Below are positions 1 through 64,000 of a DNA stretch of 64,000 bases, one piece after another. Each line of letters starts with the position of its first letter. Positions within the stretch are counted from its first letter, which is position 1. This stretch comes from Polycladomyces abyssicola. GTDB taxonomy: Bacteria; Bacillota; Bacilli; Thermoactinomycetales; JIR-001. Made by a program: the position numbers and the translations under genes. Below the pieces are notes generated by a model. It did not search any database, was not told where the DNA came from, and worked only from the letters and a program-made list of their open reading frames with translations. The stretch spans positions 918,001-982,000 of the forward strand of contig NZ_AP024601.1 of NCBI RefSeq assembly GCF_018326425.1, written 5' to 3'.

Positions 1-28
1 TCGTTAAACCACTTTGGCAACAGCCTCG

Positions 29-56
29 GCGAAGAAGTCGCTTCTTCGCTTTTTTT
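29..56 (+). terminator. Intrinsic terminator of an upstream gene
   Basis: A 9-bp perfect stem (29-37 with 41-49) with a 3-nt loop is followed by seven T residues. It closes a transcription unit that starts left of the window; in Bacillus the rplT/ysdA-ysdB genes lie here, but none of that coding sequence is visible. Confidence 0.85.
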
Positions 57-85
57 CTGCTGAGCGGAAAGAAACTACTCCGTTT

Positions 86-114
86 TTCCTTTTCCGTTTC
101 CGGTGTGGTAAGAT
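86..114 (+). promoter_or_regulatory. Possible SigmaA promoter of the M42 peptidase gene
   Basis: An extended -10 (TGG then TAAGAT, 109-114) lies about 65 bp upstream of the gene and downstream of the terminator at 29-56. The -35 region (86-91) is a poor match, so the call rests mainly on the -10 and the position. Confidence 0.35.
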
Positions 115-179
115 AGGACTCACAACAGTAATCCGATCCTACCTCATCACAAACGGGAGACAAGGGGGGAGCGATGGTG

Positions 180-1256
180 ATGGATGAGCTGCGTTCGATG
201 TTGGCGGAGTTGACGAACGCGGGCGGTCCACCCGGACATGAGGGAAACGTTCGTGAAGTGATGCGGCGCTGGACAACGCCCGTGGCGGATGAAGTAACAT
301 CAGATCGGCTGGGCGGTTTGATCGCCTGGAAAAAGGGAACGGCGGATGAACCTCGCGTTATGGTGGCAGGACACCTGGACGAGATCGGCTTCATGGTGAC
401 GCGAGTGACGAAAGACGGGTATCTGCGATTCCAGCCGTTGGGCGGTTGGTGGAGTCAGGTGTTGCCGGCCCAGCGTGTGGAGGTACATACGAAACAGGGA
501 ATCGTCATCGGCGTGATCGGTTCCAAGCCACCGCATCTGATGTCGCCGGAACAACGGAACAAGCCGGTCAAAACGGAAGATCTGTTTATCGATGTGGGGG
601 CCTCCAGCCAGGAGGAAGCGGAGTCGTTCGGCATCCGGCCGGGAGACCCGGTGATCCCGCATTCTCCATTTACGGTTCTGAAGAACGAAAAACTGTGGAT
701 GGCCAAAGCGATGGACAATCGGGTCGGATGCGCGGTAGCTGCTGAAGTATTGCGCCGGTTGCAACATACTGATCATCCAAACACCGTAGCGGCAGTGGGT
801 ACTGTGATGGAGGAAGTTGGCCGGAGGGGAGCGTTTACAGCATCCGCCGCCGTCAAGCCGGATGTGGCGTTTGCTGTGGATGTCGGCATTGCGGGGGACA
901 CGCCGGGTGTCGGTAAGGACGAAGCCGCTTCACGGTTGGGGGAAGGTCCGACCGTGGTGTTGGCTGACGGAGGACATCTCGCTCACCGGGGATTGTTGGC
1001 ATTGGTACAAAAGACGGCGGAGGAACAGGGAATCCCGCTTCAGCCGGATACGCTTCCGCGGGGAGCGACGGATGCCAGTCATATTCATCTCCACGGCCGA
1101 GGGGTTCCGACGTTGACCTTGGGTATTCCCGCCAGGTACATTCACAGCCATGCTTCGATTATCCACCGGGATGACTTGGAGAACCTGATTCGGCTACTGG
1201 TCGAAGTGATTCGGAAATTGGATCGTACGACGGTATATCATTTGTGTCATGGATAA
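180..1256 (+). CDS. M42 family metallopeptidase (glutamyl/deblocking aminopeptidase, YsdC-like)
   Basis: Cytoplasmic co-catalytic metal aminopeptidase of about 358 residues, the usual M42 length. The two-metal site is readable in order: the GHLDE motif (His and Asp, near residue 67), the MDNR aspartate, the catalytic EE pair in MEEVG, the aspartate in AVDVG, and a C-terminal His in the IHSHAS segment. An ATG at 174 is in frame, but the strong ribosome site (AGGGGGGAG, 163-171) is only 3 nt from it and 8 nt from the ATG at 180, so 180 is preferred. Next comes sspI on the other strand, the same neighbourhood as B. subtilis ysdC-sspI-ysgA-pheS. The substrate cannot be read from sequence; M42 members release N-terminal residues from peptides left by other proteases. 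Confidence 0.9.
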   Translation: MDELRSMLAELTNAGGPPGHEGNVREVMRRWTTPVADEVTSDRLGGLIAWKKGTADEPRVMVAGHLDEIGFMVTRVTKDGYLRFQPLGGWWSQVLPAQRVEVHTKQGIVIGVIGSKPPHLMSPEQRNKPVKTEDLFIDVGASSQEEAESFGIRPGDPVIPHSPFTVLKNEKLWMAKAMDNRVGCAVAAEVLRRLQHTDHPNTVAAVGTVMEEVGRRGAFTASAAVKPDVAFAVDVGIAGDTPGVGKDEAASRLGEGPTVVLADGGHLAHRGLLALVQKTAEEQGIPLQPDTLPRGATDASHIHLHGRGVPTLTLGIPARYIHSHASIIHRDDLENLIRLLVEVIRKLDRTTVYHLCHG

Positions 1257-1342
1257 AATAATGGAGGAGAACGGGAGCCGGCCCGCGTGTTGGGTGGAAA
1301 CGGCTCCCTCCCTTCGCCAGGGCCGGAAAATGGGAACTTGAT

Positions 1343-1576
1343 TCATGGCCGGGGCGGAATGGCCTTCTCATTGGGCAGGGCGCTGTGAAGGGTTTGAATC
1401 ATGTGTTCTTGTTCTCCCGGTTGGCTGTTTTTCCAAATCACTTCAAAAACGACGCCCAGTCCGGGCAAGAGTTTTTCTTCCCTTCGTTGGATCGAGTCGA
1501 CCACCATATCTTTCAATTCTTGCGGGTTCATGTCTTGAATATTGTGGATGACAGCTCCACGGATATCGATGTTCAC
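1343..1576 (-). CDS. sspI: Small acid-soluble spore protein SspI
   Basis: A 77-residue minor SASP made in the forespore. The central motif LPGLGVVFEVIW and the N-terminal pattern NIDIRGAVIHN match SspI of Bacillus, and the position between the M42 peptidase and the rRNA methylase/pheS genes is the B. subtilis one. In-frame TTG codons at 1585 and 1582 lie too close to the ribosome site (GGAGG at 1586-1590), whereas GTG at 1576 is 9 nt away and gives the family's normal N-terminus. A SigmaG-like promoter lies just upstream. An inverted repeat (1273-1280 with 1301-1308) downstream lacks a clear T tract. Confidence 0.9.
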   Translation of the reverse strand: MNIDIRGAVIHNIQDMNPQELKDMVVDSIQRREEKLLPGLGVVFEVIWKNSQPGEQEHMIQTLHSALPNEKAIPPRP

Positions 1577-1598
1577 TGACAACAACCTCCTTTTGTTC

Positions 1599-1629
1599 TA
1601 TTGTGAGCCGTCCGTCATCGAGTTATCCC
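1599..1629 (-). promoter_or_regulatory. Putative SigmaG promoter of sspI
   Basis: On the minus strand GGGATA (-35) and CACAATA (-10) are separated by 18 bp. This is one -10 mismatch from the SigmaG pattern GnATA-N17/18-CATAATA. sspI is a SigmaG gene in Bacillus and this site lies directly upstream of its ribosome site. Confidence 0.5.
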
Positions 1630-1669
1630 TTGATGCTGAAGCAAAATACGGATAGGTGGGTGTGTAGAG

Positions 1670-2326
1670 GTGAGTAAGCAGTTTGCCGTAATCGGATTGG
1701 GTCGCTTCGGTGGCAGTGTGGCCCATACCTTGAGCGAAATGGGATATGAGGTGTTGGCGATCGACCAAGATCCCCAGCGGGTGCAGGATTTTTCTCAAGT
1801 CGTCACGCATGCGGTCGAGGCCGATTCGACCGATGAGAATGCACTGAAGGCATTGGGTATCCGCAATTTTGACGTGGTAGTGGTGTCCATCGGTGAAGAT
1901 ATTCAGGCCAGTATCATGACCACGTTGATTTTGAAAGAGCTGGGCGTGAAAAAGATCGTCGTCAAAGCGCGCAATGATCTGCATGGAAAGGTATTGTACA
2001 AAATCGGTGCAGACAAGGTGGTCTATCCGGAACGCGATATGGGTGTTCGGGTGGTGCACCATTTGATTTCGCCCAACATTCTGGACTACATCCAATTGGC
2101 GGACGGGTACAGCATTGTGGAGATCAGCGCCGGAGACTTTTTTGCCGGCAAAACGTTGCAGGAGTTGGACATTCGGGCCCGTTACGGTTGCAACGTGATG
2201 GCGATCAAATCTCGAGACGGCAAAATCAATATCGCACCGGCGGCAGAGGATGTTATCCACAAAGGAGATGTGCTGGTGGTCATCGGCCGCAACGACAACC
2301 TGAAACAATTGGAGGAGAATGCATAA
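1670..2326 (+). CDS. TrkA/Ktr-type K+ channel regulatory subunit (KtrA/KtrC-like RCK protein)
   Basis: A 218-residue cytosolic gating ring protein that partners a KtrB/KtrD membrane subunit. An N-terminal Rossmann RCK_N domain carries the nucleotide motif GLGRFG (residues 9-14) and an acidic residue at the end of the second strand (LAIDQD). An RCK_C domain follows from about residue 135, where c-di-AMP binds in characterised relatives. GTG start with AGGTGGG 9 nt upstream. No Ktr membrane subunit is in the window, as for B. subtilis ktrC, which is also unlinked. It is followed immediately by the rRNA methylase gene and is probably co-transcribed with it. Confidence 0.9.
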   Translation: MSKQFAVIGLGRFGGSVAHTLSEMGYEVLAIDQDPQRVQDFSQVVTHAVEADSTDENALKALGIRNFDVVVVSIGEDIQASIMTTLILKELGVKKIVVKARNDLHGKVLYKIGADKVVYPERDMGVRVVHHLISPNILDYIQLADGYSIVEISAGDFFAGKTLQELDIRARYGCNVMAIKSRDGKINIAPAAEDVIHKGDVLVVIGRNDNLKQLEENA

Positions 2327-2327
2327 T

Positions 2328-3134
2328 TTGAAACCGATCGTTCTCACGTCGCCGCACAACGACCAAGTCAAACGCTGGAGAAAGCTGCAGTCGCGCAAAG
2401 GTCGCCAGACACTGGGAACTTTGTGGATCGAAGGTGAACATCTGCTGGAGGAATCAGTCAAAGCCGGCTGGCGAGTGCGGGCATTGATCGTCGACCAAGA
2501 GCGGGAAGCCGAACATCGACAGTGGTGGGAACAGCGGATCAAAAACGTGCCGGTGTACTTCCTTCCGACCCGGTTATATCGCACTTTGGCGGATACAGAG
2601 ACACCGCAGGGAATCGCCGCGGAAGTGGAGATTCCCAAAAGGGAGGTGGATCCGGCGATTCCCGCCGACGGCGTGCTGTTACTGTTGGATGCCGTGCAGG
2701 ACCCCGGCAATGTGGGAACCATGTTGCGCACAGCTCGGGCGGTGGGGGCCACTGGTGTATGGTTGGGGAAAGGAACCGTCGATCCTTACAACCCGAAAGT
2801 GGTCCGAGCCGCGATGGGTGCACTTTTCCACGTACCCATCCGCATGATCGATTTGCATGAGGAACTTCCGCGACTTCGTTCTGCCGGTTACCGGGTGGTG
2901 GGAACGCATCCCCGTGGGGACAACGTCCACTTTGATGTATCATATCCGGGGCGCACCGCCTTTTTGCTGGGTAACGAAGGAAGGGGCGTGGATCCCGAGC
3001 TGATGCGGTGGGTGGATTGCAAAGTCTCGATCCCAATGCCGGGGGGAGCCGAATCCCTCAATGTTTCCGTCACTGCATCGTTGCTGTTGTATGAGTATCT
3101 GCGCCAACAACGCGGTGGTTCGCTCGACTGTTGA
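2328..3134 (+). CDS. TrmH/SpoU-family rRNA 2'-O-methyltransferase (YsgA-like)
   Basis: SPOUT-fold RNA ribose methyltransferase of about 268 residues. An N-terminal L30e-like substrate-binding domain (GTLWIEGEHLLEE) precedes the SpoU motifs: motif 1 DPGNVGTMLRTA with the catalytic Arg, motif 2 LLGNEGRGV, and motif 3 IPMPGGAESLNVSVT at the SAM knot. The likely target is 23S rRNA, by family. An ATG at 2319 lies only 1 nt from the GGAGGAG site (2311-2317), so TTG at 2328, 10 nt away and just after the stop of the previous gene, is preferred. It sits before pheST as ysgA does in B. subtilis. Its stop codon overlaps the -35 of the pheS promoter. Confidence 0.88.
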   Translation: MKPIVLTSPHNDQVKRWRKLQSRKGRQTLGTLWIEGEHLLEESVKAGWRVRALIVDQEREAEHRQWWEQRIKNVPVYFLPTRLYRTLADTETPQGIAAEVEIPKREVDPAIPADGVLLLLDAVQDPGNVGTMLRTARAVGATGVWLGKGTVDPYNPKVVRAAMGALFHVPIRMIDLHEELPRLRSAGYRVVGTHPRGDNVHFDVSYPGRTAFLLGNEGRGVDPELMRWVDCKVSIPMPGGAESLNVSVTASLLLYEYLRQQRGGSLDC

Positions 3135-3159
3135 AACGAAACATGGTTTTCGTTATACT
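3131..3159 (+). promoter_or_regulatory. SigmaA promoter of the pheST T-box operon
   Basis: TTGAAA (3131-3136) and TATACT (3154-3159) are separated by exactly 17 bp, just upstream of the T-box leader and overlapping the end of the preceding gene. Confidence 0.75.
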
Positions 3160-3189
3160 AAAAAAGAAATTTTCTTCATATTATATCGG

Positions 3190-3470
3190 CTGTGAAGGAG
3201 AGGAGTAGGCAGTGCGCCCTTGACAGGGAGGAGGTGCCGCGACTGAAAGCACCTCCAGGAAGCGGCTCGCCGAAGTTCGCTCCGGAGCTGTCCCCTGAAC
3301 CAGAAAGTAGGGGGTACCGGCTGTGCTCGTTATCGCACGTAAAGCGGGATGACGAAGTTCAGGGCGTATCGGGTGATTCTGGCCGAATATCACGCCCAGG
3401 ATGTTTCGTTGTCCAAAAAGGGTGGTACCGCGAATCTCTCGTCCCTTTGGGCGCAGAGATTTTTTTATTA
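3190..3470 (+). promoter_or_regulatory. T-box leader (tRNA-Phe responsive) of pheST with terminator
   Basis: The invariant T-box sequence AGGGTGGTACCGCG is at 3419-3432. It is followed by a terminator stem (AATCTCT...AGAGATT around a CCC/GGG inner pairing) and a U run at 3460-3466. Stem I carries a hairpin with GGAGGTGC/GCACCTCC arms near 3230-3258. A TTC at 3276-3278, directly 5' of the closing strand GCTCC, fits a phenylalanine specifier codon. Uncharged tRNA-Phe should pair there and let transcription reach pheS. The specifier position is an inference; the T-box itself is unambiguous. Confidence 0.95.
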
Positions 3471-3497
3471 CATAGGCAGAAGAAGGGAGTGTCCGTG

Positions 3498-4532
3498 ATG
3501 CGTGAGCGGTTGGAAGCCTTGAAAGCGGAAGCGGAGCAAGCGATTCAAGGTGCAAAGGATTTGGAAACGTTAAAGCAATTGCGTGTCAAATATTTGGGCA
3601 AAAAAGGAGAGCTGACCGCCGTTTTGCGCGGAATGGGCGAGTTATCTGCGGAAGAGCGTCCAGTGATCGGGAAGTTGGCCAATGATATTCGCCAAACACT
3701 GGAGCGGATATTGGACGAGAAAGAGACCGCGTTAGAAAAGGCAGCGATGGAAGCGCGACTCAAGGAAGAGACAATAGACGTCACCCTTCCGGGTGTGCCC
3801 CGGCCGTTGGGCTCGATTCACCCGTTGACCGCAGTGATCCAGCAAGTGGAAAACATCTTTATCGGTATGGGGTTTGAGGTAGCCGAAGGACCGGAAGTGG
3901 AAAAGGACTGGTACAATTTCGAAGCGCTCAATATGCCCAAAGATCATCCGGCTCGGGATATGCAGGATTCTTTTTACATCACGCGGGAGATTTTGCTCCG
4001 TACGCAAACTTCACCCGTGCAGGTGCGTACGCTGCAGGCCAAAGAGGGTAAAGTGCCGGTGCGCATGATTTGTCCAGGAAAAGTGTATCGGCGGGATGAC
4101 GACGACGCCACCCACTCGCACCAATTTACACAAATCGAGGGATTGGTCGTTGATCGCGGCGTATCCATGAGTGAATTAAAAGGGACGCTGCTGGCGTTTG
4201 CGAAACAGATGTTCGGCGAAGATCATGAATTCCGGTTCCGTCCGAGCTATTTCCCGTTCACCGAACCGAGCATGGAAATGGACATGTCGTGCATGATATG
4301 CGGTGGTGAAGGATGCCGCATTTGCAAGGAAACCGGATGGATTGAAATTTTGGGGGCGGGGATGGTCCACCCCAACGTGTTGGAAAAATCGGGTTACAAC
4401 GCTGAGCGCTATACCGGTTTTGCGTTCGGAATGGGTGTGGAGCGCATCGCGATGATTAAGTACGGAATCGATGACATCCGTCATTTCTACACCAACGACC
4501 TGCGCGTCTTGCGGCAATTCCAATCGGTTTGA
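3498..4532 (+). CDS. pheS: Phenylalanyl-tRNA synthetase alpha subunit
   Basis: The catalytic class II subunit of the alpha2-beta2 PheRS. The open frame extends upstream through the T-box leader, but ATG at 3498, 8 nt after AGAAGGGAG, gives 344 residues, the length of B. subtilis PheS. An N-terminal coiled-coil arm (residues 1-85) binds tRNA. The catalytic core follows, with motif 2 around [17 protein letters not shown] and motif 3 [13 protein letters not shown] near the C-terminus. The cysteine-rich segment [13 protein letters not shown] is typical of bacterial PheS. pheT follows after 15 bp. Confidence 0.97.
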
Positions 4533-4547
4533 GGGAGGAGACGTGGC

Positions 4548-6971
4548 ATGCTGGTATCGTATGAATGGTTGAACGAATATGTGGACCTGGAAGGACTGAC
4601 ACCCGAAGATGTCGCCCACGCTTTGACGCAGAGCGGTGTGGCCGTGGATGTGATTTACACGCGGGACACGGGGATTCGCAATGTGGTCGTGGGGAAAGTG
4701 TTGTCGACTGAGCCCCATCCACAGGCGGATCGGTTGAAAGTGTGCCAAGTGGATGTTGGCAAGGATGGGCCGCTTACCATCGTTTGCGGTGCGGCCAATG
4801 TGGCTGCGGGACAACTGGTTCCCATCGCATTGGAAGGGGCGTCCCTGCCGGGCGGGGTCACCATCAAGCGGACCAAACTCCGCGGCGTGGAGTCTCAGGG
4901 AATGATTTGCTCCGCCAAGGAGTTGGGTTTCCCGGAGAAAGTGTTGTCCAAACAACAGCGGGAGGGCATCATGGTCTTGCCCGACGAAGTCGAAATCGGT
5001 AGTGACATGCGCACTGTGCTGGGCATGTACGATCAGGTGTTGGAGCTGGACCTGACGCCCAACCGTTCCGACTGTCTCAGCATGATCGGCGTGGCATATG
5101 AAGTAGCTGCCGTGTTGGACCGCGAAGTACGTCTGCCGGAACCGGAAGCGCTGGAACCGACGGGAGATGAAATTCGTGTGGACATCACGGTGGAATCGGA
5201 AGAAGATTGTCCGCTCTATGCCGCACAGGTGATCGACAACCTGAAAGTGGGCCCGTCTCCGCAATGGATGCAAAACCGTTTGATTTCTGCCGGGATTCGT
5301 CCGGTCAACAACATCGTGGACATCACCAACTATGTGATGATCGAGTATGGTCAACCCCTGCACGCATTTGACTTGGACAAACTGTCCAACGGCGGACGCA
5401 TCGTCGTGCGTCGGGCACGTAACGGTGAGACCATTGAAACGTTGGACGGCGTCACCCGAGCGTGCGGCGAGGAAACGTTGCTCATCACCGACGGCAGCAA
5501 ACCGATCGGCATTGCGGGGGTGATGGGCGGCGCCAACTCCGAAGTGTCCGAGGAAACGACACGGGTGCTGTTGGAGGCAGCCTTTTTCTCCCCGCCCATC
5601 ATTCGTCGGACTTCGCGTAAGTTGGGACTGCGCTCGGAAGCGAGCAACCGCTTCGAAAAAGCGGTCGATCCGGAGCGCATCATCCCGGCTCTGCAACGTG
5701 CGGTGGAATTGCTCACCCTGTACGCCGGCGGGCGGGTTGTATCTAGGGTGACAACAGAGCGCGTCGGAGATATCGACGAGCTGACCGTGAGCCTGCGCCA
5801 TGATCGATTGACACACGTGCTGGGCGTGAAATTGAAAGAAAAGGATGTGCTGGATATCTTCCGTCGGCTGCGTTTCCCGGTAAAGGTAGATGACGGGGTC
5901 TACCGTGTACAGGTGCCGACGCGTCGACCGGATATCGCCATTGAAGTCGATCTGATCGAAGAAGTGGCTCGACTGTACGGTTACGATAACATCCCGGCCA
6001 CATTGCCGTGGGGACAGCAATCGCCTGGCGGGTTGACCCGCGAACAAAAGCTTGTCCGTGTGATTCGGAACACCCTGCGGACGTTGGGCATGCATGAAGT
6101 GATCACTTACAGCTTGACTTCCCCTGGATTAGGAAGTGAGATCGCCTCGATCAACCAAGAAGGGCAACCGATCCGGGTGGCCATGCCGATGAGCGAAGAG
6201 CGGAGCGTTTTGCGGACCAGCCTGCTGCCGCATCTGATCGAAACGGCTGCATACAACCTGAAACGGCAACAAGAGCGCGTCGCCATCTTTGAAATCGGGA
6301 AAACCTTCCATGCCCATGAGAAGAAGTTGACCGATTTGCCGGAAGAGCGATGGGAATTGGCCGGTCTGCTTGCCGGAAAATCGGTGCCGACCAACTGGCG
6401 TCAGCCCTCGTCACCCAGTGATTTTTACACGGCCAAGGGCGTGCTTGAAACCCTGTTGAACCGTTTGGGCATCCATAATGTGGAATACCGTGCGGTCCAA
6501 CCGGTAGGTTTCCATCCCGGACGCACCGCGGAACTCGTGGTAGATGGTCGGGTCATCGGTATTTTGGGACAACTGCATCCGCAAGTGGCCCAACAATACG
6601 ATCTCGGCCCCACGATGGTGTGTCAGTTGGATCTGTCAGCGATCTTTGCTGCGGCACAAACGAATGTTCATTTCGAACCGCCCAGCCGTCATCCCGCGGT
6701 AACCCGCGATTTGGCATTGGTAGTGGATCGGGATCTTTTGGTTGGCAAAGTCGAGCAGGAGATCAAAAAGGCGGCGGGCGAATGGCTGGAATCCGTGACG
6801 TTGTTTGACGTGTTTACAGGAGAACAGATTGGGGAAGGAAAGAAAAGCGTAGCCTATTCGTTGGTGTACCGGGCGAAGGATCGTACGCTGACCGACGAAG
6901 AGGTCAACCGGGTACATCAGGCGGTGATCGACCATCTCGAAGCGACGTGTGGTGCACAGTTGCGCATGTAA
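4548..6971 (+). CDS. pheT: Phenylalanyl-tRNA synthetase beta subunit
   Basis: A 807-residue tRNA-binding and editing subunit of PheRS. Visible in order: an EMAP-type tRNA-binding OB domain (about 40-150), the B3/B4 editing domain, the B5 domain, a catalytic-like class II core, and a C-terminal anticodon-binding FDX-ACB domain (SRHPAVTRDLALVVD onward). Length matches B. subtilis PheT (804). ATG start with GGGAGGAG upstream, translated together with pheS. In B. subtilis rnhC follows; here the next gene is zapA. Confidence 0.97.
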   Translation: MLVSYEWLNEYVDLEGLTPEDVAHALTQSGVAVDVIYTRDTGIRNVVVGKVLSTEPHPQADRLKVCQVDVGKDGPLTIVCGAANVAAGQLVPIALEGASLPGGVTIKRTKLRGVESQGMICSAKELGFPEKVLSKQQREGIMVLPDEVEIGSDMRTVLGMYDQVLELDLTPNRSDCLSMIGVAYEVAAVLDREVRLPEPEALEPTGDEIRVDITVESEEDCPLYAAQVIDNLKVGPSPQWMQNRLISAGIRPVNNIVDITNYVMIEYGQPLHAFDLDKLSNGGRIVVRRARNGETIETLDGVTRACGEETLLITDGSKPIGIAGVMGGANSEVSEETTRVLLEAAFFSPPIIRRTSRKLGLRSEASNRFEKAVDPERIIPALQRAVELLTLYAGGRVVSRVTTERVGDIDELTVSLRHDRLTHVLGVKLKEKDVLDIFRRLRFPVKVDDGVYRVQVPTRRPDIAIEVDLIEEVARLYGYDNIPATLPWGQQSPGGLTREQKLVRVIRNTLRTLGMHEVITYSLTSPGLGSEIASINQEGQPIRVAMPMSEERSVLRTSLLPHLIETAAYNLKRQQERVAIFEIGKTFHAHEKKLTDLPEERWELAGLLAGKSVPTNWRQPSSPSDFYTAKGVLETLLNRLGIHNVEYRAVQPVGFHPGRTAELVVDGRVIGILGQLHPQVAQQYDLGPTMVCQLDLSAIFAAAQTNVHFEPPSRHPAVTRDLALVVDRDLLVGKVEQEIKKAAGEWLESVTLFDVFTGEQIGEGKKSVAYSLVYRAKDRTLTDEEVNRVHQAVIDHLEATCGAQLRM

Positions 6972-7093
6972 GGTTGAGTCCGCAAATTTCTTCCGGTCGA
7001 ATTCTCCGGAATAACAGGGAAAACGGCCCCCTCGTGTCGAAATGGATGTTGTCAGGCAGTCTCACCTTCACTTGGTGAAGGAGGTTGCAATCG

Positions 7094-7345
7094 ATGACCA
7101 AAAATAAATTGAGCGTGGAGATCTTCGGACAACAGTACAACATCACGGGAAAAGCCAGTCCCAGTTACATGCGGGAAGTAGCCAACCATGTTGACGAAAC
7201 GATGCGGATGATCTCACAAGCCAATCCCCGTTTGGATACCACGCGTCTGGCGGTACTTTCGGCCGTCAATATAGCGGATGCCTATATGAAACTGAAACGG
7301 GAACATGACGAGATCCTGCATCTGATCGAAGATGATCAACCGTGA
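7094..7345 (+). CDS. zapA: Cell division protein ZapA
   Basis: An 83-residue FtsZ-ring stabiliser. The N-terminal NKLSVEIFGQQYNI strand motif and the C-terminal helix (ADAYMKLKREHDEIL, a coiled-coil dimer segment) are typical. An upstream in-frame TTG (7085) overlaps the ribosome site AAGGAGG (7078-7084), so ATG at 7094, 9 nt downstream of it, is the start. The next gene, cvpA, begins 13 bp after the stop, as in the B. subtilis zapA-yshB pair. Confidence 0.92.
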   Translation: MTKNKLSVEIFGQQYNITGKASPSYMREVANHVDETMRMISQANPRLDTTRLAVLSAVNIADAYMKLKREHDEILHLIEDDQP

Positions 7346-7358
7346 GGAGCGGGTGAAC

Positions 7359-7904
7359 ATGAATGTACTAGACGGGATCATCCTGCTCTTGGTGATCGGA
7401 GGATTGTTGCGAGGATATCGGCGCGGCTTGATTCTGCAGGCCGCGTCGTTGGCCGGTTTGGTTTTGGCGTGGGTGGTGGCGTTTTACTTCACCGACGAGG
7501 TAACACCGGTTCTGCAGAAAAATGTTCCCTTGCCCGAATCTGTAACCGGAGACGGTTTGATGCGCTTGTTGCCATTGGAACGCGCCCTGTATACGGTGAT
7601 GGCGTTTCTGCTCTTGTTTTTCGGAACCAAACTGGCGGTCTCGCTTTTGTCCAGGGTACTCAATCAGTTGGCGCAGCTGCCTGTATTATCGGTATTGAAC
7701 CGAATCGGCGGCTTGGTTTTGGGCGTTTTGCAAGCTGTTTTGCTGGTGTGGATCATGGTCAACTTGTTGCATTTCCTACCATGGGAGAAAGGACAAGAAG
7801 CCGTACAACAATCCGGCATCGCCCAAAACCTGTTGGAAGCAACCCCCCAATGGACAACGGAACTGAAACAACTGTTGCATGACGCAATGCGGCAGCGGTC
7901 ATAA
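7359..7904 (+). CDS. CvpA family membrane protein (YshB-like)
   Basis: An integral membrane protein of about 181 residues with four predicted transmembrane segments. It starts MNVLDGIILLLVIGGLLRGYRRG, the family signature with GxxRGxxxG after the first segment. ATG at 7359 lies 9 nt from GAGGAG (7344-7349); earlier in-frame codons overlap zapA. CvpA was named from colicin V production; the general role is unknown. In B. subtilis polX and mutS2 follow; here a terminator ends the unit and unrelated genes intervene. Confidence 0.88.
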   Translation: MNVLDGIILLLVIGGLLRGYRRGLILQAASLAGLVLAWVVAFYFTDEVTPVLQKNVPLPESVTGDGLMRLLPLERALYTVMAFLLLFFGTKLAVSLLSRVLNQLAQLPVLSVLNRIGGLVLGVLQAVLLVWIMVNLLHFLPWEKGQEAVQQSGIAQNLLEATPQWTTELKQLLHDAMRQRS

Positions 7905-7948
7905 GGGACGTACCAAATTGAAACGATGAATCAAAATAGATGTTGATT

Positions 7949-7980
7949 TGCCTGACGAGATTCTGTCAGGCATTTTTTTT
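7949..7980 (+). terminator. Intrinsic terminator after cvpA
   Basis: An 8-bp stem TGCCTGAC/GTCAGGCA (7949-7956 with 7965-7972) is followed by eight T residues. It ends the pheST-zapA-cvpA unit. Confidence 0.9.
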
Positions 7981-8123
7981 AACTGCTCTGTGATGTGATG
8001 GTCAAGAATACTATCTGTTCCATATTTTTTCTGTGATCATTTTGCTCTTTCCACAGTTTTTTCTGATTCACAACGGGTTATATGATAGATTGGACGATGA
8101 TTCTTCCAAGTGGGGAGATGGCC

Positions 8124-8138
8124 ATGTAAACGTTGTTC
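8124..8138 (+). promoter_or_regulatory. Candidate catabolite-responsive element (cre-like)
   Basis: The left half and centre, ATGTAAACGTT, match the CcpA cre consensus exactly; the right half is weak. It lies about 115 bp upstream of the DUF1861-GH130 pair and about 38 bp downstream of a -10-like TATGAT (8081-8086). It is suggestive because the genes act on carbohydrate, but one good half-site is limited evidence. Confidence 0.35.
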
Positions 8139-8254
8139 TTTCGTAAATCTGTATGCCTCCGATGTGTTGTTGACGGTGCCCATTTTCTTCCTATTCGTTT
8201 GGTTCTCCCAGAAGTTTCAGCAGGGTATGCAATTTCATTTGAAATAGTAATGGC

Positions 8255-9235
8255 ATGAGGAGGATGGATGTTACTTTGTTTACCCTGAAAAAGAGCGGTG
8301 TCCAACCCTCTTCCGTGTTACTGGAAAAGTATACGAAAAATGAACAAAAACCATACAACCCCACCAAATTAAATTTTACCGGGGTTGGGGAAAAGGATGT
8401 GTACAATATTACGGCACCTTTTGAAGATAGCGGTGAAACCGTGATCGCCGGCCGCGTGGAACCCCGTGACAGTGAGCATTCGGAAGTGATTTTCTTCGTT
8501 CGACGCGGGGAGCAATGGATTCCCAAAGAAGGGGCCCCGGTCTTTGCGTTGCAGGACCCCTTCTTTACCCGCATCGGAGGAGAGCTGGTTTTCGGCGGTG
8601 TGGAGGTTTTTCCGCATCCCGCCGATGAACGGGCAATGAGTTGGCGCACGGTATTTTACAAGGGAGCCAACATTCATCGTTTGGAAAAGATTTTTACCGG
8701 CCCGGATGGCATGAAAGACCTTCGTCTGATCGAATTGCCGGATGGCTCCATCGGGGTGTTGACACGCCCCCAAGGGGATAAAGGGGGAAGAGGCAAGATT
8801 GGATTTGTGAGAATTCCATCATTGGATCATTTGACTCTGGAAGTGATCCACGAGGCCCCCATTTTAGACCAATTCATGGAGGAAGAATGGGGTGGAGCCA
8901 ATGAAGCCCACCTTCTGTCCAACGGGTTGATTGGGGTGTTGGGGCATATCGCCCGTATGGATGAAGAAGGAAATCGCCATTATTATCCAATGGTATTTGC
9001 CCTTGATCCAACGACCGGTGAACATTCGGATATCCAGCTCATTGCAGCGCGTTCCGACTTTTTGAAAGGCCCCGCCAAACGCCCGGATTTGGCCGATGTT
9101 GTATTTAGCGGCGGGTTGGTTCGCAAGAAGGATGGAACAGCAGACCTGTATGCTGGTGTGGGTGATGCTGAAGCACAACGTATCTCTATGCGAGATCCAT
9201 TCCTCGCATTTGAAAAAATAAGGTGGGGGAAATAA
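8255..9235 (+). CDS. DUF1861 family protein (GH130-associated beta-propeller-like)
   Basis: A 326-residue cytoplasmic protein with no signal peptide. It shows repeated beta-strand blocks with propeller-like patterning (FEDSGETVIAGRVEPRDSE; ADVVFSGGLVRKKDG; DLYAGVGDAEAQRI) characteristic of DUF1861, a family that often lies beside GH130 enzymes. The biochemical role is not established. Its stop codon abuts the ATG of the GH130 gene, so the two are translated together. The start is uncertain: AGGAGG lies at 8258-8263, inside the frame, so ATG 8255, ATG 8264 or TTG 8276 are all possible. Base composition is poorer in G+C than the flanking core genes. Confidence 0.7.
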   Translation: MRRMDVTLFTLKKSGVQPSSVLLEKYTKNEQKPYNPTKLNFTGVGEKDVYNITAPFEDSGETVIAGRVEPRDSEHSEVIFFVRRGEQWIPKEGAPVFALQDPFFTRIGGELVFGGVEVFPHPADERAMSWRTVFYKGANIHRLEKIFTGPDGMKDLRLIELPDGSIGVLTRPQGDKGGRGKIGFVRIPSLDHLTLEVIHEAPILDQFMEEEWGGANEAHLLSNGLIGVLGHIARMDEEGNRHYYPMVFALDPTTGEHSDIQLIAARSDFLKGPAKRPDLADVVFSGGLVRKKDGTADLYAGVGDAEAQRISMRDPFLAFEKIRWGK

Positions 9236-10300
9236 ATGGTAAGAGTGTACCGGTATGAACAAAATCCGTTGATTACCCCGTCAGATATCAAGCCATATCA
9301 TGAAGGATTTGAAGTGATCGGCGCTTTTAATGCCGGGATTGCCAAATACAAGGATGAAATATTGATGTTGCTTCGCATTGCTGAGCGCCCGATCAGTGAT
9401 GATCCCAAGATCGTGAAAGCGCCCATTTATCATACGGACACGGATGAACTGGAAATCATCGAATTTCATCGGGATGATGAGCGTTATGATTTTTCGGACC
9501 CGCGAATGATTCGAAAGGCATCCCATTCACAAGAAATTGAATACCTGACTTCCCTGTCCTATATTCGCATCGCACGCAGTAAAGACGGACGCAATTTTAC
9601 CATAGACGAAAAGCCGTTTCTTTATCCATCCAACAAACTGGAATCATTCGGCATCGAAGATCCGCGCGTGACACAAATTGGAGATACCTTTTATATCTGT
9701 TTCACGGCTCTGTCTCCGCTCGGCATTGGCGGGGCGATGGTATCAACCAAGGACTTTGTCACCGTTAAACATCATGGAATGATTTTTCCTCCGGAAAACA
9801 AGGATATCGTGATCTTTCCGGAAAAAGTGAACGGAAAATATTATGCGTTGCATCGCCCCAGCCTCAAAAGTATTGGAAAACCGGAGATCTGGATCGCGGA
9901 ATCCGACAATTTGCTTTATTGGGGAAACCATCAACACCTGATCAGCCTCAGGGACGGGATGTGGGACAGCGGCCGCATTGGCGGCGGTGCTGTCCCTATC
10001 AAAACAGATAGGGGTTGGTTGGTGCTCTATCATGGCGCGACGCCAGAGAACCGTTATTGCATGGGCGGGTTGCTCCTTGACCTGAACAATCCTGCAGTTG
10101 TGGTTGCTCGTTCCGACCAACCGATTCTGGAACCGGAAGCGGATTATGAAAAAGAAGGGTTCTTTGGCGATGTTGTATTCTCGTGTGGGGCAATCGTGGA
10201 AGGCGATGTGGTGAAAATGTATTATGGTGTCGCGGATACCTCAATGGCCTGTGCGGAATTGAGCTTGGAAGAAATTCTGGACTTCTTGACTTATTATTGA
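9236..10300 (+). CDS. GH130 family glycoside phosphorylase (manno-oligosaccharide type)
   Basis: A 354-residue five-bladed beta-propeller of family GH130, whose members phosphorolyse beta-mannosides such as beta-1,4-mannobiose or mannosyl-glucose. The family's general-acid aspartate is in the GIEDPR motif near residue 142. Phosphate-binding basic residues are expected around YALHRPS and LYHGAT. It has no signal peptide, so substrate must be imported, but no sugar transporter is in the window. ATG follows GGTGGGGG by about 7 nt and touches the DUF1861 stop. G+C is about 42 % where sampled, which suggests a transferred cassette. The exact sugar specificity cannot be decided from sequence. Confidence 0.85.
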   Translation: MVRVYRYEQNPLITPSDIKPYHEGFEVIGAFNAGIAKYKDEILMLLRIAERPISDDPKIVKAPIYHTDTDELEIIEFHRDDERYDFSDPRMIRKASHSQEIEYLTSLSYIRIARSKDGRNFTIDEKPFLYPSNKLESFGIEDPRVTQIGDTFYICFTALSPLGIGGAMVSTKDFVTVKHHGMIFPPENKDIVIFPEKVNGKYYALHRPSLKSIGKPEIWIAESDNLLYWGNHQHLISLRDGMWDSGRIGGGAVPIKTDRGWLVLYHGATPENRYCMGGLLLDLNNPAVVVARSDQPILEPEADYEKEGFFGDVVFSCGAIVEGDVVKMYYGVADTSMACAELSLEEILDFLTYY

Positions 10301-10405
10301 AACGAAAAGGATTGGGTTCTACGATCCGGCGCGGATGCTGTGCCTTCATACTCGACCGCTTCTCGGAAGCAAGTATGCTGGATGGACGACGGATAGGTTG
10401 CAGGG

Positions 10406-10435
10406 GGAATAGAATCGCATCCACACGGCATAATA
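10406..10435 (+). promoter_or_regulatory. SigmaG (forespore) promoter of the sleB-like gene
   Basis: GGAATA (-35, 10406-10411) and CATAATA (-10, 10429-10435) are separated by 17 bp. This matches the SigmaG consensus with a perfect -10, 20 bp upstream of the ribosome site of a cortex hydrolase gene that belongs to this regulon in Bacillus. Confidence 0.75.
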
Positions 10436-10471
10436 ACAGGAAAATACCAACCTGAAAGAGGGTTGAACCGT

Positions 10472-11317
10472 GTGATGATGCGGAAAAGGCTTCTCTGTTG
10501 TGCCTTGATGTTGGCTTTCTCCGTCTTGGGAGAAGCGATTGTCTCCATGGTCAATAGCGATGCCTCGGGATCGTTGTTATCCGCTGTTCCCAACGGCGGA
10601 CACGCTGTTTCCGTGCAATCGACGGCGAAAGCCAGTGTGGAATCGCGGCACGTTTCCAAACGGGTTTCGATAGCGGCCCGCCCGGCGAGAGTGTACAAAC
10701 CCGGCGACCGAGGGGGATATGTGTGGGAACTGCAGAGAAGGCTACGGTTTTTGGGTTTCTACACCGGAAAGATCAACGGGATTTACACTTGGCGGACTTA
10801 CCGGGCGGTTCGATTGTTCCAATATGCGTTCGGTTTGCGGGTGACAGGCTTGACCGATGCCAGAACCCGGGCAAAATTGTGGAAAGCGACTAGAAGATGG
10901 CGCCCGGGTGGTGTGAGGAGAGTTCAGGCGAGGCGTGTATACCGGAGAACAGCCAGGCAATTGTCCTGGAATGATATCAAGCTGATGGCACATGCTGTTC
11001 ACGCCGAGGCGCGAGGGGAACCGTATATCGGAAAAGTGGCCGTTGCGGCAGTGATATTAAACCGACTCAAAAGTGAACGTTTTCCCAATACGCCCGCCAG
11101 TATCATTTTTCAACCCTTGGCGTTTGAAGCTGTGGCAAACGGACAAATTTGGTTGCAACCGGACCCTGACTCATTCAAAGCGGTACGGGACGCACTGAAT
11201 GGGTGGGACCCCTCCGATGGAGCGTTGTATTACTTCAATCCTGCCACGGCCACATCAAAATGGATCTGGAGCCGGCCTCAGATCAAACGGATCGGCCGCC
11301 ATATTTTTACCAAGTAA
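10472..11317 (+). CDS. sleB: Spore cortex-lytic enzyme SleB-like cell wall hydrolase
   Basis: A secreted protein of 281 residues. It has an N-terminal signal anchor (residues 1-20), then a peptidoglycan-binding PG_binding_1 repeat (GGYVWELQRRLRFLGFYTGKING, roughly 80-140), a basic linker, and a C-terminal Hydrolase_2/SleB catalytic domain. That domain begins at LMAHAVHAEARGEP with the catalytic Glu and ends RPQIKRIGRHIFTK. SleB cleaves spore cortex containing muramic lactam during germination. GTG at 10472 lies 9 nt after AAAGAGGG; an upstream TTG overlaps it. The SigmaG promoter agrees with forespore expression. A second, shorter SleB-domain protein occurs at 24966. No ypeB follows, unlike the B. 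subtilis sleB-ypeB operon. Confidence 0.9.
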   Translation: MMMRKRLLCCALMLAFSVLGEAIVSMVNSDASGSLLSAVPNGGHAVSVQSTAKASVESRHVSKRVSIAARPARVYKPGDRGGYVWELQRRLRFLGFYTGKINGIYTWRTYRAVRLFQYAFGLRVTGLTDARTRAKLWKATRRWRPGGVRRVQARRVYRRTARQLSWNDIKLMAHAVHAEARGEPYIGKVAVAAVILNRLKSERFPNTPASIIFQPLAFEAVANGQIWLQPDPDSFKAVRDALNGWDPSDGALYYFNPATATSKWIWSRPQIKRIGRHIFTK

Positions 11318-11361
11318 AAAACTGGGACCCACTTTCCAATGGGTCCCAGTTTTTTACTTGG
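11310..11361. terminator. Bidirectional terminator with 22-bp perfect arms
   Basis: CCAAGTAAAAAACTGGGACCC... and its exact complement form a 22-bp stem (11310-11331 with 11340-11361) with an 8-nt loop and T/A tracts on both sides. The stop codons of both convergent genes (sleB-like and cupredoxin) lie within the arms. Confidence 0.92.
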
Positions 11362-11719
11362 CCACAATCGTTCCTTTCATCTTCGCGTGACCCACACCGC
11401 AGGGAATATTGCAGAAGAATGGATAAGTTCCCGGCTTGGCACGGACCACGGCGGTTTCGCCATCCCCTTGCAGGTTGACGTCAAGCCCGGGCACTTCCAG
11501 GCTGTGCATGCCGTTTGCTACTTTCAATTTCAGTGTGACATCTTTATTGGCAGGAATCTCGATTTTGTTCGGTTTGAATTGGAAGTTGGAAGCGGAGATT
11601 TCAATCACCTGACCCGAGGTTTTCCCCGATTGTTGGGACTGATTGCCGCCGGCGCATCCGACCAGCCCCAGCATCAGGGACATGGCGATGGCCAGAGTGG
11701 TCATTCCTTTCTTCATCAT
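11354..11719 (-). CDS. Cupredoxin-domain lipoprotein with CuA-type ligands
   Basis: A 121-residue lipoprotein. It has a signal peptide with lipobox LVGC (Cys22), a short Gly/Ser/Gln linker, then a single cupredoxin domain (about residues 37-121). The metal ligands are readable: His in NGMHSLEV, then CNIPCGVGHAKM, the C-x3-CG-x2-H-x2-M pattern of CuA centres in cytochrome oxidase subunit 2. It lacks the transmembrane hairpin of a Cox2, so it is a free-standing, lipid-anchored copper protein outside the membrane, perhaps an electron carrier or copper donor. ATG at 11719 follows GAGGAGGGA. No oxidase genes are nearby. Confidence 0.82.
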   Translation of the reverse strand: MMKKGMTTLAIAMSLMLGLVGCAGGNQSQQSGKTSGQVIEISASNFQFKPNKIEIPANKDVTLKLKVANGMHSLEVPGLDVNLQGDGETAVVRAKPGTYPFFCNIPCGVGHAKMKGTIVAK

Positions 11720-11800
11720 GGACTCCCTCCTCATTCTCATGTTAACAAAAAGTTTGCGAAAGAGGGAGTTAATCCATGAACAGTCAATGAACAAAGAAAA

Positions 11801-11957
11801 ACCGCACCTGGTGTGCGGTCAGTTGTTGACGAGGTTTGCGGGCTCCGATTTCCCGTCCTTTCCGTAGCGGTCAGAGTCGCTCGACGGGAAATCGGCTCAC
11901 CCGAGATCACGATGGTAAACCACCATGTCAGCAGTCTTACCGCACCTGGTGTGCGGT
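11801..11957. repeat. Structured intergenic block bounded by two identical 19-nt hairpins
   Basis: The 19-nt palindrome ACCGCACCTGGTGTGCGGT occurs identically at 11801-11819 and 11939-11957. Between them lie a 13-bp stem (11845-11857 with 11883-11895) and a small ATGGT/ACCAT hairpin (11912-11926). Read on the minus strand the left copy is followed by TTTTTCTTT and can terminate the holin-like gene. The right copy has no such tract. The block does not resemble a known RNA family to me. Confidence 0.6.
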
Positions 11958-11970
11958 TCCTTCTTTGCAT

Positions 11971-12324
11971 TTATCTTTCCGGCTGGCTCGTGATACGTGC
12001 TTTGGTCGGTACAAACAAATCGATGATCCCGATCACGAGCGCACCCAACAAGGCTCCGAGTAACGTGACACGCATGCCGGGTACGAAGAATTGCGTCAGA
12101 TAGATCACGACCGCGCTGACAACGAACCCGACAACTCCCCTTGCATAAGGAGACATGTCCCGTCCGAACAGCGCTTCGATGATCCAGCCGATTACAGCGA
12201 TTACCACGGCAGCGAGGAACGCGCTCCAAAAACCTTGTACCTGAAAACCGGGGACCAGTGCTCCCACGATCATCAGCACGATGGCCGCCACAATGAATCG
12301 AATGAGATGACGCACGATGGTCAT
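11971..12324 (-). CDS. Phage holin superfamily IV-like 4-TM membrane protein (YvlD-like)
   Basis: A 117-residue protein with four hydrophobic segments separated by short loops (VRHLIRFIVAAIVLMIVGAL; FWSAFLAAVVIAVIGWIIEALFG; GVVGFVVSAVVIYL; LLGALLGALVIGIIDLFVPT), the pattern of the YvlD/phage_holin_4_2 family. Despite the family name there is no phage context here. In Bacillus such proteins belong to cell-envelope stress operons, but no such partners are adjacent. ATG follows AAGGAGG at good spacing. Confidence 0.8.
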   Translation of the reverse strand: MTIVRHLIRFIVAAIVLMIVGALVPGFQVQGFWSAFLAAVVIAVIGWIIEALFGRDMSPYARGVVGFVVSAVVIYLTQFFVPGMRVTLLGALLGALVIGIIDLFVPTKARITSQPER

Positions 12325-12384
12325 GATACAAATTCCCTCCTTTTGTTCTTTAGTGTGTCATTTATCCGTCGAGTTATTACATCA

Positions 12385-12393
12385 TGATATAAT
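12385..12393 (+). promoter_or_regulatory. Extended -10 promoter of mutS2
   Basis: A perfect extended -10 (TGA then TATAAT) lies 42 bp upstream of the mutS2 start. The -35 region is poor, which an extended -10 tolerates. Confidence 0.65.
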
Positions 12394-12434
12394 ATGGTGG
12401 AAAAAACTCCTCGGAGGGAGAGGAGAGGAAACAA

Positions 12435-14792
12435 GTGAACCGTTTTATGCTCAATGTGTTGGAATATCCACGAATCAGGGAACAAGTGGCGGAAGAAGCC
12501 TCTTCCTCGCTGGGAAAAGAGCGGATTGCCGCGCTGGAACCCACTGCCGACGCTGAGGAAGTATCGCGTCGTCTGGCGGCGACGGCAGAGGGGATGGATC
12601 TTCTCAGGCTCAAAGGGGATGTGTCCTTGGGAGGCGTTCGTGACATTCGTCCCTCTCTGCGCCGGGCCGAAGTGGGAGGATTACTGAATACAAATGAATT
12701 GTTGGATATTGCCGGTACGGTGAATGCCGGCCGTAAATTAAAAAATCAGGTATTGCAGGTTGATGAGGAACATCCGCTTCCCATCATTCGCGGATGGGTG
12801 GAACGCATCGAAGGATTGCGTCCGTTGGAAGAAGAAATCACTCGACGAATCGACGAACAAGGAGAAGTATCCGATCACGCGAGCCCAAATCTGCGTCAGA
12901 TTCGAAATCATATTCGTCAAGTACAACGTGAGATCAGAACGACGTTGGAGGGCATTCTGCGCAATCCGAGTTACCAAAAAATGTTACAGGAAGCATTGAT
13001 TACTCTGCGCAACGACCGATATGTCATCCCGGTCAAACAGGAATATCGTTCAGCATTCGGTGGTATCGTGCATGATCAGTCGGCCTCCGGCTCCACGTTG
13101 TTTATCGAACCGGCATCCGTGGTGACGCTGAACAACCGTTTGCGTCAATGGGAGTTGGAGGAACAGCGCGAAGTGGAACGCATCCTGCGCGAGTTGACAG
13201 CACAAGTGGCGACCCATGTCGATGCACTACGGCAAAATATTAAAGCGTTGGCCGAGTTGGATCTCATCCTGGCCAAGGCCCGGTATGCCCGCCGTATTCG
13301 AGGTGTTTGTCCACGGGTGGAGACGGAGCGCGTCATTCGGTTGAAGCGGGCCCGCCATCCGTTGATCCCGATGGAAAAAGCGGTTCCCATCGATATCACG
13401 TTGGGCGATCCACATCAGGGGATCATTATCACAGGACCCAACACGGGCGGGAAAACCGTATGCCTGAAAACGGTGGGGTTGCTGGCGTTGATGACGCAAG
13501 CGGGTCTTCCTATCCCCGCGGATGAAGGCAGCTCATTCCCCGTATTCAGCGGGATTTTTGCGGACATCGGCGATGAGCAAAGCATTGAGCAGAGCTTGAG
13601 CACGTTTTCCAGCCATATGACGCAGATCATCCGCATTTTGAAACAAGCGGACGATCACAGCTTGGTGCTGCTGGATGAATTGGGTGCGGGCACAGATCCG
13701 ACCGAAGGGGCGGCGTTGGCCATCGCCATCTTGCAAGATCTCTTGGATGAAGGTTGTCTTGTGGTGGCCACCACCCATTACAGCGAGTTGAAACAATTCG
13801 CCCATGCCCATCCGAGAGTGACCAATGCCAGTGTGGAATTTGACGTGCGGACCCTTCGTCCCACCTATCGCCTGTTGATCGGCGTACCTGGAAAGAGCAA
13901 TGCGTTTGCCATTGCCGAGCGCTTGGGACTGTCGCCATCCATCATTGAGAAAGCCAAATCGCAGTTGTCCACGGAGGAGCATCGCCTGGAGGAAATGATC
14001 GCCGCATTATCCCGCGACAGGGCCATTGCGGAAGAGGAGCGCAAACGTGCGGAAACGCTTCGTCAGGAAGCGGAATCCTTGCAACGGGAACTCAAGGAAA
14101 AACTGTCCCGTTGGGAGGAGGAAAAAGAGCGGATGCGCGAATTGGCACGACGGGAAGCGCAAACCATCGTCTCGCGTGCCCGCCGGGAAGCGGAAGACGT
14201 ATTGCGCCAGTTGCGTGAATGGGCCAAAAATCGGCCGGACGAGTTAAAGGAACATCAGTTGATCGAAGCAAGGAAACGGTTGGATGACGCGGTTCCCGAT
14301 GCCCGACCGGTTGCCGCCGTACCCGTGGCTAAGCAACGGAATGAGCGGATTGAGCCGGGAGACGAGGTGATGGTGCTCACCGTCAAACAACGCGGCCGAG
14401 TGCTGGAGGATCTCGGTGAAGGGGAATATCAGGTTCAGGTGGGCATTCTGAAAATGAAAGTACACCGCCGTCATCTGGAAAAGGTGAAGGCGAAGAAGAA
14501 CGAGTCCGAATTCGGTGTGGCCACTTCGTATCGAAGCGCTTCAAACCATGTGCGTCCGGAATTGGATTTACGTGGTAAGATGGTGGAGGAAGCTTTGGCG
14601 GAAATCGATAAATATCTGGATTCCGCCGTCGTCGCCGGATATCAGCGGGTTTCGCTCATCCATGGAAAAGGAACTGGTGCTTTGCGGACGGGTGTCCATC
14701 AATTTTTGCGCCAACATCCGCACGTCAAAGGGTTCCGATTGGGTGGACCGGGAGAAGGCGGTTCTGGCGTGACGGTGGTCGAATTGGCCTAG
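12435..14792 (+). CDS. mutS2: Endonuclease MutS2 (ribosome-collision / anti-recombination factor)
   Basis: A 785-residue protein, the normal MutS2 length. It lacks the MutS mismatch-recognition domain. It has clamp/core helices (residues 1-290), an ATPase domain with Walker A GPNTGGKT (about 334-341) and Walker B LVLLDELGAGTDP, a long Glu/Arg-rich coiled coil (about 515-610), a KOW-like strand region, and a C-terminal Smr nuclease domain with the LDLRG and HGKGTGALR motifs. MutS2 suppresses homologous recombination and in B. subtilis rescues collided ribosomes. GTG start behind GGAGAGGAGAGG. polX normally precedes it in Bacillus and is absent here. Confidence 0.96.
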   Translation: MNRFMLNVLEYPRIREQVAEEASSSLGKERIAALEPTADAEEVSRRLAATAEGMDLLRLKGDVSLGGVRDIRPSLRRAEVGGLLNTNELLDIAGTVNAGRKLKNQVLQVDEEHPLPIIRGWVERIEGLRPLEEEITRRIDEQGEVSDHASPNLRQIRNHIRQVQREIRTTLEGILRNPSYQKMLQEALITLRNDRYVIPVKQEYRSAFGGIVHDQSASGSTLFIEPASVVTLNNRLRQWELEEQREVERILRELTAQVATHVDALRQNIKALAELDLILAKARYARRIRGVCPRVETERVIRLKRARHPLIPMEKAVPIDITLGDPHQGIIITGPNTGGKTVCLKTVGLLALMTQAGLPIPADEGSSFPVFSGIFADIGDEQSIEQSLSTFSSHMTQIIRILKQADDHSLVLLDELGAGTDPTEGAALAIAILQDLLDEGCLVVATTHYSELKQFAHAHPRVTNASVEFDVRTLRPTYRLLIGVPGKSNAFAIAERLGLSPSIIEKAKSQLSTEEHRLEEMIAALSRDRAIAEEERKRAETLRQEAESLQRELKEKLSRWEEEKERMRELARREAQTIVSRARREAEDVLRQLREWAKNRPDELKEHQLIEARKRLDDAVPDARPVAAVPVAKQRNERIEPGDEVMVLTVKQRGRVLEDLGEGEYQVQVGILKMKVHRRHLEKVKAKKNESEFGVATSYRSASNHVRPELDLRGKMVEEALAEIDKYLDSAVVAGYQRVSLIHGKGTGALRTGVHQFLRQHPHVKGFRLGGPGEGGSGVTVVELA

Positions 14793-14810
14793 TAGATCGG
14801 GAGGTTGTCT

Positions 14811-14894
14811 ATGGAGCATCTGCCGAAGATTCTGGGTTCCATCGCCTTGGTGTTTTTTGTCGTCGGTTTGATCTGGTTCATGTTACACGCTTAA
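14811..14894 (+). CDS. 27-residue single-pass membrane peptide
   Basis: ATG to TAA encodes MEHLPKILGS followed by one hydrophobic helix (IALVFFVVGLIWFMLH) and ends in Ala. A good ribosome site (CGGGAGG) lies about 7 nt upstream. The gene fills the gap between mutS2 and the NfeD gene and is on their strand, which supports real translation. Small membrane peptides of this kind often associate with a larger membrane partner; the adjacent NfeD protein is the obvious candidate, but that is inference. Confidence 0.55.
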   Translation: MEHLPKILGSIALVFFVVGLIWFMLHA

Positions 14895-14910
14895 AAGGGA
14901 GTTGGAATGT

Positions 14911-15564
14911 GTGATGGGAGCCGGTTCCGCTTTGCTGGTCTTTTTCAGCGCGTTCTTATTGGCCGCTGAAATTCTCGCCAAGTCCCGCGGCTTATCCGGA
15001 GTGGCGGGATTGTTGTTGATGGGATGGTATGTGGGCGGACATTGGGGAACGACATCCGGTTGGTGGTTGGCCGCTTTGCTTGTCGGGATGGGACTGGTGA
15101 TTCTGGATGGAAAACTGTTGCAAGACGGTACCTTGGCTACCATCGGTGCTATCTTGGTTTTGGTCGGGTTGGTAATTCCGACAGAGAACTGGCTGACGGG
15201 GACACTGGTCGCATTTGCATGGATTACGGGACTCGCTTTGAGTCCGCTGTCATTGAAAGTGTTGCCCAAACGCGATTGGTTGGAAAAGATTGTATTGAAA
15301 TTTGCCATGTCCAATGATACGGGTTACAGCTCGCTTAACCGCAACTATCGGGAACTGGTCGGACTCGAGGGGACGGCATTGACCGACATGCGCCCGTCCG
15401 GAACAATCCGTATCGGGAATGGCCGCTTCAGTGCGGTCACCAACGGTCATTGGGTCCAAAAGGGAGCACGGGTGCGCGTGTTATCCGTGGATGGGGTCAA
15501 AATCTTAGTGGAAACGGTAGAGGAACCGCCGATCAACCTACCGAAGAAAAGGGATAATCCATAA
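14911..15564 (+). CDS. NfeD family membrane protein
   Basis: About 217 residues. Four to five transmembrane helices fill residues 1-120 and are followed by a cytosolic OB-fold NfeD domain. That domain has the family pattern LVGLEGTALTDMRPSGTIRIGNGRFSA and ends VRVLSVDGVKILVE. NfeD proteins partner SPFH/flotillin proteins or membrane ClpP-class proteases; neither is in the window. GTG at 14911 is 9 nt after AAAAGGGAG; ATG at 14914 is a close alternative and the upstream TTG abuts the ribosome site. Confidence 0.82.
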   Translation: MMGAGSALLVFFSAFLLAAEILAKSRGLSGVAGLLLMGWYVGGHWGTTSGWWLAALLVGMGLVILDGKLLQDGTLATIGAILVLVGLVIPTENWLTGTLVAFAWITGLALSPLSLKVLPKRDWLEKIVLKFAMSNDTGYSSLNRNYRELVGLEGTALTDMRPSGTIRIGNGRFSAVTNGHWVQKGARVRVLSVDGVKILVETVEEPPINLPKKRDNP

Positions 15565-15650
15565 CAACGACTCCATATCTGGTTGACTCGGAACACTCGT
15601 ATGGGAAAGTCAGATCTTCTCCTATAAAAAATGGTTCACCAGGCAGGCTT

Positions 15651-15685
15651 AAGGCAGGAGCAATTCAGCTCCTGCCTTGTATTTT
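15651..15685. terminator. Hairpin between the convergent NfeD and protease genes
   Basis: An 11-bp perfect stem AAGGCAGGAGC/GCTCCTGCCTT with a 6-nt loop is followed on the plus strand by GTATTTT. It probably serves as a terminator for the convergent genes, weaker on the minus strand. Confidence 0.7.
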
Positions 15686-15693
15686 CACTGAAT

Positions 15694-16866
15694 TTAATAT
15701 TGAACGGCCCGGTAAGCGTTGATTCGGCCGTAGGTCCAGTATGTGCCGGTGCCGGAGATGGGATCGGCCGTGTTTTGGATAGCTGCGCGAATGTTGCTGT
15801 TGGAGCGGCCCTGTGCGGCCAAAAGTCCTGCCAGCCCTGCCACGTGCGGCGTGGCCATGGAGGTGCCGGAAAGCGAAGTATAGGTGTTGGTCGGATAGGT
15901 GGAGTAGATGCTGGAACCCGGTGCGGCCACATCCACCCAGGAACCCCAGTTGGAGTAGCTGGCTTTCACATCGCTGGAAGTGGTGGCGGCAACGGCGATG
16001 GCATTGCTATAGTAGGCCGGATAGCTCGGAGCGCTTATACCGCTGTTCCCGGCGGCGGCCACGATGACAGCACCTTTGTTCCACGCGTAATTCACCGCGT
16101 TTTGCAATGTGGTGGAACCGACCGATCCACCCAAGCTGAGGCTGATCACTTTGGCACCGTTGTCGGCGGCGTAGATGATGCCGTTGGCGACGGCGTCCAG
16201 GGTGCCGCTACCGTTGCTGTCCAACACACGGACGGCGAGAATGGACGCATTGGGAGCCATACCGGCAATTCCGGTGCTGTTGTTGGTGACGGCGGCCGCG
16301 ATCCCGGCGCAGTGCGTGCCGTGACCATTGCCGTCATACGGATCGTTGTCACCGTCGACATAATCATGCCCCAAGACAACTTTGCCCGACAGGTCCGGGT
16401 GATTGTACTGGACACCGGTGTCGACAATGGCGATGCGGACGCTGCTGCTCCCCCTCGTAATATCCCAGGCGGCCGGTGCCTGGACTTTTTGCGGTCCCCA
16501 CTGTTGCGTGGAGAAGTAGGGATCGTTGGGTGTCCAGTCAGCGTGGTAGAGGTAGTTGGGTTCGGCGTACTCCACATTGGGGTTGTTTCGGTATTCACGT
16601 ACTGCTTGCGATACCGATTTCCCGGAAGGAATCTTCACGACGTCAAAGCCGATTTCTTTGCTGTGAAACAGCACTCGCCCGCTTTCCTGGGAGAGAACTG
16701 CTTGCTTAGTGGAGGTGGTTGTTCCGTTTTTGAACTTGACAATCACTTCTCCGGGGGCGAAAGCGGCTTTGGCATCTGGGGACGCTGCCTGTACACCACC
16801 GCTGGCGGGAATGGCCAACGCCGCCACCATCAGAAGAGCGACAAGAACAGACAACATGCGTCTCAT
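15694..16866 (-). CDS. Thermitase-like secreted subtilase (S8 family)
   Basis: A 390-residue pre-pro-serine protease. It has a signal peptide (about 1-27), then a prodomain with FAPGEVIVKFK and VEYAEPNYLYHADWTPNDP, then the mature enzyme. The triad is complete: Asp149 (IVDTG), His182 (GNGHGTH) and Ser336 (SGTSMATPH), with the oxyanion Asn in AAGNSG. The mature sequence is strikingly close to thermitase of Thermoactinomyces vulgaris (shared blocks include AAVTNNSTGIAG, LAVRVLD and the ending INAYRAVQY versus VNAYKAVQY). It starts at ATG 16866 with AAGGAGG upstream. A paralogue lies next to it in the same orientation. Confidence 0.95.
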   Translation of the reverse strand: MRRMLSVLVALLMVAALAIPASGGVQAASPDAKAAFAPGEVIVKFKNGTTTSTKQAVLSQESGRVLFHSKEIGFDVVKIPSGKSVSQAVREYRNNPNVEYAEPNYLYHADWTPNDPYFSTQQWGPQKVQAPAAWDITRGSSSVRIAIVDTGVQYNHPDLSGKVVLGHDYVDGDNDPYDGNGHGTHCAGIAAAVTNNSTGIAGMAPNASILAVRVLDSNGSGTLDAVANGIIYAADNGAKVISLSLGGSVGSTTLQNAVNYAWNKGAVIVAAAGNSGISAPSYPAYYSNAIAVAATTSSDVKASYSNWGSWVDVAAPGSSIYSTYPTNTYTSLSGTSMATPHVAGLAGLLAAQGRSNSNIRAAIQNTADPISGTGTYWTYGRINAYRAVQY

Positions 16867-17281
16867 GACGAAACCTCCTTATTTTTAGGAATGATAAAAA
16901 TATTCGATCACCTACCATCATTTCCCTTCTGATGATTAAAAAATATTCAATAAATATTTATGAAGGTGTCGGTATCCTGTCCATAAAGGGACAGTTGATG
17001 TACAATCCGTTTATGTCAATAAGTACGCAAGAGCACTCCATTTTAAATGGTCGATGGAGGGATATATCCTTTTAAAAATAATCAAAAAAATGCATACGGC
17101 TGCTTATCAGCAAGGAAACAGGTGTATGATTGAGATATTTGTTCTCAAATGCGTAAACAAAACATTTTCCGTCGAATGTTGTCAAGGACGGAAGTGAGGA
17201 GATACAAAAAGTGGACTCAAATTTCAGAACGGATCCGTACATGGTGCGGTGAAAAATATAATCCAACCTAAAAATTGAGGC
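16867..17281. other. AT-rich intergenic region upstream of the first protease gene
   Basis: About 415 bp without a convincing gene on either strand. It contains A/T-rich runs and a small CCATTTTAAATGG palindrome (17038-17050). It must carry the promoter of the minus-strand protease gene; a TGGACA-N17-TAAATA pair upstream of the gene on the minus strand is a weak candidate. Confidence 0.4.
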
Positions 17282-17304
17282 AAAAAAAGCGGGGTGTCCC
17301 CGCT
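17282..17304 (-). terminator. Intrinsic terminator of the second protease gene
   Basis: On the minus strand AGCGGGG-ACA-CCCCGCT is followed by six to seven T residues, about 33 bp after the stop codon of the S8 protease gene. Confidence 0.9.
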
Positions 17305-17336
17305 AACAGAATCCTCGCGTTTTCTGTCGATGCATT

Positions 17337-18500
17337 TCAGTAACGGACAGCCTTGGAGGCATTGATACGACCGTAGGTCCAGTACGTGCCCGTGCCTAAT
17401 GTTTTGTCTGCCGTTTTCTGAATCGCATCTCGGATTTCGCTGTTGCTCCTTCCTTGCGAGGCCAGCAGCGCCGCCAGCCCCGATACGTGCGGTGTTGCCA
17501 TCGAAGTGCCCGACATCGTGGCATAATGACCATACGGATAGGTGGAATAGATGTCCACTCCCGGCGCAGCAACGTCCACCCAATTGCCGAAGTTGGAGAA
17601 GCTGGCTTTGTTGTCGGATTTGTCGGTGGCCCCTACGGCTATGACCGGATCGTAATAGGCCGGATAGCTGGGTTGGGAACTGTTGCTGTTCCCCGCCGCC
17701 GCTACAACAACCGCTCCTTTGCTCCAAGCATATTGAACGGCGTCTTTCAACGTTTGCGAATCATATCCCGCTCCGAGGCTCAGATTGATTACTTTGGCGC
17801 CTTGATCAACCGCATGAATGATGCCGTTGGCCACGTTTTCCAACGTGCCGTTGCCGTTGTTGTCTAATACCCGGACGGCATAGATCATCGCATTGGGAGC
17901 CACACCTGAGATTCCCTTTTGGTTGTTGGTCGCTGCTGCGATCACGCCGGCGACATGGGTGCCATGCCCGTTACCGTCACTGGGGTCCCAATCTTTTCCC
18001 ACATAATCGTAGCCTTTGATCACCTTGCGGTAGAGATCGGGATGATTGTACTGAACACCGGTATCCACGACGGCGACCCGGATGCCGTTATTGCTTTTCG
18101 TGGCGTTCCAGGCGTCGTTGGCGCGGATTTTCGGCAATGCCCATTGTTTGGACAAAGCGGGATCATTGGGTGTCCAGCTCGCGTGAAAATAATAGTTGGG
18201 TTCGGCATATTCCACCAAAGGATTGTTGCGGTAGGTCCGAATCAGCTCCGTGACCGTTTTGCCGGAGGCACGGATCACGTCGAAGCCGATTTCCTTGTTT
18301 CGGAACAACAGCTTCACCTGGTTGGTCCGATGCAACGAGGTAATTTGGCTCTGGACGATGCCGGGTTTAAATTTGACGATGATTTCACCAGGAGCATACG
18401 GTGCCGTGTCCGCGGGCGCCGCCTGTGCGTGCGGGGTAATGGACAGAGCCATTACCGTCAAAAGTACGAAGGCGGTCAGCAACGCGAGACTCCTTTTCAT
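17337..18500 (-). CDS. Second thermitase-like secreted subtilase (S8 family)
   Basis: A 387-residue pre-pro-protease, paralogous to the neighbour at 15694. It has a signal peptide ending near HAQAAP, a prodomain (YAPGEIIVKFKPG), then Asp in VAVVDTG, His in GNGHGTHVAG, Ser in MSGTSMATPH and Asn in AAGNSN. The open frame extends 76 codons further upstream, but ATG at 18500 has GGGGGG at good spacing and begins a proper signal peptide, MKRSLALLTAFVLL. It differs from the first copy in having Val instead of Cys after the catalytic HGTH and in the surface loops, so the two are diverged duplicates rather than a recent copy. Confidence 0.94.
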   Translation of the reverse strand: MKRSLALLTAFVLLTVMALSITPHAQAAPADTAPYAPGEIIVKFKPGIVQSQITSLHRTNQVKLLFRNKEIGFDVIRASGKTVTELIRTYRNNPLVEYAEPNYYFHASWTPNDPALSKQWALPKIRANDAWNATKSNNGIRVAVVDTGVQYNHPDLYRKVIKGYDYVGKDWDPSDGNGHGTHVAGVIAAATNNQKGISGVAPNAMIYAVRVLDNNGNGTLENVANGIIHAVDQGAKVINLSLGAGYDSQTLKDAVQYAWSKGAVVVAAAGNSNSSQPSYPAYYDPVIAVGATDKSDNKASFSNFGNWVDVAAPGVDIYSTYPYGHYATMSGTSMATPHVSGLAALLASQGRSNSEIRDAIQKTADKTLGTGTYWTYGRINASKAVRY

Positions 18501-18756
18501 CCAATCCCCCCTTTTATGTGGAACATCATCATATTCGACGTGATACTCCGAAATCCTGCAAAATCGGCGTTTCCAATTGTTGAGCATGACCCGGCCTCTT
18601 GGTATCAATCTTCGCCACAAAACGCAAACAAGCCTGAATCCTTGATGATGAAATGGCGTACTGGAACATTTCCAATTGACAGAACGTTGGTCGGTATAGA
18701 TTCGATCCGATAGGGCTTGTCCATCCAAAAAGAGCGGAGACTTTGGGCTGACTCAT

Positions 18757-18981
18757 TTACTCCCGCCGGGCATGTAAACGGATGCGGATCGCAGAAGGTG
18801 GGGGAGTGACCGGGGTGGAAGCGAGGACGGGGCGGGGTTGTGGATCCGCATTCGGGGATTCATCTCCGTAATCGAAGTAATGGTAATACAGCCATTCCGG
18901 TTGCAACAATCCCATTGCATTCATCGTGGGTGGAATGTAGGGAGGCCATGGTGGTCGGGTCGGTTTGGGCCAATCAGAAAT
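18757..18981 (-). CDS. Small Pro/Tyr-rich protein, probable ATT start
   Basis: A 74-codon frame with coding-like composition: SDWPKPTRPPWPPYIPPT, then a Tyr/Phe/Trp-rich stretch (PEWLYYHYFDYGDE), a Pro-rich linker and a basic tail RIRLHARRE. An excellent ribosome site (AAGGAGG, about 18991-18997) lies 9 nt before an ATT codon at 18981. No ATG, GTG or TTG is available in that window, and an in-frame TAA lies just upstream. Otherwise translation would start at an internal ATG (SDWPKP... lost) with no ribosome site. The composition resembles small spore-coat or exosporium proteins; that is only a suggestion. Confidence 0.5.
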   Translation of the reverse strand: MSDWPKPTRPPWPPYIPPTMNAMGLLQPEWLYYHYFDYGDESPNADPQPRPVLASTPVTPPPSAIRIRLHARRE

Positions 18982-19131
18982 GGTTCGCCACCTCCTTGGT
19001 TAGGTTCATACTCAATATATGAGCGGTTTCGTTTGTCTTATGTAACCGTGGCGCAAGTCCTTGAATGTTTTTATGAGCGGAGAGTGTATGATCTTCGGAT
19101 TCCCGCCCTCTCCGATGGGGCGGGATCTCCG

Positions 19132-20502
19132 TCAATCCCAACGCAACCATTTGGGATAATGGTTTTTCAACATGCCGCCGGAAACTTTGGCCCATCCCAA
19201 CGGAAACCGTTCCACCCCCACCAGTGTCCATCCCTTGTCACCATCAAAAGGAATCGTTTCACCCTGCAAGTATTGGTACAGACGCGGATCGTCCACCTCA
19301 AACGAAACATATCGCTGTACATCATCCGGTTTCAGGGCCATCGCCCAAGTGTGGGAAGGTTCCAACCGGTTCCGCTTGACTTGTCCCAAATGCAACCCGG
19401 GGCGTTCCACCTTCAGTCCTTTCAGCGAAGGCAATTCATCCGGCACCCGGTAGAGATGATCACCGTACATCGTTAGCAGCCAATCATCGCACTGGCATGT
19501 CAGTGTCTCATGGATAAAGGTGCGCAATTGCTTCACTGCATCGGCGGAGACGGGCGGCATTTTTCCAGGCCGGCGTTTGGTTCCTTCGGGGCCGTCCGTT
19601 TTTTCCATCAACGCCACGAAATGTCCTTCTCCCCGTAGATGGTGAGGCCACAGACGGGAAGCCAACCGCAAGGAATCACATCCGTTTGCCCATTCCGGGC
19701 GTCCCGGTTGGTAATGGGATGCTTGCGGAACAGGAATGAGGGTAAACTCCGGGTGGTCAGACAAAAAGCGGGCGATGACCTGTTCGTTCTCCACCGGATT
19801 GAACGTGCAGGTGGAATAGACGAGTACGCCACCCGGCCGGAGCATGGGTGCAGCGGCCGACAAGATCTCCAATTGGACATCAGCGCACAGGTGAGTGGCC
19901 CGTACACTCCAGCGTTCACACACTTCCGGGTCTTTGCGGAACATCCCCTCACCCGAACACGGAGCGTCGATCAAAATCCGGTCGAAAAACCCGACGAACC
20001 GTTCCGTCAATCGCTCCGGTCGTTCATTGAGGACTACGGCGTTGGTCACCCCGCACCGCTCCAAATTTTCCACCAAAGCCTTGATGCGTTGTGGGGAAAT
20101 CTCATTGGCCACCAGCAGTCCTTTTCCTTGCATTTTGGCGGCAATTTGTGTGGTTTTGCCGCCCGGTGCCGCACACAGATCCAACACCCGCTCACCCGGC
20201 TGGGGATCAAGTACCTCTGCAGGCGCCATGGCGCTAGGGTCCTGAATATAATACAACCCGGCCGCATGATAAACGTGTTTTCCGGGACGGTCCTGTTCGT
20301 GATCGTAATAAAATCCTTCCGGACACCACGGGATGGGCGAAAGATCAAACGGACTCCTCTGCAAAAATGCCTCCGTATCGATCTTGAGCCGGTTTACCCG
20401 CAAGCCGCGTGCCGGTACCTTCTCATAACTGGCGAGAAACGCCGGGAACTCGTGTTGCAACCAGGTTTTCATTTGTTCGAGGTAATCTGTAGGAAGGTGC
20501 AT
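19132..20502 (-). CDS. rsmF: RsmF/RsmB-family rRNA m5C methyltransferase
   Basis: A 456-residue SAM-dependent RNA cytosine-5 methyltransferase of the NOL1/NOP2/Sun type. Visible are the N-terminal RNA-binding segment, SAM motif I (VLDLCAAPGGKT), motif IV DAPCSGEGMFRK with one catalytic Cys, and motif VI YSTCTFNPVENE with the nucleophile Cys. From about residue 310 there is an RsmF-type C-terminal extension with a PUA-like FAU-1/YebU fold. The target is probably 16S rRNA, by family. ATG start with a GGAGG-like site. It is a single-gene unit between the small Pro-rich ORF and the divergent VOC gene. Confidence 0.9.
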   Translation of the reverse strand: MHLPTDYLEQMKTWLQHEFPAFLASYEKVPARGLRVNRLKIDTEAFLQRSPFDLSPIPWCPEGFYYDHEQDRPGKHVYHAAGLYYIQDPSAMAPAEVLDPQPGERVLDLCAAPGGKTTQIAAKMQGKGLLVANEISPQRIKALVENLERCGVTNAVVLNERPERLTERFVGFFDRILIDAPCSGEGMFRKDPEVCERWSVRATHLCADVQLEILSAAAPMLRPGGVLVYSTCTFNPVENEQVIARFLSDHPEFTLIPVPQASHYQPGRPEWANGCDSLRLASRLWPHHLRGEGHFVALMEKTDGPEGTKRRPGKMPPVSADAVKQLRTFIHETLTCQCDDWLLTMYGDHLYRVPDELPSLKGLKVERPGLHLGQVKRNRLEPSHTWAMALKPDDVQRYVSFEVDDPRLYQYLQGETIPFDGDKGWTLVGVERFPLGWAKVSGGMLKNHYPKWLRWD

Positions 20503-20681
20503 GGTTTCAGTTCCTCCTGCGTTTCAGGTACCTCCCCATTGTAACAAAAAAAGGATGGGGAGAAAAATGGTCCTCCGGCGAAGTGACATTTTTTTTGCTA
20601 TTTAATAAATTAAAAAGTTAGAAAAGTGAGCGGATGGGGAAAAGAGAAAATGCCGCAACCAATTCACGGGAGGAATGGAAG

Positions 20682-21170
20682 ATGAACCATTGGGTGGAAC
20701 CTTCGGGGATTTATGAAACGCATCTGCATGTGCGGGATTTGAAAACATCAGTTGCTTTTTATCGGGATCAGCTGGGACTGACACTCTGTTACACGGAGCC
20801 GAAAAGAAAACTGGCATTTTTCTGGGTAGGCCAAGCGCGTCAACAGTGTTTGGGATTGTGGGAGAAACCCGCGGATCAAATTGTTCGCAGTCATTTTGCA
20901 TTTTCCGTGTCGTTGCGGGATTTGGAAAAGGCTCCGGCATTTCTGGATGAGCGGGGGATTGCCTATCGTGATTTTTTCGGTAATCCCAGAGGGGAGCCTA
21001 CCGTTCATTCGTGGGTCCCTAACGTGTCACTGTATTTTGAGGACCCGGACGGGCACAGTCTGGAGTACATCGCTTTGCTGCCGGAAGGGCCGCGCCCCGA
21101 GCTGGGAGCGATCCCGCTCAGCCGATGGCGGGAACTGCATCGGCAAACCGGTGAACAGAGGGGCGTTTGA
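20682..21170 (+). CDS. VOC (glyoxalase/dioxygenase) superfamily protein
   Basis: A 162-residue protein with paired beta-alpha-beta-beta-beta modules (ETHLHVRDLKTSVAFYRDQLGL and SLYFEDPDGHSLEYIAL). The usual metal ligands are present: His in THLHV, His in RSHFAF and Glu in SLEYI. This suggests a metal-dependent lyase, thiol transferase or dioxygenase. FosB-like fosfomycin resistance is possible, but no family-specific motif decides it. ATG at 20682 sits 8 nt after GGGAGG; the upstream open frame has no ribosome site. Confidence 0.72.
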   Translation: MNHWVEPSGIYETHLHVRDLKTSVAFYRDQLGLTLCYTEPKRKLAFFWVGQARQQCLGLWEKPADQIVRSHFAFSVSLRDLEKAPAFLDERGIAYRDFFGNPRGEPTVHSWVPNVSLYFEDPDGHSLEYIALLPEGPRPELGAIPLSRWRELHRQTGEQRGV

Positions 21171-21177
21171 AGACAAA

Positions 21178-21206
21178 ATGAGCGGGAACATGGCGTTCCC
21201 GCTCAT
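21178..21206 (-). terminator. Terminator of the purine permease gene
   Basis: A 12-bp stem ATGAGCGGGAAC/GTTCCCGCTCAT overlaps the permease stop codon. On the minus strand it is followed by TTTTGTCTTC. Confidence 0.75.
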
Positions 21207-22579
21207 CCATGATACAGGAAATTGATGATAAATGCCGCTGTAATCAGGTACAAAAACAGATTCATTTCTTTGTATTTACCCGTCAATGTTTTCAACACCG
21301 TATAACTGACGAAGCCGAAGGCCAATCCTTCCGCAATGCTGGAAGTCAACGGCATCAGGATGATGGTTAAAAACGCCGGGATCGTATCTGTGAAATCGTC
21401 GAATGAAAGATTTTTGATTTCACTCAGCATCAGCGCGCCGACCAGAATCAGTGCTGGTGCAGTGGCCACCGACGGGATCAGCATGATCAACGGTGTCAAA
21501 AACAGGCTCAGCAGAAACAGACCTGCCACTACCACTGCGGTGAGACCGGTTCGCCCACCTTCAGAGATACCGGCCGCATTCTCGATATAGGCGTTGAGTG
21601 CGGTGGAGCCGAACGTGGCGCTCATCATCGTACCCACGGCATCTGCTTGCAGCGCGCGGTTCAAATTGGGGATGTCGCCGTTTTTGTCCATCAGTCCTGC
21701 TTTTTTGGACAAGCCGATCAATGTGGCCAGGTTGTCAAACAGTTCCACGATCGTGAAAGAGAAAATGATGGAAAAGATACCATAATGAATGGCGGCCATG
21801 ATGTCCAATTTCCCAAGTGTGGTGGTGATGTCCGGCATGGTGAACGTCATCACGTCGGACAAGCGGTGTGGTACCGGAGTCACCCCGAACGCCATCGCCA
21901 ACAGGGTGGTGATCAAAATGCTGATAATCATGGCCCCTTTGAAGTTGCGTGCCATTAGGATGACAGCCACCAACAGACCGATCATGGTCAGGATCGGGCC
22001 AGGTTGTGTCACTTGACCCAGCGAGACGAAAGTGGAAGGGCTCTTCACGATGATGCCAGCGTTTTTCAGCCCGATAAATGCGATGAACAATCCGATGCCT
22101 ACCACGATGGCGGACCGAAGCACATCTGGCACAGCTGCCACCAGTCTGCGGCGTATTCCTGTCACCGTCAGCAGGAAAAAGACGAATCCGGAGATAAAGA
22201 CGGCACCAAGAGCGGTTTGCCAACTCAACCCTTGTCCGAGAACGACACTGTAGGTGAAAAAGGCATTCAGCCCCATGCCGGGTGCGATGGCCACCGGAAA
22301 ATTGGCCCACAATCCAAACAGCAGCGTACAAAAAACACTGGCGAAAATGGTGGCGGCAATGGCTCCCTCCTTGGGAATTCCGGCGTCAGACAAAATTTGC
22401 GGGTTGACAAAGATAATGTAGCACATCGTCATAAAAGTGGTGAGACCCGCAAAAACTTCCGTTTTGACGTCGGTTTTCCGCTCGGACAATCGGAAAAATC
22501 GATCCAAAAAGCCATGAGTGTTTTGCGACATTTCCGTTACCGCCACAGATTGCGGCGTTTCCACTTGTGAATCGGCCAT
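21203..22579 (-). CDS. NCS2 family purine (guanine/hypoxanthine-type) permease
   Basis: A 458-residue integral membrane transporter with about 12-14 transmembrane helices, of the AzgA/PbuG branch. Diagnostic stretches are GLTTFMTMCYIIFVNP in helix 1, APGMGLNAFFTY, and the re-entrant region GSTALNAYIENAAGISEGGRTGL. It imports a purine base with protons. ATG start with AAGGAGG. No purine riboswitch motif was found in the 450 bp upstream, although PbuG-type genes often carry one. Confidence 0.9.
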   Translation of the reverse strand: MADSQVETPQSVAVTEMSQNTHGFLDRFFRLSERKTDVKTEVFAGLTTFMTMCYIIFVNPQILSDAGIPKEGAIAATIFASVFCTLLFGLWANFPVAIAPGMGLNAFFTYSVVLGQGLSWQTALGAVFISGFVFFLLTVTGIRRRLVAAVPDVLRSAIVVGIGLFIAFIGLKNAGIIVKSPSTFVSLGQVTQPGPILTMIGLLVAVILMARNFKGAMIISILITTLLAMAFGVTPVPHRLSDVMTFTMPDITTTLGKLDIMAAIHYGIFSIIFSFTIVELFDNLATLIGLSKKAGLMDKNGDIPNLNRALQADAVGTMMSATFGSTALNAYIENAAGISEGGRTGLTAVVVAGLFLLSLFLTPLIMLIPSVATAPALILVGALMLSEIKNLSFDDFTDTIPAFLTIILMPLTSSIAEGLAFGFVSYTVLKTLTGKYKEMNLFLYLITAAFIINFLYHG

Positions 22580-22997
22580 GGGAAATCCTCCTTTTAGTTC
22601 ATAGTGTAAAACATTTACTCATTTTGCCGATTATTGGATGACCGCGGATTCCCATTTCCCCGACTAAAACCGTGGCCAACCTTTGACGGCTTTCAGGTGG
22701 AATATCGAACTCTCTTTGCTATGTTGCTATGTTACTACAAAGATCGGAAGGGAATCTACCATTTGGAGTCTGATTGTCATGGAAAAAATCACGTTTGTAC
22801 CCCATATATATACCCGAGCCTATTTACTTAAATATGATATATAAAAGAAGAAAATATATAAACAAGCAATAAAATGGAAATCAGGATAAAATCAACATCT
22901 GTGATTCTGAAGGAATCGGTGATTCAAAAACACCGGAAATTTCGGTAAAATGGAATTGGACAGAATGGTCGGTTGATTGTTAAAGACTGCCCAGAAA
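22580..22997. other. Divergent intergenic region between purine permease and lcfA
   Basis: About 420 bp with no convincing gene. The middle (22800-22880) is very A/T-rich. On the plus strand a -10-like TAAAAT lies at 22946-22951 with TTCAAA 17 bp upstream (22923-22928), and TGGACA at 22957-22962 is another candidate -35. I could not fit a purine riboswitch core on the minus strand. Confidence 0.4.
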
Positions 22998-23015
22998 TGA
23001 ATGATTATTCATTCA
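22998..23015 (+). promoter_or_regulatory. FadR operator upstream of lcfA
   Basis: TGAATGATTATTCATTCA matches the B. subtilis FadR box (TGAATGAnTAnTCATTCA) exactly and lies 22 bp upstream of the lcfA start. FadR bound here should block transcription until long-chain acyl-CoA releases it. Confidence 0.9.
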
Positions 23016-23037
23016 TCAATCGATGGAGGGTGTTACA

Positions 23038-24753
23038 ATGACAAAAAACGAACGCATATGGTGGCGCAGTTATCCTCCGGAAGTTCCAAAGCATTTGGAT
23101 GTCCCTGATGTGACGCTGACCCAGTTGCTGTTGTCGGCGGCAGAGGAATTTCCCGACCGGGAAGCTGTTTATTTCATGGGAAAACGCATGACCTATCGGC
23201 GATTGTTGTCGGATGTGTCCCGTTTTGCCCGGGCGCTGCAATCCCTCGGTGTCCGAAAAGGTGATCGTGTGGCGATCATGTTGCCCAATTCCCCCCAAGC
23301 GGTGATCGCTTATTACGGGGCTTTGATGATCGGAGCCGTCGTCGTGCAAACCAATCCCATGTACATGGAGCGGGAGTTGGAGCATCAACTGCGTGATGCC
23401 GGAGCGGAAACGATCATCTGTCTGGATTTACTCTATCCCAAAGTGGCCCGTGTCAAAGAACGGACGCGCCTTTCCCGCATCATTGTGACCGGGATCGATG
23501 ATTACCTGCCTTGGCCGAAAAATTGGTTGTATCCGCTGAAGTTGTGGAAGGACGGCAAGCGTGTTACTGTGCCGTATCATGAGCAGGGAGTGTTTCGTTT
23601 TTCACTGCTGTTAAAGAAAGCGCTTGCAAAGCCAGTGGAAGATGTCAACGTTGATGCTGATGATTTGGCTTTGTTGCAGTATACCGGCGGAACGACCGGG
23701 TTGCCCAAAGGAGCGATGCTCACTCATCACAATCTCGTGTTCAATGCGATGCAGTGCGCCCATTGGATGCATGATTGCCGACGCGGAGAGGAGAAGGTGC
23801 TGGGAATACTGCCCTTCTTTCATGTATACGGCATGACCGTGGTGATGAATTTCAGCGTTCACATGGCGGCTACCATGATTCTTGTCCCTCGGTTCGATGT
23901 GGATGAAGCGCTGAGACTGATCAGCGAGGAAAAGCCCACTGTGTTTCCGGGCGCGCCGACGATGTATATTGCATTGATCAACCATCCCGACATCAGCCGA
24001 TACGATCTGTCATCGATCCGTGCTTGTATAAGCGGTTCCGCTCCGTTGCCGGTCGAGGTGCAGCAACAGTTCGAGGAGCTGAGCGGCGGTCGTTTGGTGG
24101 AAGGCTACGGTTTGACGGAAGCATCGCCCGTTACCCATGCCAACCCGATTTGGGGACGGCGGAAAGCCGGCAGCATCGGTTTGCCATGGCCAAATACGGA
24201 TTGTCGGATCGTCGATCCAAATACGGGGGAAGTGCTGCCTTCAGGCAGTGTCGGTGAACTGCAGGTAAAAGGTCCGCAAGTAATGAAGGGATATTGGAAC
24301 CGGCCGGAAGAGACTGCGCAAGTGTTGAAGGACGGCTGGCTGTCCACCGGTGACATCGCGACGATGGATGAGGATGGGTACTTCTACATATTGGATAGAA
24401 AAAAAGACATGATCATTGCCAGCGGTTACAACATCTATCCGAGGGAAATCGAGGAGGTGCTGTACGAGCATCCGGCAGTAAAGGAAGCCGCCGTCATCGG
24501 TGTTCCTGATCCGTATCGCGGAGAGACGGTGAAGGCGTTTGTCGTGTTGAAAGAAGGTCATCAGGTGACGGAGAAGGAGCTGGAGCAATTCTGCCGTGCT
24601 AAGCTGGCTAGGTACAAGATTCCCAGACAGTATGAGTTTCGTTCCGAATTGCCCAAAAGTGCGGTAGGCAAGGTGCTGCGCCGGGTATTAGTTGAAGAGG
24701 AGAAGAAAAAGGCTGCGTTGACACCGGAAAGAATCAAAACGGGGAATGGTTAA
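23038..24753 (+). CDS. lcfA: Long-chain fatty acid-CoA ligase
   Basis: A 571-residue member of the adenylate-forming family that activates fatty acids with ATP and CoA before beta-oxidation. Motifs: the P-loop YTGGTTGLPKGAMLTH (near residue 217), GYGLTEASP, and the hinge/A10 region GWLSTGDIATMDEDGYFYILDRKKDMI followed by the core GYNIYPREIEE. An in-frame ATG at 23023 exists, but ATG 23038 follows ATGGAGGG at 8 nt and gives the normal N-terminus MTKNERIWW. It is preceded by a FadR operator. In B. subtilis fadR and fadB follow at once; here a cell-wall hydrolase gene is inserted before fadR. Confidence 0.95.
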   Translation: MTKNERIWWRSYPPEVPKHLDVPDVTLTQLLLSAAEEFPDREAVYFMGKRMTYRRLLSDVSRFARALQSLGVRKGDRVAIMLPNSPQAVIAYYGALMIGAVVVQTNPMYMERELEHQLRDAGAETIICLDLLYPKVARVKERTRLSRIIVTGIDDYLPWPKNWLYPLKLWKDGKRVTVPYHEQGVFRFSLLLKKALAKPVEDVNVDADDLALLQYTGGTTGLPKGAMLTHHNLVFNAMQCAHWMHDCRRGEEKVLGILPFFHVYGMTVVMNFSVHMAATMILVPRFDVDEALRLISEEKPTVFPGAPTMYIALINHPDISRYDLSSIRACISGSAPLPVEVQQQFEELSGGRLVEGYGLTEASPVTHANPIWGRRKAGSIGLPWPNTDCRIVDPNTGEVLPSGSVGELQVKGPQVMKGYWNRPEETAQVLKDGWLSTGDIATMDEDGYFYILDRKKDMIIASGYNIYPREIEEVLYEHPAVKEAAVIGVPDPYRGETVKAFVVLKEGHQVTEKELEQFCRAKLARYKIPRQYEFRSELPKSAVGKVLRRVLVEEEKKKAALTPERIKTGNG

Positions 24754-24809
24754 TCAACGCGATCCTGTCGGGCGACTATTCAAAACCTGCTGACTTTATC
24801 AACAACCTG

Positions 24810-24838
24810 GGCTGTGTTGAATCACAGCCTTTTCTTTT
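24810..24838 (+). terminator. Intrinsic terminator of lcfA
   Basis: GGCTGTG/CACAGCC stem (24810-24816 with 24823-24829), 6-nt loop, then TTTTCTTTT. Confidence 0.88.
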
Positions 24839-24965
24839 CGCAGAAATATACCGATTTGTTGGTATAGATTGAATAAATTGGATGTAACGACTGAAAAAGG
24901 GTTTGTTATAATAGCGGGGTGTTTGAAAACCAAGTAAAGGCACTAAGTGGGAAGGAGCGGCTTAC

Positions 24966-25646
24966 ATGCCTATTATGCGTACTTTTATTGGCATGTCGGC
25001 CTGTCTTTTAACCCTTGTGGTAATGGGATGGCAGCAACTTTCTTTCAATAGTCCGGCTAAGAATCAAGCAGTTAGCCAGCAAGCGATCCAGATGAAGTTA
25101 AATCCCAACTCTGTTATGAAACCACCCCGTAATTCTGCAAAGATGGTCGACAAAACGAAGCAAACCGTTCATGCAACAGATGCAGCATCCACCAAAGCAA
25201 CTGCCGCCAAAACAAATGAAAAATCCAAAAAGACAACTGTGACTCTCAGCAGTCGGTCGACATCCAGCAAGCGATCTGTACGTTACCATCTTTCCGCACA
25301 AGATATCCGGTGGATGGAACGTGTGGTATATAGTGAAGCACGTGGTGAACCGTTCCAAGGTCAGGTGGCGGTTGCAGCAGTTGTACTCAATCGATTGGAA
25401 TCTCCTCATTTTCCTCCTACGATCCGAGGGATCGTTTTCCAGCGTAACGCGTTTACGGCTGTACAGGACGGCCAGATCTGGTTAAAGCCGGATAGCGAAG
25501 CGCGTCGCGCAGTGATGAAAGCCCTGAAGGGATATGATCCCACTGGAGGGGCATTATACTATTATAATCCCGAAATCGCCACCTCCGAGTGGAGTAAAAA
25601 ACGGCCGGTCATCAAACGGATCGGTAATCACGTGTTCACCCGATAA
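24966..25646 (+). CDS. SleB-type cell wall hydrolase without a peptidoglycan-binding domain
   Basis: A 226-residue exported protein. It has an N-terminal hydrophobic segment (about 5-22), a low-complexity Lys/Thr/Ser/Ala linker (about 25-105), and a C-terminal Hydrolase_2 domain. The domain starts at the catalytic-Glu motif VVYSEARGEP and ends RPVIKRIGNHVFTR. The domain is clearly homologous to that of the SleB-like protein at 10472 (both contain VAVAAVxLNRL and GALYYxNP). The PG_binding repeat is replaced by the linker, so targeting must differ. A TATAAT (24907-24912) lies upstream without a good -35. It has its own terminator and lies inside the fatty-acid cluster with no functional link to it. 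Confidence 0.82.
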   Translation: MPIMRTFIGMSACLLTLVVMGWQQLSFNSPAKNQAVSQQAIQMKLNPNSVMKPPRNSAKMVDKTKQTVHATDAASTKATAAKTNEKSKKTTVTLSSRSTSSKRSVRYHLSAQDIRWMERVVYSEARGEPFQGQVAVAAVVLNRLESPHFPPTIRGIVFQRNAFTAVQDGQIWLKPDSEARRAVMKALKGYDPTGGALYYYNPEIATSEWSKKRPVIKRIGNHVFTR

Positions 25647-25672
25647 TCCCCGCATGAAGCGGGGATTTTTTT
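25645..25672 (+). terminator. Intrinsic terminator of the SleB-type hydrolase gene
   Basis: A 9-bp stem AATCCCCGC/GCGGGGATT begins at the stop codon and is followed by a T run. Confidence 0.9.
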
Positions 25673-25723
25673 GTGGTATAATGTCGTTTGAATGCGCTTA
25701 CAGCCAGCACTAGCGGAAAAAAG

Positions 25724-25752
25724 TTGACAGATGATGCCTTGTGGCATAAACT
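25724..25752 (+). promoter_or_regulatory. SigmaA promoter of fadR-etfBA
   Basis: A perfect -35 TTGACA (25724-25729) is 17 bp from TAAACT (25747-25752). The FadR box begins 7 bp after the -10, so the transcription start lies at the operator. Confidence 0.8.
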
Positions 25753-25758
25753 AAAAAT

Positions 25759-25776
25759 TGAATGAACAATCATTCA
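25759..25776 (+). promoter_or_regulatory. FadR operator upstream of fadR (autoregulation)
   Basis: TGAATGAACAATCATTCA is a perfect 7-bp inverted repeat matching the FadR box. It overlaps the expected start site of the fadR promoter. Confidence 0.88.
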
Positions 25777-25808
25777 TTTCGTCGATTTTATGATGGGAAG
25801 GGAACATC

Positions 25809-26399
25809 ATGATGGCAAAACGGACGGGGGAAAAATATGAAGCGATCATCGACGCGGCCGTGCGTGTGATTGCGGAACACGGTTATCACAACGCGCAGGT
25901 ATCCAAGATCGCCCGTGAAGCCAAAGTCGCCGATGGGACAATCTATCTATATTTTGAAAATAAAGATGATGTGCTCATTTCGTTGTTTAATGAAAAAATG
26001 GGTGCGTTCGTCAAGCAATTAGAAGAAATCATGAAAGAGATCTCTTCGCCCGCCGATCAGCTTCGCGAGCTGATCCGTCACCATTTCAAATCCATGGAGG
26101 ACAATCGGCATTTGGCAATCGTTACGCAGATTGAATTGCGACAATCCAATCCCGGTGTGCGCAAAGCGATCGGGGAGATTTTGAAAAAATATCTGAATCT
26201 GATCGACCGCATCATCTTGGCCGGGATGGAAGAGGGGATCTTCCGTAACGATTTGGATGTGCGCATCACACGGAAGATGATCTTTGGCGCGATTGACGAA
26301 ATGGTCACTTCCTGGATCATGAAGGATTGCAAATACAGCTTGGTAGAGCAGGTGGAGCCGATTGTGTCCCTGTTTTTGCATGGGATCAAATCGCGCTGA
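25809..26399 (+). CDS. fadR: TetR-family fatty acid degradation repressor FadR
   Basis: A 196-residue repressor. The N-terminal helix-turn-helix (IIDAAVRVIAEHGYHNAQVSKIAREAKVADGTIYLYFENKDDV, about residues 10-52) is typical TetR and very like B. subtilis FadR (YsiA). The C-terminal domain binds long-chain acyl-CoA in the characterised protein. The tandem ATG codons at 25809 and 25812 both suit the GGAAGGG site. Operators at 22998 and 25759 show that it controls lcfA and its own unit. Confidence 0.93.
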   Translation: MMAKRTGEKYEAIIDAAVRVIAEHGYHNAQVSKIAREAKVADGTIYLYFENKDDVLISLFNEKMGAFVKQLEEIMKEISSPADQLRELIRHHFKSMEDNRHLAIVTQIELRQSNPGVRKAIGEILKKYLNLIDRIILAGMEEGIFRNDLDVRITRKMIFGAIDEMVTSWIMKDCKYSLVEQVEPIVSLFLHGIKSR

Positions 26400-26513
26400 T
26401 GCGGCAGAAACATTGATGGTCTAAACGGAACCGCTCCCAAACGAGGGACGGGCCCGTTCTCACCTTTATATTTCTTTTTTTCAAACTAGTCTCCAAAGGG
26501 GGAACAGTGCGTC

Positions 26514-27287
26514 ATGAATATCCTGGTTTGTCTGAAACAAACCTTTGACACGGAAGAAAAAATTGTCTTGGAAGACGGGCGCATCAGTGAGGAAGGTGTG
26601 GAATTCGTCATCAATCCGTACGATGAATATGCGGTCGAGGAAGCCATCAAGTTGAAAGAGCAACATGGCGGAGAAGTAACCGTGATCACGGTGGGGCCGG
26701 AACGAGCCGAGCAAGCCCTGCGCACCGCCATGGCGATGGGCGCGGATAAAGGAATCATCGTCGATATGGAAGATTTTGAAGGGGAAGCGGATGAGCACAC
26801 AATCGCCCACATACTGGCCGGTGTGATCCGGGATTTGGAATACGATATCATCCTCACGGGATATATGGCCGTAGATGACGGGTCGGCCCAGGTAGGCCCC
26901 CGATTGGCGGAATTGTTGGGCATTCCCCATATTTCCACGATTACGAAATTGACGATCGACGGTGACACCGTGGAAGTGGAAAAAGACGTCGAAGGGGATG
27001 TGGAATACATCCAGTCCAAACTGCCGATCCTGGTGACCGCCCAGCAAGGATTGAACGAGCCGCGGTATCCTTCACTGCCGGGCATTATGAAAGCGAAAAA
27101 GAAACCGCTGGAGCGGTTGGACCTGGATGACCTTGATCTGGATGAAGAACTGTTGGAAGCGAAAACGGAAACATTGGAAGTGTTCATGCCCCCGAAAAAA
27201 GAAGCTGGAAAAATCCTCGAAGGAGATCTGTCCGAACAGGTTCAAGAATTGGTTCGCTTGCTGCAGCATGAAGCAAAAGTGATCTGA
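26514..27287 (+). CDS. etfB: Electron transfer flavoprotein beta subunit
   Basis: A 257-residue AMP-binding subunit of the ETF heterodimer, which passes electrons from acyl-CoA dehydrogenases to the respiratory chain. It begins MNILVCLKQTFDTEE and carries the family signature VEEAIKLKEQHGGEVTVITVGPERAEQALRTAMAMGADK. ATG behind GGGGGAACAG. It lies directly after fadR; B. subtilis has fadB between them, which is missing. etfA follows after 16 bp. Confidence 0.95.
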   Translation: MNILVCLKQTFDTEEKIVLEDGRISEEGVEFVINPYDEYAVEEAIKLKEQHGGEVTVITVGPERAEQALRTAMAMGADKGIIVDMEDFEGEADEHTIAHILAGVIRDLEYDIILTGYMAVDDGSAQVGPRLAELLGIPHISTITKLTIDGDTVEVEKDVEGDVEYIQSKLPILVTAQQGLNEPRYPSLPGIMKAKKKPLERLDLDDLDLDEELLEAKTETLEVFMPPKKEAGKILEGDLSEQVQELVRLLQHEAKVI

Positions 27288-27303
27288 GGGAGGAGCGACG
27301 AAG

Positions 27304-28290
27304 ATGAGCAGAAACGTATTAGTGTTGGCAGATGTGCGTGACGGCGCGTTGCGGAACGTATCATTGGAATGCTTGGCCGCTGCGGGGCGTGTGGCCGAAG
27401 GCGGCAAGGTGACGGCGGCCGTTTTTGGAAGCAAAGCGAAATCGCTCGCAGTAACCCTCGCTCATCACGGTGCTGATGAAGTGATCGTGGTGGAGAACGA
27501 TCAGTTGGATCAATATACGACAGATGCATACTTCCAAGCGTTCAAACAAGTAATCGACACAGTCGGACCCGATGTGATTTTTACCGGGCATACGGCGGTG
27601 GGACGGGATGTCAGCCCGCGGATTGCGGCCCGTTTGGGAGTGGGGCTCATTTCCGACTGCACCGATGTGCAACTGACGGATGGACGCATCGTATTCACAC
27701 GGCCGATTTATGCAGGAAAGGCTTTTGTCAAAAAAGTGGTGAAGTCGGGGATGGTGTTTGCCACCCTGCGCCCCAACAACATTCCGGCTCGTGAACCGGA
27801 TCCGTCGCGAAAAGCGGAGGTGAAGGAGCTGGATGTGACGTTTGCCCCGGAAACACTTCGCACCATCGTCAAAGAAGTGGTGAAAAAGACGGCGGAAGGG
27901 GTTGACCTCTCCGAAGCACGCATCATCGTTTCCGGAGGTCGGGGTGTGAAGAGTGCCGATGGCTTCAAACCGCTTCAGGAGTTGGCGGATGTACTCGGTG
28001 GAGCCGTTGGGGCATCCCGTGGGGCTTGTGACGCCGGTTATTGCGATTATGCACTGCAGATCGGGCAAACCGGAAAAGTGGTCACTCCTGACTTGTACAT
28101 CGCTTGCGGCATTTCCGGTGCGATCCAACATTTGGCCGGTATGTCCAACTCCAAAGTGATCGTGGCCATCAACAAGGACCCGGAAGCCAACATTTTTAAC
28201 GTCGCAGACTACGGCATTGTCGGGGATTTGTTTGAAGTGGTACCCATGTTGACGGAAGAGTTCAAAAAAGTACTGGCGCAAAAGGTGTGA
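27304..28290 (+). CDS. etfA: Electron transfer flavoprotein alpha subunit
   Basis: A 328-residue FAD-binding partner of EtfB. The C-terminal FAD domain is evident: SGGRGVKSADGF, GAVGASRGACDAGY, GQTGKVVTPDLYIACGISGAIQHLAGM, NKDPEANIFNVADYGIVGD. ATG at 27304 with GGGAGGAG upstream. It completes the fadR-etfB-etfA unit. Confidence 0.96.
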   Translation: MSRNVLVLADVRDGALRNVSLECLAAAGRVAEGGKVTAAVFGSKAKSLAVTLAHHGADEVIVVENDQLDQYTTDAYFQAFKQVIDTVGPDVIFTGHTAVGRDVSPRIAARLGVGLISDCTDVQLTDGRIVFTRPIYAGKAFVKKVVKSGMVFATLRPNNIPAREPDPSRKAEVKELDVTFAPETLRTIVKEVVKKTAEGVDLSEARIIVSGGRGVKSADGFKPLQELADVLGGAVGASRGACDAGYCDYALQIGQTGKVVTPDLYIACGISGAIQHLAGMSNSKVIVAINKDPEANIFNVADYGIVGDLFEVVPMLTEEFKKVLAQKV

Positions 28291-28351
28291 CGAATTGCCT
28301 CAACGGGAATAAATCTGTGGGATCAAGTGAAGAGTTGCACCCGGTACTGCG

Positions 28352-28446
28352 ATTGGGAGACGGGCCCTAACGAGACTTTGTCGGCCATCTCCCAATTTCG
28401 CTGTCGTTCGGGCTATTACCGGCGGTCAGGAGTATCCTGCCGCCCT
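28352..28446 (+). other. Two inverted repeats in the etfA-trxA gap
   Basis: A 9-bp stem ATTGGGAGA/TCTCCCAAT (28352-28360 with 28388-28396) and a GGCGG(T)CAGGA/TCCTGCCGCC hairpin (about 28421-28443) follow etfA. Neither has a proper T tract. The second may act as a weak terminator before the trxA promoter. Confidence 0.45.
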
Positions 28447-28485
28447 CTTTCATGCATCCTCTCGATATTTCGTTACCCGAAAGGG

Positions 28486-28515
28486 TTGGAAGTTAGTCGG
28501 CTTCGGTGGTATACT
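28486..28515 (+). promoter_or_regulatory. SigmaA promoter of trxA
   Basis: TTGGAA (28486-28491) and TATACT (28510-28515) are separated by 18 bp, with an extended -10 TGG, about 40 bp upstream of trxA. Confidence 0.7.
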
Positions 28516-28555
28516 GATACATATCCGACGAACCAATGGATAAGGAGGGCTAGGT

Positions 28556-28873
28556 ATGGCCATTGTCGATGTGACGGATCAAACCTTTGCCAGCGAAGTA
28601 GAATCCGGCGGCACCGTACTGGTGGACTTTTGGGCCCCTTGGTGCGGACCGTGCAAAATGATTGCGCCGGTTTTGGAAGAAGTGGATGGAGAAATCGGCG
28701 ATAAATTGAAAATCGCCAAAGTGAATGTGGACAACAACCCGGAAACCGCCAGCCGTTTTGGGGTGATGAGCATTCCGACCCTGATGGTGTTCAAAAACGG
28801 CGAAATGGTGGCCAAAATGTCCGGTTATCAACCCAAAGAGCAATTGATGCAGTGGTTGAATCAATATTTGTGA
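28556..28873 (+). CDS. trxA: Thioredoxin
   Basis: A 105-residue cytosolic thiol-disulfide reductant with the active site WCGPC (about residues 28-32) in the usual [11 protein letters not shown] context, and the cis-Pro in [12 protein letters not shown] behind AAGGAGG. It sits between etfA and uvrC as in B. subtilis. Confidence 0.97.
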
Positions 28874-28883
28874 GCATCAGTGA

Positions 28884-28918
28884 AAAACCCGGCATCCGAT
28901 CGGTTGCCGGGTTTTGTG
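28884..28918 (+). terminator. Intrinsic terminator of trxA
   Basis: AAAACCCGGCA/TGCCGGGTTTT stem with a 10-nt loop, then TTTTGTGTTT. The A-rich left arm may also stop the convergent membrane-protein gene. Confidence 0.88.
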
Positions 28919-28937
28919 TTTCCTAAGCGGTAACGGT

Positions 28938-29858
28938 TCACCGTCCCCACCCCCCTCCATATGGGAGGCTGTTGGTTGTCTCTGGCAACAAATCATTGTC
29001 CATTTCGTCTTCAAACAGTTTGATACGGATGAGTCGGGCGTACCGAGTGTACAACGTGCCAATCATCATCATGGCGGGGACCATGTGGAACAACGCGAAG
29101 AACAGTCCTCCGAATCCACCCCCAATGATGTTGGCAATAGTTTGGTCACCGAAAAATTGGAGAACAAACCAAGGGAACACGGTGATCATGGTCAACACGG
29201 TCACACCCAGTGTTCCGAGAATCAAGGCGTAGAGCAAGGAGAGAACGGCCGTTCCGCCTTGGAGAAATAACAGGCGAAAGCTGTGTCCCACCGCCGAAAA
29301 CACACCCTTTTTCTCCACAATCGAGATGACAGGGGCGTGGACAGCCGCCACCGTCAAACCAAGCAACAATAGTCCGCCCACGATCCAACCCGCTGTTTGT
29401 CCTGGTCCCGGCGGTATTAACTCGGTGATCCACGCAACGCCCCAGCCCGTCATGCCGATCAGGATGGCGTGAATCAGCACCATCAGAAGTATCCGCACCG
29501 GATAACGCATGCCGTAGTAAAAGAAATGGCTGACGGAAAAATAGTCATGCAACGTTGCTTCCCGTATGGACCCCATCATGCCGCATAGCAAAAACAAGAT
29601 TAACAGGAGCACCAGGGCCGAAAGAATCCCTAGCCCCGTCTTCCACATGGGTGGCAGTTGTGTCAAGATCCGGGGCAGGGCATCCGTTCGCAATGTGGAT
29701 AGGATCTCAACCGGACGAGAGAAGAAAGACGGTGCGATCATCCAGATGAATAAGGAAAAAAAAGTAATCAACACGCAAGATGAGACTAATCCACCAACAA
29801 ACACGCTGAACCAGAGCTTAATACCGTGGCGGTTCAGGAGGCTCAGTGTTTCACGCAA
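28938..29858 (-). CDS. Uncharacterised multi-pass membrane protein
   Basis: A 306-residue protein with about six long hydrophobic segments (for example GLGILSALVLLLILFLLCGMM and a TVLTMITVFPWFVLQFF region) and a short charged C-terminal tail (FEDEMDNDLLPE). The layout, with a cytosolic N-terminus and paired helices around an FSVSHFFYYGMRYPVR loop, resembles the 436-residue protein encoded next to it on the same strand; the two look like distant paralogues. I recognise no family with certainty. The pair interrupts the usual trxA-uvrC order. Confidence 0.65.
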   Translation of the reverse strand: MRETLSLLNRHGIKLWFSVFVGGLVSSCVLITFFSLFIWMIAPSFFSRPVEILSTLRTDALPRILTQLPPMWKTGLGILSALVLLLILFLLCGMMGSIREATLHDYFSVSHFFYYGMRYPVRILLMVLIHAILIGMTGWGVAWITELIPPGPGQTAGWIVGGLLLLGLTVAAVHAPVISIVEKKGVFSAVGHSFRLLFLQGGTAVLSLLYALILGTLGVTVLTMITVFPWFVLQFFGDQTIANIIGGGFGGLFFALFHMVPAMMMIGTLYTRYARLIRIKLFEDEMDNDLLPETTNSLPYGGGWGR

Positions 29859-29894
29859 TCTGATCGCTCCTTTTTATTATTTGGTTATTGACCC

Positions 29895-29923
29895 CCTCAT
29901 AATAAAGAACGCCCGAAGGCGTC
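29895..29923 (-). terminator. Probable terminator of the Gln/Pro-tail membrane protein gene
   Basis: On the minus strand GACGCC-TTCG-GGCGTT is followed by CTTTATTATG. It is a short but stable tetraloop hairpin, 22 bp after the stop. Confidence 0.55.
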
Positions 29924-29944
29924 CGTTGGTTGAAGAAAATGATT

Positions 29945-31255
29945 TCACTGTTGCCGGGGATACCGTGGCTGTTGCGTCGGTTTTTCCGGTTGCGGCTGTT
30001 GCGATGGCTGAGTGGATTGCGGTTGTGACGATTGCGGCACCTGCCAAGCCGGTTTCCCCTGCTGTTGGACCGGGTTAAAGGTAAAAGACGGTTGGAACGG
30101 CGACTGGAACTGCGGCCCCGAAGACGGTTGTTGCTGCTGCGACCAACTCGACTGAGCGCCGGAACCGCTGGACGGTGGTGTTGAAGTCTGCTTGGGTTGT
30201 TCCCAAGTGCCCGATTGATTTCCTGTTGACGGCTGGTTGGGTTGACCCCATGAAACCGACTGACTTCCCGTCGGCGGTTGCGGTGATGGACTCGGTTGTT
30301 GCCACGTTTGTCCCTGCGGATTCAATTCCGGGTTGCCAAATCCAGTGGCAGGTCCCTGTGGCTGAGGAGATTCGTTATAGCCGTGGGTTTGATACCCTTG
30401 TCCTTGCCCTTTCCTATTGGCATCCGGAGTCGGCCCGCTTTCCGGGTACAACTCGCCGCGCAGTCGGTTCTGGTAACGATGGGCGATGAAGAGGTTGGAG
30501 AAGGTATACAAGACAGTGTCCAAAAGGAATCCCAAAAAGAGGCCGGTGATGCTGTCCGGACCCAAACCCTTTTCGATGGTCCTGGTCATGATCCACTGCA
30601 CCAACATGACTCCAAACACGCCCAGTCCCGTCACAAAAACATAACCGAAACGGCTGCAGAAAAGTCGGAATGACTGGCTCATCGAGCGTGATACTTTTTC
30701 ATTGTCAGCGATCATCATGTAAGGTGCAAACATAAACATCATATAGATGATGGCGCCGACGATGGCGGTTAGTAACAGGAAAGTGACGGCCATTCCTGCT
30801 TTGCCCGAAACAGCAGAGACAAAAAATACGATAAACAATATGACCGCTGGAATGAAAGCGATGCCCATCAAAACACTCAGACCCAACATCCTGAAAAAGA
30901 ACCGGAATCCCTGGGAGAAAAACGATCCGACCGAAGGACGACCATGGCAGACTGCAACCACGGACGATCCGACAATACCGGCTGCAAAAAAAATGGCGAA
31001 ACTCAGCAAGACCAAGCCGATAATGACAATAAAGGATCCCAATGATCCCCAGACTTTACTCAACAATGTGGGATCAAATTCCTTCATGTTCATCAATTGA
31101 TTCAAGAGGCCGGATTGAATCAGGGGAGCCAACGTAAAAATCCCAACCAAAAAGACAATGATTACACCGATAAGATAGATGGTGAATAGTCCTAACAAGT
31201 TGCTGAGAAAGACTTTGGGATAATATCGGCGTAAAACGGATGAGAAAGACTGCAT
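29945..31255 (-). CDS. Multi-pass membrane protein with long Gln/Pro/Ser-rich tail
   Basis: A 436-residue protein in two unlike parts. Residues 1-260 contain about six transmembrane segments (LFTIYLIGVIIVFLVGIFTL; FIVIIGLVLLSFAIFFAAGIV and others). From about 270 to the end there is a disordered tail extremely rich in Gln, Pro, Ser, Gly and Trp (repeating motifs such as WQQPSPSPQPP, WGQPNQPSTG and WEQPKQTS). Trp-x-Gln-Pro recurs about every 12-17 residues, so the tail has a degenerate repeat. It may bind a surface or partner, but its function is unknown. A poorer relative without the tail is encoded downstream (28938). Confidence 0.7.
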   Translation of the reverse strand: MQSFSSVLRRYYPKVFLSNLLGLFTIYLIGVIIVFLVGIFTLAPLIQSGLLNQLMNMKEFDPTLLSKVWGSLGSFIVIIGLVLLSFAIFFAAGIVGSSVVAVCHGRPSVGSFFSQGFRFFFRMLGLSVLMGIAFIPAVILFIVFFVSAVSGKAGMAVTFLLLTAIVGAIIYMMFMFAPYMMIADNEKVSRSMSQSFRLFCSRFGYVFVTGLGVFGVMLVQWIMTRTIEKGLGPDSITGLFLGFLLDTVLYTFSNLFIAHRYQNRLRGELYPESGPTPDANRKGQGQGYQTHGYNESPQPQGPATGFGNPELNPQGQTWQQPSPSPQPPTGSQSVSWGQPNQPSTGNQSGTWEQPKQTSTPPSSGSGAQSSWSQQQQPSSGPQFQSPFQPSFTFNPVQQQGKPAWQVPQSSQPQSTQPSQQPQPEKPTQQPRYPRQQ

Positions 31256-31501
31256 GACAAACCCCCATTTCTATGTAACCGGATTGCCGTATCGCGAATT
31301 CCATATATCGGCTGTTTTGATGGAATTCATGCGATCAATCTCTATTTTACCTGTTATTATGCTGAATGGAAGCGAATTTTTCTTATTTTATAAGCAAAAA
31401 TCACATCTATTTTGATGAGAAGCTTCGTCCCCCTTGAAGTTGGTGTAAAATATTTGTGAAGGAGACGGAAATGCGAACAAGGAGCGGAAGGGAGGAAAAC
31501 G

Positions 31502-33307
31502 ATGCGGCAAACCATCAAGGAAAAACTGCCGTTCCTGCCCGATCAGCCCGGTTGTTATCTGATGAAAAACGAAGCCGGTGACATCATCTACGTCGGCAAG
31601 GCCAAAAGCCTGAAAAACCGGGTGCGATCGTATTTCACCGGCAGTCATGATGCCAAGACCCAACGGTTGGTCTCGGAGATCGCCGATTTTGAATATATCG
31701 TGACGGGGAGCCCGATCGAGGCGCTCATCTTGGAGTGCAACCTGATCAAGAAGCATCGTCCCCGTTACAACGTCATGCTTAAAGATGACAAATCCTATCC
31801 GTATATCCGATTGACGAAGGAACGGCACCCCCGTTTGGAAGTCACACGCCGGGTACGGAAAGACGGATCCAAATATTTCGGCCCGTACCCGAACGCGGGA
31901 GCGGCACAACAGACAAAAAAGCTGCTGGACAAGTTGTATCCGCTCAGAAAATGTAAAACGCTGCCCAAGCGTGTCTGTCTGTATTACCATTTGGGGCAGT
32001 GTCTGGCGCCTTGCGAGTACCCGGTCGACCCTCGTCAGTATGAGGAGATGACAGCGCAGATCGTCCGTTTCTTAAACGGGGGGTACCAAGAGGTACAACG
32101 TGATCTGCGGCGCAAAATGGAAGAGGCAGCCGAATCGCTGGATTTCGAGCGGGCCAAGGAGTATCGGGATCTGATTCGGCATATCGAGACGATCATGGAG
32201 AAACAGACGATCACGTTCCAGGACCATGTGGACCGGGATGTGTTCGGGTACGCCCACGACAAAGGGTGGATGTGCGTACAGGTGTTTTTCGTCCGTCAAG
32301 GCAAACTGATCGAACGGGACGTATCCATTTTTCCGCATTACAATGAACCGGAGGAAGATTTTCTTTCGTTTGTCACGCAGTTTTACCATGACAACCCGGC
32401 ACTTCCCAAGGAGATTTTCCTGCCGGTCGAAGTTGACCCCGAGTGGTTGCGCGAATGGTTGAACGGCGTTCATGTCCATGTTCCGCAACGGGGACTGAAG
32501 CGAAAGCTGGTTGAGATGGCGCAGGAGAACGCACGGATCGCTCTGGAAGAGCGGTTCCGACTGATGGAGCGGGATGAAGAGCGGACGCAGCGAGCGATCC
32601 GACAGCTGGGTGAAGCACTCGGGATCGGTGTGCCGCGACGGATCGAAGCGTTCGACAACTCCAACATCCAGGGAACTGATCCCGTTTCGGCGATGGTAGT
32701 ATTTCTTGACGGCAAACCTGCCAAGCAGGAATACCGCAAATTCAAGATCCGTACGGTGGACAAACCGGATGACTACGAAACCATGCGTGAGGTGATTCGT
32801 CGCCGGTACACACGGGTGTTGAAAGAGGATCTGCCGTTACCTGACTTGATCCTTGTCGACGGCGGTCGCGGGCAGATGGCGGCGGCACGGGATGTGTTGG
32901 AAAATGAATTGGGTTTGTATATCCCCGTCGGTGGGATGGTGAAAGACGATCGGCACCGGACTGCGAGATTGTTGGCGGGTGATCCTCCTGAACCGGTCGA
33001 TTTGCCCAGAGGTAGCCAGGAATTTTATTTGCTGCAGCGAATTCAGGAAGAGGTTCATCGATTTGCTGTCGCGTTTCACCGAAAAACTCGTGCCAAGACA
33101 GCATTTCGCTCTAAACTGGACGACATTCCGGGTGTGGGGGAAAAACGAAAACAGATGCTGTTCCGCCATTTCGGCTCGATTGAAAACATGAAAAATGCCA
33201 CAGTCGAAGAATACCGAAAAGCGGGGATCGGCGACAAACTGGCACGCACCATCATTCAGGCGTTGCGGCAAGACGAGGAATCGGAACATGATGCGATTAC
33301 GCAATGA
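31502..33307 (+). CDS. uvrC: Excinuclease ABC subunit C
   Basis: A 601-residue nuclease subunit of nucleotide excision repair. Domains in order: GIY-YIG 3' incision nuclease (residues 12-95, [20 protein letters not shown]), a Cys-rich segment, the UvrB-binding UVR motif (about 200-235), an RNase H-like 5' incision domain ([28 protein letters not shown]), and a C-terminal helix-hairpin-helix pair ([28 protein letters not shown]). ATG behind GGGAGG. It follows trxA as in B. subtilis, apart from two inserted membrane-protein genes. No LexA box was seen upstream. Overlaps mobA by 20 bp. Confidence 0.97.
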
Positions 33308-33938
33308 CCGAGGTACGAGCGTGATCGTGCTTGCCGGCGGCGCTTCCTCCCGTATGGGTACGGACAAAGCGATGCTGCCGATCGAAGGAGTCCCCGTCAT
33401 CCGCCACATCGTGGAGAAATTGAGCCCCATCGGACCGGTGATGGTAGTAACAAACCATCCCGAGCGGTATCGCTGGCTGGAGGTGCCCATGGTGAAGGAC
33501 CGTGAACAGGGCAAGGGGCCGCTCGCGGGTTTGCATGCGGGTTTGTCGGTGTCTGTGAGCGAAACCAATCTCGTCGTGGCTTGCGACATGCCGTTCGTCT
33601 CACGGAGAGCGGCTGTATGGTTGTTGTCCAGATTGGGGAATGCCTTTGCTTGTGTGCCCACGCTGGGGGGGCGGCCGCATCCGTTGTTTGCAGTGTATCG
33701 AAAGTCATGCTTGTCCGCGTTGGCGCGATGTTTGCGCGAGGGAAAATTGCAGGTTCGCCGGTTCTTGTCGGAGGTGCCGACCCGTTTTGTATCCCTGGAA
33801 GAAGCGGGTCTGGGTGAAGAGGCGGAACTTTGCGTCTGGAATATGAACCGTCCGGAGGATTATCATCAGGCGTTGCATATGGCGCAAGCAGAGAGCTCTT
33901 TCGCGGATAAACGGGATGACGGCCCGTCCGAAAAGTGA
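33288..33938 (+). CDS. mobA: Molybdenum cofactor guanylyltransferase MobA
   Basis: A 216-residue nucleotidyltransferase that adds GMP to molybdopterin to make the guanine dinucleotide cofactor. The N-terminal GTP-binding motif [16 protein letters not shown] is intact, with the catalytic loop VACDMPFV and the substrate motif [11 protein letters not shown]. The open frame begins earlier, inside uvrC, but ATG at 33288, 9 nt after GAGGA, is the first start with a ribosome site. Translation is probably coupled to uvrC. Other cofactor genes are absent, but the formate dehydrogenase at 59761 is a likely consumer. Confidence 0.9.
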
Positions 33939-34021
33939 TCATTCCCCCCGCGGCGGGTTCAATATCAATTGACTTAATGTGATTAGCGACTTTATCGTCA
34001 TCCGTGGATCAGATCACTCGC

Positions 34022-34828
34022 TTATTCCGTACGGGGTTTCCCGGGATCGCATGCAGGTGGTTCGACACGGGTCACTTGGGCCAATTTGTGAAGATAGTAG
34101 CATTCTTCGCGGAACATGTGATCCGGGATCAGTGCCGGTATGGCGTCCAGTACGGTATGATGCAATTCCATCTCTTCCAGTTCAAGCAAAAAAGCTTGGA
34201 ACAGGCGGATCTCCATCTCCACTTCGTGATTGAACCGGGAAAGGGCGGGGAAATCGCGGAGACACGTCCGCAAATAGCCGGCCATCTCCAGCGCTTTGAG
34301 ATAATAGGCGTCAAAATGCCTGACAAAATCTCGGCTTTTTTTCTTCAGTCGCCGTTCCACCCCGTCCAGTCTCCCGTCCAACGCATTTGCATGTCCGGCG
34401 GCATCCGGTAACCAAACGAGATGGTGATGGATCGGATGAAGCGGGGGAGGCGGTTCTTTTTTTTGGAGATAATGGAGAATACGGAGATATTCCTCCACTT
34501 CATTCACCATGTGATTGAGAAATGTGGGAGTCATGCCCAGTGCGATTTCGCCGATCAGGTGACGTTGGAGCAAATGCAGTTTAAACGTCCGAATATCTGA
34601 TGCGGCCCGACAAGCCAGACGGCTGAATTCAGCAGGGTCGGTATCCGCCGGACGACGTGCTTGGTTCAGCAAAGCGTCCATCCGCTCGATGAAGAATTCG
34701 GCTCGACGCACTTCTTTTTTCTCCCGGGGGGACAGGTTGTCCGTCAGAAATCGTGCGTGATCCCCCAACACCTGCAGCCAAAAACGATGTTCCCACCAGG
34801 CCGACCTCGTCCATTCCCCATGACCCAT
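34022..34828 (-). CDS. DUF2935 family protein (four-helix, ferritin-like)
   Basis: A 268-residue soluble, all-helical protein. Repeated His/Glu-rich helices are visible (SAWWEHRFWLQVLGDHARF; LIGEIALGMTPTFLNHMVNEVEEYL; FNHEVEMEIRLFQAFLLELEE), the pattern of DUF2935, where two related helical domains each carry potential metal ligands. Function unknown. ATG 34828 has AAGGAGG 7 nt upstream; the 22 upstream in-frame codons lack one. Single gene, divergent from the RsuA-family gene. Confidence 0.8.
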   Translation of the reverse strand: MGHGEWTRSAWWEHRFWLQVLGDHARFLTDNLSPREKKEVRRAEFFIERMDALLNQARRPADTDPAEFSRLACRAASDIRTFKLHLLQRHLIGEIALGMTPTFLNHMVNEVEEYLRILHYLQKKEPPPPLHPIHHHLVWLPDAAGHANALDGRLDGVERRLKKKSRDFVRHFDAYYLKALEMAGYLRTCLRDFPALSRFNHEVEMEIRLFQAFLLELEEMELHHTVLDAIPALIPDHMFREECYYLHKLAQVTRVEPPACDPGKPRTE

Positions 34829-34953
34829 CTGAAATCCTCCTTTCTCAGCCAACATATGTGTTGAGAGGCTTGGGTCATACCGGATCGGTTTCATCCAGGT
34901 GGAAGATCAGGTACAATCAGAGTACTTGGGCCGAAATGATGGGAGGATGTAGG

Positions 34954-35700
34954 ATGGCAGAACGGAAACGCCAACGCCTGGACAAAATCTTGTCCAACAT
35001 GGGGTACGGTACGCGTAAGGAAATCAAGAAACTGATCAAAGCGGGATATGTGACCGTCAACGGTGAATGGGCGGATGATCCTGGCATGCATGTTGATCCG
35101 GATAATGATGTAATTGAAGTGGATGGCGAACGTGTCATCTATCGTCGGTATATCTATTTGATGATGAACAAGCCGCAGGGGGTGCTGTCCGCCACCGAGG
35201 ATCGAGAAAGCGCGGTGGTGGTGGATTTACTGCATCCTGAGCACGCCTTTTTTGAGCCGTTTCCGGTAGGCAGGCTGGATAAGGACACGGAGGGCCTGCT
35301 GTTGTTGACCAATGACGGCAAACTGGCGCACCGGCTGCTGTCTCCAAAAAAGCACGTACCGAAGACGTATTACGCGGAAGTGGAAGGAGCGGTGACCGAT
35401 GCCGATGTCAAAGCGTTCGCCCGTGGCGTAACATTGGACGATGGTTACCGCACCCTGCCCGCCGAACTGAAAGTGTTGCAATCGGGTCCGAAATCCGAAG
35501 TGGAACTGACCATATACGAAGGCAAATACCATCAGGTGAAACGCATGTTCCAGGCGGTGGGAAAGCGCGTCACCTATTTGAAACGCATCGCCATGGGACC
35601 GTTGCCGTTGGACCCGAGTTTGGATCCGGGAGAGTACCGTGAGTTGACCGAAGAGGAAGTCGCGGCGCTGAAAGGAGCGGAATCCGGCTCTCCGGCGTGA
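34954..35700 (+). CDS. RsuA/RluB-family pseudouridine synthase
   Basis: A 248-residue rRNA pseudouridine synthase. It has an N-terminal S4 RNA-binding domain (QRLDKILSNMGYGTRKEIKKLIKAGYVTVNG) and a catalytic domain with the active-site Asp in PVGRLDKDTEGLLLLTNDG, ending with the YHQVKRMFQAVGKRV motif of the RsuA branch. ATG at 34954 follows GGGAGG by 7 nt; the longer open frame upstream has no start signal. The modified position (16S or 23S) cannot be decided. Confidence 0.9.
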   Translation: MAERKRQRLDKILSNMGYGTRKEIKKLIKAGYVTVNGEWADDPGMHVDPDNDVIEVDGERVIYRRYIYLMMNKPQGVLSATEDRESAVVVDLLHPEHAFFEPFPVGRLDKDTEGLLLLTNDGKLAHRLLSPKKHVPKTYYAEVEGAVTDADVKAFARGVTLDDGYRTLPAELKVLQSGPKSEVELTIYEGKYHQVKRMFQAVGKRVTYLKRIAMGPLPLDPSLDPGEYRELTEEEVAALKGAESGSPA

Positions 35701-35753
35701 GAAAGGGGAGGCCGTCTCACCAAAAGAGTTTGTATAAACATGCAACAAAGTGA

Positions 35754-35782
35754 TTGGCAAAATCCCCATTTTGTGTTACAAT
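35754..35782 (+). promoter_or_regulatory. SigmaA promoter of the lysine riboswitch-lysC unit
   Basis: TTGGCA (35754-35759) and TACAAT (35777-35782) are 17 bp apart, with an extended -10 TGT, about 55 bp upstream of the aptamer. Confidence 0.78.
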
Positions 35783-35836
35783 GCATGAAAACCTTGAAAA
35801 CAACTGAATCCAAAAGTTTTCCTCACTGCACACATG

Positions 35837-36093
35837 TGGAGTAGAGGTCGCGGAGCTTCAAGAGTACCTGTCGGGAGGGCCGGTCCCCGACGATCGGCAG
35901 GGAAAGGGGAGTCCGCCGAAGTTTCTCTCCTTGCCGGGAGGGGAGGAGCTGGGGTTGTCGCCGAACAGGGGCAACACTGTCACGGGAACATATCGCGTCC
36001 CGTGGAGCACTATCTCACAGGGGACAGGTGAGGCTGGACTTGCCGCGTGCATACACAAGGCGACAGCTGTCATCTCCGCTGTCGCCTTTTTGT
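35837..36093 (+). promoter_or_regulatory. Lysine riboswitch (L-box) with terminator
   Basis: The conserved L-box elements appear in order: AGAGGTCGCGG (35843 on), AGAGTA, GGGAAAGGGGAGTCCGCCGAAG, GGGGTTG, CTGTCACGGG and GTGGAGCACTATCT (to about 36014). A terminator follows with stem AGGCGACAGC/GCTGTCGCCT (36058-36067 with 36078-36087) and a T run. Lysine binding should favour termination and lower lysC expression. Confidence 0.95.
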
Positions 36094-36146
36094 ATACCGC
36101 GCATCCCCTGCAATCACGAAAGGCGGGAGAGGAGCCGATTGATACG

Positions 36147-37397
36147 ATGGGTATTGTAGTACAAAAATTTGGCGGGACATCTGTAGGCAGTATCGAACGG
36201 ATTCGCAATGTGGCACGAAGAATCAGGGAAGTGCATTCCCAAGGGCACGAGGTGGTGGTCACCGTCTCGGCGATGGGCAAACAGACGGACGAGCTGGTGG
36301 CGCTGGCGGGGCAAATCACTGACGACCCGTCCCCGCGGGAAATGGACATGTTGCTGACGACGGGCGAGCAGATTTCGATTGCTCTTTTGACCATGGCGTT
36401 GCACGAATTAGGCTTGCCCGCGCGTTCTTTCACCGGATGGCAGGCGGGTATGGTGACGGATGCCGTACACGGGAAAGCCCGCATCAAGCGGATCGACACG
36501 GAGAAGATTCGTCAATGTTTGGATCGCGGCGAAATCGTTGTCGTTGCCGGATTTCAGGGAATCAGTGAGGACGGGGAGATCACCACGCTGGGGCGCGGAG
36601 GCTCGGATACAACCGCTGTGGCGTTGGCTGCGGCGTTGTCTGCGGATTATTGCGAGATCAATACAGACGTGACTGGCGTGTTTACGACTGATCCGCGTAT
36701 TGTCCCGCAAGCGCGGAAATTGGATGAAATCTCGTTCGATGAAATGCTGGAGCTGGCTAATCTGGGAGCGGCAGTTCTCCATCCCCGCTCCGTTGAGTGC
36801 GCCATGAAACACAATGTGCCGTTGGTGGTCCGTTCCAGCTTTACCGAGGAACCGGGAACTTGGGTAAAGGAGAGTGTCACAATGGAAGATACGTTGCAAG
36901 TGCGCGGCATTGCCTACGATCTCAACGTCGCCCGGATCAAGGTGTTGGGCTTGCCTAACCGGGTGGAGACGCTGTCCCGGTTGTTCGGTCTTTTGGCCGA
37001 CGCCCACATCAATGTGGACATGATTGTGCAGAGCGAACATGACGCTGAAGTAGTCGATGTGGCTTTCAGTGTGGGCGAAGACGAATGGAAGCAGGCAAGG
37101 AACGTGATCGAGCAGAATCGCGAGACACTGGGATACGTCAAATTGATCTCGGAAACGGGATTGGCCAAGGTATCCGCAGTGGGTGCGGGCATGGTCACCA
37201 ACCCGGGTGTGGCGGCACGGATGTTTACGGCTTTGACGGATGCGGGTATCCGGATCAAAATGGTAAGCACATCCGAAATCAAAATTTCTTGCGCGATTGC
37301 GCGGGAACGCGCGAAAGATGCGGTTCGTGCATTGCATACCGCATTTGGTTTGGATGTGAATATACAACAAGAAGTAACGTCTCCTGCGGGTGTGTGA
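36147..37397 (+). CDS. lysC: Aspartokinase II (lysine-regulated), alpha subunit, with internal beta start
   Basis: A 416-residue kinase that phosphorylates aspartate, the first step to lysine, methionine and threonine. The N-terminal kinase domain has KFGGTSVG and the VVVTVSAMG and GRGGSDTTA motifs. Two ACT domains follow from about residue 260. The frame runs far upstream through the riboswitch; ATG 36147 gives the normal N-terminus MGIVVQKFGG. An internal ATG at 36882 (residue 246) is preceded by AAAGGAG at 9 nt, so a beta subunit of about 171 residues made only of the ACT region is probably translated from the same mRNA, as documented for B. subtilis LysC. Confidence 0.95.
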   Translation: MGIVVQKFGGTSVGSIERIRNVARRIREVHSQGHEVVVTVSAMGKQTDELVALAGQITDDPSPREMDMLLTTGEQISIALLTMALHELGLPARSFTGWQAGMVTDAVHGKARIKRIDTEKIRQCLDRGEIVVVAGFQGISEDGEITTLGRGGSDTTAVALAAALSADYCEINTDVTGVFTTDPRIVPQARKLDEISFDEMLELANLGAAVLHPRSVECAMKHNVPLVVRSSFTEEPGTWVKESVTMEDTLQVRGIAYDLNVARIKVLGLPNRVETLSRLFGLLADAHINVDMIVQSEHDAEVVDVAFSVGEDEWKQARNVIEQNRETLGYVKLISETGLAKVSAVGAGMVTNPGVAARMFTALTDAGIRIKMVSTSEIKISCAIARERAKDAVRALHTAFGLDVNIQQEVTSPAGV

Positions 37398-37558
37398 TGA
37401 AGTTCGGGCGGAGCGATGACTTGCATCCGGCAACAGGTACCGGACGGTGTCCGATATCTGCCGGAAAGGGTAGCCTGTTTCTCACAAGCGACCTTTGAGC
37501 TGAAGCGACACGGGATCACCCGAATCTAAAGCGTGTTTGTCAAATGGTGAAAAGGGAG

Positions 37559-37616
37559 AACCCTTTCCCCAGAAAGTGACTTCACCACGTGGGGAACAAG
37601 GTGGGGAAAGGGTTTT
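37559..37616 (+). terminator. Intrinsic terminator downstream of lysC
   Basis: AACCCTTTCCCC (37559-37570) pairs with GGGGAAAGGGTT (37603-37614), followed by TTTT. The 32-nt apical region contains a further CCAC/GTGG pairing. About 160 bp of apparently non-coding sequence separates it from lysC. Confidence 0.75.
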
Positions 37617-37701
37617 CGTAGAGTTACCGCTTTTTGCACTATTGATATACCAGACATGCGGTTAGTCGGATTTCAATCGGAAACATCATGACTTTTTTCT
37701 G

Positions 37702-37798
37702 ACATCCCAACGTGAAAAGGGGATCGGAGGTTGGTGTGATCACGGGGCTTTACCCGTAGGTCACTCGACCTATCCGGTTTCTACTTTCGTTGGGATGT
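37702..37798 (+). ncRNA. Unidentified folded RNA-like element upstream of oppABCD
   Basis: A 97-nt unit. The ends ACATCCCAAC and GTTGGGATGT pair perfectly (10 bp), continue as GAAA/TTTC after a 2-nt bulge, and then GGAT/ATCC. Inside are two adjacent hairpins, ACGGG/CCCGT (37742-37757) and AGGT/ACCT (37758-37771). This makes a compact multi-branch fold. It lies 190 bp upstream of oppA. I do not recognise a riboswitch class; it could alternatively be a small inverted-repeat mobile element. Confidence 0.5.
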
Positions 37799-37987
37799 AT
37801 TCATTTGTGAAATAAATTGAAAATTGGGTAGAGATGAAGGATTTTTTCTATTGAGACGGAATATAGTTAAAGGGACAGTATAGGTCATTCGCCCAGGTGC
37901 GGACAGGTTGTTCATTGTTTTCTTGTTATCCATCCTAATCGGAACGGGTGATCCGTTCGAGATTGCAAGATTCAAGGGGGTCTGTCT

Positions 37988-39610
37988 ATGAAAAGATGGG
38001 TGGCAACAACAACCGCAATCCTCATGGTACTCAGCATGGTGTTGCTGGCTGCTTGCGGTAAGGGCGACAGCAACGCCATGGCGGAAAAACAGGTACTTAA
38101 CGTAGGTTACATCGTCAGCGAACCACCTGCGCTCGACCCGTTAAAAGCCACGGACGATCAGTCGGGTTTGATTCTTCGTCATATCATGGAAGGGCTGGTT
38201 CGTGTCGACAAGAACGGTAAAGTGGAGCCGGGTATGGCCACCAATTGGGATGTCATGGACGGCGGGAAGAAAATCGTCTTTCACCTCCGGGACGCCAAAT
38301 GGTCCAACGGTGATCCGGTGACCGCCCATGACTTCGAATTTGCTTGGAAGCGCCTGCTCGATCCGAAAAATGCGGCTGAGTACGCCTATCAGCTGTTTTA
38401 TCTGAAAAACGGGGAAGCGTACAATTCCGGTAAAGCCAAAGCGGAGGATGTGGGCGTCAAGGCACTGGATGACAAAACACTGGAAGTGACTTTGGAAGCG
38501 CCGGTACCGTATTTCGTGACGCTTACCTCATTTTATCCGTTTTTTCCGGTGAACAAAAAAGTAGTGGAAAAGGACCCGAATTGGGGAACGAATGCTAAAA
38601 CCTACGTCAGCAACGGACCGTTCCTGCTCAAAACGTGGGTGCATGATAAAAAAGTGGAGATTGTGAAAAACCCGAATTACTGGAACGCCAAACGCATCAA
38701 ACTGAGCCAGATCAACTTCCCGTTTGTCGGGGAAGAACAGACCGAGTACCAGATGTATGTCTCCGGATCCCTGGACATCAACCGAAACGTGCCCAACGAT
38801 TTGGCACCGAAACTGATCAAAGAGAAAAAGGCGAAGGTCAACAAAGATCCATCCATGTATTTTTACGTGTTCAACACCAAGAAAAAACCGTTTGACAACG
38901 TGAAAATCCGCAAAGCCTTCTCTTTGGCCATCGACCGGGAAGCGATCGTGAAGGATGTCCTCGGTCAGGGACAAACGCCGGCCACCGGTTGGGTACCGTG
39001 GGGCATCCCGGACTTTGCGCAAAACAAGGAGTGGGTCCAAACCCATGACCCGTACATCCAACCCAAAGCCAATCCGGCCGAAGCCAAAAAGCTGCTGCAG
39101 GAAGGTATGAAGGAAGCGGGCATCTCGAAACTGCCGGAGATCACCATCTCGTACAACACTAATGATGGGCACAAAAAGATCGCCGAAGCGGTCCAGCAAA
39201 TGTGGAAGCAAAATCTGGGTGTCAACGTGAAGCTGGCCAACATGGAGTGGAAAGTGTTCCTGGATAACCTGACTCAAGGCAACTTCCAGGTCGCCCGTTA
39301 CGGTTGGTACCCAGACTACATCGACCCGATGACGTTCATCGATCTGTGGGTGACCGGTGGCGGCAACAATCACGCCAAATACAGCAACCCGCAATATGAT
39401 GCGTTGATCAAGCAGGCAAAATCGACGGACGATCAGAAAGTGCGGATGGAAGCGATGCACAAGGCGGAAGAGATGCTCGCTCGGGATATTCCGGTTACTC
39501 CGATTTACAACTACACGAGAGTCTACCAGATCAAAGATTACGTCAAAGGCTTCTATCAGGAGATGGATGGCCAGTTCAATTTCCTGGATACCTATCTGAC
39601 CGAAAAATAA
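37988..39610 (+). CDS. oppA: Oligopeptide ABC transporter substrate-binding lipoprotein
   Basis: A 540-residue extracellular lipoprotein. It has a signal peptide with lipobox LAAC (Cys23), then an SBP_bac_5 peptide-binding fold (PPALDPLKATDDQSG; LRDAKWSNGDPVTAHDFEFAWKRLLDP; FSLAIDREAIVKDVLG; ARYGWYPDYIDPMTF), the DppE/OppA type. It delivers peptides to OppBCD encoded directly downstream. ATG behind AAGGGGG. The hairpin between oppA and oppB probably allows the binding protein to be made in excess. Confidence 0.95.
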   Translation: MKRWVATTTAILMVLSMVLLAACGKGDSNAMAEKQVLNVGYIVSEPPALDPLKATDDQSGLILRHIMEGLVRVDKNGKVEPGMATNWDVMDGGKKIVFHLRDAKWSNGDPVTAHDFEFAWKRLLDPKNAAEYAYQLFYLKNGEAYNSGKAKAEDVGVKALDDKTLEVTLEAPVPYFVTLTSFYPFFPVNKKVVEKDPNWGTNAKTYVSNGPFLLKTWVHDKKVEIVKNPNYWNAKRIKLSQINFPFVGEEQTEYQMYVSGSLDINRNVPNDLAPKLIKEKKAKVNKDPSMYFYVFNTKKKPFDNVKIRKAFSLAIDREAIVKDVLGQGQTPATGWVPWGIPDFAQNKEWVQTHDPYIQPKANPAEAKKLLQEGMKEAGISKLPEITISYNTNDGHKKIAEAVQQMWKQNLGVNVKLANMEWKVFLDNLTQGNFQVARYGWYPDYIDPMTFIDLWVTGGGNNHAKYSNPQYDALIKQAKSTDDQKVRMEAMHKAEEMLARDIPVTPIYNYTRVYQIKDYVKGFYQEMDGQFNFLDTYLTEK

Positions 39611-39635
39611 ACCGGATAGGGACCACAGTCCGGAG

Positions 39636-39668
39636 GGTCACCTGCAATGGGTGGCCTTCCTATTCTTT
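39636..39668 (+). terminator. Leaky terminator/processing hairpin between oppA and oppB
   Basis: GGTCACC/GGTGGCC (39636-39642 with 39650-39656, one G-U pair) followed by TTCCTATTCTTTT. Its place inside the operon suggests partial termination. Confidence 0.6.
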
Positions 39669-39697
39669 TCATTTAGAACGGTAGAGGTGGTGGACGC

Positions 39698-40630
39698 ATG
39701 CTTCGCTATCTGGGACAACGCTTTGTGATGATGTTGATTTCCCTGTGGTTGATCGCCACGTTGACATTCATGATGATGCTGGCAGTGCCGGGCGATCCGT
39801 TCACCGGTGAGAAAAAATTGCCACCGGAAACCCTGAAAAATCTCAAGGCGGCGTATCATTTGGACAAGTCGTACCCGGAGCAGTATCTCTACTATATGAA
39901 AAACCTGGTGATGATGGATCTCGGTCCCTCGATCAAATACACCACCCGCACGGTCAACGAAATTATCAGCGAAGGATTTCCCGCATCCGCCCAGTTGGGG
40001 GTGCAAGCGATCATCTTGTCGCTGATCCTTGGTTTGACGTTGGGGGCGATTGCCGCGCTCCGGCAGAATCGCATCCCGGATTATACGGCCACCGTGATCG
40101 CTGTATTGGGTGTGTCGATTCCCAGCTTCGTCATGGCACCAATTTTGCAAAAATATCTGGGTCTGGAGTGGGAACTGCTCCCGATCGCAACCTGGGAGGG
40201 GTTTGAATACAGCATCATGCCGACGATCGCGTTGGCCGTACTGCCGTTGGCGATGGTCACACGGCTGATGCGTTCCAGCATGCTGGAGGTGTTGAATCAG
40301 GATTACATCCGAACAGCCCGCTCCAAAGGATTGTCCCCTAGACGTGTCATTATCCACCATACTTTGCGCAATGCCATCTTGCCGGTTGTGACCATCATGG
40401 GGCCGCTGACTGCGGGTATTTTGACCGGCAGTTTCGTCATCGAGAAGATCTTCTCCATCCCCGGCATCGGGAAATACTTTGTCGACAGCGTGACCAACCG
40501 TGATTACCCGGTGATCATGGGGATCACGATCTTCTATTCCGCCTTTCTCATCTTAATGAACTTTCTCGTCGACTTGATTTACGGTTGGATTGATCCGCGG
40601 ATCAAAGTCGGACACAAGGAGGCGAACTGA
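39698..40630 (+). CDS. oppB: Oligopeptide ABC transporter permease OppB
   Basis: A 310-residue inner-membrane permease with six transmembrane segments of the DppB/OppB type. It begins MLRYLGQRFVMMLISLWLIATLTF. The cytosolic coupling loop carries the EAA-like motif DYIRTARSKGLSPRRVIIHHTLRNA, which contacts the ATPase. ATG behind GAGGTGG. oppC follows at once. Confidence 0.95.
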   Translation: MLRYLGQRFVMMLISLWLIATLTFMMMLAVPGDPFTGEKKLPPETLKNLKAAYHLDKSYPEQYLYYMKNLVMMDLGPSIKYTTRTVNEIISEGFPASAQLGVQAIILSLILGLTLGAIAALRQNRIPDYTATVIAVLGVSIPSFVMAPILQKYLGLEWELLPIATWEGFEYSIMPTIALAVLPLAMVTRLMRSSMLEVLNQDYIRTARSKGLSPRRVIIHHTLRNAILPVVTIMGPLTAGILTGSFVIEKIFSIPGIGKYFVDSVTNRDYPVIMGITIFYSAFLILMNFLVDLIYGWIDPRIKVGHKEAN

Positions 40631-40631
40631 G

Positions 40632-41549
40632 ATGGCGATTCCGGCACAACGATTCGAACGTGTTCCCAAACGGTCCCAAGAGGCGGAAACGATCAAGCGG
40701 CCCAGCATCACCTATACCCAGGACGTCTGGCGGCGGCTGAAACAGAACAAACTGGCGATAGCCGGACTGGTGACGATCATTTTGCTTGCGGTGATGTCGA
40801 TCATTGGTCCGCATTTATCTTCTTATTCGTACTATGAGCAGGATTTGGACGGAAAAAACATGGCGCCTTCGGGCGAACACTGGTTTGGTACCGATGATCT
40901 GGGGAGAGATGTCTTTGTCCGCACCTGGTACGGTGGGCGCATTTCACTGGAGATCGGACTGGCCGCAGCCTTGATCGACTTGTGCATTGGCGTGCTGTAC
41001 GGTGGCATTGCCGGTTATCGCGGTGGCAAGGTGGACGAAGTGATGATGCGGATCGTGGACATTTTGTGGGGATTGCCGTATCTGCTCACCGTCGTGTTGC
41101 TATTGGTCGTGCTGGAGCCGGGTTTGGGCACCATCATCATTGCACTGACTGCGACGGGATGGCTCAATATGGCACGGTTGGTACGGGGTCAAGTGCTGCA
41201 GCTGAAACAACAGGAGTTCGTGTTGGCGGCACGTACCCTGGGAGCCGATACCAAGCGCCTCCTGTTCAAACATTTGATTCCCAACGCCATGGGACCCATC
41301 ATCGTCATGCTGACGTTTACGGTGCCCAATGCCATTTTCGCTGAAGCCTTTCTCAGCTTTCTGGGGTTGGGCGTGCAGGCCCCGCAAGCCAGTTGGGGGA
41401 CGATGATCAACGATTCGTTGGTCGTCATCTTTTCGGAAGATTGGTGGCGGCTGTTTTTCCCTGCCTTTTTCCTCAGCTTGACGATGTTGGCCTTCAACGT
41501 GTTCGGTGACGGTCTGCGTGACGCGCTCGATCCCAAGATGCGGAAATGA
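40632..41549 (+). CDS. oppC: Oligopeptide ABC transporter permease OppC
   Basis: A 305-residue permease of the DppC/OppC type. An N-terminal cytosolic stretch precedes the OppC_N helix (LKQNKLAIAGLVTIILLAVMSI), the conserved WFGTDDLGRDVF, and the ATPase-coupling loop VLAARTLGADTKRLLFKHLIPNA. ATG at 40632 lies just after the oppB stop, 9 nt from AAGGAGG; the longer upstream frame lies inside oppB. Confidence 0.95.
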   Translation: MAIPAQRFERVPKRSQEAETIKRPSITYTQDVWRRLKQNKLAIAGLVTIILLAVMSIIGPHLSSYSYYEQDLDGKNMAPSGEHWFGTDDLGRDVFVRTWYGGRISLEIGLAAALIDLCIGVLYGGIAGYRGGKVDEVMMRIVDILWGLPYLLTVVLLLVVLEPGLGTIIIALTATGWLNMARLVRGQVLQLKQQEFVLAARTLGADTKRLLFKHLIPNAMGPIIVMLTFTVPNAIFAEAFLSFLGLGVQAPQASWGTMINDSLVVIFSEDWWRLFFPAFFLSLTMLAFNVFGDGLRDALDPKMRK

Positions 41550-41560
41550 GGTGGATCAAC

Positions 41561-42577
41561 GTGGCATTGTTGGAGATTCGCGATTTGCATGTGTCGTTTC
41601 ACACCTATGCAGGAGAAGTACAAGCGGTCCGGGGTGTCAACCTGACGTTGGAAAAGGGAGAAGCATTGGCCATTGTCGGGGAGTCGGGCAGTGGCAAAAG
41701 CGTCACTGCACAGGCGATTATGCGCTTGATTCCTTCTCCGCCCGGCAAAATCAAGAGCGGTGAAATTCTTTTTGACGGGAAAAATCTGTTGAAGTTGACG
41801 GAAAAAGAGATGTTCCAGGTACGCGGCTCCGAGATCGGGATGATCTTTCAGGACCCGATGACATCGCTCAACCCGACGATGACAGTGGGTAAGCAGATCA
41901 TGGAGGGGCTGATTTGGCACCAGCGCATTTCCCCTTCCGAAGCGCGCCAACGCGCAGTGGAAATGTTGCGTTTAGTGGGCATTCCCAGCCCCGAGACACG
42001 GATCAACAATTATCCTCACGAATTCAGCGGCGGGATGCGGCAACGAGCCATGATCGCCATCGCATTGGCCTGCAATCCGAAGATTTTGATCGCAGATGAG
42101 CCGACCACGGCATTGGACGTGACCATCCAAGCACAGATCATCGAACTGCTGAAGGAACTGCAAAAGAAAACGGACACCGCTGTCATTCTGATCACCCACG
42201 ATTTGGGTGTGGTGGCGGAAATGGCGCAACGCGTGGCGGTGATGTACGGAGGCAAGGTGGTGGAGACGGGAACGGTGGAAGAGATCTTCTACAGGCCACG
42301 TCATCCATACACCTGGGGGTTGTTGGCTTCTATGCCTCGGCTGGATTTGGATCGGAAGCAGGAGTTGAAGCCAATCCCCGGGTCCCCGCCGGATCTGTTC
42401 GATCCGCCCAAAGGTTGCCCGTTTGCCGATCGTTGTCCGTACACGATGTATATTTGCAACGACGAGATGCCCGAGGTGAGTGAGGTATCCCAGACGCATC
42501 GCGTTAGTTGCTGGCTGGAACACCCAGAAGCACCGTCCGTCTCGCATGAACCGATCGTGCGCATTTCGTCCAAGTAA
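41561..42577 (+). CDS. oppD: Oligopeptide ABC transporter ATPase OppD
   Basis: A 338-residue ATPase with Walker A GESGSGKS, signature FSGGMRQR, Walker [13 protein letters not shown] and the switch His in LITHDLG. The C-terminal oligo_HPY region carries a Cys-rich motif (CPFADRCPY...C...C), which in related OppD proteins binds an Fe-S cluster. GTG 41561 with GAGGTGG 6 nt upstream gives the usual MALLEIRDL start; ATG 41546 overlaps the oppC stop and is less likely. No oppF follows, although these transporters normally use an OppD-OppF heterodimer. Confidence 0.92.
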
Positions 42578-42580
42578 ACA

Positions 42581-42609
42581 TTGACAGAAATTTCGATCCA
42601 TCGTATCAT
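42581..42609 (+). promoter_or_regulatory. SigmaA promoter of the SAM riboswitch-metX unit
   Basis: Perfect -35 TTGACA (42581-42586), 17-bp spacer, TATCAT (42604-42609). It lies 3 bp after the oppD stop and 30 bp before the S-box. Confidence 0.85.
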
Positions 42610-42639
42610 AAGCTTCAAATACGAATATCAGGAAACACC

Positions 42640-42847
42640 TTCTTATCCAGAGCGGCGGAGGGACTGGCCCGATGAAGCCCGGCAACCACCCCGTTTACCT
42701 GTGTGCACCAAAAACACACATCAAACGGCGGGGAATGGTGCCAATTCCTGCAGAACCGACAGGTTCTGAGAGATGAGAAGGGGGACGGACTGCGATGGCA
42801 TGGGAGCAGACGACACCCTCTTCTGATCGAAGAGGGTGTTTCCTTTT
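42640..42847 (+). promoter_or_regulatory. SAM-I riboswitch (S-box) with terminator
   Basis: The canonical S-box elements are present: CTTATCCAGAGCGGCGGAGG, ACTGGCCCGATGAAGCCCGGCAACC, GGTGCCAATTCCTGCAG, and GAGAGATGAGAAG at the 3' strand of P1 (to 42780). A terminator follows: ACACCCTCTTC/GAAGAGGGTGT (42813-42823 with 42829-42839) and TTCCTTTT. SAM should cause termination and shut off metX. Confidence 0.97.
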
Positions 42848-42866
42848 AAAAAAGGAGAGAAAACGC

Positions 42867-43958
42867 GTGGTAACCAGCGTCGATACGGTGACAAAGAAAA
42901 CGGTGGCCGTGGGGCCGGTAGCGTTGGAATGCGGGGAAACACTGCAGGATGTGCACATTGCGGTGGAGACGGTGGGAAAACTGTCGGTGGACCGGGACAA
43001 CGTGGTATTGGTTTGTCACGCGTTGACAGGAGATGCGCATGCCGTCGGGGATGAACGGGACCCCGGCTGGTGGGACGGGTTGATCGGGCCCGGTCGCTAC
43101 ATCGATACCAACCGCTATTTTGTCGTCACCACCAATGTACTTGGCGGCTGTAATGGAAGTACGGGTCCGTCATCCATCAATCCGGCCACGGGGCGGCCTT
43201 ATGGTTCGAGTTTTCCCCCGGTCACCATTCGGGATATGGTCCACGTGCAGTATCGTACCCTTCAGAAAATGGGCATCGATCGGGTTCATACCATCGTCGG
43301 CGGTTCCATGGGGGGAATGCAGGTACTGGAATGGGGCATCTTATACCCTGAAGCGGTGGAGAATTTGATCCCCATCGCCACCACAGCCGCGTTGTCCCCC
43401 ATGGCCATCGCCTACAACGATATCGGGCGCCAAGCCATCATGTCCGATCCGGACTGGCAGGGAGGCGATTACTACCCGGGACCGGGGCCGAAAAAAGGTT
43501 TGGCTATCGCCAGGATGGTCGGAATGGTTACCTACCGAACGGACACGTTGTTCCATCAGCGGTTCCAACGCCGGCTGCAGACCAATGTACCGGAATGGTC
43601 CCGGGACGCGACATTTCAGGTGGAAAGCTATCTGCGTTATCAGGGAGAAAAACTGGTTAACCGGTTTGATGCCAACAGTTATTTGTGTCTGCTCAAAGCG
43701 ATGGACACGCATGATGTGGGCAGGGGGCGCGGCGGAATGGCGGCCGCGCTGTCGAAGATTCGCTCCCGTGCGTTGATCATCGGCATTGAGGAGGATCGGT
43801 TGTTTCAAATTGAGGAGCAACGAACACTGTACCGGGAATTACGGGAGCAGGGAAAAGATGCACAGCTGTGGGAATTACGATCCCCGTACGGACATGATGC
43901 ATTTTTGATCGAATACGAAAAGATGGGACCGGTAATCCGGGAATTTTTGGAGGGGTAG
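42867..43958 (+). CDS. metX: Homoserine O-acetyltransferase
   Basis: A 363-residue alpha/beta hydrolase that acetylates homoserine with acetyl-CoA, starting methionine synthesis. The nucleophile Ser lies in GGSMGGMQ, the Asp in IGIEEDRLF and the His in YGHDAFLIEY; CHALTGDAH and GGCNGSTGPSS are typical MetX blocks. Sequence alone does not fully exclude succinyl-CoA use. GTG 42867 follows AAAGGAGAG; the frame upstream runs through the terminator. Control by SAM fits the pathway. Confidence 0.93.
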   Translation: MVTSVDTVTKKTVAVGPVALECGETLQDVHIAVETVGKLSVDRDNVVLVCHALTGDAHAVGDERDPGWWDGLIGPGRYIDTNRYFVVTTNVLGGCNGSTGPSSINPATGRPYGSSFPPVTIRDMVHVQYRTLQKMGIDRVHTIVGGSMGGMQVLEWGILYPEAVENLIPIATTAALSPMAIAYNDIGRQAIMSDPDWQGGDYYPGPGPKKGLAIARMVGMVTYRTDTLFHQRFQRRLQTNVPEWSRDATFQVESYLRYQGEKLVNRFDANSYLCLLKAMDTHDVGRGRGGMAAALSKIRSRALIIGIEEDRLFQIEEQRTLYRELREQGKDAQLWELRSPYGHDAFLIEYEKMGPVIREFLEG

Positions 43959-43986
43959 CATTCCGGGGAGAAGCTACCCCTTTCCT
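43951..43986 (+). terminator. Intrinsic terminator of metX
   Basis: AGGGGTAGC/GCTACCCCT (43951-43959 with 43973-43981), overlapping the stop codon, followed by TTTCCTT. Confidence 0.8.
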
Positions 43987-44015
43987 TGACGCTGTCGAAC
44001 AATTGGGAGTACAAT
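43986..44015 (+). promoter_or_regulatory. SigmaA promoter of sdhCAB
   Basis: TTGACG (43986-43991), 18-bp spacer, TACAAT (44010-44015). The resulting leader is about 155 nt and contains a CTGGA/TCCAG hairpin near 44053-44072. Confidence 0.75.
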
Positions 44016-44178
44016 AAGGTTGTTCACAAAGTTGAAACCCCTTTCTATCCACTGGACCGCATTAGATCCAGTCCAAGGCATTTCGCCACACTTGTCGAAA
44101 CGTTTGGGAAGCGGGTTGACATCACGGCTTGATCGCACTATCAAAGTCAATTTACAAGGGGTTATTGGAGGGCGCAAG

Positions 44179-44829
44179 ATGAGCAATCACAGTAGTTTCT
44201 TCAACCGTCGGCTGCACTCGTTGCTGGGTGTCATTCCGGTGGGCTTTTTTTTGGTCGAGCACTTGTTGACGAACTATTTTGCGACCAGAGGCCCCGCCGT
44301 TTTCCAAGAAAAGGTGGAGTGGATCTGGCATCTGCCGTTCCTGCTCGCTCTGGAAACGGTGTTCATCTACCTGCCTTTGTTGTACCATGCGCTGTATGGT
44401 CTGCACATCGCGTTCCAGGCGAAAAATAACGTTGTGAATCACGGCACGTTCCGTAACTACATGTTTATGTTGCAACGCGTGACCGGCATCATCACACTGA
44501 TTTTCGTGGGATGGCATGTATGGGAAACGAGGGTTCAGGTAGCCTTGCATGATTTGACGTCGCGTGAGTTGACAGTGATGATGCACCAGATTCTCAGCAA
44601 TGACGTCAATTTTGCACTGTACTTGATCGGGGTCGTTGCTGCTGTTTTCCACTTCAGCAACGGGATCTGGTCGTTTTTGGTCAGCTGGGGCATTACGGTC
44701 GGACCGCGTGCACAGTATGTATCCACTTGGGTGTGCATGGCCCTTTTCGTGGTTGTGTCGTACATCGGCATCAGTGCCCTGTTCGCATTCCACAATCCGG
44801 AGTTTTTGAACCAGTTGGCGCAGCGTTAA
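44179..44829 (+). CDS. sdhC: Succinate dehydrogenase cytochrome b558 subunit
   Basis: A 216-residue di-heme membrane anchor of complex II with five transmembrane helices. Axial His candidates are visible in each helix (FFLVEHLLTNYF, LLYHALYGLHIAF, IFVGWHVWETR, VFHFSNGIW). It corresponds to B. subtilis SdhC (about 200 residues), the Gram-positive single-anchor type B complex that reduces menaquinone. ATG 44179 sits after TTGGAGGGCG; the earlier frame lies in the leader. Confidence 0.94.
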   Translation: MSNHSSFFNRRLHSLLGVIPVGFFLVEHLLTNYFATRGPAVFQEKVEWIWHLPFLLALETVFIYLPLLYHALYGLHIAFQAKNNVVNHGTFRNYMFMLQRVTGIITLIFVGWHVWETRVQVALHDLTSRELTVMMHQILSNDVNFALYLIGVVAAVFHFSNGIWSFLVSWGITVGPRAQYVSTWVCMALFVVVSYIGISALFAFHNPEFLNQLAQR

Positions 44830-44845
44830 AAGGGGGCAGTGTTCA

Positions 44846-46606
44846 ATGAACGAGAAAATCATTATCGTGGGTGGCGGATTGGCCGGTCTGATGGCCGCCA
44901 TCAAGACGGCGGAAGCGGGTGCCAATGTCGAGTTGTTTTCGCTTGTGCCCGTGAAACGTTCCCACTCGGTGTGTGCGCAGGGCGGGATCAACGGTGCGGT
45001 CAACACCAAAGGGGAAGGTGACTCGCCGTGGGAACACTTTGACGACACGATCTACGGCGGGGACTTTTTGGCCAACCAACCCCCGGTCAAAGCGATGTGT
45101 GAAGCAGCGCCGGGCATCATTTACCTGATGGACCGTATGGGAGTGCCGTTCAACCGAACGCCGGAAGGATTGATCGACTTCCGCCGATTCGGGGGTACCA
45201 AACACCACCGTACCGCTTATGCCGGGGCGACTACGGGGCAACAATTGCTCTATGCATTGGACGAGCAAGTTCGCCGCTGGGAAGTGGCCGGCCGGGTCAC
45301 CAAGTACGAGCATTGGGAATTTCTGAAGGTGATCTTGGACGATGAAGGTCGTTGCCGCGGGATTGTGGCGCAAAACCTGCGTAGTCACGAGATCAAGGCC
45401 TTCCTGGCCGACGCTGTGATCTTGGCGACGGGCGGTTTGGGCATGATCTTCGGCAAATCGACCAACTCGATGATCAACACCGGTTCGGCGGCCAGTGCGG
45501 TGTATCAACAAGGTGCCTATTACGCCAACGGGGAGTTCATCCAAGTACATCCGACCGCGATCCCTGGCGATGACAAATTGCGCTTGATGTCCGAGTCCGC
45601 GCGGGGAGAAGGTGGTCGTGTCTGGACCTATAAAGACGGCAAACCGTGGTACTTCCTTGAGGAAATGTACCCGGCTTACGGTAACCTGGTACCGCGGGAT
45701 ATTGCCACGCGAGCCATCTTCAAAGTCTGCGTGGACATGAAGCTCGGGATCAACGGGGAAAACATGGTTTACCTTGATCTGTCCCACAAAGATCCCAAAG
45801 AGCTGGATATCAAATTGGGTGGTATCATCGAGATTTATGAGAAGTTCATGGGTGAAGACCCGCGTAAAGTACCGATGAAAATCTTCCCGGCAGTGCACTA
45901 TTCGATGGGCGGACTGTGGGTCGACTACAATCAGATGACCAACATCCCCGGGCTGTTTGCCGCGGGCGAGTGCGAATATCAATACCACGGCGCCAACCGT
46001 CTCGGAGCCAACTCGCTACTGTCGTGCATCTTCGGCGGCATGGTGGCCGGACCCAAAGCGATCGAGTATGTGCGCGGATTGGAAAAATCGGCGGAAGACC
46101 TGCCGTCCACGCTGTATGAATCCATTGTCAAAGACGAGGAAGCCAAATACGAACAGCTGCTCAAGATGGATGGCACCGAAAACGCCTACAAACTGCATCA
46201 GGAGCTGGGTCAATGGATGACCGACAACGTGACGGTCGTTCGGTACAATGACCGCCTGTTGAAAACGGACGAGAAAATTCAAGAGCTGATGGAACGCTAT
46301 CAAAACATCAATATGAGCGACACCAGCAAATGGAGCAACCAAGCCGTCTCCTTTACCCGCCAGTTGTGGAACATGCTGCAATTGGCCCGGGTGATTACGC
46401 TGGGAGCTTACCATCGAAATGAAAGCCGCGGTGCTCACTACAAACCCGAGTTCCCGGAACGGAACGACGAAGAGTGGCTGAAAACGACCAAGGCCAAATT
46501 CACCGAGGACGGACCGGCGTTCGAATACGAACCGGTTGACATCTCGTTGATCAAACCGCGTCCGCGCCGGTATGACGTGGCGAAAGAGGAGGCGGCGAAG
46601 AAATGA
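44846..46606 (+). CDS. sdhA: Succinate dehydrogenase flavoprotein subunit
   Basis: A 586-residue catalytic subunit with covalent FAD. It has the N-terminal dinucleotide motif GGGLAGLMAA, the FAD-linking His region SHSVCAQGGINGA, the substrate-site HPTAIPGDDKLRLMSESARGEGGR, and a C-terminal catalytic region with HYSMGGLWVD. ATG behind AAAAGGGGG. It overlaps sdhB by the ATGA motif. Confidence 0.97.
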   Translation: MNEKIIIVGGGLAGLMAAIKTAEAGANVELFSLVPVKRSHSVCAQGGINGAVNTKGEGDSPWEHFDDTIYGGDFLANQPPVKAMCEAAPGIIYLMDRMGVPFNRTPEGLIDFRRFGGTKHHRTAYAGATTGQQLLYALDEQVRRWEVAGRVTKYEHWEFLKVILDDEGRCRGIVAQNLRSHEIKAFLADAVILATGGLGMIFGKSTNSMINTGSAASAVYQQGAYYANGEFIQVHPTAIPGDDKLRLMSESARGEGGRVWTYKDGKPWYFLEEMYPAYGNLVPRDIATRAIFKVCVDMKLGINGENMVYLDLSHKDPKELDIKLGGIIEIYEKFMGEDPRKVPMKIFPAVHYSMGGLWVDYNQMTNIPGLFAAGECEYQYHGANRLGANSLLSCIFGGMVAGPKAIEYVRGLEKSAEDLPSTLYESIVKDEEAKYEQLLKMDGTENAYKLHQELGQWMTDNVTVVRYNDRLLKTDEKIQELMERYQNINMSDTSKWSNQAVSFTRQLWNMLQLARVITLGAYHRNESRGAHYKPEFPERNDEEWLKTTKAKFTEDGPAFEYEPVDISLIKPRPRRYDVAKEEAAKK

Positions 46607-47355
46607 GTGAACAACAAACCGTACACCTGATCATCACCCGGCAAGACGGACCTGATTCCAAACCGTATAAGGAAGAGTTCCGTATCCCGTACCGGAAAAA
46701 CATGAACGTCATTTCCGCGTTGATGGAAATCCAGCGCAACCCGGTCAATGCTGAAGGCAAGGAAACCACACCGGTCGTGTGGGAATCCAACTGTTTGGAA
46801 GAAGTGTGCGGGGCCTGCTCCATGGTGATCAACGGGCGTCCCCGACAAGCCTGCACCGCTTTGATCGATCACCTGGAACAACCGATCCGGATTGAGCCGA
46901 TGCGCACCTTCCCGGTCGTTCGTGACCTGATCGTGGACCGGAGCCGCATGTTTGACGCATTGAAGCGGGTGAAAGCGTGGATCCCGATCGACGGTACTTA
47001 CGACCTGGGGCCGGGTCCGCGCATTCCGGAAACGGTACGCCAATGGCGGTACGAGCTGTCCAAGTGCATGACCTGTGGGGTCTGTTTGGAAGCGTGCCCC
47101 AACGTCAACAGCAAATCCAAGTTTATGGGACCGTTCGTGGCTGGTCAGGTGGCATTGTTCAACTCGCATCCGACGGGTGAGATGAACAAGGATGAACGTT
47201 TGGAAGCGCTGATGGGTGAAGGCGGATTGCAGGAATGCGGCAACTCGCAAAACTGCGTGCAGTCCTGCCCCAAAGGCATTCCATTGACCACCGCTATCGC
47301 AAAAATGAACCGTGAAGGAACCAAAATGCTGTTCCGCAAATGGTTGTCGGTATAA
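46603..47355 (+). CDS. sdhB: Succinate dehydrogenase iron-sulfur subunit
   Basis: A 250-residue electron-transfer subunit. Three cluster motifs appear in order: [2Fe-2S] CLEEVCGACSMVINGRPRQAC, then CMTCGVCLEACPNV and CGNSQNCVQSCPKGIPL for the [4Fe-4S], [3Fe-4S] pair. Start ATGA overlaps the sdhA stop, so the genes are translationally coupled. Confidence 0.97.
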   Translation: MSEQQTVHLIITRQDGPDSKPYKEEFRIPYRKNMNVISALMEIQRNPVNAEGKETTPVVWESNCLEEVCGACSMVINGRPRQACTALIDHLEQPIRIEPMRTFPVVRDLIVDRSRMFDALKRVKAWIPIDGTYDLGPGPRIPETVRQWRYELSKCMTCGVCLEACPNVNSKSKFMGPFVAGQVALFNSHPTGEMNKDERLEALMGEGGLQECGNSQNCVQSCPKGIPLTTAIAKMNREGTKMLFRKWLSV

Positions 47356-47359
47356 CAAG

Positions 47360-47395
47360 AAAACCACGGATCATTTCGATCCGTGGTTTTCTTTG
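47360..47395 (+). terminator. Intrinsic terminator of sdhCAB
   Basis: A 13-bp stem AAAACCACGGATC/GATCCGTGGTTTT, 5-nt loop, then CTTT; it starts 5 bp after the sdhB stop. Confidence 0.88.
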
Positions 47396-47683
47396 GTGAG
47401 CGGTGGTTCAACTTCTTGGTCAATGAGGGCGTTGTCTGGAGAATAATGTCCACATTGCTTTCCCGGCTCGCTCCACCTGCGCCCTGCAGGGAAGCAGATG
47501 GTGACCGCTCCGACCCGATTAGCGCAGGGCGCGGGCAAATGACGCTTCGCTTTGAGAAAATTGCCCGCGATTACAATCCTGCGCTTTCCGGGTCTGCGCT
47601 CGGCCGGGGCTTGGTAGGTCGCTCGCCTAGGAACAACATTGCTCTCTTACTGAATGTCCAGACACCCTAGTCTCCGGAATACG
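47396..47683. other. Unexplained 290-bp intergenic stretch
   Basis: No convincing gene on either strand; short open frames lack ribosome sites. G+C is as high as in coding DNA, and there is a CCTGCAGG palindrome near 47490 and several GCGC-rich segments. It may be a decayed gene remnant. In Bacillus ysmA and gerE would follow sdhB here. Confidence 0.35.
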
Positions 47684-47722
47684 CAAAACACCCCTTGACT
47701 GTATGGGTCAAGGGGTGTTTTG
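47684..47722. terminator. Bidirectional terminator before the DUF1002 gene end
   Basis: A 16-bp perfect stem CAAAACACCCCTTGAC/GTCAAGGGGTGTTTTG with a 7-nt loop and T/A tracts in both directions. It stops the minus-strand DUF1002 gene. Confidence 0.9.
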
Positions 47723-47724
47723 TT

Positions 47725-48609
47725 TCACCGGAACTGTGATTGGATCCATTCGACCAATTTCCAGAACCAATCAACCAACATGGCGAAGAAGCCTTGCGCT
47801 TCCTTGGAGTTGAGAACCTGCTGGAATTGATCCTGGAAGTTTTTCAGCTGGTTGGATACGTTGTCCCAGTTGATATTCAGATTGGACAAGTTTTGCGTGA
47901 ATTGGGTGAGCTGGGTGATCTGTTGGTTGGTCAGGTTGATGTTGAGATCACCAGCCACATTGACGACGATGTCGCGGAATTCCTCCGGTGTCTGCGGTTG
48001 TTGTTTGGCCACTTCTTCTTTCAATTTCAACATGAATTGGGTCGCTTTTTCACTGCCGATCTGCTTGGCCAGGTCCGCAGTGCGCACGATTTCCTCGTTG
48101 GCAACTTGTTTTTGCTCTTCGCTGATCTTGGTACCGGTGGCCGCTTCAAACGCCTTGAGGATACCAGTCAGACCGGCCGTTCCCGACACCGGTTTCGGTG
48201 CGGTGACATACACGTCCGCATCTTTGACGCCTGCGGTGATCAAGGCGTTCGCGTACATCGCATTGGTAATCGTGGTAATGTTGTGCGTTTGCACCTTGAT
48301 ACCGGATCCGGCGTCGGTCAACGTGATTTTCGCGGAAGAGAGCGCCCGCGAACCGATGGTCGCTTTGCTCAAGTATTTTCCGAGGTATTGATGCTCTTCC
48401 GCATTGGTGACTTCAATGATCTTGACGTCATTGGGTACGTTCATTTCATTGAGAATGGCTTGGCGCTCCTGCTGAGTGAGGTCTTGTCCCAACGTGACGA
48501 CTGTCTCTCCCACCACGGCGTCAGCAGACGCGACGGAGGGGAGAAACAAAGTGAATAAGAATACACTCAAAATGCCGAGGCCGATGTTTCTCAGCCAAGT
48601 TTTCTTCAT
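47725..48609 (-). CDS. DUF1002 domain exported protein (YpuA-like)
   Basis: A 294-residue exported protein with a signal peptide (residues 1-29, ending ASADA). A DUF1002 domain follows (VVTLGQDLTQQERQAILNEM; AMYANALITAGVKDADVYVTAPKPVSGTAGLTGILKAFE), then a helical Gln/Asn-rich region and an amphipathic C-terminal segment (FWKLVEWIQSQFR). B. subtilis YpuA has this architecture; its function is unknown, though cell-envelope links have been reported. ATG start with AAGGGGG-like site; the gene sits beside the penicillin-binding protein gene on the same strand. Confidence 0.85.
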   Translation of the reverse strand: MKKTWLRNIGLGILSVFLFTLFLPSVASADAVVGETVVTLGQDLTQQERQAILNEMNVPNDVKIIEVTNAEEHQYLGKYLSKATIGSRALSSAKITLTDAGSGIKVQTHNITTITNAMYANALITAGVKDADVYVTAPKPVSGTAGLTGILKAFEAATGTKISEEQKQVANEEIVRTADLAKQIGSEKATQFMLKLKEEVAKQQPQTPEEFRDIVVNVAGDLNINLTNQQITQLTQFTQNLSNLNINWDNVSNQLKNFQDQFQQVLNSKEAQGFFAMLVDWFWKLVEWIQSQFR

Positions 48610-48697
48610 GTGCGAAAAACCCCCTTCTCGTTATATATAGACGTAGTTTTCCCTGAAGATGTTTCACTCATGGATGATCTTACATAGAAAGGAATCA

Positions 48698-50707
48698 TCA
48701 AGAACCTCCGGTTGCATAACGTTTTTGGATAAATGTTTTCATCATCGGCAGGAGATAATGGCTGCCGCCTCGATCCTTCACATCCTCCACAAACATGGTG
48801 GTGACAAGATCGGGTTGTTTTCCGGGTTTGCCGGTGATGGTGCACAACCATCCGTATTCCGTACCGTTTTTGTCGTCCTTGCTTTTTTTCAATTCGGCCG
48901 TCCCCGTTTTGGCCGCGATGCGAACCCCCGAAACGGCCAAACTGTGGCCGGTACCGTGGGGATCGTTGACGACGGAAGTCAAAAGATCACTGACTTGCTG
49001 AGCTACTCGCGGCTTGATGATATTTGCTTTCCACACTTTGGGCTGCACGGGCTGTTTTTCATCCATGATCAACACAGGTTGCATGATGTTCCCTTTGTTG
49101 GCAAACGCCGTGTACATCATGGCCATATGGAATGGACTTACTTCAATTTGTGCCTGTCCGTAGGAACTGTTGGCCAATTGCACCTCATTGTCGATTTTGC
49201 CGTTGGCGGCGATCTGAGAAGATTCGATCGGGTAGGGGAAAGGGATCTCCTTTTCAAAGCCGAACTTTTTCAAGTACAAGTTCATGTTGCGCGTGCCGAT
49301 CATCAAGCCTGCCCGCGCGAAATAGATGTTGTCGGACCAAGCCAATCCTTTGCGCAGATCGATGGGACCACCCGGATTATCAACCCGCGTGATGTAAAAA
49401 TCGCCCCAACCGGGCTTTTGCCATTTGCCAGCGGAAGTATCAAAGGTAGTGTTGGGCTTCACTCTCCCCGTATCCAACCCGATGGCCGCCACGATGCCTT
49501 TCATCGTGGAACCAGGCGTGTAGGTGTATTTGAACCGGCTCATCAGCGGCATGGTCGGGCCGTTGACCCGCTTCCATTCTGAAGCAGGAAACCCGTTGAT
49601 GAACATATTGGGATCGTAGGAAGGTGCGCTCACCATGGCCAGCACTTCGCCCGTTTTCGGGTTGATGGCGACAGCGGCGCCTTTGTCCTTCCGTATACCA
49701 TTGTACAGTTGGCGTTGTGTGTTCACATCGATGGTGAGACGAAAGCTCTTGCCATCTTGTCCCGGGCGTTGTGACAACACTTTTTTCGCTTGCCCGTTCG
49801 CATCGACGATCAGCAAACGATGTCCCTGGTGGGGACGCAAACGTTCTTCCAACACTTGCTCCAAACCGCGCAGACCGATCCAGTCGCCTTGCTCATATCC
49901 CTGGTTTTTGAGTTTCTTCAACTGTTCGGCGGAGATGGGGCGTATGTAACCGATCAAATGGGCGGCTGCCTCTTTTTGCGGGTAGACACGCTTACTCTCC
50001 ATACGGATATCCACACCGGGGATCGCTTTCAACGCCGATATTTTCCCGCGGTCTTCCAGGTCCAACGTGCCCACTTCCACTCGATTCGATTGCTTCGACT
50101 TCAGTTTCCCGGCCAACTGGGCAGGGCTCAATCCCAATAGTTGGGCCAGCTGTTGCCTGGTTTTGGTGTCCGTGATTTGTTTGGAAAGAACCGTCACATG
50201 GTATTTGACTTGATTGATGGCGAGCGGTTCACCATTGCGGTCGTGGATCTCTCCTCTCAGATTTTCGTTGGTGCGCTCGATTTTGATCTGATCGTTTTCA
50301 CCGAGTCCGGGGAGAAGGAGAGACGGTGTCCACTTGATTCGCCATCCGTTCTCTTCTTCCTTCACCCATTGCGCTGCCGATTGAAATGTCAGATCACCGA
50401 ACATCTTGGTGGACCGGATCATCCGGAAGGGGATGACGTGTCCTTTTGGCTTGGCAGGATTCAGTTGAATCTTGGTCTGACCGATGGAGGAAGCTACTTG
50501 ACGATGCTGCTTGACGAAATCCTGTTTGCTGATGCGCTTTTTGGATGTGGCACTCAGCAGGTCGTACATTTTTTCATAATGTCCTTGTTCCCACAATGAT
50601 AGATAGTTTTTCATCACAGGCATGGGACCCGGGTCCGTTTCGCAACCGGACAGGAAACTGAACAAAAGGATGCAAATAATGATGGCGGAAAACATGTTGC
50701 GACGCAT
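48698..50707 (-). CDS. MecA/PbpC-type penicillin-binding lipoprotein (transpeptidase)
   Basis: A class B transpeptidase of 669 residues. It has an N-terminal signal peptide with lipobox LSGC (Cys22), an NTF2-like MecA_N domain (about 30-140), a PBP dimer domain (NLRGEIHDRNGEPLA), and a transpeptidase domain. The domain has the nucleophile Ser in TPGSTMKG, the second motif SDN and the third motif KTGT. This is the PBP3/PBP2a architecture, which often has low beta-lactam affinity; B. subtilis PbpC is similar. ATG 50707 lies about 14 nt from GGAGG, rather far, but an upstream GTG (50722) overlaps that site. Membrane-anchored, acting outside the cell in peptidoglycan cross-linking. Confidence 0.92.
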   Translation of the reverse strand: MRRNMFSAIIICILLFSFLSGCETDPGPMPVMKNYLSLWEQGHYEKMYDLLSATSKKRISKQDFVKQHRQVASSIGQTKIQLNPAKPKGHVIPFRMIRSTKMFGDLTFQSAAQWVKEEENGWRIKWTPSLLLPGLGENDQIKIERTNENLRGEIHDRNGEPLAINQVKYHVTVLSKQITDTKTRQQLAQLLGLSPAQLAGKLKSKQSNRVEVGTLDLEDRGKISALKAIPGVDIRMESKRVYPQKEAAAHLIGYIRPISAEQLKKLKNQGYEQGDWIGLRGLEQVLEERLRPHQGHRLLIVDANGQAKKVLSQRPGQDGKSFRLTIDVNTQRQLYNGIRKDKGAAVAINPKTGEVLAMVSAPSYDPNMFINGFPASEWKRVNGPTMPLMSRFKYTYTPGSTMKGIVAAIGLDTGRVKPNTTFDTSAGKWQKPGWGDFYITRVDNPGGPIDLRKGLAWSDNIYFARAGLMIGTRNMNLYLKKFGFEKEIPFPYPIESSQIAANGKIDNEVQLANSSYGQAQIEVSPFHMAMMYTAFANKGNIMQPVLIMDEKQPVQPKVWKANIIKPRVAQQVSDLLTSVVNDPHGTGHSLAVSGVRIAAKTGTAELKKSKDDKNGTEYGWLCTITGKPGKQPDLVTTMFVEDVKDRGGSHYLLPMMKTFIQKRYATGGS

Positions 50708-50740
50708 GTGTATACTGTTCACCTCCGACAGATGAAAATC

Positions 50741-50776
50741 AGGAAAGAGAAAGGGCGGCCGAATAGAACCGCCCTT
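50741..50776 (-). terminator. Intrinsic terminator of the fumarase gene
   Basis: On the minus strand AAGGGCGG/CCGCCCTT with a 10-nt loop is followed by TCTCTTTCC. It lies 13 bp after the fumarase stop. Confidence 0.8.
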
Positions 50777-50788
50777 GGTATAACGAGG

Positions 50789-52330
50789 TTAGACGAATAC
50801 GGGGTCTTTGAATTGCGCCAGTTTCTCCAGTGCGCTTTTCTCCACGTCTTTATGCAGGCTGTTGCCATGGGCATCCATCGTGACGATGGCGGCAAAGTTT
50901 TGCACGCGGAGATGCCACATGGCTTCCGGTATGCCGAACTCCAGAAAATCGACACCTTCAACCCCTGTGATGCAGTCCGCATAGTATTGGGCGGCGCCGC
51001 CAATGGCATTCAGATAGACCGCCCCGTGTTCCTTCAGTGCAGCCAGTGTTTTTTCACCCATACCACCTTTTCCGATAACCGCACGGATGCCGAATTTGCG
51101 GATGATGTCCGCTTGATAGGGTTCCTCCCGGATGCTCGTAGTCGGACCGGCTGCCTTCACTTCCCAGGTGCCGTCTTTGTCTTTGAGCATCACCGGGCCG
51201 CAATGGTAGATCACGCCGCCGTTTAGATCCACTGGCGAATCGTGGTCGATCAGGTATTTGTGCAGGGCGTCCCGTCCGGTATGGATCAACCCGTTGAGGA
51301 TGACGATGTCGCCTACACGCAGTTGTCGGATCTGTTCTTCTGTAATCGGCGTGGTGAGGGTGATTTCGCGATTACCTTTCTTTTCGCCGACCAATCCGGT
51401 CGTTGTGGATGCTGGAGTATCCTCCACTTCCGGAGCGTCGGTATACAGCCACCGTTTGATTTCGCCGGTATCGGGGTCCAGTACGACGCCTTGCCGACGA
51501 AACGCCCAACAATTGTAGGCAACGGAGACGAAAAAGCTGGCCGGAATCCGGTTGATGGCGCCGATCTTGCAACCCAACAGCGTGACAGCGCCGCCGAATC
51601 CCATCGTACCGATGCCCAGCTGGTTGGCCGCTTCCATGATATACGCCTCCAATTTGGCCAACTCAGGGTTGGGGTTGACGTCGTGTACCGGGCGGAACAG
51701 TTGCTCTTTGGCCAGTTGATATCCGGTCGTCCGGTCGCCGCCGATGCCCACGCCGATAAAACCGGCACTGCAACCTTGGCCTTGCGCTTGGTAGACGGCG
51801 TGCAGGATGCATTTGCGGATTCCATCCAAATCCCGTCCCGCTCGACCCAATCCTTCCAATTCACAGGGGAGGCTGTATTGAATGTTTTTGTTTTCACAAC
51901 CGCCGCCTTTCAGGATCAGGCGAACCTCGATTTCGTCTTTTTCCCACTGTTCAAAATGAATCACCGGAATCCCCGGCCCCAGGTTGTCTCCGCTGTTTTT
52001 CCCAGTGAGCGAGTCCACGGAGTTGGGGCGCAGTTTGCCCAAGCGTGTCGCCTCGGCAATTGCTTCGTGGATCGCTTCCTTCATGCGGATTTGGTTGACA
52101 CCGACGGGGACGCGAATCTCAAACGTTGGCATCCCGGTGTCCTGACAAATCGGGGAAACGTTTTCTTCCGCCATCCGAATATTGTCCGAGATGGTGGAGA
52201 GCGCCAAAGCTGCCCGTGTGCCGGCGTTTTCGCGCATTTTGGCACGTTGGATAGCGGCTCGCACATCCGGGGGCAGATTGGTCGAGGTTTCCGTGATCAG
52301 TTTTAACATGGATTCCTTGAATGCGCGCAT
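50789..52330 (-). CDS. fumA: Class I fumarate hydratase (iron-sulfur)
   Basis: A 513-residue single-chain class I fumarase, an N-terminal alpha-type domain fused to a C-terminal beta-type domain. It interconverts fumarate and malate in the TCA cycle. The three cluster Cys lie in ICQDTGMPTF, GGGCENKN and LLGCKIGA; substrate residues are in TTSIREEPY and HCGPVM. ATG 52330 follows AAAGGGG at 8 nt; the open frame upstream has no signal. B. subtilis uses a class II enzyme, so the class I type here is a difference from the Bacillus core. Confidence 0.94.
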   Translation of the reverse strand: MRAFKESMLKLITETSTNLPPDVRAAIQRAKMRENAGTRAALALSTISDNIRMAEENVSPICQDTGMPTFEIRVPVGVNQIRMKEAIHEAIAEATRLGKLRPNSVDSLTGKNSGDNLGPGIPVIHFEQWEKDEIEVRLILKGGGCENKNIQYSLPCELEGLGRAGRDLDGIRKCILHAVYQAQGQGCSAGFIGVGIGGDRTTGYQLAKEQLFRPVHDVNPNPELAKLEAYIMEAANQLGIGTMGFGGAVTLLGCKIGAINRIPASFFVSVAYNCWAFRRQGVVLDPDTGEIKRWLYTDAPEVEDTPASTTTGLVGEKKGNREITLTTPITEEQIRQLRVGDIVILNGLIHTGRDALHKYLIDHDSPVDLNGGVIYHCGPVMLKDKDGTWEVKAAGPTTSIREEPYQADIIRKFGIRAVIGKGGMGEKTLAALKEHGAVYLNAIGGAAQYYADCITGVEGVDFLEFGIPEAMWHLRVQNFAAIVTMDAHGNSLHKDVEKSALEKLAQFKDPVFV

Positions 52331-52567
52331 GTTCGAAACCCCTTTTGCCTTGGATTTCTGCTTCCTTTCATCCAAATATATTTTGTTACTTGATCTGCAC
52401 GGAATCAGCACCAAAGGTAAACCCTTTGGCCGCCGTGAGCTTCTCGCTTCATCTGGTGTGGCAGATTCACATCCATCCACGAAGGCTTCGCCCAAGCCAT
52501 TTTTCGTTTTGTCTCACAAGATCTCGCTCGCATCGTAGTTTTCAGTGTTTCCGCACTCCACAGATTG

Positions 52568-52576
52568 ATTGTATCA
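52568..52576 (-). promoter_or_regulatory. Extended -10 promoter of the fumarase gene
   Basis: On the minus strand TGA-TACAAT forms an extended -10. The leader to the fumarase start would be about 230 nt and shows no known riboswitch. The -35 is poor. Confidence 0.5.
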
Positions 52577-52654
52577 AAATTCGGTCGGACGTGCGAGAGG
52601 GCCAAAGCCGTTCCTCGTCCAATGATTCTATCATTCCAACCAGATAGAGTTGGG

Positions 52655-52719
52655 TTTTCTTTTCAAAAATAAAAGAGGACGCGTTTCTTCCCGTTTTGAC
52701 ACAGGGAGATGACGCGTCC
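52655..52719 (-). terminator. Terminator of the zinc-ribbon gene
   Basis: On the minus strand GGACGCGT (52712-52719) pairs with ACGCGTCC (52677-52684), with an inner CCC/GGG pairing, followed by TCTTTTATTTTTG. Confidence 0.75.
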
Positions 52720-52764
52720 CGAAACATGGACACCCTCTCAACGCTATGGCGGGCAGTAAACCGA

Positions 52765-53010
52765 TTACATCAATCGGTTCCGTTCAGCGGCTTTGATAAA
52801 GCGTAGCTCTGATTCGATCAATCCGCACACACCGCACTGTACGCGGACTTTTTCACCACTATAGGGAATGTACAACGGATCGTCGGGACTGATACTACCC
52901 ACGATCTCTCCCGTTTTCGGGTCCTTTTTCACCGATTGCACCACTTGTTCGATCACGTGAAACCGACTGCGGTTAGTGCCACACGAGGGACAAAGGTAAG
53001 GAGTTTCCAT
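52765..53010 (-). CDS. Small zinc-ribbon protein of unknown function
   Basis: An 81-residue protein with two CxxC knuckles (YLCPSCGTN near the N-terminus and VQCGVCGLI in the C-terminal half), spaced as a zinc ribbon around an acidic middle (KTGEIVGSISPDDPLYIPYSGEK). ATG 53010 has AGGAGG 8 nt upstream; an upstream TTG overlaps that site. It may bind nucleic acid or protein; I do not recognise the family. It is downstream of the HxlR gene on the same strand and may be co-transcribed. Confidence 0.7.
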   Translation of the reverse strand: METPYLCPSCGTNRSRFHVIEQVVQSVKKDPKTGEIVGSISPDDPLYIPYSGEKVRVQCGVCGLIESELRFIKAAERNRLM

Positions 53011-53056
53011 CCCCAACACCTCCTGTCCCCTAGTAGGCTGCCCGCTTTGCCGACGA

Positions 53057-53389
53057 TCATACCTGTTCGGCTTCTTTGAATTCCACCCATTGATCAGCCC
53101 ATTTTTCGATGGACTGGATGACGGGAGACAAGTCTTCTCCTTTGGGAGTCAGACTGTATTCGATCCTGACAGGTGTTTCCGGATACACTTTGCGTTCCAG
53201 AATGCCGTGTGCTTCCAGTTCCTTTAACCGTTCAGCCAGCATCCGTTCGCTCATTTGCGGAATCTGTTCACGGATGTCGCGAAAGCGTCGGGGGGCGTCC
53301 AACAATACGCGGATGATCAATCCGGTCCATTTTTTGGCCAGGATCTCCATCGCCGCCTCATATTTCGGACAGATGCAACGGTCTGCCAT
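53057..53389 (-). CDS. HxlR/YodB-family winged-helix regulator
   Basis: A 110-residue MarR-like dimeric regulator. It has the N-terminal Cys motif RCICPKYEAAMEIL, with the conserved Cys often used to sense electrophiles or disulfide stress, and a winged helix (FRDIREQIPQMSERMLAERLKELEAHGILERKVYPETPVRIEYSLT). ATG with GAGGTGAG upstream. The regulated genes are unknown; the zinc-ribbon gene downstream and the divergent peptidase gene are candidates. Two TTATATAA palindromes lie upstream (53463-53492). Confidence 0.88.
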   Translation of the reverse strand: MADRCICPKYEAAMEILAKKWTGLIIRVLLDAPRRFRDIREQIPQMSERMLAERLKELEAHGILERKVYPETPVRIEYSLTPKGEDLSPVIQSIEKWADQWVEFKEAEQV

Positions 53390-53462
53390 CGTTGGCTCAC
53401 CTCACTTCTATTATTGTAACAGAGAGAAGCGAAAACGTCATTATATCGCGGTTTGATTCAGT

Positions 53463-53492
53463 TTATATAAAGAAGTAACATATTTTATATAA
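53463..53492. repeat. Paired TTATATAA palindromes between hxlR and the peptidase gene
   Basis: TTATATAA occurs at 53463-53470 and 53485-53492, centres 22 bp (about two helical turns) apart, in the intergenic region divergent between the HxlR-type regulator and the M2/M3-type peptidase. This geometry suits a dimeric winged-helix operator, but A/T-rich promoter DNA could produce it by chance. The remainder of 53390-53683 shows no other gene. Confidence 0.4.
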
Positions 53493-53683
53493 GTATAGCC
53501 AGAAACCCTCTAAGTTATCCACGTCCAGTTGAAAAGGGAAACACAAGAGTTTGCGAGAACTCAGTTTACTGTGTGTAACCGATCATTCGTCAGTCTGACG
53601 AAACGCAGGAAATGGAGCGAAGTTGGAAGATGCACATCACGGGGTGAAAATCTGAAAGGGCAACGCGTGAGAGGAGCGAGAGG

Positions 53684-55300
53684 ATGGATCAAGAGGCAAA
53701 AGCATTTTTGCAGGAATGGGTCCCGCAATGGGAGCATGCGGATCGACGGCTGAACGAAGCCTATTGGAATGCAAGTACGACCGGTGAAAAAAAGCATGAG
53801 GAGGCACTCGCCGAAGCATTGCGGGAACGCATGCGGATGATGGCCGATCCTGAGCGGTTTGAACGATTGGCAACGTTGCGGAAAGCGGAAATCGCTGATC
53901 CGTTGCTTCGTCGACAGTTAACCCTGTTATATAACGAAATGGCCATGAACCCGAGTGATCCCCGGCAAATTGAGGAAATGGCCCGTCTCCAAACGGAAAT
54001 CGAGGGGGCGTTTGTCCGGTTCCGTGCTGAGGTGGAGGGAAAAACGGTCACCGAAAATGAGATCAGGGAAATCCTTCGAACCGATAAAGATCCGTACAAA
54101 CGAAAAAAGGCGTGGCGCGCCAGTAAGCAGATTGGTGTGGTGGTGGCTGACTCGATCCGCAGGTTGGCCGAACTGCGCAACGAACTGGCGGCAGAGAGAG
54201 GGTTTTGTGATTACTACCATATGTCGCTCACATTGAACGAGATTGAGGAAGAGGAACTGTTTACGGCATTGGAAGCGATTCGTTCTCGGACAGATGGTCC
54301 GTACGCCGATCTGAAAAAGGAAATGGACGCTGTATTGGCCAAGCAATATCCCAACTTGCGGCCGGAAGGATTGCGTCCCTGGCATTATACCGACCCGTTT
54401 TTTCAGGAGGCGCCGCCGGTGTTTGACGTGGATTTGGATTCACATTTCCGGGATCGGAAGCTGGAAGAGTTGGCGGTTCGAACCTTTGGCGGGATGGGAT
54501 TGGACGTGGAGGATATCCTCAGACGCAGCGATTTGTACGAGCGGGACGGAAAAAGTCAACATGCGTTTTGTTTGGATATGGACCGTCGCGGAGATGTACG
54601 GGTACTGTGTAACTTGCGGCCAAACGCGAAATGGATGGAAATTCTGTTGCACGAACTGGGCCATGCCGTCTATGATGCCAACGTGGATCGGGATTTGCCC
54701 TATCTGCTCCGTCGTTATGCCCATATCGCGACGACAGAGGCGGTTGCCATGCTGATGGGGCGTCTGATTCACGACCCGGTGTGGTTGATTGAAGTGGCGG
54801 GCATTTCTGAATCCTGGGTTGCGGAGAAGGAAGCGTCACTTCGCAAACAATCCGCATTGGCCATGCTGGTGTTTATCCGCTGGTGTCTGGTGATGATCCA
54901 TTTTGAACGGGATCTCTATCGTAATCCGACGGGGGATTTGGACACATTGTGGTGGGATTACGTGGAGCGTTTCCAATTTGTCCCCCGTCCGGAGGGTCGC
55001 CGCGCCCCTGACTGGGCGGCCAAGATTCATCTGGGCACCTCTCCGGTGTATTACCAGAACTATTTGTTGGGAGAGTGGATGGCATCACAATTTTTCCATG
55101 CCTTGCAATCGAGTGGGGAAGCGTCCCATCCGTTGGTCAACAACGCCCATGCGGGTTCATTTTTGAGGGAGCGTATTTTTCGCCCCGGTGCACGGTATCA
55201 TTGGCAGGAACTGCTGAAGCAGGCGACCGGTGAAAGGTTGAACGTTGAACGGTTCCTGGAGCCTTTCGTAGCGGAGTCGGATGAGGCTGAGGGGAAATAG
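53684..55300 (+). CDS. M2/M3-type gluzincin metallopeptidase
   Basis: A 538-residue, mostly helical cytosolic peptidase. The zinc motif HELGHAVYD (about residue 323) is followed by a Glu in ATTEAVAML some 25 residues later, the third ligand of gluzincins. The long N-terminal helical region and late ASQFFHAL and NNAHAGSFLRERIF segments resemble bacterial M2 (ACE-like) and M3 (oligoendopeptidase) enzymes. The sequence alone does not settle which. It has no signal peptide, so it probably trims peptides inside the cell. ATG behind GGAGCGAGAGG. Confidence 0.82.
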   Translation: MDQEAKAFLQEWVPQWEHADRRLNEAYWNASTTGEKKHEEALAEALRERMRMMADPERFERLATLRKAEIADPLLRRQLTLLYNEMAMNPSDPRQIEEMARLQTEIEGAFVRFRAEVEGKTVTENEIREILRTDKDPYKRKKAWRASKQIGVVVADSIRRLAELRNELAAERGFCDYYHMSLTLNEIEEEELFTALEAIRSRTDGPYADLKKEMDAVLAKQYPNLRPEGLRPWHYTDPFFQEAPPVFDVDLDSHFRDRKLEELAVRTFGGMGLDVEDILRRSDLYERDGKSQHAFCLDMDRRGDVRVLCNLRPNAKWMEILLHELGHAVYDANVDRDLPYLLRRYAHIATTEAVAMLMGRLIHDPVWLIEVAGISESWVAEKEASLRKQSALAMLVFIRWCLVMIHFERDLYRNPTGDLDTLWWDYVERFQFVPRPEGRRAPDWAAKIHLGTSPVYYQNYLLGEWMASQFFHALQSSGEASHPLVNNAHAGSFLRERIFRPGARYHWQELLKQATGERLNVERFLEPFVAESDEAEGK

Positions 55301-55344
55301 AGAGCTTGTTGGATGGCTCAAGGGTGCTTACTCAGCAATACACC

Positions 55345-56073
55345 TTATTCTTGATCGCGTTTATCGGTCTGAATGAACTTGTCATATCGTTGTTTCACAT
55401 GTTGGAAGTGTTCGCGAATTTGCGTTTTGGACCATCCCTTCTCCATATATAACAGCAGATGGTCCACCAAGGTGGGAAACCAAGATAATCCCAATGAACG
55501 CTGTGTAAAGGCATGGGCGGCGATTTCCCTGGTCTTCCCCACATATTCTCTCCATGTGAATGGCCCCCAACGTTTAACAGGGACTTTTGGGAGCATGCGA
55601 TCCGTGCGACCGATGGTGTGTATCTCCAGATGATGAAACCATTCGTGCGTGAGATGCAGTGCGACCAGATCATCTGATGAGACACGATATCCGGAGCGTT
55701 TAAAAAAATGAGCCAACTGCTGGATGGAAGGACGGTAGATGTCGATGGTCGGGGGTTTGCTCCGATATTGGGCGCGCGTTGTGATGCGAGGAGAGGCATG
55801 GTCGAGAAAGCGCACACGGATTCCGCTGGCGATCATACGATTGATCAGATGGATGAGTCGTCCATCGTAGTGATGTTTTTGGGTGGCCTGTTCACCCCAT
55901 TCCATAGCTGAACTGATGTACATATGTACGTCCGCTGGGGAGAGTTGGGGGAAGTATACATCTTGTTCCAACTCCAAAAAGGCCAAAACGGGTGCAGAAA
56001 GTACAGGCCAGTGTTGTTCCATGGGTACGGAAGCGAGAGAAGTGGTCGACAAGCCGGGTGATTGGCGGATCAT
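55345..56073 (-). CDS. Unrecognised protein with HExxH motif
   Basis: A 242-residue protein, no signal peptide. A short metallopeptidase-like motif LTHEWFHHLE places His143, Glu144 and His147 as metal and catalytic candidates, with Glu183 (TREIAAHAF) as a possible third ligand 36 residues on. The flanking region (DLVALHLTHEWFHHLEI) is helical, as in zincins. The N-terminal half (VLAFLELEQDVYFPQLSP) shows no domain I know. ATG 56073 follows GGAGG at 7 nt. It lies between the peptidase gene and a SASP gene, so a role in sporulation or protein turnover is conceivable but unproven. Confidence 0.65.
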   Translation of the reverse strand: MIRQSPGLSTTSLASVPMEQHWPVLSAPVLAFLELEQDVYFPQLSPADVHMYISSAMEWGEQATQKHHYDGRLIHLINRMIASGIRVRFLDHASPRITTRAQYRSKPPTIDIYRPSIQQLAHFFKRSGYRVSSDDLVALHLTHEWFHHLEIHTIGRTDRMLPKVPVKRWGPFTWREYVGKTREIAAHAFTQRSLGLSWFPTLVDHLLLYMEKGWSKTQIREHFQHVKQRYDKFIQTDKRDQE

Positions 56074-56142
56074 GGCGATTCCTCCGTCAAATGATCTGGC
56101 GTTTACTGCAACGTTATGTCAAATACGGCTTGGTTCATGCGC

Positions 56143-56174
56143 ACAAATAAACAACCCCCTATTACAGGGGGTTG
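56143..56174 (-). terminator. Intrinsic terminator of the SASP gene
   Basis: A 9-bp stem CAACCCCCT/AGGGGGTTG (56152-56160 with 56166-56174) is followed on the minus strand by TTTATTTG. Confidence 0.82.
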
Positions 56175-56197
56175 AGGGAAGAAAGAACCATAATTGT

Positions 56198-56407
56198 TTA
56201 TCGACGAACCGCCGCAGCTGCTTGTCCACTCATTTGTTGTTCGGCCAAAGCGACCAGGCGCTTCGTAATTTCCCCTCCGACAGAACCGTTGGCGCGGGAC
56301 GTCGTGTCGGGACCCAGCTGAACACCAAATTCCTGGGCGATTTCGGCTTTCATTTGGTCCAGGGCTTGACGAGCACCAGGAGCCAAAATGCGGTTGTTAC
56401 GTGGCAT
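56198..56407 (-). CDS. Alpha/beta-type small acid-soluble spore protein
   Basis: A 69-residue DNA-coating spore protein that protects the chromosome and feeds amino acids to the germinating cell. Both signatures are intact: the germination-protease site region [33 protein letters not shown] and the C-terminal LAEQQM. ATG 56407 has GAGGTGG at 5 nt; the 27 upstream codons have no signal. A TATAAT-like hexamer lies upstream, but a clean SigmaG promoter was not found. Confidence 0.93.
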
Positions 56408-56592
56408 TCTTTCCACCTCTTCGTTATGGATTAGCTTGCAAGCTCTGTCTGTAGTTTGTGATGCAAAGGTCGAATTATACCAATCCAACCGAAAAAATCC
56501 ACCGAATCAGACGAGTCGGGTGACAATGTCGAAAAAGCTGTGTGAGACAGCCTTTCTCGGGTATGCTAACCCGAGAGGAGTGATGGATACCC

Positions 56593-57006
56593 ATGTTTTT
56601 CCACGGAATTCCCTTTGTCCATCTGGTCAAGCAATTTCCTGTATTGCAAGCTACCAATGGTTCACGCAAGTCTCCTGACAAACGGCAAGATGCCCGGCGT
56701 CTGATTGAACACATCGGCTTTGAACCGGTTCATCTGTTGCGTTCTTCGCCGGAATACTCAATCAGGCGGTGTTTGGGGGAATGCTTGCAATACGGTGACA
56801 CGGTGTTTGCTTTTTCCACCGTCCCATTTCCCCGCGTGCAGTTGAGTTTGCATGAATGGGGCGTTCGTTGTTTATCACTTCACGCAGCAAATTGGGCTGT
56901 CACGACGGACCGACGGGCAACCAGATGGTTTCGAGAGTACTTACCTTCCTTACCCGTTCTGTTTTGTCAAGCAGGGAAGCCCCCGTTTTTTCGCGAAAGG
57001 GGATGA
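56593..57006 (+). CDS. Hypothetical protein upstream of the M24 peptidase
   Basis: A 137-residue frame with reasonable codon use: MFFHGIPFVHLVKQFPVLQ... through RRLIEHIGFEPVHLLRSSPEYSIRRCLGECLQYGDTVFAFSTVPFP to PPFFRERG. I do not recognise it. A GAGAGGAG site lies about 14 nt before ATG 56593, rather far, and overlapping frames in the region make the call uncertain. It ends 28 bp before the M24 peptidase ATG, so it may share its mRNA. Confidence 0.45.
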   Translation: MFFHGIPFVHLVKQFPVLQATNGSRKSPDKRQDARRLIEHIGFEPVHLLRSSPEYSIRRCLGECLQYGDTVFAFSTVPFPRVQLSLHEWGVRCLSLHAANWAVTTDRRATRWFREYLPSLPVLFCQAGKPPFFRERG

Positions 57007-57033
57007 AGATAAGGAAGTATGGGAGGGAGAGGA

Positions 57034-58236
57034 ATGGACAACCAATTACCACTTGTACCAGTGGAGGAGATCGAACGGCGTTACCGACGGTTTCAACAGA
57101 CGTTGGATCGGATGGAACTGGACGGCGCCCTGATCGCTCAAAATATCGATTTGTACTATCTGACGGGAACGATGCAAAACGGATTGCTTTTCGTTCCTCG
57201 GACAGGTGAGCCGTGTCTTTACGTGAAAAAAAGTGTCGCCCGTGCGAAGCGTGAATCCTCCGTGCCGGTGGAACCGATGGGACGAATTCGGGAATTGCCG
57301 CAACGGATTGCGGAGCGCTTCGGCTCGATTCGCCGTGTGGGAATGGAATTGGATGTATTGCCGTATGCACAGGCGACGTTTTACGCCAATAAATTGTTCC
57401 CGAAAGCCGAATTGACAGATATTTCGTTTCCACTTCGATTGCAGCGGGCCGTCAAATCGGATTACGAACTGAATCAATTAAAACGAGCGGCCGCTTATGT
57501 ACGGGAGATCGTGGAAGCGCTTCCGGAAATGATAAAACCAGGTATGCGGGAAGTGGAGCTGGCCGCCGAAATCGAACGACGCTTACGGTTGAAGGGGAAT
57601 ATCAACCTGTACCGAATGCGCGCTTTCAATCAAGAGCTTGTACTGGGCATGGTCGCCTCAGGAGCGGCCGCTGCTGCTCCAACTTACTTCGACGGGCCCG
57701 CTGGCGGGATGGGCTTGACAGTTGCCAGTCCACAGGGGGCCGGTTGGAAAGAAATCCGGGTGGGCGAGCCGATTCTGGTGGATATCAGTGCGGTGATTGA
57801 AGGATACATCATCGATCAAACGCGTCTGGCAGTGATCGGCGAGCTAGACACCGATTTGGAACATGCCTACGGGATCACGCGACGGATCCTGAAGGCAACA
57901 GAGGAAAAGGGAAAACCGGGGGTATCATGGGAATCATTGTACGTGAATGCATTGAAAATGGCGGAAGAAGCCGGTTTGGCGGATCATTTTATGGGATATG
58001 GCGAAGATCAGGCCAAATTTTTGGGACACGGCGTCGGATTGGAGCTGGATGAACTCCCGGTTTTGGCACGAGGATTCGATCAACCGTTGGAAGAAGGCAT
58101 GGTGATCGCGGTGGAGCCGAAGTTCACCTTTCCCGGACGGGGTGTGATCGGTATCGAAAACACGTACGTCGTGACGGCAGATGGTTTGCAGCCGTTGACG
58201 ACCGCTTCCGAAGAGATCGTCCGGGTGCGGGCGTAA
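57034..58236 (+). CDS. M24 family Xaa-Pro peptidase
   Basis: A 400-residue pita-bread-fold metallopeptidase. It has an N-terminal creatinase-like domain (IDLYYLTGTMQNGLLFVP) and a catalytic domain from about residue 140. Metal ligands: the Asp pair in VDISAVIEGYIIDQT, His in GHGVGLELDELP, Glu in VEPKFTFPG and Glu in GIENTYVV. This is the Xaa-Pro dipeptidase/aminopeptidase P pattern. ATG 57034 follows GGGAGGGAGAGG. Probably cytosolic degradation of proline-containing peptides. Confidence 0.9.
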   Translation: MDNQLPLVPVEEIERRYRRFQQTLDRMELDGALIAQNIDLYYLTGTMQNGLLFVPRTGEPCLYVKKSVARAKRESSVPVEPMGRIRELPQRIAERFGSIRRVGMELDVLPYAQATFYANKLFPKAELTDISFPLRLQRAVKSDYELNQLKRAAAYVREIVEALPEMIKPGMREVELAAEIERRLRLKGNINLYRMRAFNQELVLGMVASGAAAAAPTYFDGPAGGMGLTVASPQGAGWKEIRVGEPILVDISAVIEGYIIDQTRLAVIGELDTDLEHAYGITRRILKATEEKGKPGVSWESLYVNALKMAEEAGLADHFMGYGEDQAKFLGHGVGLELDELPVLARGFDQPLEEGMVIAVEPKFTFPGRGVIGIENTYVVTADGLQPLTTASEEIVRVRA

Positions 58237-58490
58237 TCCTGATGAAGTACCTGAAGGACACTTTCATGGGCGCCGTTTGATTCACTAGAATCACGCACAA
58301 GTTGCGGCAGGGGGCAAGTTGATGGAATAAGTCTCAATCTCATCTGGCCGAGTGATTCTGTTCCCTTTTCGCACACGCTCAAAAACCGCTCTTGGGAAAT
58401 TGGCCACTCTCCTTTAGGGGAACGGGTCCGATCTCCCCGTCGAGTGTGAGCTTAGACAAATCAGAACCCATAGACTTTGTCAAAACCTAA
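58237..58490. other. Non-coding stretch downstream of the M24 peptidase gene
   Basis: About 250 bp with no convincing gene. A terminator (58491-58518) follows it, so the peptidase mRNA may carry a long 3' tail or a small RNA may be made here. Confidence 0.35.
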
Positions 58491-58518
58491 CCCTCGCGGA
58501 CAAGCGGAGGGTTTTTTT
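58491..58518 (+). terminator. Intrinsic terminator upstream of gerE
   Basis: CCCTC/GAGGG stem with internal GC pairing (58491-58511), followed by seven T residues. Confidence 0.8.
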
Positions 58519-58651
58519 GCACCTTTAAAAACTCACTTGACAACGGGTTCGTTTCTTACTCACAGAAAATGGCCGATCTGAATACGATAACACCGTGTCG
58601 AGGGTTTCAGGCTGAAAAATCGGATGATCGCCTATTTTAACCTCTCCCCAT

Positions 58652-58680
58652 CACCCGCTAATAAGCCTGTTCATACAATA
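58652..58680 (+). promoter_or_regulatory. SigmaK (mother-cell) promoter of gerE
   Basis: CACC (-35, 58652-58655), 16-bp spacer, CATACAATA (-10, 58672-58680). This matches the SigmaK pattern mACm-N16/17-CATAnnnTA, and gerE is a SigmaK gene in B. subtilis. Confidence 0.75.
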
Positions 58681-58739
58681 ATCTGACTGAGTCCCGACCC
58701 TCGTGTTCTAAGAGCTCGAGCAAAGAGGGGTGGCATATT

Positions 58740-58958
58740 TTGACCAACCAGAAAGGGAAGCCCCTGTTGACCAACAGGGAGAGGGAAGTGTTCGAATTAC
58801 TGGTCCAAGACAAGACCACCAAGGATATTGCTCAACAACTGTTTATCAGTGAAAAAACCGTCCGCAATCATATTTCGAACGTGATGCAGAAACTCAACGT
58901 AAAAGGACGGTCGCAGGCGGTTGTTGAACTTGTGCGATTAGGAGAGTTGAAAATCTGA
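58740..58958 (+). CDS. gerE: Late mother-cell sporulation regulator GerE
   Basis: A 72-residue LuxR-type helix-turn-helix protein made of the DNA-binding domain alone. KPLLTNREREVFELLVQDKTTK, ISEKTVRNHISNVMQKL and VKGRSQAVVELVRLGEL are nearly identical to B. subtilis GerE, which controls spore-coat genes. TTG start behind GAGGGGTGG. It lies downstream of sdhB as in B. subtilis, though much further away (about 11 kb). Confidence 0.95.
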   Translation: MTNQKGKPLLTNREREVFELLVQDKTTKDIAQQLFISEKTVRNHISNVMQKLNVKGRSQAVVELVRLGELKI

Positions 58959-58971
58959 CCCTCGCCACGCG

Positions 58972-58998
58972 AAACCCTACGTGAATGTAGGGTTTTTT
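58972..58998 (+). terminator. Intrinsic terminator of gerE
   Basis: AAACCCTAC/GTAGGGTTT stem, 6-nt loop, T run; 13 bp after the stop codon. Confidence 0.9.
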
Positions 58999-59040
58999 GT
59001 TTAGGGTGGAAGGGGTATATCAACTCCCAATTGTGATTCT

Positions 59041-59681
59041 TTCATAATAAATGAAGTATGCCCTCCATTAGGCTTACCGGTTTACCCGCATGGCTATGCG
59101 CCTTGAAGGCGGCGTCGGCGCAGATGTTTGTTATATAAGTCCGAACCGTGGAGCCGGTGCTTGGGTAAGCAATCAACTTGAGGATTACCCGGACAGTACC
59201 CGAGTAAAATTAATGTTTTGACGCCGGGGCTAGGGTTGGATTTGACCTGCCGAGGATCCGTCGATCCAATCCCGATGACCAGCCGGCTTTAGACCGGGGA
59301 TATTTGATTTATGAGCTCTTAACGCTTCGTTGGTTTTGAAGCGGAAGACGGCTACAGCATCTGGTCCCCCATGATCCACTTGTTGAATTACCTTTTGAAT
59401 TCTGGCTGCGTGTCGGTTACCGCAACCCGATAAGTACGCAGGTAAGTACGTGGAACCTGATCAATACAAGGATATTTCCATTACCCCTTTTAGAATTGTT
59501 CAAGAAAATTTCACGAAATTGTCAAAGATAATTCTTGAAATAGTAATCGAATCTAATGTTTAGGTTCTATCATAATAACGGAGGAGTTCATCGATATTGG
59601 GTAATGATAAATTGCCTCAATGTCATGACTTCTCAATATATGGTCGGGATGGATAACTAGTATTGCCAAATGCTAGTGATT
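59041..59681 (+). other. Long structured non-coding region upstream of the formate dehydrogenase gene
   Basis: About 640 bp with no credible gene but many pairings. GTCC/GGAC (59139-59142 with 59191-59194) encloses GGGTAA/TTACCC (59163-59168 with 59185-59190) and an ACCG/GGT hairpin, a three-way-junction shape. GCCGG/CCGGC (59223-59227 with 59283-59287) encloses a 9-bp GGGTTGGAT/ATCCAATCC stem with one G-U pair. A CGCTTC/GAAGCG hairpin lies at 59323-59343, and TAAGTACG is repeated at 59431 and 59443. No known riboswitch consensus was recognised. Confidence 0.45.
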
Positions 59682-59744
59682 AACCCACCATAAAACAATT
59701 TGTGTGTCCGTTTACACAAGTTGTTTTATGGTGGGTTTTATATT
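59682..59744 (+). terminator. Strong hairpin/attenuator directly before the formate dehydrogenase gene
   Basis: AACCCACCATAAAACAA (59682-59698) pairs perfectly with 59721-59737. The stem continues with one U-G pair and TTGTGT/ACACAA, about 24 bp in all with an 8-nt loop, and is followed by TTATATTT. It ends 8 bp before the ribosome site, so it can stop or delay transcription into the operon. Confidence 0.75.
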
Positions 59745-59760
59745 TAAAGGAGGATCTACC

Positions 59761-62715
59761 GTGAAGAAGAAAGTGAGTGTTCGAATTAATGGAGTGTTAC
59801 ATGAGATAGAAGAAGGTACTCGAATTCTCGACTACCTTTTGCAGCAAAAAATCGAACATCCACATATTTGCTATTCGCCTACATTAGGTCCAATTCAAAC
59901 CTGTGATACGTGCATGTGTGAGATAGACGGAAAAATTATGCGGGCATGCTCTACATACGTGGAAGAAGGGATGAATATCTTAACTTCCTCAGAACGGGCA
60001 AAAGCCGCACAGATCGAAGCTATGGACCGTATTTTGGAAAACCACTTGTTGTATTGTACGGTTTGCGACAATAACAACGGCAATTGCCGAGTTCATAATA
60101 CGGCGGAACTTTTGGAGATCGAGCATCAAACACGGCCGTTTCGAGAAAAAGGTTATGAAGTGGATATGTCCCATCCTTTTTATCGATACGATCCTAATCA
60201 ATGTATTCTTTGTGGGCGTTGTGTGGAAGTATGTCAAGATCTGCAAGTAAATGAAACGTTGACAATTGATTGGGAGCGAGACATTCCACGAGTAATTTGG
60301 GATGACGACAAACCCATCAACGAATCTTCCTGTGTATCTTGTGGACAATGTGTGACGGTTTGTCCATGTAATGCCTTGATGGAAAAATCGATGCTAGGGG
60401 AAGCCGGTTTTATGACGGGAATAAAAAAAGATCTGCTTAATCCTATGATTGATTTTGTGAAAAAAGTAGAACCCGGCTATAGTGGAATTTTTGCAATTTC
60501 GGAAATTGAAGCGGCGATGCGGGACACTCGTACAAGAAAAACGAAAACCGTATGTACCTTCTGCGGGGTGGGTTGCTCGTTTGAAGTGTGGACCAAAGGA
60601 CGTAAGATTTTGAAAATTGAACCCACAGAACAAGCGCCTGTAAATAGTATTTCAACCTGCGTTAAAGGAAAGTTTGGATGGGATTTTATCAACAGTGATC
60701 ATCGCCTTACCACGCCTTTGATTAGGAGAGGAGATGAGTTTGTTTCTGCAACATGGGATGAAGCACTTAAATTGATTGCTGAAAAAATGGGTGCGATTAA
60801 GCAAACTTACGGCGGCAACGCGCTTGGATTCATAAGTTCATCTAAAACAACGAACGAAGAAGCTTATCTGATGCAAAAATTGGCACGTCAGGTGTTTGAA
60901 ACGAACAATATTGACAACTGTTCGCGTTATTGTCAATCGCCTGCGACCGACGGGCTGCTTGCAACCGTTGGGTATGGCGGGGATTCCGGTACGATTAAAG
61001 ACATCGCAAGCGCGGGGCTTGTCATCATTATCGGTGCAAACCCAACCGAAGGCCATCCAGTTCTGGCAACCCGAGTCAAACGCGCAAAGAAACTAAACGG
61101 TCAGAAATTAATTGTCGCGGATCTTCGAAAACATGAAATGGCAGATCGGGCTGATCTGTTCTTGCGTCCAAAACAAGGAACTGACTTCGTCTGGTTGACT
61201 GCCGTTGCCAAGTATATGATTGATCAGGGATGGCATGACGAAGAATTTATCAGAAATCGTGTGAACAATTTCGATAAATATCTCAAATTCCTTAAGAAAT
61301 ACACACTTAAATATGCGGAGGAAGTCACTGGTCTATCAAAAGAGCAATTAATCCAAACGGCCAAAATGATTCACGAAGCCGATGGCACATGCATCTTGTG
61401 GGGAATGGGTGTTACCCAGAATATTGCGGGTTCCCACACATCGGCAGCGATTTCCAATCTCTTGCTGGTTACGGGAAACTACGGACGTCATGGAGCCGGT
61501 GCATTCCCTCTCCGGGGACATAACAACGTACAAGGCGCTTGTGACATGGGTACGCTTCCTGAGTGGCTCCCGGGCTATCAGCATATTTCGGATGATATGG
61601 CTCGAGCTAAATTTGAAAAGGCGTATGGAGTGAAGATCTCTAATAAACCGGGACTAACGAACATTGAAATGCTGGAAGCGGTGGAGAAAGGCGAGCTCAA
61701 AGCGATGTATCTGATCGGAGAAGACATGGCCTGGGTGGATTCAAACGCGCATCATGTGCATGACACGCTCAGCAAACTTGACTTCTTTGTCGTACAGGAT
61801 GTCTTCTTTACAAAAACTGCACAATTTGCGGATGTTGTCCTGCCTGCCGCTCCGTCACTTGAGAAAGATGGAACCTTTACAAACACAGAGCGACGCATTC
61901 AGCGTTTGTATCAGGCACTTGAACCCTTGGGAGAATCAAAACCTGACTGGTGGATCATCCAGCAAGTTGCAAATCATATGGGAGCGGACTGGAATTACCA
62001 GCATCCAAGTGAAATTATGGATGAAATTGCAAGTCTTTGTCCTATTTATGAGGGGGTATCGTATGAACGTCTTGAGGGTTGGAACAGTTTAATATGGCCT
62101 GTGCAAAAAGACGGTACGGATGAACCGCTTCTTTACACGGAGCGCTTTAACTTCCCAGACGGTAAAGCGCGACTTTCTCTCGCAGAATACGTTCCCCCAG
62201 TCGAATTTCCGCGGGAATTTGATTTAACAGTGAACAACGGCCGACTCTTGGAACATTTCCATGAAGGAAATATGACCAACAAGTCTAAGGGAATTCAATA
62301 CAAATTACCCGATGTGTTTGTGGAAGTTTCACCTGAGCTTGCACGGGAACGCGGTGTAAAAGACGGCTCATTAGTGCGTTTGGTTTCGCCTTATGGTGCG
62401 ATTAAGCTTCGTGCGGTGGTGACCGATCGAGTAAAAGGGAAGGAACTGTATGTTCCAATGCACTCGGTAAGCCATGAAAATGCGATCAACGTCTTAACGG
62501 GAAATGCTGTCGATGTTCGAACGCAAACACCTGCGTATAAGCAAATTAAGGTGCGTATGGAAGTCCTGGAAGTTGAAGGGGTTGTCCCGCTTCCGATGCA
62601 CAATCCCCGCTACGCAAAACGTAACCCGCAACTGGGTGTACAAGTAGAGCGGAAATGGGCCCGAAAAGATTATGAGCCGATTGCAGACATTAATGTGGCA
62701 GGGGGAAAAGAATAA
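59761..62715 (+). CDS. Formate dehydrogenase alpha subunit (cytoplasmic, Mo-bisPGD, YrhE/YjgC-like)
   Basis: A 984-residue molybdoenzyme with a NuoG-like N-terminal arm. It has a [2Fe-2S] ferredoxin region (CYSPTLGPIQTCDTCMCEI...C), a CTVCDNNNGNC segment, and two [4Fe-4S] motifs (CILCGRCVEVCQ; CVSCGQCVTVCPC). Then come the catalytic-domain cluster CTFCGVGC and the Mo site NCSRYCQSPATDG, where Cys replaces selenocysteine, and a C-terminal dinucleotide-binding domain. No twin-arginine signal, so it is cytosolic. GTG 59761 is 8 nt after AAAGGAGG; the frame upstream lies in the attenuator hairpin. About 40 % G+C, well below the rest of the window. Needs MobA and FdhD, both encoded in this window. 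Confidence 0.92.
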   Translation: MKKKVSVRINGVLHEIEEGTRILDYLLQQKIEHPHICYSPTLGPIQTCDTCMCEIDGKIMRACSTYVEEGMNILTSSERAKAAQIEAMDRILENHLLYCTVCDNNNGNCRVHNTAELLEIEHQTRPFREKGYEVDMSHPFYRYDPNQCILCGRCVEVCQDLQVNETLTIDWERDIPRVIWDDDKPINESSCVSCGQCVTVCPCNALMEKSMLGEAGFMTGIKKDLLNPMIDFVKKVEPGYSGIFAISEIEAAMRDTRTRKTKTVCTFCGVGCSFEVWTKGRKILKIEPTEQAPVNSISTCVKGKFGWDFINSDHRLTTPLIRRGDEFVSATWDEALKLIAEKMGAIKQTYGGNALGFISSSKTTNEEAYLMQKLARQVFETNNIDNCSRYCQSPATDGLLATVGYGGDSGTIKDIASAGLVIIIGANPTEGHPVLATRVKRAKKLNGQKLIVADLRKHEMADRADLFLRPKQGTDFVWLTAVAKYMIDQGWHDEEFIRNRVNNFDKYLKFLKKYTLKYAEEVTGLSKEQLIQTAKMIHEADGTCILWGMGVTQNIAGSHTSAAISNLLLVTGNYGRHGAGAFPLRGHNNVQGACDMGTLPEWLPGYQHISDDMARAKFEKAYGVKISNKPGLTNIEMLEAVEKGELKAMYLIGEDMAWVDSNAHHVHDTLSKLDFFVVQDVFFTKTAQFADVVLPAAPSLEKDGTFTNTERRIQRLYQALEPLGESKPDWWIIQQVANHMGADWNYQHPSEIMDEIASLCPIYEGVSYERLEGWNSLIWPVQKDGTDEPLLYTERFNFPDGKARLSLAEYVPPVEFPREFDLTVNNGRLLEHFHEGNMTNKSKGIQYKLPDVFVEVSPELARERGVKDGSLVRLVSPYGAIKLRAVVTDRVKGKELYVPMHSVSHENAINVLTGNAVDVRTQTPAYKQIKVRMEVLEVEGVVPLPMHNPRYAKRNPQLGVQVERKWARKDYEPIADINVAGGKE

Positions 62716-63194
62716 TGGCAAAACCAATAACCAATATTGCCAAATCTGCTCCAACCGAAGAAGAAAAAAGAGAGAAAACGCTCGAAACTGTCATTGAAGA
62801 TATAGCGCAAAATGCGGATAGCATCCGGCAAACAATTAAACTGCTCCAAGAACTCCACGATAGTGGAATTCTTGGAGCCCTTAACGCTATTATCGAAGCG
62901 AGAGAGGAGGTGGCCAAAATCCTGATGGGACAGATGGTGCGTCCTCCTGTTACAAATATGATTAACAATGCAATGGCGGTAGCCGGAGCGTTGACAGAGA
63001 TTGATCCGGATATGACAAAAAAGCTGATGGGAAGTGTAACGAAAGGTCTTCAAAAAGCAGAGGAGGGACTTCGTTCAAATGAAAAGGTTGGGCTTTTCGA
63101 ATTGATGAAAGCATTACGGGATCCTGACATAAACCGTGCAATAGGCTTTGGTCTTAACTTTTTGAAAGGAATCGGAGAAGGCTTGAAGGAGTAA
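62715..63194 (+). CDS. DUF1641 protein (YrhD/YjgD-like)
   Basis: A 159-residue helical protein (DIAQNADSIRQTIKLLQELHDSGILGALNAIIEAREEVAKIL; GLFELMKALRDPDINRAIGFGLNFLKGIGEGL), the DUF1641 pattern. Its gene overlaps the fdh stop (TAATG), and the same pair occurs in B. subtilis (yrhE-yrhD, yjgC-yjgD), so it is very likely an accessory or second subunit of the formate dehydrogenase. The molecular role is not established. Confidence 0.88.
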   Translation: MAKPITNIAKSAPTEEEKREKTLETVIEDIAQNADSIRQTIKLLQELHDSGILGALNAIIEAREEVAKILMGQMVRPPVTNMINNAMAVAGALTEIDPDMTKKLMGSVTKGLQKAEEGLRSNEKVGLFELMKALRDPDINRAIGFGLNFLKGIGEGLKE

Positions 63195-63271
63195 GTAAAT
63201 CAAGTTCGCCATAACGGTGGATATGGTCATCTCTTTGTAAAGTCGATACCTATTGTGGTTGTCTGTCGTGA

Positions 63272-63314
63272 TTCTCGTACGGATGATCAGCTAGATCATG
63301 CTGAGAGACGAGAG
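63272..63314 (+). other. Nested hairpin covering the DUF2294 ribosome site
   Basis: TCTCGT (63273-63278) pairs with ACGAGA (63308-63313), enclosing an ATGATC/GATCAT stem. The 3' arm overlaps the AGAGGG ribosome site of the DUF2294 gene, so folding could reduce its translation. Confidence 0.4.
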
Positions 63315-63326
63315 GGATGAAATGGT

Positions 63327-63686
63327 ATGAAAAAAATCGAACATCAATTTAGCATGTTGGTACGCGAAATACGTAAAGAATACGTCGGTAACGGTCCGAG
63401 AGAGATTACCACCCGTTTTGTAGGATCATGGGCCATTAGTGAAATGAAAGGGAATCTGACGAATGTAGAAAAATTTATGATCAGTTCGCGAGAAGGCAAG
63501 AGAATGGTGCATAAAGCGCGAACTGAATTAGTGAAGAAGATCTATAAAAATCCCGAGATCTTAGCGAAATTTGAGGAACTTGTAGGAGCAAAAATTTTGA
63601 GGATCTTTTCAGATATCAGTATCGAAGAAGATATCGCGATGACGATATTTGTTTTTGATAAGCCCCTTGATTCTAAAACGACATAA
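63327..63686 (+). CDS. DUF2294 family protein
   Basis: A 119-residue cytosolic protein. The pattern MVREIRKEYVGNGPREITTRFVGSW, followed by VEKFMISSREGKRMVHKARTELVKK and a late FSDISIEEDIAMTIFVFD, is characteristic of DUF2294. This family is repeatedly found beside formate dehydrogenase genes in Bacillus relatives. Function unknown. ATG with an AGAGGG site. It has its own 130-bp leader after the DUF1641 gene. Confidence 0.85.
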   Translation: MKKIEHQFSMLVREIRKEYVGNGPREITTRFVGSWAISEMKGNLTNVEKFMISSREGKRMVHKARTELVKKIYKNPEILAKFEELVGAKILRIFSDISIEEDIAMTIFVFDKPLDSKTT

Positions 63687-63720
63687 CTAACGAACATTAC
63701 CAGGGAAGGTAGAGAGATTC

Positions 63721-64000
63721 GTGAACCGACCAGTATATATTTCACGCCAAGTATTACATTATGAAAATAATCGCATAAGTGAGGTAGATGATTGGATTGT
63801 TACGGAGTATCCCATTACTATCATGTTAGACCAACAAGAGTTCGCGACATTGGTTTGCACTCCGGAATATCTGGAAGATTTAGTAATCGGATTTTTGGCA
63901 TCAGAAGGTGTGATCAATAGTTACAAGGATATTAAAGACATCTTAATCGTGGATACAACCGGGCGTGCTTATGTAGATACCCATAATGTAAATAAATTTA
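63721..64000 (+). CDS. fdhD: Formate dehydrogenase accessory sulfurtransferase FdhD (partial, cut by window end)
   Basis: An open frame from GTG 63721 to the window edge, 93 codons: MNRPVYISRQVLHYENN..., then the FdhD pattern IMLDQQEFATLVCTPEYLEDLVIGFLASEGVI. FdhD carries sulfur from a cysteine desulfurase to the molybdenum cofactor of formate dehydrogenase. The conserved catalytic Cys pair would lie beyond the window. A GGGAAGG site lies upstream of the start. Last gene of the formate dehydrogenase cluster that can be seen. Confidence 0.88.
   Translation, partial: MNRPVYISRQVLHYENNRISEVDDWIVTEYPITIMLDQQEFATLVCTPEYLEDLVIGFLASEGVINSYKDIKDILIVDTTGRAYVDTHNVNKF

Follow-up and report, generated by a model that had tools for sequence, protein, structure and literature searches.

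Several described leader systems resemble the one studied here. RAT elements are short imperfect hairpins with an internal loop that overlap the 5′ arm of a terminator and are stabilised by a protein, the gene of which is often linked. The leader of the formate dehydrogenase (fdh) operon of Polycladomyces abyssicola resembles the RAT elements of LicT, SacY and BglG (bglG-cis-reg, RF03530, and kin) in that an imperfect hairpin overlaps the terminator 5′ arm, but its core differs from theirs in sequence and length. No match to bglG-cis-reg was obtained at the gathering score, one related leader (L064) reaching 28.8 bits versus 80 and the window giving no match. The targets of ANTAR proteins consist of two hairpins with hexaloops. 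With the ANTAR systems (EutV, NasR) our leader shares the metabolic operon, antitermination and a linked regulator, whereas it forms one long interrupted helix, and its upstream hairpin (P1) is dispensable in distant leaders. Like the Moco RNA motif, the leader is found ahead of molybdoenzyme and moa genes, but its core also precedes a metal-free enzyme. The yrhE (forCE2) leader of Bacillus subtilis is likened to ours by gene, a same-family fdh lying downstream, and not by sequence. In the available part of Table 2 of PMC3574147, the first row and the top Hfq ratio (170) belong to a 139-nt B. subtilis RNA designated "new sRNA or yrhE leader region", which counts in favour of antitermination control of fdh, and the yrhE upstream region is among the scored candidates in the available text of PMC4448311. 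Excerpts of PMC8808070 describe the B. subtilis forCE operons as seemingly unexpressed in anaerobic, fermentative and formate conditions, which cuts against simple formate induction in that organism. Nothing like the element appears in the available parts of PMC11109978, PMC8632094 and PMC11124144, and no "formate riboswitch" was found in a literature scope lying largely outside subscription papers.

We analysed a stretch of 64,000 nucleotides, hereafter the window, in which the functional leader is the segment 59584-59744, about 160 nt in length. Comparison of related sequences identifies it as an antitermination leader that belongs to formate dehydrogenase genes and shows covariation; we found no name for it. 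Rfam covariance models run against this and related leaders matched no family, and the sequence-only reading of a regulated-looking attenuator outside the Rfam families ahead of fdh was thus borne out. A T-box was considered and rejected, as the leader received no Rfam T-box score and UGG was not conserved across leaders. Elsewhere in the window, a lysine riboswitch (35834-36020), a T-box leader (3183-3449) and a SAM riboswitch (42640-42779) reached the Rfam gathering score. The features of the locus are as follows.

59090..59215, + strand: C-terminal remnant of a NucA/NucB-type DNase gene (tblastn, 36/44 identical residues, 2e-20); outside the switch
59367..59482, + strand: frameshifted C-terminal remnant of an SNase-family (thermonuclease) gene (tblastn 4e-11, two frames); outside the switch
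59568..59573, + strand: −10-like TATCAT of the presumed leader promoter, placed by comparison with related leaders
59587..59629, + strand: P1 hairpin, from covariation in relatives
59639..59692, + strand: antiterminator core, from prefix folding and descriptor models R1 and R2 (R2 match at 59640-59694)
59682..59744, + strand: intrinsic terminator of 24 bp with T-rich tail (arms 59682-59705 and 59714-59737)
59746..59753, + strand: ribosome-binding site of fdh, AAAGGAGG
59761..62715, + strand: formate dehydrogenase alpha subunit, ForC/YrhE type (TIGR01591, 6e-264)
62715..63194, + strand: DUF1641 protein, ForE type (PF07849, 6.5e-18)
63327..63686, + strand: PF10057 (DUF2294/MpsC) protein, candidate trans-acting antiterminator (3.2e-32; co-occurrence)
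63721..64000, + strand: start of fdhD, running off the window (PF02634, 2.4e-16)

The upstream half of the region had been read as part of a 640-bp gene-free leader with nested stems. This did not hold, since 59090-59482 consists largely of the remains of two decayed nuclease genes. Relatives of the first remnant gave a weak PF14040 match, and the relative of the second is PF00565. The proposed three-way junction at 59139-59194 falls within the DNase remnant (folding z −0.67; 46/200 shuffles fold as well), and the proposed double stem at 59223-59287 sits between both remnants (z −0.76; 42/200), so that neither stood. Folding z-scores against shuffles were likewise unremarkable for 59090-59221 (−0.12), 59222-59350 (0.06) and 59345-59481 (0.49), and the value of −4.5 for the whole 704-nt stretch was contributed by its last ~160 nt. 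No RNA element is present upstream of about 59500. Searches with the region upstream of the hairpin returned dispersed partial copies in the same and related genomes; a mobile or repeat element was considered as its identity and discarded when the repeats turned out to be nuclease genes. The congener G001 also carries NucA/NucB-type and SNase-family nuclease genes or pieces of them (L024 2561-2980, − strand; L025 2249-2527, + strand; L024 4996-5688, − strand), and the genome to which the window belongs has scattered partial copies as well. Just 5′ of the remnants, 58740-58958 encodes a GerE/LuxR-type helix-turn-helix protein of 72 aa that stands alone, and a terminator-like hairpin follows its gene.

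The remaining 160 nt behaved differently from shuffled sequence, with a folding z of −4.0 for 59584-59683 and of −7.9 for 59636-59744, where 0/200 shuffles folded as well. TATAAT occurred within the corresponding first 90 nt of 35 of 40 related leader cut-outs. In P1, both sides had changed in 8 of 16 pairs in the unfitted alignment A2 (15 leaders) and in 15 of 16 pairs in A3 (42 distinct rows), an alignment fitted to R1. The 24-bp hairpin noticed from the letters alone was confirmed, its 24-nt arms being 96% complementary around an 8-nt loop, as was the T-rich tail followed by the ribosome site upstream of the fdh GTG start at 59761. The terminator arms change jointly between leaders (CCCACC/GGUGGG, CCCGCC/GGCGGG), with one G-U version in L069, as read from the arms. 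An intrinsic-terminator hairpin with T tract hence lies between the first gene and a promoter that was placed by comparison only.

The antiterminator core is a long interrupted helix, the 3′ strand of which (CCCACCAUA in the window) doubles as the terminator 5′ arm. Prefix folding of the window leader gave the antiterminator as the minimum-energy fold for prefixes ending at 59690-59713, and the terminator by 59737, once the terminator 3′ arm is made; when the whole leader is folded, the P1 5′ strand is paired to the core. The antiterminator carries mismatches whereas the terminator has none, as expected for a helix that needs help. In A2 (15 leaders), 14 pairs of the drawn structures had changed on both sides, compared with 7.7 pairs for shuffles and 4-7 for slid versions, the slid controls being beaten partly by construction, as the structures were drawn from seed sequences. 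The R1-fitted A3 (42 distinct rows) showed changes on both sides in 22 pairs. The lower stem is imperfect in the window group, where two of nine pairs are broken, in 6/15 and 8/15 leaders, respectively, which counts against the switch. Covariation among the leaders of relatives, proposed earlier as a check, was thus found for both P1 and the antiterminator, and together with prefix folding it reveals a conserved alternative fold incompatible with the terminator, as in an attenuator.

The spread of the core was followed with descriptor models, the seeds of which (R1-R3) were picked by hand or pattern. Alignment A1 was seeded with 31 of 40 leaders, nine near-duplicates having been dropped; A2 comprised 15 of those 31, A6 12 and A9 10. 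R1 was built from 15 rows, and R2 from 12 paralogue leaders with the window group excluded. Among 79 fdh loci, the 39 closest ones from named genomes (L047-L084, L095) align with the window across the −10 box, P1, core and terminator, L048 weakly, and a Marinithermofilum abyssi contig (G009, L055) carries the same operon and retains the last ~160 nt of the leader. At E ≤ 6.4e-6, R1 picked up 39 of the 80 sources, window included, and it matched 25 of 398 class genomes (E up to 0.1). One match, in G393 (E 6e-4), was read as chance, since it precedes a phosphate-transport-like operon (by eye) and lacks the core. The single R2 match in the 64 kb was the window core itself (59640-59694, E 1.5e-4), and at E up to 0.05 the model had matches in 54 of the 398 class genomes, weak or antisense ones included. 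Most leaders of distant fdh paralogues lack P1 and keep GGAUUGG-n-AGYA-loop-UGCU-n-CUAYUCC overlapping the terminator; by eye, this core was seen in 31 of 40 fetched leaders, two of them weak. A strict core pattern occurred 49 times in 1.44 Mb of loci, chosen around such leaders, and not once in ten block-shuffled copies. R3 missed the window, left L318 unscored and showed covariation not above expectation, all of which counts against the switch; over 398 phylum genomes it gave four weak matches, all judged to be chance. At the sensitivity of R3, the core looks confined to Bacilli. Among 13 R2 loci inspected away from fdh, L270 and L272 were dismissed as chance; in L262 a degenerate gene follows, and in L269 core and terminator are followed by a short, unassigned gene. 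Of the copies in G333, the third (L184) is degenerate.

Across Bacilli the core precedes molybdenum FDH genes. It also lies ahead of fdhD-moaA in Neobacillus massiliamazoniensis (L064) and Fictibacillus gelatini (L058), and ahead of moaA-moeA, genes named by eye, in G141 and G171. Furthermore, it precedes the NAD-dependent, metal-free formate dehydrogenase of putative staphylococci (G243, G169, G179, G418, G409, G428), the genus Staphylococcus being our inference for these genomes. There the element falls in two gene lineages, with a textbook terminator in G409/G428 (L301/L302). R2/R3 give a score at only 6 of the 30 NAD-FDH loci of staphylococci, which counts against the reading. The molybdenum and NAD-dependent enzymes share a substrate but have separate ancestries and different cofactors. 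The presence of one core before two unrelated enzymes with a common substrate makes formate the economical common factor. Core and terminator were also found ahead of UPF0126/PF03458 "glycine transporter" genes (L185, L186, L260, L261, L264, L267; one scanned), which are possible formate or one-carbon transporters. At L263 (reverse strand, 928-981 of the reverse complement), they stand before a PsiE gene, after which comes a gene for an Mrp-like ATPase. Formate does not explain the UPF0126/PF03458 and PsiE contexts, which counts against a formate switch. In the window, GC at the leader and fdh operon (59400-64000) drops from about 0.56 to 0.33-0.44. This drop, along with the absence of both element and PF10057 from the congeners G001 and G002, which carry another fdh, suggests that the operon was horizontally acquired beside nuclease debris.

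The protein most consistently associated with the element is PF10057. Of the 77 genomes matched by R1 or R2, 55 were checked for it and all 55 encode it, compared with 22 of 56 genomes that no model matched (Fisher 7e-14), the latter comprising 13 of 23 genomes with fdh and 9 of 33 without. In 51 of the 55 it is linked to the fdh locus: divergent beside the element in 28 genomes, just upstream in 10, downstream in the operon in 11, and adjoining fdh in G141 and G171. The four genomes in which it is unlinked (G035, G062, G144, G174) and its frequent occurrence without the element (22/56) count against a switch operated by PF10057. Among 25 fdh loci of the 23 fdh-bearing genomes that no model matched, PF10057 stands beside fdh only in L311 and L318. 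By eye, both leaders read GGUUGG...GGUAC...GUGCU...CUAACC followed by a terminator; no model scores them. Core-like leaders of G061 and G080 were seen by eye only, R2 and R3 giving no score. As a predictor of the core, PF10057 in an operon with fdhD/fdh failed in G003 and G111. In 61 putative staphylococci, FDH-type PF10057, split off by score (about 62-102 bits versus at least 118) and place, tracks NAD-FDH (26/28 versus 2/33), and the two co-occur although unlinked in G404, G409, G411, G413, G428 and G436. Since PF10057 partners both molybdenum and metal-free FDH, it is more likely to be a regulator than a factor for assembly. Structure searches with its confident model (pLDDT 91) ranked no solved structure clearly, and no RNA-binding relative stood among the matches, which excludes nothing; its sequence matched no solved structure below E 0.36. 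Several class genomes additionally encode PF10057 in tandem, as proteins with two domains and about 230-290 residues. In the available portion of PMC6689103, deletion of the paralogue mpsC in S. aureus gave no growth phenotype, which also counts against the proposed role. Nevertheless, PF10057 appears to be the best candidate for a trans-acting antiterminator. The earlier suggestion of an RNA sensor thus stands as regards the attenuator, while the PF10057 link makes a protein acting in trans at least as plausible as a self-sensing RNA.

On balance we favour, at slightly better than even confidence, a formate-linked antitermination switch on the fdh operon, probably worked by PF10057. Transcription would start near 59580, so that P1 is made first and the antiterminator core next. 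By default the 24-bp terminator would form and halt transcription ahead of fdh, whereas stabilisation of the core would hold the terminator 5′ arm and allow the operon to be transcribed, if we have the direction of the response right. The signal may be formate itself or a closely connected factor. Stabilisation of the core would most likely come from the operon-encoded PF10057 protein, presumably through RNA contact, in the manner of LicT/SacY or HutP. The wider proposal, that PF10057 constitutes a new RNA-binding antiterminator family responding to formate, with one core across Bacilli serving two non-homologous FDHs and cofactor genes, we advance tentatively, at a little short of even chances.

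The main rival is a direct riboswitch, in which the core, together with P1 in the fdh group, would bind formate or a formate-linked metabolite while PF10057 has another formate-related job. Near-invariant bases in the core helices and internal loop, the compact size and the use of one core over two non-homologous FDHs would all suit such an RNA. We nonetheless hold it to be unlikely, though deserving of serious weight, as PF10057 co-occurs in 55/55 genomes, often divergent beside the element, and the lack of P1 in most distant leaders would reduce the common sensor to only about 45 nt. Antitermination might instead depend on an unrelated protein, for example a LicT-like or ANTAR one, or follow a general redox or acid signal, and PF10057 would then be a mere bystander in formate metabolism; the RAT-like layout and the sub-threshold bglG-cis-reg score of one leader are compatible with this, and acid and benzoate raise FDH genes in B. 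subtilis according to excerpts of PMC2788229. Given that no other regulator was seen to be consistently linked, whereas PF10057 is in 51/55 genomes, we regard this as improbable. A molybdenum-cofactor or molybdate sensor for molybdoenzyme genes, which the sequence-only reading had raised and which the fdh, fdhD-moaA and moaA-moeA contexts would fit, is very improbable, since Moco_RNA_motif was unmatched both at the gathering score and at E up to 10 and the core also stands before the metal-free NAD-FDH. Finally, a plain unregulated terminator insulating a horizontally acquired operon would agree with the strong terminator-like hairpin on both strands and the GC shift, but is equally hard to credit, given its place between a conserved −10 box and fdh and the conserved, covarying alternative structure overlapping its 5′ arm.

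If the PF10057 reading is true, Bacilli would possess a dedicated RNA-level control for formate, a central one-carbon metabolite, and the uncharacterised PF10057 family would gain its first concrete role. The UPF0126 genes under the core would become candidate formate or one-carbon transporters, and the switch would perhaps account for the Hfq enrichment of the B. subtilis yrhE leader region.
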